Origin: an uncultured Croceitalea sp.
GTDB taxonomy: Bacteria; Bacteroidota; Bacteroidia; Flavobacteriales; Flavobacteriaceae
Assembly: GCA_937969515.1 (NCBI GenBank)
Contig: CALBVX010000045.1
Span: 1-35,479 of the forward strand
DNA length: 35,479 bases
Direction of reading: 5' to 3'
Part shown: piece by piece, positions 1 to 35,479 of the stretch
How positions within the stretch are numbered: the first letter of the stretch is position 1
Layout: the number at the start of each line of letters is the position of its first letter
The notes under the pieces: generated by a model
Databases searched by the model: none
Seen by the model: only the letters and a program-made list of their open reading frames with translations
Told to the model about the DNA's origin: nothing
Program-made: the position numbers and the translations under genes

Positions 1-194
1 TAGATGCCGCTTCTAACAAGCCGAACACAAAAAAGAAATCGTTGGCCACAACCATCACAGGGGAACGATTGCAACTGCTCGCCAAAGATTTTAATACACC
101 AGGAGGCATAAGCATCAAGGATAGAAAAAAAGACAATGAAAAGGGAACAAGAATTACCTTAATAGTTCCTTATAAAATAATTGAGAACTCATGA
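1..194 (+). CDS. Sensor histidine kinase, C-terminal fragment (5' end outside window)
   Basis: An open frame enters from the left edge (first full codon at base 3) and encodes about 63 residues ending at the TGA at 192-194. It contains GERLQLLAKDF and then GTRITLIVPYKI, which look like the last strands of a GHKL ATPase domain. Its stop overlaps the ATG of the next gene (ATGA), a LytTR response regulator, so the two are translationally coupled and this is almost certainly the partner kinase of the LytS/YehU (His_kinase) type. The sensory part, the phosphoacceptor histidine and the N/G boxes lie outside the window, so the signal sensed cannot be judged. Confidence 0.75.
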   Translation, partial: DAASNKPNTKKKSLATTITGERLQLLAKDFNTPGGISIKDRKKDNEKGTRITLIVPYKIIENS

Positions 195-928
195 AGGCAC
201 TTATCGTTGAGGACAAAGCCTATATCAGAAAAGGTTTGATAAATCTTTTGGAAACGGTCGATACCAAGGTAGAAATTATAGGTGAATGTGCTTCCGTGAA
301 AGAAGCCGTGGTGGTAAGTAATGCTTGTAAACCAGAATTGGTATTTCTTGATATTAACCTTACCGATGGTACCGGGTTCGACTTTCTTGACCAAACAGAG
401 CGCCTGGGCTTTAAAACGATATTTATAACCGCTTATGAGGAGTATGCCTTAAAGGCGCTAAAGGCGGGTGCGGTTGATTACCTGCTAAAACCTGTTGACG
501 TTGAAGAATTACAAGCGGCTCTAGAAAAAGTGAAACACCTTCCACTTGCGGAACAAAAAAAGCAAATACATAAGGCCAAAAAAGTATGGTACCAAGATGA
601 AGCCACATTAGTGCTTTCGCTGAGTGATAGTTTTCAGGTCATCAACCTACAAGAATTGTTGTACTGCGAATCGGACAAAGGCTACACCACCTTCTACCTA
701 GCCAATGACAAAAAATATATAGCCTCCAAGCCCTTAAAAGAATACGAAGAAAAATTGGAAAAGGTCAACTTCACCAGACCCCATCAATCTTTTATGGTCA
801 ACCTAAAATTCATTGATAAGTACGATAAGTCTGGCATCATATATTTAAAAAACGGAAAAAAGATTCCAGTTTCTACCCGAAAAAAAGATGCTTTTATCAG
901 CACTTTCCTTAGATTCAACAGTCATTAA
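191..928 (+). CDS. LytTR-family response regulator
   Basis: This 245-residue cytoplasmic transcription regulator has a receiver domain at about residues 1-118. The acidic pair is E7/D8, the phosphoacceptor is D54 (FLDINLTDG), T80 is the switch residue and K100 (LLKPV) is the conserved lysine. A LytTR DNA-binding domain spans about 138-243 and contains the family-typical stretch HQSFMVNLKFI. Length and order match the LytR/AlgR family. The start overlaps the stop of the upstream histidine kinase by 4 bases. LytTR regulators bind direct repeats upstream of target genes; the targets are unknown here. The small membrane protein and lipoprotein genes that follow 200 bases later are possible targets, but that is only positional inference. 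Confidence 0.95.
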   Translation: MKALIVEDKAYIRKGLINLLETVDTKVEIIGECASVKEAVVVSNACKPELVFLDINLTDGTGFDFLDQTERLGFKTIFITAYEEYALKALKAGAVDYLLKPVDVEELQAALEKVKHLPLAEQKKQIHKAKKVWYQDEATLVLSLSDSFQVINLQELLYCESDKGYTTFYLANDKKYIASKPLKEYEEKLEKVNFTRPHQSFMVNLKFIDKYDKSGIIYLKNGKKIPVSTRKKDAFISTFLRFNSH

Positions 929-1126
929 TCAGGCATAGAACAGCAATATTTCCAACTATTTCCCTCTCCCCAAAAAACGAATATGGGTTTTGGACCGGCA
1001 CTAATATCCTAGGGTTTTACATAAAAACATTTGCTGTTTTTTTGGAAAACCCATTATCTCATCTTTACGCTGCAATAACCATTTCTTGTTCGTCAACCCT
1101 CCAAGAAATAATTAAATTAAACTACA

Positions 1127-1345
1127 ATGGAAAACATCAAATCTAAATTAGGCCAAGGTGGTCTTATACTTGCGGCAATGGGTATCATATCTGCCTTATT
1201 GTCGATTTTCAATTACAACATTAGGCTTTTGGCCTGGATAGACCTTTGGGGGAGTACCATGGGTTGGATTTTAAGAATCGTGCTCGTTCTAGCCGGTGGC
1301 GCATTGTTCTTTCTGTACGGAAGAGCAGAAGAAGAGGAAGAATAA
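1127..1345 (+). CDS. Small two-helix membrane protein of unknown function
   Basis: A 72-residue protein. Residues about 10-27 (GGLILAAMGIISALLSIF) and 43-65 form two hydrophobic segments separated by a short loop with aromatic residues, and the chain ends in a run of five or six glutamates. I do not recognise a family; similar two-helix peptides are common in Flavobacteriaceae. The ATG is preceded by an A-rich, SD-poor leader, as is normal in Bacteroidota. It lies 24 bases before a lipoprotein gene and is probably co-transcribed with it. Confidence 0.75.
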   Translation: MENIKSKLGQGGLILAAMGIISALLSIFNYNIRLLAWIDLWGSTMGWILRIVLVLAGGALFFLYGRAEEEEE

Positions 1346-1368
1346 CACCAAGTTAAAGTATAGATAAG

Positions 1369-1938
1369 ATGAAAAATTTGAAACAAGTTTTAGTCCTAGT
1401 GACATTCTCAACCCTAATATTGGCCTGTGGTGGCGGTACGGCAAAACAACCGGCTACAGCAGATGGATTTACCGACATTGAGAAAGAAATTAAAAGTGAG
1501 TTTGGTGATGATGCGTATTATACGGAATTGACGATTATTTATAATGAAACTATCGGCAATAGCATTTCGACCACGGTAACCGATGAGCCAGAATCCATGA
1601 AAATGGAACAATGGACCTATTCCATGGGCAATTGGAAACAAACCTCGGAAATAACCCTTGAAGTGCCTGATGGTACTAAGGCGGCAGATTTTATGTTCCA
1701 GCTTGACGAAAAAATTAACCTGAATAAACTTGGTGAACTAGTCGAAAACTCTAGTCAACAGCTCACTGAGGAAAAAGATATTGAAAACCCGAAGCTGGAA
1801 ATGGCATTTATCCAATTTCCTAAAAGCGGCGATATAGATAAAACAGAATACTATGTAAAATTAAAACCTGAAAACGGGGGCACCTCTTTTACCTTTTCAT
1901 ACAGATTGGACGGTTCATTAATAGAAATGGACTACTAA
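1369..1938 (+). CDS. Lipoprotein of unknown function
   Basis: A 189-residue protein with a lipoprotein signal (LILAC, lipobox Cys20) followed by a Gly-rich linker. The mature part is about 165 residues, mixed alpha/beta and acidic, without motifs I recognise. Predicted location is the cell envelope, periplasmic face or outer membrane. The gene follows the small membrane protein closely and is 50 bases before the first cadherin-like lipoprotein gene. Confidence 0.75.
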   Translation: MKNLKQVLVLVTFSTLILACGGGTAKQPATADGFTDIEKEIKSEFGDDAYYTELTIIYNETIGNSISTTVTDEPESMKMEQWTYSMGNWKQTSEITLEVPDGTKAADFMFQLDEKINLNKLGELVENSSQQLTEEKDIENPKLEMAFIQFPKSGDIDKTEYYVKLKPENGGTSFTFSYRLDGSLIEMDY

Positions 1939-1988
1939 CGATTTAGTCAATGGTCTTCAATTTATTTAACCCATAAACTATAACAATT

Positions 1989-2936
1989 ATGAGATTTTTT
2001 TTTAAAACTATTTGTTTAGCGGTATTCGTACTAATTCTTAGTGTTTCCTGTAATAGCGATGATGGTACCGTGGTAGTAAACCTTCAAGACTTAGCGGTAA
2101 CCCTTGATGAAAACCCGTTAAACGGTGATGTCGTGGGGACGGTACAATCCGATGTTACTACTACAAATTTTAGTATCACATCTCAATCACCTTCTGGTGC
2201 ACTGGCCATCAATACCAATACTGGTGAGCTTACCATAGCCGATGCCATGCTATTTGATTTTGAAACGAATCCTTCAATTACGGCAAACGTTACGGCCGAT
2301 AATGCTGCAAATCTGGCCATAATCACTATTGATTTAAATGATTTGTTCGAGTCATCTGTTCCAGGTAATACCAGCACGGAATTTGTCATTGGCTCAGACG
2401 CGTATGTGACTCCTAAGGCTTATTTATTAGTAGATGACGCCTCAGTGGACGGGGAATATGACCGTGAATTTTCCTTTGTCTTTACAGATGGAGATATTGT
2501 TGAGGATGCTACCAATGAAATTGCCTTTGAGACTTCAACGACGGTTTTTACAAAAGTAACTTGTAACCTTGTTTTTACGAGTCCTAACTTGGTGGATACG
2601 CCATTTTTCGTTTGGGATCCGCAGGCTAACCCCAATGGTTTTGTTTCCATAATTATGAGTGGCAACAATTTTTCAAGGTTTGGGGTAGCCAATTTTACAA
2701 ATACTTTTTCTGCAGGCAGCCAAACGTTTGGACAACCGGCCGATGGGACATTGCTGAATCACACTGCCCAACCTCAAGGAAGCGCCCCAAACAATTTGCT
2801 TACGATTAATGCAAGGACTTTTGATCTTAATACAATGACGGGAACTATAGACTGTAGCTATTCTTATGTTGATGATAATGGCGTGGCGGTGACAGGAGTA
2901 TTTGTAGGCAATTATGAAATACTAACCGCTTTTTAA
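1989..2936 (+). CDS. Lipoprotein with one cadherin-like repeat
   Basis: A 315-residue protein with lipobox Cys21 (LSVSC) followed by NSDDG, an acidic stretch of the sort that directs lipoproteins to the cell surface in Flavobacteria. Residues about 30-120 form one cadherin-like repeat (DENPLNGDVVGT ... GELTIADA ... FDFETNPSITA) that matches the five repeats of the next gene product. The remaining about 190 residues are a beta-rich domain I do not recognise. Probably a surface-exposed, calcium-dependent binding or structural protein. It lies 40 bases upstream of its multi-repeat relative, so the pair probably arose by duplication followed by domain shuffling. Confidence 0.8.
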   Translation: MRFFFKTICLAVFVLILSVSCNSDDGTVVVNLQDLAVTLDENPLNGDVVGTVQSDVTTTNFSITSQSPSGALAINTNTGELTIADAMLFDFETNPSITANVTADNAANLAIITIDLNDLFESSVPGNTSTEFVIGSDAYVTPKAYLLVDDASVDGEYDREFSFVFTDGDIVEDATNEIAFETSTTVFTKVTCNLVFTSPNLVDTPFFVWDPQANPNGFVSIIMSGNNFSRFGVANFTNTFSAGSQTFGQPADGTLLNHTAQPQGSAPNNLLTINARTFDLNTMTGTIDCSYSYVDDNGVAVTGVFVGNYEILTAF

Positions 2937-2976
2937 TTTGTTAATCAAAAAACAACCCGTTTTAAATTTAATCCCT

Positions 2977-4941
2977 ATGAAAAATAGATTCAAAATAAGC
3001 CATTTATGGTTGCTGACACTTTTAATCGCGATAGTAAGCTGTAACAATGATGACGATGGAACTATAGAAATCAATGTTGAAGATTTAACTGTCACCATAG
3101 ATGAAAACCCAACTAATGGAGAGACTATTGGTACTATAGAAACCAGTGGAAACGGAACCCCAAGCTTTAGTATTTCTGCTCAAAACCCGACAGGAGCCTT
3201 GAGTATTGAAGCGAGTACTGGAGAATTGACTGTTGCAGATGCAAGTGTATTTGATTTTGAGACCAATCCAATCATAACCGCAACGGTAGCCGTAGCTGGT
3301 GCCACAGATGATGCAAACGTAACAGTTACGCTTAATAATTTACCAGAACTTGGTGTTCAGGATCTTACTATAGCTATTGACGAAAACCCAATGGATGGTG
3401 TTGTTCTTGGCACCATGCAAGTGAACGGAAGCGGCACTTCAAGTTTTAGTATTGATACTCAAGCTCCAGCTGGAGCTTTATCCATTGACCAGAATTCAGG
3501 GGAACTAACCGTGGCCGATGCTACCTTATTTGATTTTGAGACCAACCCTGTGATTACCGCCACCGTTTCAGTTGTAGATGGCACAGACCCTGCAATAGTA
3601 ACTATTAACCTAAATAATGTATCGGAACTCACCCTTGAGGATTTAACTGTGAGTATTGACGAAAATCCAACCAATGGAGACCTTATAGGAACCGTACTGG
3701 TTACTGGAAATGGCAGCTCGAGTTTTAGTCTTGATATGCAAACCCCCTCAGGAGCTTTAGCCATTGACCAAAACACAGGAGAATTAACTGTGGCCGATGC
3801 TACGTTATTTGATTTTGAAACCAATCCAGTAATTACGGGCACTGTTGCCGTAGTAGATGGTATTAATACTGCAACGGTAACTATTAATCTTAGCGATGTG
3901 GTAGAACTTACGCTTCAAGACCTAACGGTTAGTATTGATGAAAACCCGACTGATGGGCAAGTTGTGGGTACTATGCAAGCCAGTGGCAGTGGTACACTCA
4001 GCTTTTCAATTACAACACAAACCCCTACTGGAGCATTGGCTATAGCTAGCACTGGAGAATTAACGGTTGTTGACCCTAATTTATTCGATTTTGAAACCAA
4101 TCCGGTAATTACAGCCGCTGTTTCGGTTACGGATGGTGCAGAAACAGCCACAGCTACAGCCACCGTTAATCTAAACGATGTGGACGAAGTATCCGCTCAG
4201 AATACTGACTTAACTATTGATGAGAACCCATCAAACGGAGATGTCATTGGAACTTTACAGGCAAGTGGTTCAAACTTGACCTATACAATTACGTTTCAAA
4301 ACCCTGCAGGCGCTTTTAGCATTAATCAAAGCACAGGAGAGCTATCAGTTGCAGATGAAACCTTATTTGATTTTGAGACCAACCCCAATATGTTGGCGAC
4401 CATCTCGGTAAGCAACGGAACCCAGACTGTTTCTGCAAATGCTTTTGTAGCGCTAAATGATGTAAACGAGCTTGGTGAAGTTAAATATGGAGGGATGATT
4501 TTTTGGATTGACCCTGCAGACAATTCCAATGGTTTAGTATTTGCGTTTAACAATCAACTAAATAACCTAGAGTGGGGGTGCTCTGGAACTATCACAGGAG
4601 CCCTTGGAACAGCTATAGGGACAGGAGCCTTTAATACATCAACAATAGTTTCTGCTGGTTGTGGAATAGGTGGTGCCGCAGCAATGGTTGAAAATTTAAA
4701 TATAAATGGTTTTCAAGATTGGTTCTTGCCTAGTTTTTTAGAAATGAATGAAATAAGCACAAATTATAGTGCTATTCTGTGGCCAGCAATTCAAGCAAAT
4801 GGAGGGAGTGCACTAATAAGTTCAAATTGGACTTCAACTGAGGATAATGGTGTTTCTGCCGTTGTTTCTTCTATATCAGGGCAAACAACTACACTCCCTA
4901 AAACTGTTACGCTATCTGCTATACCTGTTAGAGCATTTTAA
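2977..4941 (+). CDS. Surface lipoprotein: five cadherin-like repeats plus DUF1566-like C-terminal domain
   Basis: A 654-residue protein. I start it at the ATG at 2977 because MKNRFKISHL leads straight into a lipoprotein signal (lipobox Cys22, AIVSC, then NNDDDG); the open frame extends further upstream from 2938 but without signal-peptide character. Five tandem repeats of about 93-95 residues follow, each with IDENP near its start, a GALSI and GELTVADA strand, and FDFETNP. These are degenerate cadherin-like domains. The last about 150 residues (from KYGGMIFWID) resemble DUF1566/Lcl C-terminal domains, with DWFLPS, NWTSTE and a closing PVRAF. Likely a surface adhesin or structural protein. The acidic DEN and DFE positions are consistent with calcium binding. 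Confidence 0.85.
   Translation: MKNRFKISHLWLLTLLIAIVSCNNDDDGTIEINVEDLTVTIDENPTNGETIGTIETSGNGTPSFSISAQNPTGALSIEASTGELTVADASVFDFETNPIITATVAVAGATDDANVTVTLNNLPELGVQDLTIAIDENPMDGVVLGTMQVNGSGTSSFSIDTQAPAGALSIDQNSGELTVADATLFDFETNPVITATVSVVDGTDPAIVTINLNNVSELTLEDLTVSIDENPTNGDLIGTVLVTGNGSSSFSLDMQTPSGALAIDQNTGELTVADATLFDFETNPVITGTVAVVDGINTATVTINLSDVVELTLQDLTVSIDENPTDGQVVGTMQASGSGTLSFSITTQTPTGALAIASTGELTVVDPNLFDFETNPVITAAVSVTDGAETATATATVNLNDVDEVSAQNTDLTIDENPSNGDVIGTLQASGSNLTYTITFQNPAGAFSINQSTGELSVADETLFDFETNPNMLATISVSNGTQTVSANAFVALNDVNELGEVKYGGMIFWIDPADNSNGLVFAFNNQLNNLEWGCSGTITGALGTAIGTGAFNTSTIVSAGCGIGGAAAMVENLNINGFQDWFLPSFLEMNEISTNYSAILWPAIQANGGSALISSNWTSTEDNGVSAVVSSISGQTTTLPKTVTLSAIPVRAF
3067..4473 (+). 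repeat. Five tandem in-frame coding repeats of 279-285 bp
   Basis: Repeat units start at about 3067, 3352, 3631, 3910 and 4192, giving periods of 285, 279, 279, 282 and 282 bases, all multiples of three. Each unit encodes one cadherin-like domain. Units two and three are the most alike at the DNA level around the stretch encoding VADATLFDFETNPV, which suggests recent duplication or gene conversion. A sixth, more diverged copy sits in the upstream gene at about 2073-2345. Confidence 0.85.
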
Positions 4942-5089
4942 AAAATGTAGCGTCACCTTAGTAGGATTCTTATCATGCTGTTTTAGGTAAAAACCACCTT
5001 GTGAGGAGACATGGGGTGGTCAATCTGCCTTGAAAGCATTTATCAGAACGATCAACAATTGAGCTGTCAAAAAACATAAAGAATTTCTC

Positions 5090-6295
5090 ATGATTATAAC
5101 TCACAATTATTACCATCCATTGCATCCAAAAAAATCATCTACAAGACAAGATGAAAAATGGGATGAGGCGGTGGCTCTTTTCAACAGCAAGCAATACAAT
5201 GAGGTAATGTCTACTCTATTGGATTATATAGACCCAAACCTTCACAACAAAAAAAAGGGAGATACATTAGAGATACCACATGGCTCCGTGATAATATCTA
5301 TCACCCAAACAGTAGATGAAGTGTTGATCAAATGTCCTTTCCTAAATATAGAAAAGGCCAAAAAAGTGCCTTTGATGCGCCGTTTGGCTGAGCTACGTAT
5401 GTCACCCCTAAATTTAACCAATGTGATTTTGGAGGATGACTTGGTGTATTTCACCTTTTCATGCGCCATAAACCTTTGCGAACCGTACAAAATATATGGT
5501 GTATTAAGGGAAATTTGTTATTACGCGGATAGCTTTGATGACGAGTTTATCGAAAAGTTTGATGCGCAGCACCTTCAAGAGCCTAAGACCATTTTGTTTT
5601 CTGAACATGTAAGACAGGAAGCCTATACCAATTGCCAAAAAATAATGGAAGATGGACTTCAACGTTTTGGCCAATATATGGAAAAACGTAACGGCAGCAA
5701 CGCTTGGTATGCACTGAATATCACCCTAAAAAAAATAGCGTTTTACTTAGAGCCCCAAGGATATTTGCGCACGCAGTTGGAAAAAGCGGTTGATGCACTC
5801 TATGATAGAAACCAACCTTTTCATGATCGATTGCTGAACGGAAAATCGGCCTTGGAAAAATTAAATGCAATTCCGCAAGATAAATTTATGGCGGACCTCT
5901 ACCAGATAGAAACCTTTATCCCATACAAATACAGCGGTAAAAAGGAGAATATCAGAGAAATTTGGCAAGAGAGTTATGAAGAAGCGCAAGACATGATTGC
6001 CAATTCCAGATTTGAAGATGCTACCAATTTATTACAGTCCTGTTTTTACAGCCTGTTCTATTACAATCTGGTCAACGAAGGCATTAGTAAACCAATTACT
6101 GATGCCCTCGCCGAAGCTAGCGGTTTGGATTACCAACAGTCAGCACCCTTACTTTTAAAGGGCATGCAGGCCATTATGGAAGATACCTTAATGGGTGCGG
6201 ATTTTGGCATGGACCTCTCAAAAATGATGGGCGAACAAATGCAGCAATCAATGGCGATGATGCAACAGATCATGGCAAACTACAAAACGAATTAA
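5090..6295 (+). CDS. YbjN-like domain protein of unknown function
   Basis: A 401-residue soluble protein with no signal peptide or membrane segment. About residues 55-165 look like a YbjN / type III secretion chaperone-like fold: a strand with VLIKCPFL, a helix, a strand ending NLTNVILEDDLVYFTFS, then LREICYYADSFDDEFIEKF, a helix of the kind that ends YbjN domains. The middle part is helical. The C terminus is Met-rich and probably a helix (MMGEQMQQSMAMMQQIM). The gene begins the long co-directional block and lies 12 bases before an HtrA-like protease whose C-terminal domain appears to share the YbjN-like fold, so the two proteins may interact. Family assignment is from pattern recognition only. 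Confidence 0.7.
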   Translation: MIITHNYYHPLHPKKSSTRQDEKWDEAVALFNSKQYNEVMSTLLDYIDPNLHNKKKGDTLEIPHGSVIISITQTVDEVLIKCPFLNIEKAKKVPLMRRLAELRMSPLNLTNVILEDDLVYFTFSCAINLCEPYKIYGVLREICYYADSFDDEFIEKFDAQHLQEPKTILFSEHVRQEAYTNCQKIMEDGLQRFGQYMEKRNGSNAWYALNITLKKIAFYLEPQGYLRTQLEKAVDALYDRNQPFHDRLLNGKSALEKLNAIPQDKFMADLYQIETFIPYKYSGKKENIREIWQESYEEAQDMIANSRFEDATNLLQSCFYSLFYYNLVNEGISKPITDALAEASGLDYQQSAPLLLKGMQAIMEDTLMGADFGMDLSKMMGEQMQQSMAMMQQIMANYKTN

Positions 6296-6307
6296 GAACA
6301 AGAAGAC

Positions 6308-7372
6308 ATGAAGGATATTGAAAGTTCAATATATAAAATAAATACCGCAAACGGTACGGGCACAGGTTTTTACAGTATAGAAAATGATATCATCATAACA
6401 AATTATCATGTTGTGGCGGGTTGCCATACCGTTAGCTTGGAAGGAAAAGATAAAAATAGATATTTGGCACAGATACTATATGTAAATCCAGGAAAGGATA
6501 TTGCCTTTCTTAGGGCAGAAGGCCTTCCCAAGCCCGTCGACACAGTCTTATTGAACCACGGTGCCGTTTCGCAGACCCGTGATAAGGTAATCGTACTTGG
6601 TTATCCTTACGGTATGCCATTTACGGTCACCGAAGGTATTGTCTCAAACCCACGGCAGAGTATTGGTGGTAGCTATTTTATCCAGACCGATGCGGCCATC
6701 AATCCAGGTAACAGCGGTGGCCCCGTGATCAATGAAAAAGGGGAACTGATGGGTATCGTGACCTCAAAATTTTCCGATGCGGATAACATGGGCTTTGCCA
6801 TTCCTTTAGAAACCCTAAAAGAAGAATTGAAGGTGGTAAATGAATTATCTAAGGTCTTTACCGTAGGTTGTTCCAACTGTGGGGGACTCATTCAAGAAAA
6901 AACCGATTATTGCCCCAATTGTGGTACCAACATCGATGAAAAACTCTTTGAAGAAATAGCCCTTTCAAATTTCAGCCTAAAGGTTGAGGAAGCCATTTTA
7001 AAACTGGACATCAATCCTGTTCTGGCAAGGTCGGGCCGTGAGCGTTGGTATTTTCACCAAGGCAGTGCAGAGATTCGCATGTTTGTTTATGACAACAATT
7101 ACCTTTTCGCAACCTCTCCTCTTAACGACTTGCCCCGAAAAAATTTGGCGGAAGTATATGAGTATATTTTAACTGCGGAAACAGAGCCACATCGCTTATC
7201 CATCTCAGATAACCAAATTTATCTCTCGTATCGAATCCATATCAGTGACCTGTATTCCGACCATAGAGATAAAGTACTCGAAAATCTTGCGCAGTTGGCC
7301 ATCAAAGCAGATGAACTGGACAACACCTTTGTGAACGATTTCGGAGCGGTAATGACCCACTACAGCAAATAA
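6308..7372 (+). CDS. HtrA/DegP-like (S1C) serine protease with zinc ribbon and YbjN-like domain
   Basis: A 354-residue protein. The trypsin-like S1C domain covers residues 1-180 with a complete triad: H34 (TNYHVV), D64 (GKDIAFL) and S136 (NPGNSGGPV). There is no signal peptide and no PDZ domain. Instead a four-cysteine zinc ribbon (C188, C191, C202, C205) follows, and then a C-terminal domain of about 140 residues (ATSPLNDLP ... IYLSYRIHISDL ... ELDNTF) that I read as YbjN-like. The missing signal peptide places it in the cytoplasm, unusual for this protease family. The zinc ribbon and YbjN-like part probably select substrates or partners. It is 12 bases behind a second YbjN-like gene, so they are probably co-translated. 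Confidence 0.88.
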   Translation: MKDIESSIYKINTANGTGTGFYSIENDIIITNYHVVAGCHTVSLEGKDKNRYLAQILYVNPGKDIAFLRAEGLPKPVDTVLLNHGAVSQTRDKVIVLGYPYGMPFTVTEGIVSNPRQSIGGSYFIQTDAAINPGNSGGPVINEKGELMGIVTSKFSDADNMGFAIPLETLKEELKVVNELSKVFTVGCSNCGGLIQEKTDYCPNCGTNIDEKLFEEIALSNFSLKVEEAILKLDINPVLARSGRERWYFHQGSAEIRMFVYDNNYLFATSPLNDLPRKNLAEVYEYILTAETEPHRLSISDNQIYLSYRIHISDLYSDHRDKVLENLAQLAIKADELDNTFVNDFGAVMTHYSK

Positions 7373-7434
7373 CGTTAAGGATACTCAATTTCATTAAAAC
7401 TGAACAAAATTTTAATAACCCAAAACTTTAAATC

Positions 7435-8451
7435 GTGAAAATAGCAATAGACATAAAAGCCGTATTTCTTGTGGCACTGACCTTTATGGTTAGCTGCTCC
7501 AATGATGAATCCACAAATAGGGAAATTCCCGTAAGGGCTACTCCCGAAGCCTTTTTCGCGCTTAAAAGGGCTTCGTTAGAAAACAAAGTCCAGAATTTTC
7601 AATTGAACGCCGAACAAACGAGTTTTTTTACTACTGAAAGTGGCGTGTTTTTTGTTATCAACGGTAATTGCCTTTCCAAAAATGGAAATTCAGTTACAGG
7701 AATGGTAGATGTTCAGGTGGTAGAACTTTTTGAAAAAGGCAGTATGTTAACTACGGATAAGCCTACTATGGGAACATTGCCCAATGGTGACAAAGCCTTG
7801 TTGATTTCTGGGGGTGAATTTTTCTTGAGTATTAGCCAAGATGGTGAACCTGTTGATGAAGATTGTGATATTGTTGCCACCATACCATCAGGGTTAACGG
7901 GTGGGGCTAGTTCAGAAATGACCCTTTGGTCCGGAGACGGTAGAGACAATGACTGTGATGGCCTTGATGATGATTGTGATGGTTTGGTATGGACAGAAAA
8001 CCTTGATGCCAATGGCGACCCAATAGAGGCTGCCGTACAAGATGGCGATAATGGGGAACGATTCTATGTTGCGCCTTTTGGTGATTTTGGCTGGACCAAT
8101 GTGGACCGGTTTTTTAACGACCCAAGACCAAAAACTACCATTTTGGTAGAAGCACCTGAGGGTTTTAATGATGAAAACAGTAGGGTGTATCTATCTTATG
8201 TAGGCGAGCCCAATGCCTTGGCTTATTTGGATACTTACGATGCCCAAACGGGACTTTTTAGTGAGCACTACGGTCAAATACCCATAGGTTTGGAATGTCA
8301 TGTCATTTTTACCAGTGAAGAAAATGGCTCATGGCTTTATGCAATTAAATCGGTGACCATTACCAATGGCCAGACCATAGAAATCGTAGATGCAGATTTA
8401 AATACCGCAAGTGAAAGTGAACTGGAAAACATTATAAACAATTTACCTTAA
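7435..8451 (+). CDS. Lipoprotein with MopE-type DNDCDG metal-binding motif
   Basis: A 338-residue lipoprotein starting with GTG at 7435; the N terminus is a good signal with lipobox Cys21 (MVSC) followed by SNDES, suggesting surface export. Residues about 60-140 have a pattern common in flavobacterial lipoproteins (FFVINGNCL ... GMVDVQVVELFEKG ... LLISGGEFF). At 168-183 is an Asp-rich DGRDNDCDGLDDDCDG stretch that matches the putative metal-binding motif DNDCDGxxDE seen in MopE-like proteins, here as a near-duplicate. The rest (YVAPFGDFGWTNVDRF and onward) is beta-rich and unrecognised. Likely an envelope protein that binds calcium or another metal through the Asp motif; that binding is inference. 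Confidence 0.8.
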   Translation: MKIAIDIKAVFLVALTFMVSCSNDESTNREIPVRATPEAFFALKRASLENKVQNFQLNAEQTSFFTTESGVFFVINGNCLSKNGNSVTGMVDVQVVELFEKGSMLTTDKPTMGTLPNGDKALLISGGEFFLSISQDGEPVDEDCDIVATIPSGLTGGASSEMTLWSGDGRDNDCDGLDDDCDGLVWTENLDANGDPIEAAVQDGDNGERFYVAPFGDFGWTNVDRFFNDPRPKTTILVEAPEGFNDENSRVYLSYVGEPNALAYLDTYDAQTGLFSEHYGQIPIGLECHVIFTSEENGSWLYAIKSVTITNGQTIEIVDADLNTASESELENIINNLP

Positions 8452-8503
8452 AATGGGTTAACCCAGTAGAAGGCCTTTATAAAAAAGAATAAAATATAAT
8501 TCC

Positions 8504-8932
8504 ATGATTAAAAAAATGTTAGCAAATCAGAAAGTGACCATTACTTTATTATTAACCATACTAATCTCTTTAAACTCGTGTGCCCTTTTTAAACCTGCAA
8601 AAAATGAAGGCGAACCACAATTTAAAGACTACTTTTTTACTGATAAAGAAGGGAATAAGATAACCGGAAGCGTTAAACCAAGCCTAAAATATATTTATCT
8701 AAACATCATAACAGAGAATGCAATTGGTGAAAAGGTAAACCTAAATTTAGACCAAGGCGAAACAGAAACAGATTACATCTATAGGGGTGAATATTTAAAT
8801 AAAGGATTGAGTTTTAAAGTTCGTAAAGATGTTGAAAAAGTCAAACTTCATATTTATGATGCTGATAATAAAAAACACAGAGCTCTAAAAGAGAAAGCGA
8901 TGAAAGCTGCTAAAAAAACGGATGAAATATAA
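8504..8932 (+). CDS. Small lipoprotein of unknown function
   Basis: A 142-residue protein with lipobox Cys26 (LNSC). The mature part of about 115 residues begins ALFKPAKNEGEP and is predicted beta-rich up to about residue 125, then ends in a Lys/Ala-rich helix (KEKAMKAAKK). I recognise no family. Same strand and spacing as its neighbours in the co-directional block. Confidence 0.75.
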   Translation: MIKKMLANQKVTITLLLTILISLNSCALFKPAKNEGEPQFKDYFFTDKEGNKITGSVKPSLKYIYLNIITENAIGEKVNLNLDQGETETDYIYRGEYLNKGLSFKVRKDVEKVKLHIYDADNKKHRALKEKAMKAAKKTDEI

Positions 8933-9039
8933 TCCAGCTCATTACCCTAATATGGTATCTTAAATACACGTTTTAACAGCGCTATAAAATGCTTAATGAA
9001 GTTTGATTTAATGGGATTGACCAACAATTTTTAAAATTT

Positions 9040-10143
9040 ATGTCTTTGCTTCTAATTCAGAAACAGCATACGCTAACGATATGGAACATTTTCATACTGT
9101 TCATTGCCATAACATTGGGCTCATGCAATGCACTAGGGCCTACCTTGACAGAACGTTCAGTTTTTAAGATGCTAGATTCCGTGGATTATCCGTTTCAAAA
9201 AATCGTAAATGAGGATATTTCCAAATCACTTAAAGAATTTTTGACCGACGAAGATATTTCAAAGCTTGACAATTGGAGCGATACAGCTCCCTTTCTGGAA
9301 AACTTCCTAAAAACGGAATGTGCAGGTTGCTCCAATGCTATCGCTAATTTCAAGCCAATTTACAGGCTTAAAAAAGGAAGATTTATTCACTTTGGGCTTC
9401 GAAGCGAAATGGGTGTAGAAAATTGGATTTTCAAGAAAAATGGCGCCTTTGTGACCCGATTTTATCTGTTTCAAGGAGAATCACAAGAACAAATAGTAGA
9501 GGTGCTAAAAGATGGAAAACGTAGAGACTATATTTTGGAAGGGGTGTATCCAACCGCAATCGAACCAAAAAGTATCTATTTGGAGCATATGGAATACCAC
9601 AACAATACAGTTGCGGAAAATACCTGGTATCACCCCATCTATCCCACAAAAATTAAATACCGGATAGATTTAGCAAAAAAACAATCCACTTTACGCTTTA
9701 AAATAGATGGTGGATTATACTCCCACCAAACAACTACTAAAAATGGAAAATTTCAAATCATCAATTTTGTAGAACCTTTAATTTACCCAAATGCCGTAGG
9801 TATTAATGAACCCATGAGCTATTCTTCTTTTACTGATGCCTTTTATGCCAATGCTACGTTTTTCTTGTTGAAATTGGAGGAAGGTTCTGAAGTGTCCATC
9901 CATATAGAATCGAAAATAGCAGGAAAGGAATTTAAATTTTCAGTACTTCAAAATGATAGGTTTCATACCATGGACGAGTACTTACAAAAAGAGGGAGCAC
10001 TGGTTGACCGATACCAAAGCGAAATGGGTGAAGGCAAGTATTTAATTCGTGTTATACATACTAATACAAATTACAGTGAAACTCCATTGTACACTTTAAA
10101 GGTTGACTATAAGAATTTAAGAGAGAACGTAGAGAAGAAATAA
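9040..10143 (+). CDS. Lipoprotein of unknown function
   Basis: A 367-residue protein with a hydrophobic signal and lipobox Cys29 (LGSC). The mature region alternates beta strands and charged loops; CAGCSN at about 97-102 is a CxxC pair. The C-terminal third (ESKIAGKEFKFSV ... GEGKYLIRVIHTNTNYSETPLYTLKVDY) has the look of a pre-peptidase or beta-sandwich domain. No catalytic motif is visible. It is 11 bases before an S41 peptidase gene, so the two are probably co-expressed. Confidence 0.75.
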   Translation: MSLLLIQKQHTLTIWNIFILFIAITLGSCNALGPTLTERSVFKMLDSVDYPFQKIVNEDISKSLKEFLTDEDISKLDNWSDTAPFLENFLKTECAGCSNAIANFKPIYRLKKGRFIHFGLRSEMGVENWIFKKNGAFVTRFYLFQGESQEQIVEVLKDGKRRDYILEGVYPTAIEPKSIYLEHMEYHNNTVAENTWYHPIYPTKIKYRIDLAKKQSTLRFKIDGGLYSHQTTTKNGKFQIINFVEPLIYPNAVGINEPMSYSSFTDAFYANATFFLLKLEEGSEVSIHIESKIAGKEFKFSVLQNDRFHTMDEYLQKEGALVDRYQSEMGEGKYLIRVIHTNTNYSETPLYTLKVDYKNLRENVEKK

Positions 10144-10154
10144 TAAGATTGCAC

Positions 10155-11543
10155 ATGAAAAATTTAATCTGGCTAATCGCCATAACACTATCAACACAAA
10201 CGCTTGTCAGTCAAGAAATGAACTTGGATAACCGATACAAGAAAGAAGTTATTGATAAACTCTCTGAATTGATACAAGACCTTTATATCTATCCAGAAAT
10301 AGCTAAAAAAACCAATGCATACCTGAACAAAGAATATAAAGATGGGGCGTTTGATAGCTGCCAAGATAACCAAACATTTGCCATAGCTCTTACCAAGGCA
10401 GTACAAAATATTAACAAGGATAAGCATATGAGGATAATGTCCAATGAACCTTATAAGGCTACAGATAACAATCTTAAAGAAAAAGCAGAACAGCGAATGG
10501 GCCAGATTAATAATTATAGAAATTATAATCATGGCTATAAAGCATTACAATTATTGGAAGGCAATGTGGCTTATTTAGATTTAAGAGGCTTTTCGCCCCT
10601 TGACAGGGCCAAAGAAAATGCCGATGCCTCTATGAAATTGATGTCTTATTCAGATGCCATAATTATTGATTTAACTAATAACGGTGGAGGTGATCCTAGT
10701 ATGGTTCAATATCTATGCAGCTATTTTTTTGAGAAGAAAGTACATTTAAATACTCTTTTTTATAGAGAAGGAAACAGAACTGAAGAATATTGGACTTTGG
10801 AGAAAGTAGAAGGAAAAAAAATGACGGACATACCTTTATTTGTAATGATTGGAGAGAAAACCTTTTCAGGGGCAGAAGAATTCGCTTATAATATGCAAAC
10901 TCAGAAAAGGGCTATTCTAATAGGGCAAACATCTGCTGGAGGGGCAAATCCGGGAAATACAGTAGGAATCAATGAGTATTTAGCAGTTTTTATACCTACA
11001 GGTAAGGCAATCAACCCAGTGACTAATACCAGCTGGGAAGGCGTGGGTGTTTATCCAGAAATCTTGACCAAAAAGGAAGAAACATTCGACCAGGCACTTA
11101 GTCTAGCACAAATAGCAGCAGATTCTCTACGAAACTCCAAACTGAAAAATTACATTCTATTACATGAAAGATTAAATCAACATCTGGCAGCATATAAACA
11201 AGGTGATTCCAAAACCCATATCAATAGCAGCCTAAAAAACTTTGTAGATGCTGGTCTTTTTGGAGAATGGGACATCAATAATTTGGGGAATGAATATTTG
11301 TACAAGGGAAATAGGACAGGAATTGGATTAATCATTCTCCAAGCCAATACCTCTCTTTTTTCTGAATCACCAAATGCATTCTACAGTTACGCAGAAGCTC
11401 TAAAAAAAAGCGGCGATATGACCAATGCTTTAGAGGGCTATCAAAAAGCCTTGGAAATAGCGATAAAAACCAATAATGATAATATTGCTTATTATAAGGA
11501 AGCGCTCCAAAAGATAAAAGATGAAATAAATAATGAAGACTGA
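10155..11543 (+). CDS. S41-family peptidase (tail-specific/IRBP-like) with C-terminal TPR-like helices
   Basis: A 462-residue exported protein. I start it at the ATG at 10155 (MKNLIWLIAITL), not the TTG two codons earlier, because it gives a clean type I signal peptide ending near LVSQ. An N-terminal helical region (about 25-110) precedes an S41 core: GNVAYLDLRGF, then SDAIIIDLTNNGGG, then the catalytic Ser238 in GEKTFSGAEEFAYN, and a GQTSAGGANPG loop. The order matches IRBP/TSP-type peptidases without a PDZ domain. The last about 80 residues (NAFYSYAEALKKSGDMTNAL) form a TPR-like repeat. Expected to cleave proteins or peptides in the periplasm; the substrate is unknown. It sits among lipoprotein genes. 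Confidence 0.88.
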   Translation: MKNLIWLIAITLSTQTLVSQEMNLDNRYKKEVIDKLSELIQDLYIYPEIAKKTNAYLNKEYKDGAFDSCQDNQTFAIALTKAVQNINKDKHMRIMSNEPYKATDNNLKEKAEQRMGQINNYRNYNHGYKALQLLEGNVAYLDLRGFSPLDRAKENADASMKLMSYSDAIIIDLTNNGGGDPSMVQYLCSYFFEKKVHLNTLFYREGNRTEEYWTLEKVEGKKMTDIPLFVMIGEKTFSGAEEFAYNMQTQKRAILIGQTSAGGANPGNTVGINEYLAVFIPTGKAINPVTNTSWEGVGVYPEILTKKEETFDQALSLAQIAADSLRNSKLKNYILLHERLNQHLAAYKQGDSKTHINSSLKNFVDAGLFGEWDINNLGNEYLYKGNRTGIGLIILQANTSLFSESPNAFYSYAEALKKSGDMTNALEGYQKALEIAIKTNNDNIAYYKEALQKIKDEINNED

Positions 11544-11660
11544 ATGCTTTTTTTGAAAATAGAGCAAATGGAAAATAATTTGTGTAACGTTTATATAGAT
11601 AAATAAAATGTGGATTAGTCTTAAAACAATAGAACTATTTAATATTTAAGAAACAACCTA

Positions 11661-13151
11661 ATGTTAATATTGATTATTCTAGTATTGGTTATCCTGGCCA
11701 TTCTTTTAGCGGTACTTTCCTTTAGACTATTAAAATGGACCCTAAAAAGTAAAAGACGGGTTCAAGTAGGTCTAATGGTCTTGGTTATGGGTGTGTTTAC
11801 CATAGGCATCAATCACTTCTTTTTTAAAAACATGCGGTTTATTCAATCTGAAGTATACCCGAATCTGTATTTGGTAAAATATCCTGACAAGAGTTATAAC
11901 CTTGTACAAAAGGCTATCCAAGAAAAAATTAAGGAACATCTGAAAACTGAGCATGAAACTGGAAAGCCACTGGCCTATACCGATGAAAACGGTATTTATT
12001 TTTATGAGCTGGGCGGTCGCACATTCGGATTTATTGGAGATGCCGGCACAAGCTATTTTCTAGACCATGAAGAAGATTTAGGCGGTTTTGTCAGTGAAGA
12101 ATTGGGGATGTATACAGACTACAGATTAGCTGAATTCTATTATGAACCCTGCAAAACCGATTCCACTCTATTGTGTGGTGCAATCGACTATTTCAAAGAA
12201 GGGGAATTTTTTAAAGTCGATAGCCTTGTCGATCTAGTTTCGCACAAAGCATTTGACAGACCAAGCGTTGCTCAAGCGAAACAGGCGAAAACGGATACCA
12301 TTTTACCTATTCATGGCCCGTTGGAACTCGAACAACTGAACAAGTATTATCCTAACGTTCTTGATGATTTAGACCACCTAGGTGGCCTGCATGCCAAAAA
12401 AGTACCACTACCAACCAAAAATGGAGAAATCGTTAGCATTTTGCGGCATACCATTATTTTTCAAGACATCTTCTTATGTACCCATGACAAAAATTTAAAC
12501 TTGATTGACGCCTTTTATATAGGAAAAGCAACTGATTTTGACAATGGCAAAAGCCAGACCATTGATTATAAAATGCATCCAGACAGTACAATAACCTTTA
12601 ACAAAGTAGTTTGGGGAATAGCGGAACAGAATCAAGAAGAAACTATTGATACGCTGGCCCATGAAACTGTTTTGCTCCATGTGAACCAAAAAGGAGGGCT
12701 GGCTTATGACATTAAAAAAAGTCCAAAACATTATGTTTTAGAAGTTTATGATGCGGATTCTGACCCTAGCGGAATCAACCTTAGAGACAAGCCCAATGGC
12801 AACATCATTAAAACCCTTGAAAGACCGGAGTATGGTTACACTTTCAGCATCGTTCGTGGAGAAAACGAATGGTTTAGGGTATTGAAGATTGACGACGTTG
12901 AAGATGGAGAAATAGAAATGCCCCAAGGAATTTTGTGGATACATAGCTCGGTCATAGGCATTCGGGCCAATTGGGATGCCCCCATTTTTGATAGTCCAAA
13001 CACGGGCAAACAGATTGGAATTATACCAGCTGACACCGATTTAAAAATTATCGATTTAAAGCAAGATTGGGTAAAAATAGAACATCATGGGACCGTAGGA
13101 TGGGTGGCTGCGGCAATGCTATGTGGAAATCCGGTAACAACTTGCCCATAA
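11661..13151 (+). CDS. Membrane-anchored protein with two SH3-like domains
   Basis: A 496-residue protein with two N-terminal membrane helices (about 2-22 and 36-53), a long extracytoplasmic middle region that I do not recognise, and a C-terminal pair of SH3b-like domains. The first is near residue 370 (GINLRDKPNGNIIKTL), the second near 435-490 (IFDSPNTGKQIGIIP, DWVKIEHHGTVGWVAAAML). SH3b domains commonly bind peptidoglycan peptides or ligands in the envelope. Upstream is a 117-base gap, so it may have its own promoter. Confidence 0.8.
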   Translation: MLILIILVLVILAILLAVLSFRLLKWTLKSKRRVQVGLMVLVMGVFTIGINHFFFKNMRFIQSEVYPNLYLVKYPDKSYNLVQKAIQEKIKEHLKTEHETGKPLAYTDENGIYFYELGGRTFGFIGDAGTSYFLDHEEDLGGFVSEELGMYTDYRLAEFYYEPCKTDSTLLCGAIDYFKEGEFFKVDSLVDLVSHKAFDRPSVAQAKQAKTDTILPIHGPLELEQLNKYYPNVLDDLDHLGGLHAKKVPLPTKNGEIVSILRHTIIFQDIFLCTHDKNLNLIDAFYIGKATDFDNGKSQTIDYKMHPDSTITFNKVVWGIAEQNQEETIDTLAHETVLLHVNQKGGLAYDIKKSPKHYVLEVYDADSDPSGINLRDKPNGNIIKTLERPEYGYTFSIVRGENEWFRVLKIDDVEDGEIEMPQGILWIHSSVIGIRANWDAPIFDSPNTGKQIGIIPADTDLKIIDLKQDWVKIEHHGTVGWVAAAMLCGNPVTTCP

Positions 13152-13174
13152 TTAATAATGTAATAAAAAACAGT

Positions 13175-14344
13175 ATGAAATCAATTTTTATTAAATCTTG
13201 TTGTTTTTGCCTTATGTTGATAGTAATTGGTTGTAAAGACGGTAAAAAAGAGGATAAGGGGTTTGTTGAGCAACCTTCGGAAACTTTAACCGACAAAGAT
13301 GGGGCTAAAATGAGCACTCAAAAAAATGAGGTTCATAATACAAGGGAAAAATCCAATGAAAGCACAGACCTTCAAAAACTGAAACAGGCATTTGTAGCAA
13401 AAGAGGAGTTACTATTTTTAGATCTGTTTCCGTCAGAATTTCATCAATTTCTAAACTATTTTGGTTGGAATAATAAAGGTAACCAACCCAGTGAATTGTA
13501 CCAAGAAAGTTACATCTACATTGATTACTTCTTTAAATTATTAAGAAAGCATAAAGGATTTGAGAGCAAACTGATTGGTATTGCTAAGAACGGTCATTGG
13601 CAAGCGGACGGAGTTAGTTACTTTCAAGAGATAACATTGAAATATATCAAGAATAAAAATCAATACAATCTCATTAATGAACTTACATCTGGTGATGCAA
13701 AATCGGTGCTGTTCTTTCTGTTCGATGGACCGCGTCCAAAATTCGACACTAATTTTGCATCCCGCCTCAGTCCAGCTAATAAAGAAATCCTTGAAGAACT
13801 ATTTGAAACAGGGTTTTATGATTTAAATGAAAATCCTGACGCATTTCCTGATGAAGAAATCACTACGTATAACCTTTCAGATTATCTGGAAAACGAACAT
13901 TTTTTCACCAAGAATATTGATATAAACAATGATGGAATAAAAGATATAATAGTGAGTGCCGAACCTTATCAAGGAGATGAACTTATTTTATTTGTCAATA
14001 CAGAGAAAGACTACCAATTTGTTTTAAAAACGACCAATTTTTCTCAAGATGGCGGCAACCAAATTGCTGATATTATGCAAGAAGAAGGTGGTTTTGTAAT
14101 TAAAACGGTATTTCTTGATGGCGGATTTTACGAAATCTATCACCATATAATTTTTGATAACGATAGATGGCTGTTGTCCAATACGGTTTACAAAACAGAA
14201 AGCAGTAATCAAGAAGATGCTTTTATCTATGTATGTGATGTAGTACAAGGGTTGGATTTAGCTGACACCTATTTATTGGATAATGTAAAATGGATACCCA
14301 ACGAGGAAGAAAGGGAACGGCTTTGTACTATAGAAATATTTTAA
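13175..14344 (+). CDS. Lipoprotein with a DxNxDGxxD calcium-loop-like motif
   Basis: A 389-residue protein. The open frame extends upstream to 13067, but the only start with signal character is the ATG at 13175 (MKSIFIKSCCFCLM, lipobox Cys20 in VIGC), which also removes an overlap with the previous gene. The mature part has a Lys/Glu-rich linker and a helical region (LLFLDLFPSEFHQFLNYFGWN). Near residues 248-256 there is a DINNDGIKDIIV stretch, as in FG-GAP/VCBS calcium loops. A related motif occurs in the gene at 20477. No enzyme motif is seen. Confidence 0.78.
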   Translation: MKSIFIKSCCFCLMLIVIGCKDGKKEDKGFVEQPSETLTDKDGAKMSTQKNEVHNTREKSNESTDLQKLKQAFVAKEELLFLDLFPSEFHQFLNYFGWNNKGNQPSELYQESYIYIDYFFKLLRKHKGFESKLIGIAKNGHWQADGVSYFQEITLKYIKNKNQYNLINELTSGDAKSVLFFLFDGPRPKFDTNFASRLSPANKEILEELFETGFYDLNENPDAFPDEEITTYNLSDYLENEHFFTKNIDINNDGIKDIIVSAEPYQGDELILFVNTEKDYQFVLKTTNFSQDGGNQIADIMQEEGGFVIKTVFLDGGFYEIYHHIIFDNDRWLLSNTVYKTESSNQEDAFIYVCDVVQGLDLADTYLLDNVKWIPNEEERERLCTIEIF

Positions 14345-14353
14345 ATCCAGAAA

Positions 14354-14701
14354 ATGAGCAGTATAAAAACCATAAAGTTCTATCTATTCTGGACCATTTT
14401 GTCATTGGTGCTGGGTATTGGGTATATGCTATTGCTTATGGGTAGTTTACCTACCGATGAAAGTTTTGGTGGTACAGGCTTTATTTTAAAAGTATTCTAT
14501 TTACATGGTATTGCCTTTGTTGGTTTACCTGTAGGGGGTATAATCGCACTTTTGTTCATTGTTGTGGATGTTTTTTACCTGAAGAAGAAACTAATAACCA
14601 ACCCCTATAAGTCAAGTTTTCGTTTTACCGTACTACTAGCAATTGCTATGTTGATAGCCGTTGCGCATTACATTCTTGAAAAAATCATTGATGTTATCTA
14701 A
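14354..14701 (+). CDS. Three-helix membrane protein of unknown function
   Basis: A 115-residue hydrophobic protein with membrane segments at about 8-30, 45-70 and 84-108, the second Gly-rich (GLPVGGIIALLFIVVDVFYL). It starts 9 bases after the preceding lipoprotein stop and ends 10 bases before the next lipoprotein start, so it is clearly in the same transcription unit. No family recognised. Confidence 0.7.
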   Translation: MSSIKTIKFYLFWTILSLVLGIGYMLLLMGSLPTDESFGGTGFILKVFYLHGIAFVGLPVGGIIALLFIVVDVFYLKKKLITNPYKSSFRFTVLLAIAMLIAVAHYILEKIIDVI

Positions 14702-14711
14702 AGAGAGAAAA

Positions 14712-16046
14712 ATGAAGTATAAATATATAATGGTAGTCCTACTAATAAGTGCCTGTCAACAAGTTGTGAAAGAGAAAAATGGTACAGCGAAAAAGGTTCA
14801 AGAAATAGAAATGGTTCAAAAGAAAGTTGACACCATAGAAACGTATCAAAAGCAAATAGCATTTAATAGCGTATTACGTGCTGACGAACCCGTTGTCTTT
14901 AACAAAATATATACCGATACCATTGAGTTTAACGACTATAATGATGATTTTGACTATTGGCACCTTAAAGGCTTCAAAAACGACAAGGGCGTTTCCTTGG
15001 TCTATAATTGGGATTGGCACAATAATGAGGATTACGATTTCAGGCAAGGTAATCTGATAGTCGTCCAATGGAAATTGGACAGTATTTTCATGGCAGGAGA
15101 CGAAGAAGTTGTTGAAATTGTTGAAAGGGCACTTGATGCAAAAAAAATAGCGTCGGGCAACCAACCCGTTCAATTTTTAAAACGAAAGGAAGTTTACGAC
15201 GAATCTGTTCAGGCTATGGTAAGCAACTTGGTTATAAACCAAGCTTTTATCAATAACATCACTGAACCAGAAAGGGCGGCTATAGCTTACACTGCTTTTG
15301 ATATTGGTAACGAATGTGAGTGGGGCTATGATTCAGAAGGAAACGGGCGTGTACTCTGGTGCCACATTCCAACAACCTTGAATTTGGGCTATCAATGTTC
15401 TGATACCCAGCTGAACTTTTTACAAAAATGGTTTGCTAAAGATACGCTGGCTCTCAAGAAGTTGAAAAGATGCCGTACCATCCCCAACACGGCAACGGTA
15501 CAGACCTCCTTTGATGAGATACTGATTCAGAAAGATGAACCCAGAAAAACGATTACCGTTCAGTATAAAGTTACGGGCATCAACACTAGGGCATCAGAAT
15601 CTTGGTATTACGCCCAAACAGACGTGTTTGAATATGGCCTAGAGCATATTGTTTTGGTAGATTCCAAAAAAACAGATTTGACCGAAGGTGAAACAAACAT
15701 GAACCCAGATGCCGCGGAAAATATTGACCCTCAAAACTTTGTTTTGGCCCTCAAAGACCACATACTCAACGAATGGAAGAAACAGGATAATTTTGACACT
15801 CTTAAAATTTCCTTCATCAATAATGTTTTAAACATACAAGGCAATGAAGGATTTACCTTAAGCAATTACAATTTTAATGAGATGGTGATTAACGGTACCG
15901 AAGATCCGCAGGTATTATATCTAACGATTGGTAATGAAGCAGGTGGCGGCGGTGGAAATGTAATCCTAGACGAAACCTATATTTTAACTGTTTTGGATGC
16001 CGAAAATTTTCACATAAAGAGAGAAAAAACCAAACTAACGGACTAA
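14712..16046 (+). CDS. Lipoprotein of unknown function
   Basis: A 444-residue protein. I use the ATG at 14712 (MKYKYIMVVLLISAC, lipobox Cys15); the frame runs open further upstream but overlaps the previous gene and has no signal there. The mature protein has aromatic-rich strands (DFDYWHLKGF, NWDWHNNEDYDF), a Cys-containing central part (GNECEWGYD, VLWCHIP, KRCRTIP) and a Gly-rich turn GGGGGN near the C terminus. I recognise no domain. It is one base from the following small gene. Confidence 0.75.
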   Translation: MKYKYIMVVLLISACQQVVKEKNGTAKKVQEIEMVQKKVDTIETYQKQIAFNSVLRADEPVVFNKIYTDTIEFNDYNDDFDYWHLKGFKNDKGVSLVYNWDWHNNEDYDFRQGNLIVVQWKLDSIFMAGDEEVVEIVERALDAKKIASGNQPVQFLKRKEVYDESVQAMVSNLVINQAFINNITEPERAAIAYTAFDIGNECEWGYDSEGNGRVLWCHIPTTLNLGYQCSDTQLNFLQKWFAKDTLALKKLKRCRTIPNTATVQTSFDEILIQKDEPRKTITVQYKVTGINTRASESWYYAQTDVFEYGLEHIVLVDSKKTDLTEGETNMNPDAAENIDPQNFVLALKDHILNEWKKQDNFDTLKISFINNVLNIQGNEGFTLSNYNFNEMVINGTEDPQVLYLTIGNEAGGGGGNVILDETYILTVLDAENFHIKREKTKLTD

Positions 16047-16047
16047 A

Positions 16048-16242
16048 ATGAATATATACCATAGCTTCTTAGTACTGGCTTTTATGCTCCTTACTTGTAA
16101 TAAAAAGACAAACACTTTTTATGAGGGAATAGTACTGGATGAAAATAATGACCCAATTAAAAATGTGACGGTTTTTGAAGAATCCGGCTCAGAGAATATG
16201 ACCAACACGGATGATAGTCATAATAACATAGAATCGTTTTAA
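16048..16242 (+). pseudogene. Truncated copy of a CarboxypepD_reg-like small lipoprotein
   Basis: The 64-residue product has a lipobox (LLTC, Cys17) and then FYEGIVLDENNDPIKNVTVF, matching the 116-residue product of the gene at 17808 (FYQGMVLDENNNPIENVTVF). The similarity at DNA level is clear over about 16107-16187 and fades after the codons for NTDD. The full-length relative continues for about 60 more residues; this copy ends at a TAA. I read it as a decayed duplicate, although a short functional lipoprotein is possible. The two copies flank the serine hydrolase gene. Confidence 0.6.
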
Positions 16243-16256
16243 ATAAATATTTACCT

Positions 16257-17783
16257 ATGAATTTATTCCAAGTAGAAGACCTAAAATATACTGCAACAAT
16301 AATTTGTATCATTTGCTTTTTTTCTTCTTGCAGTCAAATTCAAAACAAATCAAAAATAAAAGCCGAAACCAAGTCAGATAAATACAAATCTTATTTGTCT
16401 GAGTTACACGTAAGAGGACAGTTTAATGGAAATGCACTCATCATTGAAAATGGAGAAATTGTATTTCAAGGAACATTCGGAATAGGCAACTTCGACCCGA
16501 TTGATTCATTAAGACTGAATTCTATATTTAGACTAGGCTCCGTTAGTAAACAATTTACCGCAATGGGAATTATGATTTTAAAAGACAAGGGTAAATTATC
16601 TTTAGAGCAAGATATTAGGAAATTTATTCCCGAGTTACCATATAAAGGAATAACGATAAGACATCTATTGAATCATACCTCTGGGCTACCAGATTACTCA
16701 ATGCTTATGAACGAGCATTGGAAAATAGATTTGGCATATGACAATCCAGAAAGGTTTATCGCTGGTAATGAAGATATCATTCAGATGTTAAGTACGCATC
16801 AACCCCCTGTTCATTTTAAACCAGGAGAAAAATGGGAATATAGTAATACGGGATACAATTTACTTGCCACCATTATTTCTAGGACGTCTGAGACGCCATT
16901 TGATGAATATCTGCGAGAACATATTTTTCTGCCCACCAAAATGCATAATACTTCAGTTTATAAGTATACTCCAAGTTATGATAAACAAATGCCCAACCGG
17001 GTTTTTGGATTTGGCACGAAATTTAATGGTGTTGATAATTTTTCTACCGATGTCCATTATCTCAATGGAGCTTATGGAGAAGGTGGAATATATTCCACAT
17101 TGGAAGACCTAATGAAATGGGACAGAATCTTATACACCGAGGTACTCGTTTCAAAGCAAACATTAGAGGAGACTTTCTCGCCGGGCATACTAAATAACGG
17201 TGAGGAAACAGATTATGGTTTTGGTTGGTTTATAGAGATACTACCAAACGGTAAAAAAGTAGTAAAGCATATGGGGGGATGGGACGGTTTCTTAACTAAT
17301 ATTTACAGGGAAATTGAAGAAAAGAATTGTATTATAACATTGACAAATAACAATAGTAGGTATTTCAACATTGATAGTGGTTTGATTGATATTCTTCATA
17401 ACAAACCACCCAAATTTCCTAAAATATTTATTGCAGACGAGATAGGGGAAAAAATACATCTTGAAGGAATAACAGCCGCCATGAATTACTACGAAAAATT
17501 AAAACTAGAACGACCTGATGAGTATATTTTTAATGAATTTGAGCTTAATTTTCTAGGATATGAGCTGTTGGGAGACTCAAAAGTGGATGAATCCATAGCC
17601 ATTTTTAAATTGAATCTAGAGGAGTACCCAAATTCAGCTAATGTCTATGACAGTTATGGTGATGCATTACTGGTTAAAGGAGATACTATTAATGCTCTTA
17701 AAAATTTCAAAAAAGTTAAAACCATAGATTCTACGTTTTCAGATATCAAGAATAAAATAAAAATATTGGAGGAAATCAAATAG
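16257..17783 (+). CDS. Serine hydrolase of the class C beta-lactamase/DD-peptidase superfamily, lipoprotein, with C-terminal TPR-like region
   Basis: A 508-residue protein with lipobox Cys25 (FFSSC). The catalytic domain spans about 45-380 and has all three motifs: S95-V-S-K98 (SxxK), Y195-S-N197 (YxN) and H338-M-G340 (HxG). Residues about 405-500 (FNEFELNFLGYELLG ... VYDSYGDALLVKGDTINALKNF) form TPR-like helices, a common tail in Bacteroidota members. Such proteins are mostly esterases, D-aminopeptidases or peptidoglycan-fragment peptidases; antibiotic resistance is not implied. It lies between two copies of a small lipoprotein gene and may be an insertion or part of a duplicated segment. 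Confidence 0.88.
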   Translation: MNLFQVEDLKYTATIICIICFFSSCSQIQNKSKIKAETKSDKYKSYLSELHVRGQFNGNALIIENGEIVFQGTFGIGNFDPIDSLRLNSIFRLGSVSKQFTAMGIMILKDKGKLSLEQDIRKFIPELPYKGITIRHLLNHTSGLPDYSMLMNEHWKIDLAYDNPERFIAGNEDIIQMLSTHQPPVHFKPGEKWEYSNTGYNLLATIISRTSETPFDEYLREHIFLPTKMHNTSVYKYTPSYDKQMPNRVFGFGTKFNGVDNFSTDVHYLNGAYGEGGIYSTLEDLMKWDRILYTEVLVSKQTLEETFSPGILNNGEETDYGFGWFIEILPNGKKVVKHMGGWDGFLTNIYREIEEKNCIITLTNNNSRYFNIDSGLIDILHNKPPKFPKIFIADEIGEKIHLEGITAAMNYYEKLKLERPDEYIFNEFELNFLGYELLGDSKVDESIAIFKLNLEEYPNSANVYDSYGDALLVKGDTINALKNFKKVKTIDSTFSDIKNKIKILEEIK

Positions 17784-17807
17784 TAGCCTAGTAATTTGAT
17801 AGATTAA

Positions 17808-18158
17808 ATGAAAGTAAAACACATCTTTTTCTTTTTTGAACTTTTGGCCTGTGGTAGCATGAAAAATACATTTTATCAGGGAATGGTCCTAGATGAAAAT
17901 AATAACCCAATTGAAAATGTAACGGTTTTTGAAGAATACAATATTGAAAAAACAACTAAAACTAATGATAAAGGATACTTTAAATTATATAGAAATTCTG
18001 ATAGGCTTGGAAAACTGGTATTTATAAAAGATGGTTATAAAATAGATACCATACCCACCATTTGGACACAACATGGCGAACAAATGGAGTATAATTTTAT
18101 AGGCAAAGAGACTACCTCGGTAAGGTTAAGGAAAGGGAAGTCCAAAATGATGAACTAA
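17808..18158 (+). CDS. Small lipoprotein with CarboxypepD_reg-like domain
   Basis: A 116-residue protein with a short signal and lipobox Cys15 (LLAC). FYQGMVLDENNNPIENVTVF followed by TNDKGYFKLY and GKLVFIKDGYKIDTI has the order of a carboxypeptidase-regulatory-like (transthyretin-type) beta sandwich, as in the N terminus of SusC/Oar receptors, but here it stands alone. It is the intact relative of the truncated gene at 16048. It starts 24 bases behind the serine hydrolase. Confidence 0.75.
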   Translation: MKVKHIFFFFELLACGSMKNTFYQGMVLDENNNPIENVTVFEEYNIEKTTKTNDKGYFKLYRNSDRLGKLVFIKDGYKIDTIPTIWTQHGEQMEYNFIGKETTSVRLRKGKSKMMN

Positions 18159-18185
18159 ATATAGAAATTATATAAAAGCCTCTTA

Positions 18186-18566
18186 ATGAAATCAAAACTA
18201 CCAACTTTAATTTTCGGAATCACAACCGTAATACTTGGCATAACTACCTGTCTTTTCTTCATGCAAGTTGAGTTGTGCAAACAAACAATTGCCGATCGAG
18301 AATTGACCATCACCAACTATAAAAAGGTTATTAACGCAGTTGGGCGAAGTGGAGGAATTTCTTTTGATAAACTCATTACAGAATTGAAGTCAGATTTTCG
18401 GCTGAACGATAGTATCGAGTACAACGACTTCAGTAGTGAATATTATTATGTGCTGTATCCGAAAAACAAAACAATCAACAAAAATGAATTCTTTGATTTT
18501 ATCGGACTGGAACTAGTTCTCGATGCTCAAAAAGACCTTAAAACGGTAAATCTGTACAAACCATAA
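18186..18566 (+). CDS. Single-pass membrane protein of unknown function
   Basis: A 126-residue protein with one N-terminal membrane helix (about 7-27, TLIFGITTVILGITTCLFF) followed by about 95 mostly charged residues with an aromatic cluster (NDFSSEYYYVLYPKNK). No family recognised. It starts 27 bases after the CarboxypepD_reg-like gene and ends 9 bases before the next lipoprotein gene. Confidence 0.7.
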   Translation: MKSKLPTLIFGITTVILGITTCLFFMQVELCKQTIADRELTITNYKKVINAVGRSGGISFDKLITELKSDFRLNDSIEYNDFSSEYYYVLYPKNKTINKNEFFDFIGLELVLDAQKDLKTVNLYKP

Positions 18567-18575
18567 TCTGGGAAA

Positions 18576-20480
18576 ATGAAATTTCAATATTACATACCGC
18601 TACTAGTCCTTATCATTTCATGTGGCCAAGGTCGCAAAATGGAAAAAGAATCAGAGATTAACACTCAAGGTGCTGTTGAAATAGTTGAAGACGCTGTTGC
18701 GGACTATCCAGAAAAAGACAAAGGCTTTGATTTTAACAAAATAATGGCCAAGACGAAAACCAAGACATTACCGCATTTTGAAACTACAAATTTTGACAGC
18801 TTTATTGATGAGGGTGATTATGAGGAAATAGATGGAGAAGCATTGCAACTAGAGCAAATTTATCCAGATTTTCATAGAGATGGTTTTGACCCAAAGGTCA
18901 TTGCTATGCATAAGCTTCCATTGTCTGACTCATTCGTTTCAGTTGTTGCAACTATTTTGAAATCGGAAAATGAAATGGAGACATTATTGGTGAATTTTGA
19001 TAAAGAAGGAAAAATTATCGCGCATCAAATTGCTGCGTATGATGAGATTGCTGAAGGTATGTCTCAAGTTGTCTCACGAATAAGCGAAGGTAATTTAACG
19101 GTAAACCATATTTTCTGGGGCGACATTAAAAAAATAGAAGAAGTAGTATTCAAGATTTTATATGATGGAAAAATTGAAAAAATAGATACCAGAAACTTGA
19201 ATGAGACCTTTGAGAACTTTTCACTGATCAACAATGTTTTATTGAATTTAAATCTGGATTGGATACACGCAAAAACCAATTTAATTACCACCAAAGAGTT
19301 CCCGGATAATGCTTACGAAACAATTGTAGTCATTCCAGAAATCGTTGATGAGGGTATCATGTATTTTAACCTAAATAGTCATATTGTAATTGTAGACAAC
19401 AATACAGAAAGAATTAAATACAAGTATTTTGAAAGCCATAAGACCAACGGATGGGAATCTGATGCTGTAAGGTTAGATGAAATTGAAATAAATTTTGCCC
19501 CATACAAGATTACCAAAGATAAAGGTGCATTAGGCCTAAAAGTTTCTCATTTTGGGTCTTCAAGGGTTAATCCCTACTCCGTTGAAAACCTTTCACTTTT
19601 TGTAAAATCTAATGATAAGCTTCTTAAAGTCCTTTCAGATTATGCCATAAAAGACTACGTTGGCGAATGGGACGGTGATTGTAATGGTGAATTTACTGGG
19701 GAGAAAAGAACTTTGATAAAGAGCACAAATGTAACCAACGGATATTTTGATATAAACGTCATCAAAGAGATAACCTATACAGAGAATTTTGAGGATGATA
19801 AGGGAGAATGCCTAGTTACAGAAAAAGATGAGATTAAAAGTGCACTATTAAAATTTAATGGCAAGACCTACATAGAGACAGATGTCAATATTGATGCTGA
19901 TCCTGATGCCGAAACCAAATCGTATTCCGAATTCCACCCAAAGAAATTAGAACATATTCAGATAGAGAATTTTCATATTTCTCACGCCAATGACATGGGA
20001 AAAAACAAAATTATAAGCGGACTTTACGAACCTAAAGATGGGCAACTAGTCCCACCAGATACTAAAAACGATTGGGGTCTTCGCCTTTTACTATTGGATG
20101 CATCAAATAAAGTAGTGTACGCGTCTAAGGGTTTTGGTGAGGCATATATGTTCGAACCTAATTTTTATAAAAGCGATGTATCCAACAAAATCATTATCAT
20201 TTGCCAATTGGCATTTGAATATCCGTTTGGTGGCGAAGCCTTTATTCTAGAAAATGAAAACATAAAGCATATAGGAACCCTAGATATTGAAGGAACCGAT
20301 GAAGAAAAATATATGACCGAAATCGTGGAAATAAAAGAGATAGGAGACGAAATTGTTTTTACCCTAAAATCTGATGAAGTAATTCTAAATCCAGGCTCAA
20401 TAGATGAAGCTAAGATCAACAACAACATCCAATATGTTTATAAGAACAATGTACTATCACTAAGGGTTAACATCCAATGA
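18576..20480 (+). CDS. Large lipoprotein of unknown function
   Basis: A 634-residue protein with lipobox Cys16 (LIISC) and a Lys/Glu-rich linker. The C-terminal half has YVGEWDGDCNGEF, reminiscent of lipocalin-like small-molecule or ligand domains, and an Asp-rich DADPDAETK stretch. The final part (GTLDIEGTDEEKYM ... NNNIQYVYKNN) is beta-rich. No catalytic motif is seen. The stop overlaps the ATG of the next gene (ATGA at 20477-20480), so the two are translationally coupled. Confidence 0.75.
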   Translation: MKFQYYIPLLVLIISCGQGRKMEKESEINTQGAVEIVEDAVADYPEKDKGFDFNKIMAKTKTKTLPHFETTNFDSFIDEGDYEEIDGEALQLEQIYPDFHRDGFDPKVIAMHKLPLSDSFVSVVATILKSENEMETLLVNFDKEGKIIAHQIAAYDEIAEGMSQVVSRISEGNLTVNHIFWGDIKKIEEVVFKILYDGKIEKIDTRNLNETFENFSLINNVLLNLNLDWIHAKTNLITTKEFPDNAYETIVVIPEIVDEGIMYFNLNSHIVIVDNNTERIKYKYFESHKTNGWESDAVRLDEIEINFAPYKITKDKGALGLKVSHFGSSRVNPYSVENLSLFVKSNDKLLKVLSDYAIKDYVGEWDGDCNGEFTGEKRTLIKSTNVTNGYFDINVIKEITYTENFEDDKGECLVTEKDEIKSALLKFNGKTYIETDVNIDADPDAETKSYSEFHPKKLEHIQIENFHISHANDMGKNKIISGLYEPKDGQLVPPDTKNDWGLRLLLLDASNKVVYASKGFGEAYMFEPNFYKSDVSNKIIIICQLAFEYPFGGEAFILENENIKHIGTLDIEGTDEEKYMTEIVEIKEIGDEIVFTLKSDEVILNPGSIDEAKINNNIQYVYKNNVLSLRVNIQ

Positions 20481-21202
20481 ATTTTAATAGTATTTACATT
20501 TTATTGGTGTTTTCGTTGCTTCAAGCGCTTGCTGCCCAGGAGGGTGCTACATATCCAGAATTGCGCAAATCGGGAAAGAAAATAGATGATATAATTCCGA
20601 TAGGATGGAAAATTTTGTCACAAGCGTCTGGAGACCTGAATGGTGATGGTTATAAAGATTTGGCTTTTGCCATAGAAAGTCTTGAAAAGATTAAGAGCAA
20701 TTACGATGATGGCTTAGAGACGGACACTATCAATACAAATTTTAGAATATTGGGAATCTACTTTGGCAAACGCAATGGAAAATTCAAAAAGACACTGCAA
20801 TCCAATACGTTTATCATCAATCGAAATACACCAAGCATGGAAGAGCCCTTTAAGGGGCTGCAGATTCTCCCAAATGGGGTGCTACAAATAGATTTCTATA
20901 TATGGCCGTGCAGGGAATGTACCTCATGGTCATCACATGAATACCGATTTAGGTTTCAAAACAAGGCTTTTGAATTGGTTGCATATACTGAAAGTGTTGT
21001 CCAGCGAGTGTCTGGTGACGAGGTTGATTACAGTATCGATTTTCAAAAAGAAATACTAAAAATTATAACCACAACCAATAACGAAGAAATCAATGAACAA
21101 GAACATGAAGAGCAGTTTAAAAAATTTGAATTACCACAATTAAAATCGCTAAAATCATTGGACAAACCTTTTGAATGGGAGTTTCAAGGATTTCGCATAT
21201 AA
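20477..21202 (+). CDS. Secreted protein with a calcium-loop motif
   Basis: A 241-residue protein with a type I signal peptide (IYILLVFSLLQALAAQ). Near residues 54-62 is DLNGDGYKDLAFA, an FG-GAP/VCBS-type DxNxDGxxD loop. The mature region also has a CREC pair (WPCRECTSW) near residue 150. Unrecognised otherwise. It is translationally coupled to the lipoprotein upstream and 20 bases before lemA. Confidence 0.75.
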   Translation: MNFNSIYILLVFSLLQALAAQEGATYPELRKSGKKIDDIIPIGWKILSQASGDLNGDGYKDLAFAIESLEKIKSNYDDGLETDTINTNFRILGIYFGKRNGKFKKTLQSNTFIINRNTPSMEEPFKGLQILPNGVLQIDFYIWPCRECTSWSSHEYRFRFQNKAFELVAYTESVVQRVSGDEVDYSIDFQKEILKIITTTNNEEINEQEHEEQFKKFELPQLKSLKSLDKPFEWEFQGFRI

Positions 21203-21222
21203 CCATTTAAAACCATAATAAT

Positions 21223-21789
21223 ATGAAAATCATAATCATTAGTACTATTGGTCTATTGGTCCTTTTTGGCCTTATCGGCATTAGTATCAACAACCGCATC
21301 ATAGCTAAAAGAAATCAAGTAGCACAAGCTTTTGGAAGTATAGAAATCTACCTAAAAAAAAGGTTTGATTTGATTCCGAACCTCATCGCTATGCTCAACA
21401 AGTATTTGTCACATGAAAAGGAAACCCTCTTAAGAATTACAGAACTACGAAGTAGTGTTGACAAAGCGAAATCAGCCAATGATAAGATTAAGGCCTCTAA
21501 CGAACTGACCCAACTTATGAGTGGTCTGAACATTAATGTAGAAAACTACCCTGAACTGAAAGCGGACAGACAGTTTGCAACCATTGAATTTGAGCTATCC
21601 GACGTTGAAGACCAAATTTCAGCTGCACGCCGGGCCTATAATGCTGCCGTGACCAGTTACAACAATACGATACAGATGTTTCCTGCAAGTATTATAGCGG
21701 GTATGCGAAAAGATAAGGCGCATGTGCTATTGGAAATACCAAAATCTGACCAAAAAGAAATCAATGTTAATCAACTTTTAAACCCATAA
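21223..21789 (+). CDS. lemA: LemA family protein
   Basis: A 188-residue protein with an N-terminal membrane helix (about 3-23) and a long helical bundle. Family marks are clear: NRIIAKRNQVAQAF, KRFDLIPNLI, ENYPELKADRQF, SAARRAYNAAVTSYNNTI and FPASIIAGM. LemA proteins are membrane-anchored with the bundle outside the cytoplasm in most bacteria; their biochemical function is not settled, but they often neighbour proteases or phospho-signalling genes. Here lemA leads a trio with DUF1266 and DUF3137 genes. Confidence 0.95.
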   Translation: MKIIIISTIGLLVLFGLIGISINNRIIAKRNQVAQAFGSIEIYLKKRFDLIPNLIAMLNKYLSHEKETLLRITELRSSVDKAKSANDKIKASNELTQLMSGLNINVENYPELKADRQFATIEFELSDVEDQISAARRAYNAAVTSYNNTIQMFPASIIAGMRKDKAHVLLEIPKSDQKEINVNQLLNP

Positions 21790-21793
21790 AATC

Positions 21794-22606
21794 ATGCAAA
21801 TGTTAGAAAATTTACCCTGGTACGGTTATGTGATACTGGCCATCGCTGTTGGCTCTTATGCCTTTCGCTATTTTAAAATTGGAAAAAAAGAGTATGATGC
21901 CCCAGACAAAACAACGGCAAAATTCAGAAAATCACCAAACAGCCAACTCCACCAAGAACAGTTATTCGCCCTAGCGTTATACACACCTATTGCCGAATGG
22001 TGGAAGGCAAGTAGCAATACCTTATCATTTCTTAATGCAAAAGAAGTACAGCCCTATTTAGAAGGTTGGGGAATAAATTCACCAGAAGGATACTGGGACC
22101 TGACCGAGTATTTCATGAAAGATGGTCGCCGTTGGTACTTTGATTTTATACAACAAATGATTCTCACAGAACCTAAAGAAAAATGGGACGCGTTGATGAA
22201 CCAAAAATTTGGTAATAATGAGCGCGCAAATCGTTATTTAAAGCTTTTGAGCACTAGAGAAGTCTTAAATACCCTAAAAGAAAAAGGTATTCTAACCTTT
22301 GATTCAGAGTTGGAACTTGGTATAGCAGGTTATGACGCTGCTGTATTGGTAGGGCAGGCGCGAAAGGCATTTACGGGTAACATCATAAGTGAAGAAGAAG
22401 CTTGGAAGGTCATAAATTTCGCCAAAGACTTGGCCACGCGACATTTTTCTTCTTGGGAAGATTTTGGAAAAAGCTTTGCTCTAGGCTTTGCACTGGATAT
22501 GAAGGCTGATTACCATACGTATAAAGAAGAGGTGTACCACCTTTACAAACAAGTCTTGGTAAACCCAGACAGCCCTTGGAACACAATTAAATGGCCAATT
22601 GGATAA
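21794..22606 (+). CDS. DUF1266 family protein with N-terminal membrane segment
   Basis: A 270-residue protein. Residues about 10-26 form a membrane helix, followed by a basic stretch. The rest fits DUF1266: GWGINSPEGYWDLTEYF, GIAGYDAAVLVGQARKAF, SEEEAWKVINFAKD and FSSWEDFGKSFALGFAL. DUF1266 proteins are related to E. coli YbeU/YbeR, of unknown function. It starts 4 bases behind lemA and overlaps or abuts the DUF3137 gene. Predicted orientation places the soluble part in the cytoplasm, but this is weakly supported. Confidence 0.85.
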   Translation: MQMLENLPWYGYVILAIAVGSYAFRYFKIGKKEYDAPDKTTAKFRKSPNSQLHQEQLFALALYTPIAEWWKASSNTLSFLNAKEVQPYLEGWGINSPEGYWDLTEYFMKDGRRWYFDFIQQMILTEPKEKWDALMNQKFGNNERANRYLKLLSTREVLNTLKEKGILTFDSELELGIAGYDAAVLVGQARKAFTGNIISEEEAWKVINFAKDLATRHFSSWEDFGKSFALGFALDMKADYHTYKEEVYHLYKQVLVNPDSPWNTIKWPIG

Positions 22607-22610
22607 GCTG

Positions 22611-23690
22611 ATGCAAGAGCGTATACAATCTGTATTTTCTGAAACCAACAATGTGTTGAATGCACTTTACTTAAAACGAAAACGAACCCTCTTTTTTCAA
22701 AGGATCATGTGGGGTGTGACAGGTTTATATTTCGTGTTTATATTGGGATTACTAACTATTCAATACATACCAAGTTTACAACCTAAGACTTGGAGTTTTT
22801 TGGAGACATTTAAACCTACCCCCAGTAATCCTTATGGATCCATTTATCCAATGGCTGGATTAATAGTGCTTTTATACCCTACTATTATTCTCTTTACCAA
22901 AGCGTTTCAAAAATTCAAAATTGCGGAACAGAAAACCATGGCCAAAATGGTGGGAATGCTTTTTCCAAAGGTTGAATTCACACAAGGCGCAAGAGCACCT
23001 GTGAAAGAGGTGGTAAATAGCACTATTTTCCCATGGATAAAACAAGATTCACCTATCTATAGTTTTGGACAAATAAGAAGCAGGACAAACCAGAACGAAA
23101 TAAATATTGCTGACATAGGCATTATAGAGAACAATGTAACCAATAGATTTTTAGGTGCCTTAATGCATATTCCTGTTCTTAACATGTTCGCGGCATTGTA
23201 CCAAAACGTGTTCAAGAATATAGCTATGGGCAAATTGGCGGACAATACCCGCTTTACCTTCAGGGGCATGTTCTGCTGGCTGAGTTTTAAAAAGCATTTA
23301 AATGGACATACCGTTGTGCTACCAAAAAACCAAATGGTAAAACTTAACCGACTGACCAGTTTTAATTTTAAGGAAGAGCAAGAAATACATTTGGAAGACC
23401 TAAGATTTACGGACAAGTTTGTGGTATACAGTACCAATCAAGTAGAAGCGCGTTATGTTTTATCTTCTTTGCTTATGGAAAAGGTCGTTGCCTTAAAAGA
23501 AAAATTTAATCGTCCTATATTGATGTCTTTTCAAAACAAACAAATGTACTTGGCGGTAGAAAATGAAAACGGTTTGTTTTCATTTTCATCAAGGAAACTG
23601 GATAAGCTAGGCGTTGTGGAAGAATTGGCGCATGAAATTCACACTGCTTTGCAAGTTTCAGAAGAATTGAAACTTAACCCACAAGTATGA
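22611..23690 (+). CDS. DUF3137 family membrane protein
   Basis: A 359-residue protein. The ATG at 22611 is taken as start; a TTG at 22599 would overlap the previous gene by 8 bases and is also possible. Two membrane segments lie at about 30-50 and 78-100. The C-terminal half is a clear DUF3137 domain: FRGMFCWLSFKKHLNGHTVV, FVVYSTNQVEARYVLS, then ALKEKFNRPILMSF and KQMYLAVE. DUF3137 genes frequently accompany lemA in bacteria (known from genome neighbourhoods). The function is unknown. It is the last gene of the co-directional block and is followed by a hairpin. Confidence 0.88.
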   Translation: MQERIQSVFSETNNVLNALYLKRKRTLFFQRIMWGVTGLYFVFILGLLTIQYIPSLQPKTWSFLETFKPTPSNPYGSIYPMAGLIVLLYPTIILFTKAFQKFKIAEQKTMAKMVGMLFPKVEFTQGARAPVKEVVNSTIFPWIKQDSPIYSFGQIRSRTNQNEINIADIGIIENNVTNRFLGALMHIPVLNMFAALYQNVFKNIAMGKLADNTRFTFRGMFCWLSFKKHLNGHTVVLPKNQMVKLNRLTSFNFKEEQEIHLEDLRFTDKFVVYSTNQVEARYVLSSLLMEKVVALKEKFNRPILMSFQNKQMYLAVENENGLFSFSSRKLDKLGVVEELAHEIHTALQVSEELKLNPQV

Positions 23691-23708
23691 ATTACAATAT
23701 CAAAAGTT

Positions 23709-23733
23709 AGCGAGCGAAACTTATTTTCGCGCT
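23709..23733 (+). terminator. Candidate hairpin after the DUF3137 gene
   Basis: AGC-GA-GCGAAA pairs with TTTCGC-GCT across a CTTAT loop: nine base pairs with a two-base bulge. It lies 19 bases after the last stop codon of the long block. No strong T tract follows, so it may equally mark the edge of the decayed mobile element rather than terminate transcription. Confidence 0.35.
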
Positions 23734-23788
23734 GCAAGCGTCCCGAATCTTACCGTAACTAATACCACTGAGCGAGGCGGAAGGTTCG

Positions 23789-24349
23789 TTAATCTCTTTG
23801 CATTTTATTTTTAACAATAGCTGGTTCGGTAGCATTCGTATCAATCCTCCAATAGGGGTTTCCAAATCTTGGCTTAACATACTGCACTTTAGACAACAAT
23901 TTCATCACTTGTTCTTTGTCTTCTTTGTGTTTTTCCTTCAATTTAGTATACCAATATTTTGAAATCATTTCTTCTCTCTTGTTCTTTTCTTGTTTGTTCT
24001 GTGTTTCAAATTTCTTTTCTACCAATTTTGGTTTTTTTCGTTTTATATTCTCTCCAAACAACGAAAGTAACATTGCATTAGTGGGGAGGGTTTGTGTCTT
24101 TTCAATATCCCTTACAATTGCGATAAGAGCGTTAATCCTTTTACGGGTTTTCTCACCGTCTTCATCAACTCGCTTTGGAAATTTACTTTCTGGAGAAATA
24201 CCATGCCATTCAAAGAAATCCATGGCCAATTCTAAAGTTTCTGAATAGGACTTCGTTATTTTCCTTGAAAATCGTCTGAACCTCTTAATAGTTCTATATG
24301 TAATCGTATTGTTCCAAATCCATCCATTTTCTTCATTTTTATCATTCAA
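23789..24349 (-). CDS. bfmA: BfmA/BtgA-type mobilization protein
   Basis: A 186-residue basic protein read on the minus strand. It carries the pattern of Bacteroidota BfmA/BtgA mobilization proteins: YRTIKRFRRFSRKITKSYSE, AMDFFEWHG, KRINALIAIVRDIEKTQTLP and TNAMLLSLF. In this family the N-terminal part is a ribbon-helix-helix-like oriT-binding domain. The only in-frame start near the family's N terminus is a TTG at 24347-24349, because a TAA lies just before it. No relaxase (MobB-like) gene is nearby, so the element is not self-complete. Two palindromes lie upstream, one overlapping the start. Confidence 0.78.
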   Translation of the reverse strand: MNDKNEENGWIWNNTITYRTIKRFRRFSRKITKSYSETLELAMDFFEWHGISPESKFPKRVDEDGEKTRKRINALIAIVRDIEKTQTLPTNAMLLSLFGENIKRKKPKLVEKKFETQNKQEKNKREEMISKYWYTKLKEKHKEDKEQVMKLLSKVQYVKPRFGNPYWRIDTNATEPAIVKNKMQRD

Positions 24350-24359
24350 TTGTTACAAT
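24349..24359. promoter_or_regulatory. Palindromic candidate operator, copy 1
   Basis: ATTGTTACAAT is a perfect 5+1+5 palindrome and overlaps the TTG start of the bfmA-type gene. The same 11 bases recur 43 bases upstream. Its position suits autoregulation by the mobilization protein or by a lost regulator. Operator function is inference. Confidence 0.45.
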
Positions 24360-24391
24360 CTTAAACCCTGTTTATAAGAGCTATAGGCTCA

Positions 24392-24402
24392 ATTGTTACA
24401 AT
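24392..24402. promoter_or_regulatory. Palindromic candidate operator, copy 2
   Basis: Second perfect copy of ATTGTTACAAT, 43 bases (about four helical turns) from the first. The shared direct repeat is 14 bases long when flanks are included (TCAATTGTTACAAT). It lies upstream of the bfmA-type gene on the minus strand. Confidence 0.45.
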
Positions 24403-24476
24403 TTCAAGTTTTCCTTTCTTGTTTATTTTGTTTGCAAATTATTGATTGTCAATAATTTATAATCTGTTTTTGAAAC

Positions 24477-24499
24477 GTAACGTCGCTTTAGCGCGTTAC
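24477..24499. repeat. Inverted repeat (stem-loop) upstream of the bfmA-type gene
   Basis: GTAACG-T-CGC, a TTTA loop and GCG-CGTTAC form a nine-pair stem with one bulged T. It lies 128 bases upstream of the mobilization gene. Possible roles are part of an oriT, a recombination site or a terminator; no T tract is present on either side. Confidence 0.45.
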
Positions 24500-24560
24500 C
24501 CTCTCCCTATTAAAATCAGGTCTACTTCGTATCCCAAATTTTGAATACGTGAAACCCGCT

Positions 24561-24689
24561 TTATTTCAAATATGCAGGTTGTACCCTATGAAATTTTCCC
24601 TTGACGTCTTTCTTCACGAACACTGGAAAAATTCCATAAGAACCACGTGCAAAAGTCAAGGGTAAGATTTGGGAACAAACTGTGGTCAA
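24561..24689 (-). other. Short open frame overlapping the recombinase stop codon
   Basis: On the minus strand a TTG at 24687-24689 overlaps the TGA of the recombinase fragment and opens 42 codons to a TAA. The product (TFARGSYGIFPVFVKK and on) is well ordered rather than low complexity. I do not recognise it. It could be a remnant of a small element gene or chance. Confidence 0.25.
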
Positions 24690-25054
24690 TATCTTCCTGC
24701 TACCAATTCCATATCCTTGCTCAACTTATGGTCAAGTACTTTAGCATAAATCTGAGTAGTCCGCATGGATTGATGTCCTAGCATTTTGCTTACAGACTCG
24801 ATAGGTACTCCATTGGATAAAGTGACCGTAGTCGCAAATGTGTGACGGGATAAATGGAATGTCATTCGCTTATTGAAATGACATAGTTCTGATATCTCCT
24901 TTAGATGCTGGTTCATCTTTTGATTGCTTAGAACGGGAAGCAATCGTTTCCCTATCTGCTTCGTTTCCGACATTCCGTATATATCAAGTATTTCTCCCAC
25001 TATAGGTAAGAAGGGTTGAGGGGCATTTTTGCGAATTAAAAAGTACTCACCGAA
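24686..25054 (-). pseudogene. Tyrosine recombinase (integrase), 5'-truncated
   Basis: The minus-strand frame is open from 25054, just after an in-frame TGA, to the stop at 24686: about 122 residues. It encodes the C-terminal half of a phage-type integrase: HLSRHTFATTVTL (HxxR box), LGHQSMRTTQIYAK with the histidine box and the catalytic tyrosine. The N-terminal arm and core-binding domains and the first catalytic arginine are missing. No ATG fits, so the gene is very probably inactive. It faces a tRNA gene about 100 bases away, a usual target for such integrases. Confidence 0.8.
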
Positions 25055-25099
25055 TCACTCGCCAGAACGGTTGATTTTATATGAAATCAATAAAAATGA

Positions 25100-25132
25100 A
25101 AAAGCCTGAAAACGAATTGTTTTCAGGCTTTT
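25100..25132 (-). terminator. Intrinsic terminator downstream of the tRNA gene
   Basis: AAAAGCCTGAAAAC and GTTTTCAGGCTTTT are perfect 14-base arms around a GAATT loop. The structure lies 23 bases past the 3' end of the minus-strand tRNA gene and has T-rich ends in both orientations, so it can also stop transcription from the left. Confidence 0.85.
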
Positions 25133-25155
25133 AGGGAATATTTAAAATTTCCCAG

Positions 25156-25229
25156 TGGTCCCACCTGGGCTCGAACCAGGGACCAACTGATTATGAGTCA
25201 GCTACTCTAACCAACTGAGCTATAGGACC
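25156..25229 (-). tRNA. tRNA with CAT anticodon (tRNA-Met elongator or tRNA-Ile2)
   Basis: The 74-base cloverleaf is complete: acceptor GGTCCTA paired with TGGGACC, D arm GCTCAGTTGGTTAGAGT, anticodon loop CTCATAA (anticodon CAT), T arm CCTGG-TTCGAGC-CCAGG and discriminator A. CCA is not encoded. G1-C72 rules out initiator tRNA. C4-G69 and C5-G68 in the acceptor stem match known identity elements for the lysidine-forming enzyme TilS, and the variable loop (TTGGTC) resembles tRNA-Ile2, so I lean towards Ile2 reading AUA; software based on the anticodon alone would say Met. Confidence 0.93.
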
Positions 25230-25244
25230 TATTTTCTAGGGCAG

Positions 25245-25275
25245 CAAAATTAGGATATATTTTTCTATACACCAA
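25245..25275 (-). promoter_or_regulatory. Bacteroidota-type promoter of the tRNA gene
   Basis: On the minus strand there is TTG, a 20-base spacer, then TAATTTTG, a perfect match to the Bacteroidota consensus TTG-N(17-23)-TAnnTTTG. The -7 box ends 15 bases before the mature tRNA 5' end. Confidence 0.7.
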
Positions 25276-25282
25276 CATTTTC

Positions 25283-25696
25283 TTAGCCTTCATTTTCATT
25301 GATATCTTGGCAAAGTTCTACCAAGACACCATTTGTGGTTTTAGGATGCAAGAAAGCCACCCATTTATTGTCTGCACCTTTTTTAGGTTCTTCGTTTAAA
25401 ACGGTAAACCCCTCATTTTTCAATCGTGCTATTTCTTGCTTGATGTTTTCTACCGCAAAAGCGATATGGTGTACACCTTCTCCTTTTCGGTCTATAAATT
25501 TCGCTATAGGGCTATCTTCATTGGTAGCTTCCAACAATTCAATCTTATTTGGTCCGGTTTTAAAAAAAGAAGTGCGCACCCCTTCTGTAGCTACCTCCTC
25601 GATTTTATAATGTAGCGTTCCAAAAAGCTTTTTAAATAATTGGTTAGAAGCATCCAAGTCTTTGACCGCTATGCCTATATGTTCTATCTTATCCAT
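25283..25696 (-). CDS. mce: Methylmalonyl-CoA epimerase (VOC family)
   Basis: A 137-residue protein of the vicinal oxygen chelate fold. It interconverts the (R) and (S) forms of methylmalonyl-CoA between the mutase and propionyl-CoA branches of metabolism. Two paired beta-alpha-beta modules start at IEHIGIAVKDL and VHHIAFAVENI. Expected metal ligands are present: H6, E53 (KIELLE), H77 and E127 (GVLVELCQ). Length fits the family. It is divergent from rbfA, with only 40 bases between the start codons. A tRNA gene with its own promoter lies downstream on the same strand. Confidence 0.9.
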   Translation of the reverse strand: MDKIEHIGIAVKDLDASNQLFKKLFGTLHYKIEEVATEGVRTSFFKTGPNKIELLEATNEDSPIAKFIDRKGEGVHHIAFAVENIKQEIARLKNEGFTVLNEEPKKGADNKWVAFLHPKTTNGVLVELCQDINENEG

Positions 25697-25723
25697 TTCA
25701 CCACTAAGATAGCATTATTACCT

Positions 25724-25731
25724 TATTTTTG
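25724..25731 (+). promoter_or_regulatory. -7 box upstream of rbfA
   Basis: TATTTTTG matches TAnnTTTG exactly and ends 5 bases before the rbfA ATG. A transcript starting the usual few bases after it would have no leader or nearly none. The surrounding 13 bases (CCTTATTTTTGCA) recur on the minus strand upstream of dusB. No convincing -33 TTG is visible. Confidence 0.6.
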
Positions 25732-25736
25732 CAGGT

Positions 25737-26129
25737 ATGGAAACACAACGCCAGAAAAAAATCGCAGGTATCATTCAAAAAGATATGGCCGAAGTTCTGC
25801 AGAGAGCAGCTACTGATGGCGGACTTAAAGGAACCTTGATTTCGGTTTCAAAGGTTTATATCACTTCTGATCTATCTATTGCTAAAGTTTATGTAAGCAT
25901 ATTTCCTAATGATAAAGCTTCTGAGCTATTGGAGGGCATGAAGTCTAACGAGCCTCTTATTAAGCATGAATTGGCACAACGAACTAAAAACCAACTTCGT
26001 CGTGTTCCAAATTTGACCTTTTATTTAGATGATTCCCTTGATTATATCGATGGTATTGAAAAATCATTAAAAGGAGAAGAGAATCCTATTGAAAATCGAG
26101 ACCTGCTTGCCAAACGAAAGAAATCTTAA
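25737..26129 (+). CDS. rbfA: Ribosome-binding factor A
   Basis: A 130-residue cytoplasmic protein that helps mature the 5' end of 16S rRNA in the 30S subunit. The KH-like fold is recognised by the N-terminal helix RQKKIAGIIQKDMAEVLQ, the strands ISVSKVYITSDLSIAKVYVS and the closing RVPNLTFYLDDSLDYI. Length and order fit the family. It starts immediately after a strong -7 box and is followed after 3 bases by an ABC-type permease gene, an arrangement frequent in Bacteroidota. Confidence 0.95.
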   Translation: METQRQKKIAGIIQKDMAEVLQRAATDGGLKGTLISVSKVYITSDLSIAKVYVSIFPNDKASELLEGMKSNEPLIKHELAQRTKNQLRRVPNLTFYLDDSLDYIDGIEKSLKGEENPIENRDLLAKRKKS

Positions 26130-26132
26130 AAA

Positions 26133-27341
26133 TTGAGTTTTCCGTTTTACATCGCCAAGCGGTATTTGCGTTCAAAAAGTAGCCAAAATGCGGTGAACAT
26201 TATCAATTTTATTACTTTTTTGGTCATTGTTATCGGCTCCGCAGCCTTATTTATAGTGCTTTCCGCTTTCGCGGGATTAAAAACATTTAGCCTTCAATTT
26301 ACAAACGTATTCGACCCCGACATAAAGGCTATACCAACTACTGGTAAATTCTTTTCTATTTCACCTGAAGAGGAAGATGCCTTGTCTAACTTAAACGGTG
26401 TAGCAAGTTATTCTAAAGAGCTAGAAGAACGCGTTTACTTAACTTTCAGGGAAAAGGGCGACTTAGCCTATATTAAAGGGGTCGATGAAAATTATCGTTC
26501 TGTAACCGGTATCGACAGTACGCTTTATTTTGGCAATTGGGGCGTAACGGAATACAATACGGTTATGGGAATTGGCATTTACAATGAACTTGGGGTGCCC
26601 ATAGACAATTACAGAACCCCTATGCAGGTTCTGGCCCCAAAACCTGGAAAAGGCTCTTTTTCTCCACAATCATTAAACACCGAATTATATAATAGCTTGC
26701 CGCTTGTGGTAAGCGGAGTTTACACGATTGAAGAGGGTTTGGACAAAAAATATGTAATTACACAATTACATTTGGTACAAGAGCTCTTGGAAAAAGACAG
26801 TACACAGGTGTCGGCAGTAAATTTTAAGTTAAGCAGTGGTATGGCATTAGAAGATGCCCGTTCATCTATAAAAAAAGTCCTGGGCGAAAAAGCAATCGTC
26901 TTAAGTCGTCGTGAGCTTAACGGTACGCTTTATAAAATGCTCAATACCGAAAATCTTGCTACCTACCTCATCTTCACATTAGTTTTGATTATAGCCTTGT
27001 TCAATGTGGTTGGCGCCATTATTATGATGATTCTAGATAAACAACAAAACTCTAAGACCTTATATGCGCTAGGCACTACAATCAAAGAATTGCGGCGCAT
27101 TTACTTTTTACAAGGTGTCTTGGTGACATCTTTAGGAGGCCTTATCGGAGTAGTGATCGGCGCTGTTCTAATTGGCTCTCAGCTCGCTTTTGAATGGTTG
27201 AAGATAACCCCCTCTTTGGCATATCCTGTAGAATTTGATTTGCTGAACGTCTTTGTGGTTTTGGCTACCATTATTGTTTTGGGCTTGATTTCTTCAAAGA
27301 TTGCAAGTAGTAGAATTACTAAAAAGTTAGTCGCGCAATAA
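26133..27341 (+). CDS. FtsX/LolC-type ABC transporter permease
   Basis: A 402-residue inner-membrane protein starting with TTG (MSFPFYIAKRYLRSK, the typical N terminus of the family). One membrane helix at about 22-46 is followed by a periplasmic MacB_PCD-like domain (about 50-265) and three C-terminal helices (about 275-300, 322-348 and 365-390). This is the four-helix layout of lipoprotein-release and FtsX-like permeases. The matching ATPase is not in the window. Its substrate could be lipoproteins (LolC/E role), but that is inference from family. It is probably transcribed from the rbfA promoter. Confidence 0.88.
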   Translation: MSFPFYIAKRYLRSKSSQNAVNIINFITFLVIVIGSAALFIVLSAFAGLKTFSLQFTNVFDPDIKAIPTTGKFFSISPEEEDALSNLNGVASYSKELEERVYLTFREKGDLAYIKGVDENYRSVTGIDSTLYFGNWGVTEYNTVMGIGIYNELGVPIDNYRTPMQVLAPKPGKGSFSPQSLNTELYNSLPLVVSGVYTIEEGLDKKYVITQLHLVQELLEKDSTQVSAVNFKLSSGMALEDARSSIKKVLGEKAIVLSRRELNGTLYKMLNTENLATYLIFTLVLIIALFNVVGAIIMMILDKQQNSKTLYALGTTIKELRRIYFLQGVLVTSLGGLIGVVIGAVLIGSQLAFEWLKITPSLAYPVEFDLLNVFVVLATIIVLGLISSKIASSRITKKLVAQ

Positions 27342-27349
27342 AATTCAGT

Positions 27350-27412
27350 GTTTATTTAATCTTGGAATAACACCCCTAAAATCGTCTCAAGGGGACAATT
27401 TTATAAATAAAC
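27350..27412. terminator. Candidate bidirectional terminator between convergent genes
   Basis: Outer arms GTTTATTTA (27350-27358) and TAAATAAAC (27404-27412) are perfect inverted repeats; an inner pair CCCCT/AGGGG (27373-27377 and 27390-27394) nests inside them. The structure fills the gap between the permease stop and the dusB stop, as expected for a shared terminator. Confidence 0.5.
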
Positions 27413-28411
27413 TTAGGTAGTAACGAATTGGTGGTCGCCAAATTTTTCCAACACCTCGTCAAAAGCGGCAAATACATCCGCCGATTCATCGCTGGTCACC
27501 ATTTTCATTCGATACTCTTTGAAATTGGGAATTCCCTTAAAGTAATTCGTATAATGGCGACGAGTTTCAAAAACACCTAGCTTTTCCCCTTTCCAATCAA
27601 TAGACATTTGTAAGTGTCTTCTAGCCGCTTCTACACGTTCTGCCAATGTTGGGGGCGCTAAGTGCTCACCTGTCTTAAAAAAGTGTTTTACTTGCTTAAA
27701 AAACCATGGATTTCCAATTGTTGCACGGCCGATCATCGCACCATCCAACCCATAACTATCCCGCATTTCTACAGCACGTTCTGGCGTATTGACATCGCCA
27801 TTACCAAATACGGGTATATGCATTCTAGGGTTATTTTTTACCGCTGCTATAGGTTTCCAATCTGCGTCGCCTTTATACATTTGTGCTCTGGTACGCCCAT
27901 GAATAGCAATAGCGGCGCAGCCTACGTCTTGCAGTCGTTCAGCTACCTCGACAATTTTTATAGAATCGTGGTCCCAACCTAATCTTGTTTTTACGGTGAC
28001 TGGCAGTTTGGTACGTTTTACCATTTCTGCCGTTAGCTGCTCCATCAGGCAGATATCCTTTAAAATTCCGGCACCGGCACCTTTAGAAACTACTTTTTTT
28101 ACGGGGCACCCAAAATTAATATCAATAATATCAGGATTAGAACGCTCTACAATATCTATGGTTTGCAACATACTATCCATATTGGCGCCAAAAATCTGTA
28201 TGCCAACAGGGCGTTCTTTTTCATAGATATCCAATTTCATCACACTTTTAGCCGCATCGCGAATCAAACCTTCGGAAGAGATAAACTCCGTGTAGACAAC
28301 ATCGGCACCCTGCTCTTTGCACAAAGCGCGAAAAGGAGGGTCGCTCACGTCTTCCATAGGGGCTAGAAGCAATGGAAAATCCGGTAATTGTATGTTGCCT
28401 ATCTTGGGCAT
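27413..28411 (-). CDS. dusB: tRNA-dihydrouridine synthase (DusB-like)
   Basis: A 332-residue flavoenzyme that reduces uridines in the tRNA D-loop. The TIM barrel starts at PLLLAPMEDVSDPPFRAL. The catalytic cysteine is C102 in DINFGCPVKKVVSKGAGAGI. FMN and substrate elements follow (VKTRLGWD, IHGRTRAQMYKGDADW, GNGDV, GAMIGRATIGNPW). The small C-terminal helical domain is also present (HYTNYFKGIPNFKEYRMKM). A TATTTTTG promoter box lies 26 bases upstream of the ATG. Confidence 0.95.
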   Translation of the reverse strand: MPKIGNIQLPDFPLLLAPMEDVSDPPFRALCKEQGADVVYTEFISSEGLIRDAAKSVMKLDIYEKERPVGIQIFGANMDSMLQTIDIVERSNPDIIDINFGCPVKKVVSKGAGAGILKDICLMEQLTAEMVKRTKLPVTVKTRLGWDHDSIKIVEVAERLQDVGCAAIAIHGRTRAQMYKGDADWKPIAAVKNNPRMHIPVFGNGDVNTPERAVEMRDSYGLDGAMIGRATIGNPWFFKQVKHFFKTGEHLAPPTLAERVEAARRHLQMSIDWKGEKLGVFETRRHYTNYFKGIPNFKEYRMKMVTSDESADVFAAFDEVLEKFGDHQFVTT

Positions 28412-28437
28412 TTTAGATTCTGATTTTTAAGGGGTTG

Positions 28438-28445
28438 CAAAAATA
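28438..28445 (-). promoter_or_regulatory. -7 box upstream of dusB
   Basis: On the minus strand this reads TATTTTTG, an exact TAnnTTTG match. It lies 26 bases before the dusB ATG and just downstream of the stop of the M28 peptidase gene. The flanking 13 bases are identical to those at the rbfA promoter. Confidence 0.6.
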
Positions 28446-28452
28446 AGGAAAT

Positions 28453-29673
28453 TTAAAATTTTACTTCCGCCTCAACTTTTTCCCCATTACGGTTTACCAC
28501 CACTTTGGCAGTACTTCCTTCGTCAAAAGCAGAAAGCGCTCTCATATAACTCATCATGTCGCTAACTGTGCTGTCGCCTAATTGTATTACAATATCCCCC
28601 TTTAAAAGCCCTGCTTTGTAAGCTGGTCTATTTTCTGTTATACCGTCTATTCGCATCCCTTTTCCATCAAAAAGATAGTCGGGCATCACCCCAAGGCCTA
28701 CTTTAAAACGGGGTACTTCCTCACTTTCATTTTTAGTAGTTCTGAAAGCCAATTTTTTCTTGTCATCCAGCTCGGCAACGACGCTCAGAATATAATCTCC
28801 GATTAGCTCCATACCTTCATAGTTCAACTTTTCAAAATCATCGGAAGGTTTGTGATAGTCTTCGTGTTGCCCAGTGAAGAAATGCAAAGCAGGAATGTTC
28901 TGTAAGTAGAACGAGGTATGGTCGCTGGGGCCGACCCCTGATTCGCTCAACACCAATTTGAAGCCTGGATTGGTGGAATTCAAAACTTGGTTCCAAATGG
29001 GCGCCGTACCCGTTCCGCTTATGGAAAGGGTCTTTTCTTCGCGCAAGCGACCGACCATATCCATATTGATCATGTAGTTGGCCATAGCTAAATCAATTGT
29101 CGGGTTTTTCGAAAAGTAATTACTGCCCAACAACCCCATTTCCTCACCTGAAAATGCGATGAACAAATAATTGCTGCCTACTAAGGTATCTTTCAATTTT
29201 TCTGCAAGCTGAAACATCAAGGCTACACCACTTGCATTGTCATCAGCGCCATTATGAATTGCCTCCCCATCCGCATAGAGCGAACCCTGTCCTCCCATTC
29301 CCAAATGATCGTAATGTGCTCCAATAATCACCGTTTTCATTGCTTGATTATCGACATAGCCGATTACATTAGTGCCCGTTATGGTGCTATCGCCAGAAAT
29401 ATACTGCACTTCGGAATGCGGATCTGTTTTGGGCTTAAAGGAATAGGTCTGAAAATAAGTGCTAGCGTTTCCTTTTGGTTGCAGTCCTATATTTTCCATT
29501 CGCTTTTGCAGATAACCTGCGGCCATAAGTTCTTGAGCAGTTCCTGTTTCACGACCCAACAGACTATCGGCCGCTAAAAATGAGACATCATCTTTCAAAG
29601 AGACCTTTTTAGGCGGTTCGTGTTTACAGGATATAAAAAGGATTATTAGCAGGTAAAAAACAGTTCTATTCAT
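28453..29673 (-). CDS. M28-family metallopeptidase lipoprotein with C-terminal PDZ domain
   Basis: A 406-residue protein; I start it at the ATG at 29671-29673 (MNRTVFYLLIILFISC, lipobox Cys16), not at the frame's earlier start at 29709. The zinc aminopeptidase core shows the full ligand set: H120 (GAHYDHLG), bridging D144 (NGADDNASG), E177/E178 (FSGEEMGLLG), D205 (NMDMVGR) and H274 (EDYHKPSDD). Residues about 325-406 form a PDZ domain (GITENRPAYKAGLLKGDIVI). It probably trims peptides in the periplasm or on the outer membrane. The gene is divergent from the PD40 lipoprotein gene at 29798. Confidence 0.92.
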   Translation of the reverse strand: MNRTVFYLLIILFISCKHEPPKKVSLKDDVSFLAADSLLGRETGTAQELMAAGYLQKRMENIGLQPKGNASTYFQTYSFKPKTDPHSEVQYISGDSTITGTNVIGYVDNQAMKTVIIGAHYDHLGMGGQGSLYADGEAIHNGADDNASGVALMFQLAEKLKDTLVGSNYLFIAFSGEEMGLLGSNYFSKNPTIDLAMANYMINMDMVGRLREEKTLSISGTGTAPIWNQVLNSTNPGFKLVLSESGVGPSDHTSFYLQNIPALHFFTGQHEDYHKPSDDFEKLNYEGMELIGDYILSVVAELDDKKKLAFRTTKNESEEVPRFKVGLGVMPDYLFDGKGMRIDGITENRPAYKAGLLKGDIVIQLGDSTVSDMMSYMRALSAFDEGSTAKVVVNRNGEKVEAEVKF

Positions 29674-29695
29674 GATATTTGTAAAATAAACAGCG

Positions 29696-29703
29696 TAAAG
29701 ATA
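29696..29703 (-). promoter_or_regulatory. Possible -7 box of the M28 peptidase gene
   Basis: On the minus strand the bases read TATCTTTA, one mismatch from TAnnTTTG, 22 bases before the chosen ATG. The following bases (CGCTG) also occur after a similar ATCTTTA stretch upstream of the gene at 1127. Support is limited. Confidence 0.3.
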
Positions 29704-29715
29704 AAACATAAAAAG

Positions 29716-29735
29716 ACCCTGAAAGTTTTCAGGGT
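29716..29735. repeat. Perfect inverted repeat between divergent genes
   Basis: ACCCTGAAA and TTTCAGGGT are perfect 9-base arms around GT. On the minus strand a T-rich run (CTTTTTATG) follows, so it has the form of an intrinsic terminator, yet it lies in a divergent intergenic region, where the -33 box of the M28 gene would be expected. Confidence 0.6.
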
Positions 29736-29797
29736 TGGTTCAACTTCCTAATTTTAATTCGTTTTAAACTCTTAAAATTGGGGTTTCACTAATAATT

Positions 29798-30919
29798 ATG
29801 TATGCAATGAGAATTCCTTTTGTTTTAATACTCCTATTTCTAATCGGAAGCTGCAAGTCAGAGCCCAAGAAAACGGAAGCTGCTCCGGAAAAAGAAAATA
29901 CAAACTCTTTAATGGCCGGAAGCGATACGCTCATCTATCCTGAGGAAAAATATTTTAAATCTATTCGTCAAATTACGTTCGGAGGTGATAATGCGGAAGC
30001 CTATTGGAGTTGGGACGATAAACAAATTATCTTTCAATCGAACAATGAAGATTGGGGAATGGAATGCGACCAGATGTTTTTGATGAATATCGACGAGAAT
30101 TTCAAGGATAAAAAGCCACCTATGATCAGTACCGGGTTTGGGCGTACCACCTGCGCCTATTTTCTGCCCGATAACAAACATTATGTCTACGGCTCTACGC
30201 ATTTAGTTGACAAGGAGTGTCCAGAGGTTCCTCTTCGTAAAAACGGGAATTACGTTTGGCCTGTTTATGATTCGTTCGACATATTTGTAGCCGATTTAGA
30301 AGGAAATATCACCGCGCAACTTACAGACGAAGTGGGCTATGACGCAGAGGCTACGGTGTCTCCAAAGGGTGATAAAATTGTTTTTACTTCAGATAGAAGT
30401 GGCGACTTAGAACTATACACTATGAATTTAGATGGTTCAGATGTAAAACAAATTACAGATGAATTGGGGTATGATGGCGGCGCTTTTTTCTCCCCCGATG
30501 GCACTAAATTGATATTTAGGGCTTCTCGACCAAAAACCCCTGAAGAAATCAAAAAATACAAAGACTTATTAGCGGATGGCCTTGTAGAGCCCACTGAAAT
30601 GGAACTATTTATTTGCAATGCCGATGGGTCAGATTTAAAGCAATTGACCTTTTTGGGCAACGCGAATTGGAGTCCGTTTTTTCATCCTTCAGGAGAGAAA
30701 ATTTTATTCTCTAGTAATTTTGAAGCCGAAAAGGGATTCCCGTTTAATCTGTACTTTATTGATATTGACGGGAAGAACCTTGAACGTGTCACCCATGGGG
30801 AAACCTTTGATGCTTTCCCTGTTTTCTCTAATGATGGCAAATACTTGGCCTTTTCAAGTAACCGCAATAATGGCGGTACCCGCGATACGAATTTGTTCAT
30901 TGCCGAATGGCAGGAATAG
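29798..30919 (+). CDS. PD40 beta-propeller lipoprotein (TolB-like)
   Basis: A 373-residue protein with a lipobox (LIGSC). The ATG at 29798 is used; the ATG at 29807 is an equally good signal-peptide start. The mature part is a beta propeller of WD40-like PD40 repeats: YWSWDDKQIIFQS, SPKGDKIVFTSDRSGD, GSDVKQITDELGYD, SPDGTKLIFRASRP, PSGEKILFSSNF and SNDGKYLAFSSNRNNGG. Such propellers are protein-interaction scaffolds in the periplasm or on the cell surface. It overlaps the Lgt-like gene by 13 bases and so starts the tight operon that runs to 33470. Confidence 0.9.
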   Translation: MYAMRIPFVLILLFLIGSCKSEPKKTEAAPEKENTNSLMAGSDTLIYPEEKYFKSIRQITFGGDNAEAYWSWDDKQIIFQSNNEDWGMECDQMFLMNIDENFKDKKPPMISTGFGRTTCAYFLPDNKHYVYGSTHLVDKECPEVPLRKNGNYVWPVYDSFDIFVADLEGNITAQLTDEVGYDAEATVSPKGDKIVFTSDRSGDLELYTMNLDGSDVKQITDELGYDGGAFFSPDGTKLIFRASRPKTPEEIKKYKDLLADGLVEPTEMELFICNADGSDLKQLTFLGNANWSPFFHPSGEKILFSSNFEAEKGFPFNLYFIDIDGKNLERVTHGETFDAFPVFSNDGKYLAFSSNRNNGGTRDTNLFIAEWQE

Positions 30920-31677
30920 ACCTCCCATTTGAACCTATACTATTCGGTGTTAAATTGAACATGCACCTAATATTGGAGTATCTGGCATTCTTCGTAGCCT
31001 TTCGGTATTATGTAATCCTTAGAAAGAACAGTGCTGATTCCATTTCATCGAACAATAGATTGTCAATCATTATCGGTGCTATTTTCGGTGCACTTTTCTT
31101 TTCTAGATTTGTTGCCTTTTTAGAAAATCCGGCCTTACATCTTGAACAGGGTTGGTTAGCCATTCTTAACAACAAAACCATCATGGGTGGACTTTTCGGT
31201 GGTTTGTTGGGAGTCGAACTTGCCAAAAAAATTATAGGGGAAAAACAATCTTCAGGTGATTTGTTTACCCTTCCCATTATTTTGGGTATTATCATAGGTC
31301 GCGTGGGTTGTTTTTTGGCTGGGGTAAAAGAATTCACTTATGGCACTGTCACTTCTTCCTTTATGGGTATGAATTTAGGAGATGACTTGTACAGGCATCC
31401 GATTGCACTTTATGAAATCGTATTTTTGCTTTTGCTTTTTATTTGGATTCGAAAATTTCAAAAGCGAGCCGATTCCTTTAAAAGTGGCACTTCTTTCAAG
31501 ATTTTTATGCTCTTTTATTTCGGATTCCGGTTTTGTATCGAATTTTTCAAACCGAATACCTTTTTCTTTCTTGGCCTGAGCAGCATTCAACTATTATGCT
31601 TAATTTGTTGGTTATACTACTATAAAACCATCATTCAAGCAATTAAATATGCCGGAAAGAAATTACACCTACTATGA
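30907..31677 (+). CDS. Lgt-like (prolipoprotein diacylglyceryl transferase family) membrane protein, atypical active site
   Basis: A 256-residue protein with about seven membrane segments. It keeps the Lgt architecture: a GGLFGG loop after the second or third helix, GRVGCFLAG, RHPIALYE and FRFCIEFF. Compared with E. coli Lgt, R132 (Arg143) and the R208-xxx-E212 pair (Arg239/Glu243) are retained. The histidine of the HGG motif is M93 and the Asn146 position is C135. True Lgt transfers diacylglyceryl from phosphatidylglycerol to lipobox cysteines; this paralogue probably acts on a different acceptor or only binds lipid. It overlaps its neighbours by 13 and 29 bases, the second being a radical SAM gene. 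Confidence 0.78.
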   Translation: MAGIDLPFEPILFGVKLNMHLILEYLAFFVAFRYYVILRKNSADSISSNNRLSIIIGAIFGALFFSRFVAFLENPALHLEQGWLAILNNKTIMGGLFGGLLGVELAKKIIGEKQSSGDLFTLPIILGIIIGRVGCFLAGVKEFTYGTVTSSFMGMNLGDDLYRHPIALYEIVFLLLLFIWIRKFQKRADSFKSGTSFKIFMLFYFGFRFCIEFFKPNTFFFLGLSSIQLLCLICWLYYYKTIIQAIKYAGKKLHLL

Positions 31678-33043
31678 TTTTACATTAAGCCTTTGCCCCG
31701 ATTGTCTTCGAAGGGTTGATGCCAAAATCATTTTCGAAAACGATAAGGTGTATATGTTGAAAAACTGCAAAGAGCACGGTAGGTCAAAGGTTCTGATTGC
31801 AGATGATATCGAATACTATAAAAACATTCGAAACTATAACAAAGTCTCTGAATACCCCAAAACCTTCAATACAAAGACCCATTATGGCTGCCCTTACGAT
31901 TGTGGGTTGTGCCCCGACCACGAGCAGCATTCATGTCTTACCGTGGTAGAGGTAACGGACCGTTGTAATTTAACATGCCCGACTTGTTATGCGGGCTCCT
32001 CGCCGACTTACGGCAGACATCGTACTTTAGGGGAAATCAAAAAGATGCTCGATGTCATCGTAAAAAATGAGGGTGAACCCGATGTTGTGCAGATTAGTGG
32101 GGGCGAGCCTACGATACATCCACAGTTTTTTGAAATCATGGACTATGCCAAATCCCTACCGATTCGGCATTTAATGGTCAATACCAACGGCATTAAAATC
32201 GCCAAAGATTTTGCCTTTGCGCAACGATTGGCGACCTACGCTCCTGATTTTGAAATTTACTTACAGTTCGATTCTTTAGATAATCAGGTTTTGCGAACTC
32301 TACGTGGCGCGGATCTTGCCGATACTCGCTTAAAAGCCATAGAAAACCTCAACAAACTAAACCTATCTACCACCTTGGTGGTTACCCTTCAAAAGGGTTT
32401 GAATGACCATGAGATGGGAGAAACCATAGATTTTGCTCTGAAGCAAAAGTGTATTCGTGGTGTGACTTTTCAGCCCACTCAAATTGCCGGTCGTTTGGAA
32501 AATTTTGAGGTTGATGAAAATCGAATTACGCTGACCGAAGTACGAAGAAAAATTTTAGAGCAATCCCCTATTTTCGAATCCGATGATTTAATTCCTGTGC
32601 CTTGTAACCCAGATGCCTTGGTCATGGCTTACGCACTGAAATTAGGTGATGAGGTGAGTCCGTTAACACGGTATATCAATCCAGATGATTTATTGAACGA
32701 AGGTAAGAACACCATAATCTATGAACAAGATGAGCAATTACATGGCAAAATGATTGAATTGTTCAGTACGGGAAATTCCGTTGAGAAAGCTTCGGAAAAT
32801 CTAAAAAGCATTATGTGCTGCCTACCTGAAATAGATGCTCCGGAATTGAGATACGATAATCTCTTTCGTATTATCATTATGCAATTTATCGATGCCCATA
32901 ACTTCGATGTTAGGGCCATTAAAAAGAGTTGCGTACATATTGTGAACAAAGACTATAAAATCATTCCTTTTGAGACGATGAATTTGTTTTATCGAGATGA
33001 TAAGATTGAACGGTTGAAAGAATTGCAAAATGAATCTCTATGA
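31649..33043 (+). CDS. Radical SAM protein of the MJ0619/Tes (tetraether synthase)-like family
   Basis: A 464-residue protein. The N terminus has a CPDC pair (C16, C19) and C40 with KEHG. A second cysteine group follows, GCPYDCGLC (C81, C85, C88) with C96, and then the radical SAM motif C106-NLT-C110-PT-C113, with GGEPTIHP shortly after. This order matches COG1964 proteins, including archaeal MJ0619 and the tetraether lipid synthase Tes, which joins lipid chains. Further cysteines (PVPCNP, MCCLPE and KKSCVH) could bind an auxiliary cluster. The start overlaps the Lgt-like gene by 29 bases, indicating coupled translation. A lipid-modifying role is inferred from family plus partner; methylation or another radical reaction is also possible. 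Confidence 0.85.
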   Translation: MPERNYTYYDFTLSLCPDCLRRVDAKIIFENDKVYMLKNCKEHGRSKVLIADDIEYYKNIRNYNKVSEYPKTFNTKTHYGCPYDCGLCPDHEQHSCLTVVEVTDRCNLTCPTCYAGSSPTYGRHRTLGEIKKMLDVIVKNEGEPDVVQISGGEPTIHPQFFEIMDYAKSLPIRHLMVNTNGIKIAKDFAFAQRLATYAPDFEIYLQFDSLDNQVLRTLRGADLADTRLKAIENLNKLNLSTTLVVTLQKGLNDHEMGETIDFALKQKCIRGVTFQPTQIAGRLENFEVDENRITLTEVRRKILEQSPIFESDDLIPVPCNPDALVMAYALKLGDEVSPLTRYINPDDLLNEGKNTIIYEQDEQLHGKMIELFSTGNSVEKASENLKSIMCCLPEIDAPELRYDNLFRIIIMQFIDAHNFDVRAIKKSCVHIVNKDYKIIPFETMNLFYRDDKIERLKELQNESL

Positions 33044-33243
33044 GTATATTCTTTTTAGAGCTGTATTTTAATGATTTTTCGGCTATTGGCTTCTTTATGT
33101 TTGGGCCTACTATTTTATTTTTATTGATAAGTATTATACTGTTCATTGCAAAACAAAAAAAGCCAGGAAAGATATTCTTAATCATCTCTGGCTGCTGTTT
33201 GCTTATAGCAGCAGGATTGTGTGGAATAGGTGAACTAATTTAA
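33040..33243 (+). CDS. Small two-helix membrane protein, paralogue 1
   Basis: A 67-residue protein with two membrane helices joined by a basic loop (FIAKQKKPGKIF). The motif FGPTILFLLISIILF before the loop is nearly repeated in the next gene. The ATGA overlap with the radical SAM stop (33040-33043) shows it belongs to the same operon. Family unknown to me. Confidence 0.75.
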   Translation: MSIFFLELYFNDFSAIGFFMFGPTILFLLISIILFIAKQKKPGKIFLIISGCCLLIAAGLCGIGELI

Positions 33244-33254
33244 ACTGTATTATA

Positions 33255-33470
33255 ATGTTTTCGATTTTTTCTTTAGAGGTGGGCAATTTAGACGGTTTGG
33301 TCGTCCTCATTTTTTTGGTCATGTTCGGGCCCGCCCTTTTATTCCTCATTATAGGCCTTATTTTATTTGCAAAGCAGAAGAAAAAAGCAGGGAAAATATT
33401 TTTTATACTTACGGGAGTTTATCTTTTAATCAGCCTCGGCGTTTGTGGAGTTCTAATGAGCGGGTATTAA
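33255..33470 (+). CDS. Small two-helix membrane protein, paralogue 2
   Basis: A 71-residue protein that is clearly paralogous to the one upstream: FGPALLFLIIGLILF, then the basic loop AKQKKKAGKIFF, then a second helix ending GVCGVL. It starts 11 bases after the stop of paralogue 1 and ends 10 bases before the convergent receptor gene. They could be lipid-binding or scaffold subunits of the radical SAM/Lgt-like system; this is positional inference only. Confidence 0.75.
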   Translation: MFSIFSLEVGNLDGLVVLIFLVMFGPALLFLIIGLILFAKQKKKAGKIFFILTGVYLLISLGVCGVLMSGY

Positions 33471-33480
33471 GAAATGCTTG

Positions 33481-35479
33481 TTATTCTTCATTTAAACGGT
33501 CCCGTTCTTTTTTATCAATACCTCGCTTATTGTCTTGAAGTCTAAAATTCCCGAAATTATAGGTGAAGCCAACTCTGATGAATTGGGTTTCTGGTCTTCT
33601 TCGGTAAAAATTGTTTTGATTTAGATATTGTGATGTGTATGTAGGCACATATCTTTCCAAAATATCTTCTGCCACAATTGATATTACCGCTTTGTTATCC
33701 CAAAGACTTTTTCTTAAACCTAAAGTAAGGTTCATCTGTTCATCAGAAATATAAGATCCGAATATGAAGTTGGAGAAATAGGTCAAGGCTAATTCGCCCG
33801 AAAAGGACCCGTCTTTAGATAGCGTCAAATAGTTTGCTAAATAAACATATATGCCATCAACGTCAACGGTAAATTCTTGATTACCGCTTTCTTCGGCCAA
33901 AAAGGTGTTGTCTTCATAAAAAAGTGATGTATACGCATATATATACCAAGGATTCAAGATTCCTTTACTGAAAGTTAAATCCAAGCCATACGAAACACTT
34001 TCAATTGCATTCTGCTTCAACTCCCGCAGTGTTAAATTTGTATTATCTTGAAAAACATAGTCGCCTATGATTCTTCCATTATTTCTATAGTAGACATCAA
34101 TAAAAAACTCGCTATTGTAAGTATAATTTAGGTTGAAATTGTTTGAAAAACTTGGTATAAGCCCTTGGTTTCCTTCCTCAAAATCATTTTCGTTGATAAA
34201 ATTTCGAAACGGGTTCAAATCATTGTATCTGGGTCTGTCCACTTTTCTGCCATAATCAAATGCAAAGCTGTTTTTTTCTGAAACCGTATACAAAACATAC
34301 AAAGAAGGAAAAGCCTCAAAAAAATCTTGATTATTAGTGCGATTTAATGTTTGAGATGTGCCTTCAGCTTCTGTTAACTCTCCTCGAAGACCTAGTTTCA
34401 TCGACCATTTTTCCCAATTCTTTACAAAGCTTACATATCCCGCATAAACCTTTTCATCATACATAAAGTTATCGGATAATGAAGCATCTACTACATCACT
34501 ATTTCCCGATAAATTGAAATAATCAATTGTATTTTCAGAGTTTATTGAAGAAAATTTTAGTCCTGACTCAAAAGAAGCGCTACCGATTGGCGTAGCATAA
34601 TCTACCTGACCTGTAAAAATTTGAATGTTCTGGTCAGAATCAGTGGTAAAACCAAAGTCTCTTATAAAATTCTGATTGTTGTCGAAATAGCGCGAATCTA
34701 TCCTTTGTAAAAACTGCCCATCATAATTTGTAAAATGACTATTAAATGATAACTGTGAGCCCTCTTTATTCAGTTTCTTTACATAAGAAAGGTCAAAGGC
34801 CAAATTGGTGTTGTCTGCTACAACAATATTGTCGGTTACAAAAGTAGAATCTATTTGATTTTGGTTGTTTCTTATTGCTGTATTAAGTGTGCTTTGCCAA
34901 TCTTGATTTGGATTAAAAGAAATATTAGAGGTAAAGTTTAGACTGTTTTTATCATTAAACTCATAATCTAAAATAAAGGTTCCATTATGCGCTGTTGTTC
35001 TTTTAATCTCTTCATTATTAGTATCCCAAACTGAAAAAATTGAATTTGTATCATCAATAAAATTTATTCCTTTTGTTGTTTTTCGCAATTCTTTTTTTGG
35101 ATTGATAGAATAATTAGCAAAAAGATTAAGCTTATCTGTTTTATAGTAGTGGCTTGTGCCCAAGCTGAATTTTGGAAATACTGCTTGCGTTAACGAGCCA
35201 TTTACACTGCCTTTATAACCTGGAACAATACTTTTACTCGTAACTATGTTTAAAATGGGACCTCCTTCTGCATCATACCGAGCAGGAGGGTTCGCAATTA
35301 CTTCGATTGACTTTATTGCGGTTCCCGTTAATCCTTGTAATAAATCCTGGACCTCTTGGCCTGATAACTGTACCTTTCTATCGTTTAAATAAACAGTTGC
35401 GTTCTGACCCCTAATCTGAAGGTCGTTTTGATTAACGATTACCCCTGGAGTACTCTTTAAAATGTCCCATGAGTTTCCT
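33481..35479 (-). CDS. TonB-dependent receptor-like outer-membrane beta-barrel protein (5' end outside window)
   Basis: The frame is open from the right edge to the TAA at 33481, about 665 residues; upstream of the TTG at 35163 it continues into the plug domain. The plug shows NSWDILKSTPGVIVNQ, RGQNATVYLNDRKVQLSGQ and SIEVIANPPARYDAEGGPI, marks of the CarboxypepD_reg / OMP_b-brl_3 family. The rest is a beta barrel of alternating aromatic strands ending VGFTYNFGNFRL followed by a charged tail. Substrate is unknown. It converges on the small membrane protein genes with a 10-base gap. Confidence 0.92.
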   Translation of the reverse strand, partial: GNSWDILKSTPGVIVNQNDLQIRGQNATVYLNDRKVQLSGQEVQDLLQGLTGTAIKSIEVIANPPARYDAEGGPILNIVTSKSIVPGYKGSVNGSLTQAVFPKFSLGTSHYYKTDKLNLFANYSINPKKELRKTTKGINFIDDTNSIFSVWDTNNEEIKRTTAHNGTFILDYEFNDKNSLNFTSNISFNPNQDWQSTLNTAIRNNQNQIDSTFVTDNIVVADNTNLAFDLSYVKKLNKEGSQLSFNSHFTNYDGQFLQRIDSRYFDNNQNFIRDFGFTTDSDQNIQIFTGQVDYATPIGSASFESGLKFSSINSENTIDYFNLSGNSDVVDASLSDNFMYDEKVYAGYVSFVKNWEKWSMKLGLRGELTEAEGTSQTLNRTNNQDFFEAFPSLYVLYTVSEKNSFAFDYGRKVDRPRYNDLNPFRNFINENDFEEGNQGLIPSFSNNFNLNYTYNSEFFIDVYYRNNGRIIGDYVFQDNTNLTLRELKQNAIESVSYGLDLTFSKGILNPWYIYAYTSLFYEDNTFLAEESGNQEFTVDVDGIYVYLANYLTLSKDGSFSGELALTYFSNFIFGSYISDEQMNLTLGLRKSLWDNKAVISIVAEDILERYVPTYTSQYLNQNNFYRRRPETQFIRVGFTYNFGNFRLQDNKRGIDKKERDRLNEE

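Follow-up and report, generated by a model that had tools for sequence, protein, structure and literature searches.

Organization and distribution of the locus

The window (the whole stretch of 35,479 nucleotides analysed here) carries a compact group of genes, all on the plus strand, built around an Lgt-like integral membrane protein of 256 aa (30907..31677) and a radical SAM enzyme of 464 aa with the Tes/MJ0619 fold (class D; 31649..33043). By their ORF coordinates the two frames share 29 nt (31649..31677), exactly as in the original prediction. The stop of the radical SAM gene shares 4 nt with the start of a first small transmembrane protein (67 aa, 33040..33243), which is followed by a second one (71 aa, 33255..33470). 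The two carry the same Cys motif, with the conserved cysteine at Cys61 (codon 33220-33222) and Cys64 (codon 33444-33446), respectively, and both are candidate substrates of the enzymes encoded beside them.

On the upstream side, a TolB/PD40-like lipoprotein ORF (29798..30919) shares its last 13 nt with the start of the Lgt-like ORF and is a possible local operon member; the original prediction was silent on both the ORF and its overlap. Upstream neighbours vary among the loci of relatives, where no conserved third gene was found upstream of the pair, and by eye a TolB-like ORF recurs in that place only in locus L009.

The pair is a real unit, encoded together across many phyla. A lack of co-occurrence would have refuted the original prediction; a survey of 395 Bacteroidota genomes revealed no such lack and found the pairing to be specific and widespread. 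More specifically, the Lgt-like gene (E <= 1e-35) was present in all 31 genomes with the radical SAM group (tiers a and b) and occurred alone in two (G136, G285), giving a Fisher p of 4.7e-44 with relatedness ignored. It was absent from the three genomes with weaker radical SAM matches (G185, G215, G418). This co-occurrence rules out a chance overlap of ORFs. The Lgt-like gene lies within 1.5 kb of the radical SAM gene in 26 of 28 tier-a loci and nearby in 3/3 tier-b loci. Out of 14 same-family relatives, 10 have overlapping frames, with 8-29 nt in common. When outside the locus, the Lgt-like gene was found elsewhere in the genome (G153, G388, G510, G512). One genome, G072, displays a joint loss, with a 90-aa radical SAM remnant at the syntenic place and no Lgt-like match.

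Same-strand pairs within the locus were found in 72 of 80 named loci, kept from at least 584 relatives and spanning about ten phyla. Carriers among the matches listed include Pedobacter, Chitinophaga, Caulobacter and Paenibacillus. The archaeal members come from metagenome bins; the contig of one of them (L149) also holds an IcmF-like mutase and an acyl-CoA ligase-like gene, which do not prove an archaeal source.

The radical SAM and Lgt-like enzymes

The radical SAM protein matches the Pfam models Radical_SAM and Zn_ribbon_HMPTM and aligns with PDB 7tol (MJ0619) at E 8.9e-70. Its AF2 model (pLDDT 86.0) superimposes on GDGT-MAS (7tom) with a Z-score of 45.2 and an rmsd of 3.2 over 413 aligned residues, such that the whole four-domain fold of Tes is represented. 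The next family after Tes follows at Z 19.8, with SuiB at 19.7 and SkfB at 18.4. The description of this protein as tetraether-synthase-like thus stands for the fold and fails at the level of the family: its score of 292.2 bits on NF045702 (Tes/GDGT-MAS) falls under the cut-off of 450, and the Tes-type C-terminal residues are absent. On the same model, the bacterial Tes-like comparators L063 and L065 reach 493.8 and 441.9 bits. The best full-length NCBIfam match is to TrsS (NF045646), a likeness assessed by the NCBIfam profile alone, with 330.8 bits over residues 12-449 and thus below the cut-off of 490.

Every cysteine that the original prediction had listed (C16/C19/C40, C81/C85/C88/C96 and C106/C110/C113) is in its right position, and the three N-terminal ligand sets correspond to those described for Tes (PMC9433317). 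In an alignment of 60 rows, the rubredoxin motif C-X2-C-X20-C-X2-H is retained at C16, C19 and H43 in 59 rows each and at C40 in all 60. The C-X3-C-X2-C of the N-terminal cluster with its histidine (C81, C85, C88, H91) and the radical SAM C-X3-C-X2-C (C106, C110, C113) are invariant.

In contrast to these regions, the C-terminal part, on which the original prediction was silent, differs from Tes, whose C-terminal cysteine ligands are putatively assigned here from the alignment. The CC..Y and PFC of Tes read SC..I and PFE in the window. Only the second cysteine of the Tes CC (C428) is retained, in 59/60 rows, and PFC has become PFE or PFD in 54/60. The extra cysteines C319, C390 and C391 complete the altered C-terminal set. 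Met439 and Tyr459 are described as conserved across 1000 archaeal homologues. An equivalent of Met439 occurs in 44/60 rows and is also missing from L063 and L065, while the place of Tyr459 is taken by I, F, V or H, with Tyr in none of the 60. We infer that the enzyme uses a re-wired C-terminal Fe-S site. The radical SAM tree has very long branches, the longest being the G215 row, and does not fix the deep branching order, so we make no proposal that the Lgt-linked groups arose only once.

Two other labels for this protein were considered and rejected. A role in anti-phage defence was suggested by PADLOC only through viperin models that match part of the protein. The pterin-methylase label of MJ0619 (HMPTM in the Pfam name) could not be corroborated for MJ0619 in PMC9433317.

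The Lgt architecture proposed for the partner is confirmed by the Pfam LGT model (73.7 bits, cut-off 24.9) and by the AF2 model (pLDDT 94.1), which aligns with E. coli Lgt (5azb) over 239 residues at Z 13.8; VIA-align rows ranking under Lgt with Z <8 were taken as background. The protein scores 39.7 bits on the TIGR00544 equivalog, under the cut-off of 118.9. E. coli Lgt needs Y26, H103, R143, N146, G154 and R239 (PMC13251419), and from this set the window's protein keeps R143, G154 and R239 alone. Equivalents of these three and of Y235 are present in 51/51 aligned rows. In contrast, the H103 equivalent is found in 0/51 rows, that of N146 in 1/51 (with Cys in the other 50), and that of Y26 in 5/51 (His in 45, a gap in one). 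In the window, R132, G146 and R208 are retained, and M93, C135 and H20 replace H103, N146 and Y26, respectively. Because the His103 equivalent is lost throughout and those of Asn146 and Tyr26 in most rows, transfer to a thiol is uncertain. Natural replacements of H103 and N146 have been noted elsewhere (PMC13251419), and MSMEG_5408, the second mycobacterial Lgt homologue, is described there with Y26H and N146C, the commonest changes in the cassette. Locus L081 is an exception, with Asn at the N146 place of its Lgt-like protein and Tes-type cysteines in its radical SAM protein, so not every cassette member is fully re-wired.

In relatives, the cassette copy coexists with a canonical lgt. All 14 carrier genomes tested hold a second gene above the TIGR00544 cut-off, with the cassette copy below it in 14/14, which speaks against the pair as the cell's sole lgt. 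In the window's own genome, which is 54% complete, the cassette copy is the only lgt-family gene seen.

Small membrane proteins with a conserved cysteine

Small proteins 1 and 2 gave no NCBIfam family and no Pfam match over cut-off. Small protein 2 clusters with the small proteins of relatives (cluster c2). The original prediction missed this third component, a small Cys membrane protein. A small gene usually lies directly downstream of the pair. A finder without any cysteine criterion picked a small membrane ORF in 69 of the 80 loci (80 of at least 584 relatives listed), with a slight bias from its scoring of Cys as a hydrophobic letter. In the other 11 loci this finder found none; three of them (L115, L117, L151) meet the contig end within 300 nt. 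A set of 75 small proteins was assembled from 67 of these picks (L079 and L080 being dropped) and eight added by hand.

All 75 proteins carry Cys, usually one or two. In 70 of them it lies at 4-16 residues from the C-terminus, compared with 17/61 control ORFs, a rough yardstick since the control set has many non-genes. The cysteine is near-invariant even though the small proteins diverge, being kept in 50 of 51 representatives with <50% identity (the alphaproteobacterial ones scored by their helix-1 Cys). It is predicted to sit at the outer end of the helix: 63 of 71 proteins have more densely placed K/R residues on the inner flank of the helix that bears the Cys, eight have equal densities on the two sides, and none shows the reverse. 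The four Alphaproteobacteria, left out of this count, have their Cys in helix 1, by inspection also at the predicted outer end. The lipobox pattern, used here as [LVI][ASTVIG][GAS]C, was found at the cysteine in 1/75 proteins, and 74/75 have a small amino acid in position -1 or -2.

A second finder, which required Cys, located a small protein in 65/80 loci and in 14/14 family loci; given this requirement, its counts show presence and tandem copies and not conservation. Two or more small genes in tandem occur in 16/80 loci by script, of which about 13 are convincing by eye; the window has two. Furthermore, the small gene overlaps the radical SAM gene by 4 nt in 17 of the 80 loci (again 80 of at least 584 relatives listed), and in two unlinked cases (L114, G388) it stays with the radical SAM gene, apart from the Lgt-like gene.

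Possible functions of the cassette

Taken as a whole, the Lgt-like protein, the Tes-fold radical SAM enzyme and, at most loci, one or more small Cys proteins almost certainly form a conserved cassette, with membrane modification as its proposed task. It looks like undescribed machinery that modifies a small protein or its lipids. Among open-licence papers, no description of the pair or of the cassette was found by title or abstract start.

The reading we prefer, and regard as quite possible though tentative, casts the small protein as substrate: its cysteine would receive a lipid from the Lgt-like enzyme, and the radical SAM enzyme would alter either the lipid tail or the peptide. The small protein would insert with its Cys at the outer end of the helix. 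The Lgt-like enzyme, a probable glycerolipid transferase acting like Lgt at the outer membrane face, would take a diacylglyceryl (or similar glycerolipid) moiety off a phospholipid and place it on that Cys, through an altered active site without His103. The radical SAM enzyme would make a 5'-deoxyadenosyl radical and use it to functionalise an unactivated carbon. The likeliest site is in the acyl chains of the lipid in question, and the reaction could precede or follow its transfer. The outcome might be tail coupling, cyclisation or sulfur insertion by way of the re-wired C-terminal Fe-S site, and the end product a small, uncleaved, lipid-modified membrane protein. This reading is supported by the match of the radical SAM fold to GDGT-MAS (Z 45.2), whose active site holds lipid tails (PMC9433317). 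It is weakened because the cysteine context is not a lipobox and the C-terminal residues are unlike those of Tes. The placement of the components also counts against it, the radical SAM enzyme being presumably cytosolic and the cysteine predicted outside, as do the lost Lgt residues, the 11 loci in which the first finder picked no small membrane ORF, the linkage of the small gene to the radical SAM gene in L114 and G388, and the exceptional locus L081.

A purely lipid-directed pathway would seem unlikely, albeit with several observations in its favour. In this reading, which stays close to the original prediction, the radical SAM enzyme would join or alter phospholipid tails, the Lgt-like protein would handle the diacylglycerol part, and the small protein would be no substrate but an accessory that recruits or presents lipids. 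The Tes fold along the whole length of the enzyme is consistent with this, as are the retained donor-binding arginines of the Lgt-like protein and the loss of those residues thought to lie on its acceptor side, and brGDGT synthesis has been proposed for bacterial Tes homologues (PMC8941075). However, a near-invariant cysteine in otherwise divergent, often tandem small proteins is left unexplained, and the radical SAM enzyme lacks the Tes-type C-terminal residues. Furthermore, the Tes-like Bacteroidota loci L063 and L065 and the methyltransferase-linked relatives L157-L159 have no Lgt neighbour or small Cys protein in the stretches read. The presence of the small Cys protein favours a protein, and not a free membrane lipid, as the site of attachment.

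Direct action of the radical SAM enzyme on the small protein, as in RiPP maturation, is a slightly less likely alternative. It would leave a thioether, methylation or C-C crosslink close to the Cys, and the Lgt-like protein would be a membrane partner no longer active as a transferase. The tandem small genes beside the radical SAM gene, their linkage to it in L114 and G388, the RiPP maturases SuiB and SkfB among the next-best folds and the lost Lgt residues all fit such a scheme. In contrast, the maturase folds cover only part of the protein, with Z dropping from 45 to 20 past Tes, the cysteine is predicted outside and hence apart from a cytosolic enzyme, and the four residues kept in every Lgt-like row would be unexpected in a dead enzyme. 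Least probable by far is a scheme in which the cysteine serves as a metal or redox ligand, either supplying the radical SAM enzyme with electrons or anchoring it, and both enzymes act on unspecified lipids: several predicted Fe-S sites need electrons (PMC9433317) and the small gene adjoins, or overlaps by 4 nt, the radical SAM gene, but the outside topology, the lack of a metal-binding set of cysteines and the unexplained Lgt-like partner argue against it.

Extending the preferred substrate reading, the system might represent dedicated protein lipidation in many phyla and perhaps some archaea, in which Lgt-derived glycerolipid transfer is followed by Tes-derived joining or re-shaping of the tails; we regard this broader proposal as doubtful. 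If true, it would define a class of lipoproteins with radical-modified, possibly membrane-spanning anchors made by no known pathway. Mss (membrane-spanning lipid synthase), which reportedly joins two fatty acids to each other in bacteria, is by its description (PMC11868695) only a functional analogue of the cassette radical SAM enzyme.

The role of the many bacterial tetraether synthase homologues is left open in PMC9433317 and PMC8941075. For one large branch of these homologues, the present analysis supplies both a partner enzyme and, in the small protein, a putative substrate in which one residue can be put to the test. Caution is advised in taking a bacterial Tes-like gene as evidence of membrane-spanning lipids, a point relevant to lipid-based climate proxies, and in annotating an Lgt-like relative of this kind as a prolipoprotein transferase. 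A comparable set of genes is present on a Mycobacterium branderi plasmid, where an Lgt-family gene, two small Cys proteins and a radical SAM gene are found together.

The paired genes and their co-occurrence

The window, contig C45 of a genome bin that is 54% complete, carries an Lgt-like ORF (30907-31677, + strand) and a radical SAM (rSAM) ORF (31649-33043, + strand). The two share 29 nt, which bears out the overlap given in the original prediction, and the cysteines it had placed in the rSAM protein (C16/C19/C40, C81/C85/C88/C96 and C106/C110/C113) were all found there. An ORF for a TolB/PD40-like lipoprotein with the lipobox LIGSC (29798-30919) overlaps the start of the Lgt-like ORF by 13 nt at its 3' end. 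This lipoprotein gene may share a transcript with the Lgt-like gene in the window and shows no conservation with the pair.

Among 120 genomes of the same family, 15 encode a full-length rSAM protein, and exactly these 15 hold a strong Lgt-like match (58-100% identity). This family is probably Flavobacteriaceae, to which the named sequences closest to the window's protein belong. Both genes lie on one strand in all 15 carriers, with a gap of ~1.3 kb in genome G044. The weaker Lgt matches in non-carriers are presumably ordinary lgt genes. A 16th genome, G072, retains a 90-aa rSAM remnant at the syntenic place (locus L074, 7695-7967) with no Lgt-like gene there, both members of the pair having been lost.

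Across 395 Bacteroidota genomes, the rSAM profile gave 34 matches at E <= 1e-30, comprising 28 above 700 bits (tier a, the window's own group), three at 370-400 bits (tier b) and a last group of three at 160-186 bits, made up of two Tes-like proteins and the match in genome G215. The Lgt-like profile gave 33 matches at E <= 1e-35, located in all tier a and b genomes as well as in G136 and G285, and none in the three genomes with the weakest rSAM matches. Co-occurrence in Bacteroidota, which had been proposed as a check on the pairing, thus extends to 31/31 tier a and b genomes (Fisher p = 4.7e-44 over the 395 genomes, a value that ignores relatedness). In 26/28 tier-a loci the Lgt-like gene lies within 1.5 kb of the rSAM gene, and for the other two it lies elsewhere in the genome. 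In G285 the match is a weak one of 129-131 bits, and its surroundings hold no rSAM gene. G136 carries a cassette-type Lgt-like gene (locus L191, 6653-7498) that is possibly a decaying orphan, since an rSAM gene is missing both from the 14 kb of sequence read there and, at E <= 1e-30, from the whole genome.

A scan of 84,980 species genomes returned at least 584 rSAM relatives, the best 80 of which were used as a locus sample. These 80, many from metagenome bins, are distributed over Bacteroidota, Bacillota, Cyanobacteriota, Pseudomonadota, Chloroflexota, Planctomycetota, Myxococcota, Actinomycetota, Acidobacteriota, Elusimicrobiota, Armatimonadota and Spirochaetota, as well as two archaeal bins. 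Because a tier-b protein headed the query alignment, the sample is tilted toward relatives of that protein. A same-strand Lgt-like ORF is present in 72/80 loci, mostly adjacent and 2-3 kb off in L079, L083 and L153. Five of the eight remaining loci (L080, L113, L120, L122, L143) end at a contig edge where the gene would be expected. The genomes of L080, L114, L120, L143 and L151 hold a strong Lgt-like match elsewhere, that of L113 a partial match at a contig edge, and those of L115 and L122 weak matches only. In a Thalassarchaeaceae bin, the sole Lgt match is the cassette copy.

The cassette rSAM genes of a Leptospiraceae bin (L151) and a Limnohabitans bin (L089) nest within Bacteroidota in the tree, reflecting either horizontal transfer or a binning error. 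In Flavobacterium davisii (L082, 4280-4970), the Lgt-like gene adjoining the rSAM gene is broken into two ORFs, which may mark a pseudogene or a sequencing error. On a Mycobacterium branderi plasmid (L160), a distant rSAM gene (25% identity) is accompanied by an Lgt-family gene and by a pair of small hypothetical genes whose products each have a near-C-terminal Cys; a Mycobacterium avium plasmid (L161) has the same annotated gene order.

Comparison of both enzymes with Lgt and Tes

The Lgt architecture originally proposed was recovered by structure comparison. The model of the Lgt-like protein (pLDDT 94.1) has a single clear match, E. coli Lgt (Foldseek E 2.1e-5; Z 13.8, rmsd 5.1). According to PMC13251419, E. 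coli Lgt requires Y26, H103, R143, N146, G154 and R239. Equivalents of R143, G154, Y235 and R239 are kept in 51/51 Lgt-like proteins, whereas H103 is replaced by V, M, A, L, I or T, N146 by Cys (50/51) and Y26 by His (45/51). The donor side is therefore kept, with other required residues changed. The same paper describes N146C in Leptospira interrogans Lgt, which is poor at restoring E. coli viability, and Y26H together with N146C in MSMEG_5408, the second mycobacterial Lgt homologue. All carrier genomes tested (14/14) also encode a canonical lgt that scores above the TIGR00544 cut-off.

The closest structural match of the rSAM model (pLDDT 86.0, low for residues 369-399) is the tetraether synthase GDGT-MAS, with 413 aligned residues and Z 45.2, ahead of a second family at Z 19.8. 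The ligands of the rubredoxin site, the N-terminal cluster and the radical SAM cluster are retained as in Tes in 59-60 of 60 cassette proteins. The tetraether-synthase-like character originally assigned to the enzyme thus holds for the fold, but not for the NCBIfam Tes cut-off (292.2 against 450; TrsS 330.8 against 490, likewise below) or for the C-terminal residues. Tes-type proteins (7tol, L063, L065) carry CC followed by Y or YY, plus PFC, whereas the window protein has SCVHI and PFE. C319 and C428 are invariant in the cassette group (60/60) and the pair C390/C391 occurs in 55/60; in its place, two of the tier-b proteins show cysteines a little farther upstream on inspection. These residues suggest an Fe-S site at the C-terminus whose ligands differ from those in Tes; the CC pair lies in the low-confidence stretch of the model. 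According to PMC9433317, the C-terminal cluster of Tes holds a lipid carbon on sulfur, so the chemistry of the cassette enzyme may differ.

The protein of L081 carries both the Tes-type and the cassette-type cysteine sets. The Tes-like Bacteroidota proteins of L063 and L065 (genomes G185 and G418) score 493.8 and 441.9, above and just below the Tes cut-off of 450, and no Lgt-like gene adjoins either. Related rSAM genes from Mycolicibacterium and haloarchaeal plasmids (L157, L158, L159) have a methyltransferase-domain gene directly 3' and also lie near redoxin or disulfide genes; they represent another uncharacterised branch.

A small cysteine membrane protein as third part

In tier a the rSAM gene, and in tier b the Lgt-like gene, is followed directly by a small hydrophobic ORF (55-161 aa). 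A finder with no Cys requirement picked one in 69/80 loci; two picks were excluded (L079, the wrong ORF on inspection; L080, cut by the contig end), and manual addition of eight proteins (both window copies, the M. branderi pair and four from other genome loci) brought the set to 75. All 75 contain Cys. The last Cys lies 4-16 residues from the C-terminus in 70/75, and in 63/75 the residue at -2 is Gly or Ser. Of 61 small ORFs taken as controls from other parts of the loci, 17 have a near-C-terminal Cys. The Cys is kept in 50/51 representatives below 50% identity, alphaproteobacterial ones being counted by their helix-1 Cys. K/R counts place the segment preceding the Cys helix inside in 63/71 proteins, with eight equal and none reversed; this set leaves out the four Alphaproteobacteria, whose Cys sits in the first helix and, by inspection, again at its outward end.

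The window carries two copies in tandem, and two or more small genes occur in 16/80 loci by script (~13 convincing) and, in a separate count by script, in 7/14 Flavobacteriaceae loci (6 convincing). Such a protein is absent from the five relatives with no Lgt neighbour (L063, L065, L157-L159). No Pfam family scored above cut-off in ten sampled small proteins and the two from the window, the latter also having no NCBIfam match; one archaeal-bin protein has a near-threshold EF-hand.

Proposed mechanism and additional cassette genes

With the cassette, its conservation, both folds and the residue changes established, we propose that the small protein would be the substrate, that its Cys would accept a glycerolipid, and that the rSAM enzyme would act on the lipid tail or the peptide. 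The predicted outward position of the Cys agrees with the location of the Lgt active site on the outer face of the membrane. Since the rSAM enzyme is presumably cytosolic, a lipid tail reached mid-membrane fits better than the Cys itself, and this access is the least certain step. The individual parts are variants of known families; to our knowledge the three-part system has no counterpart, and a literature search returned no paper naming it in the title or the start of the abstract.

Tier-b cassettes (L060, L061, L062; L076, L077, L079) carry further membrane genes between the rSAM and Lgt-like genes. A DUF4395-type protein is matched by Pfam in L062, with related ORFs clustered in the other five loci. 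L062 also encodes an isoprenylcysteine carboxyl methyltransferase-like protein (PF04140), which hints once more at a modified membrane cysteine.
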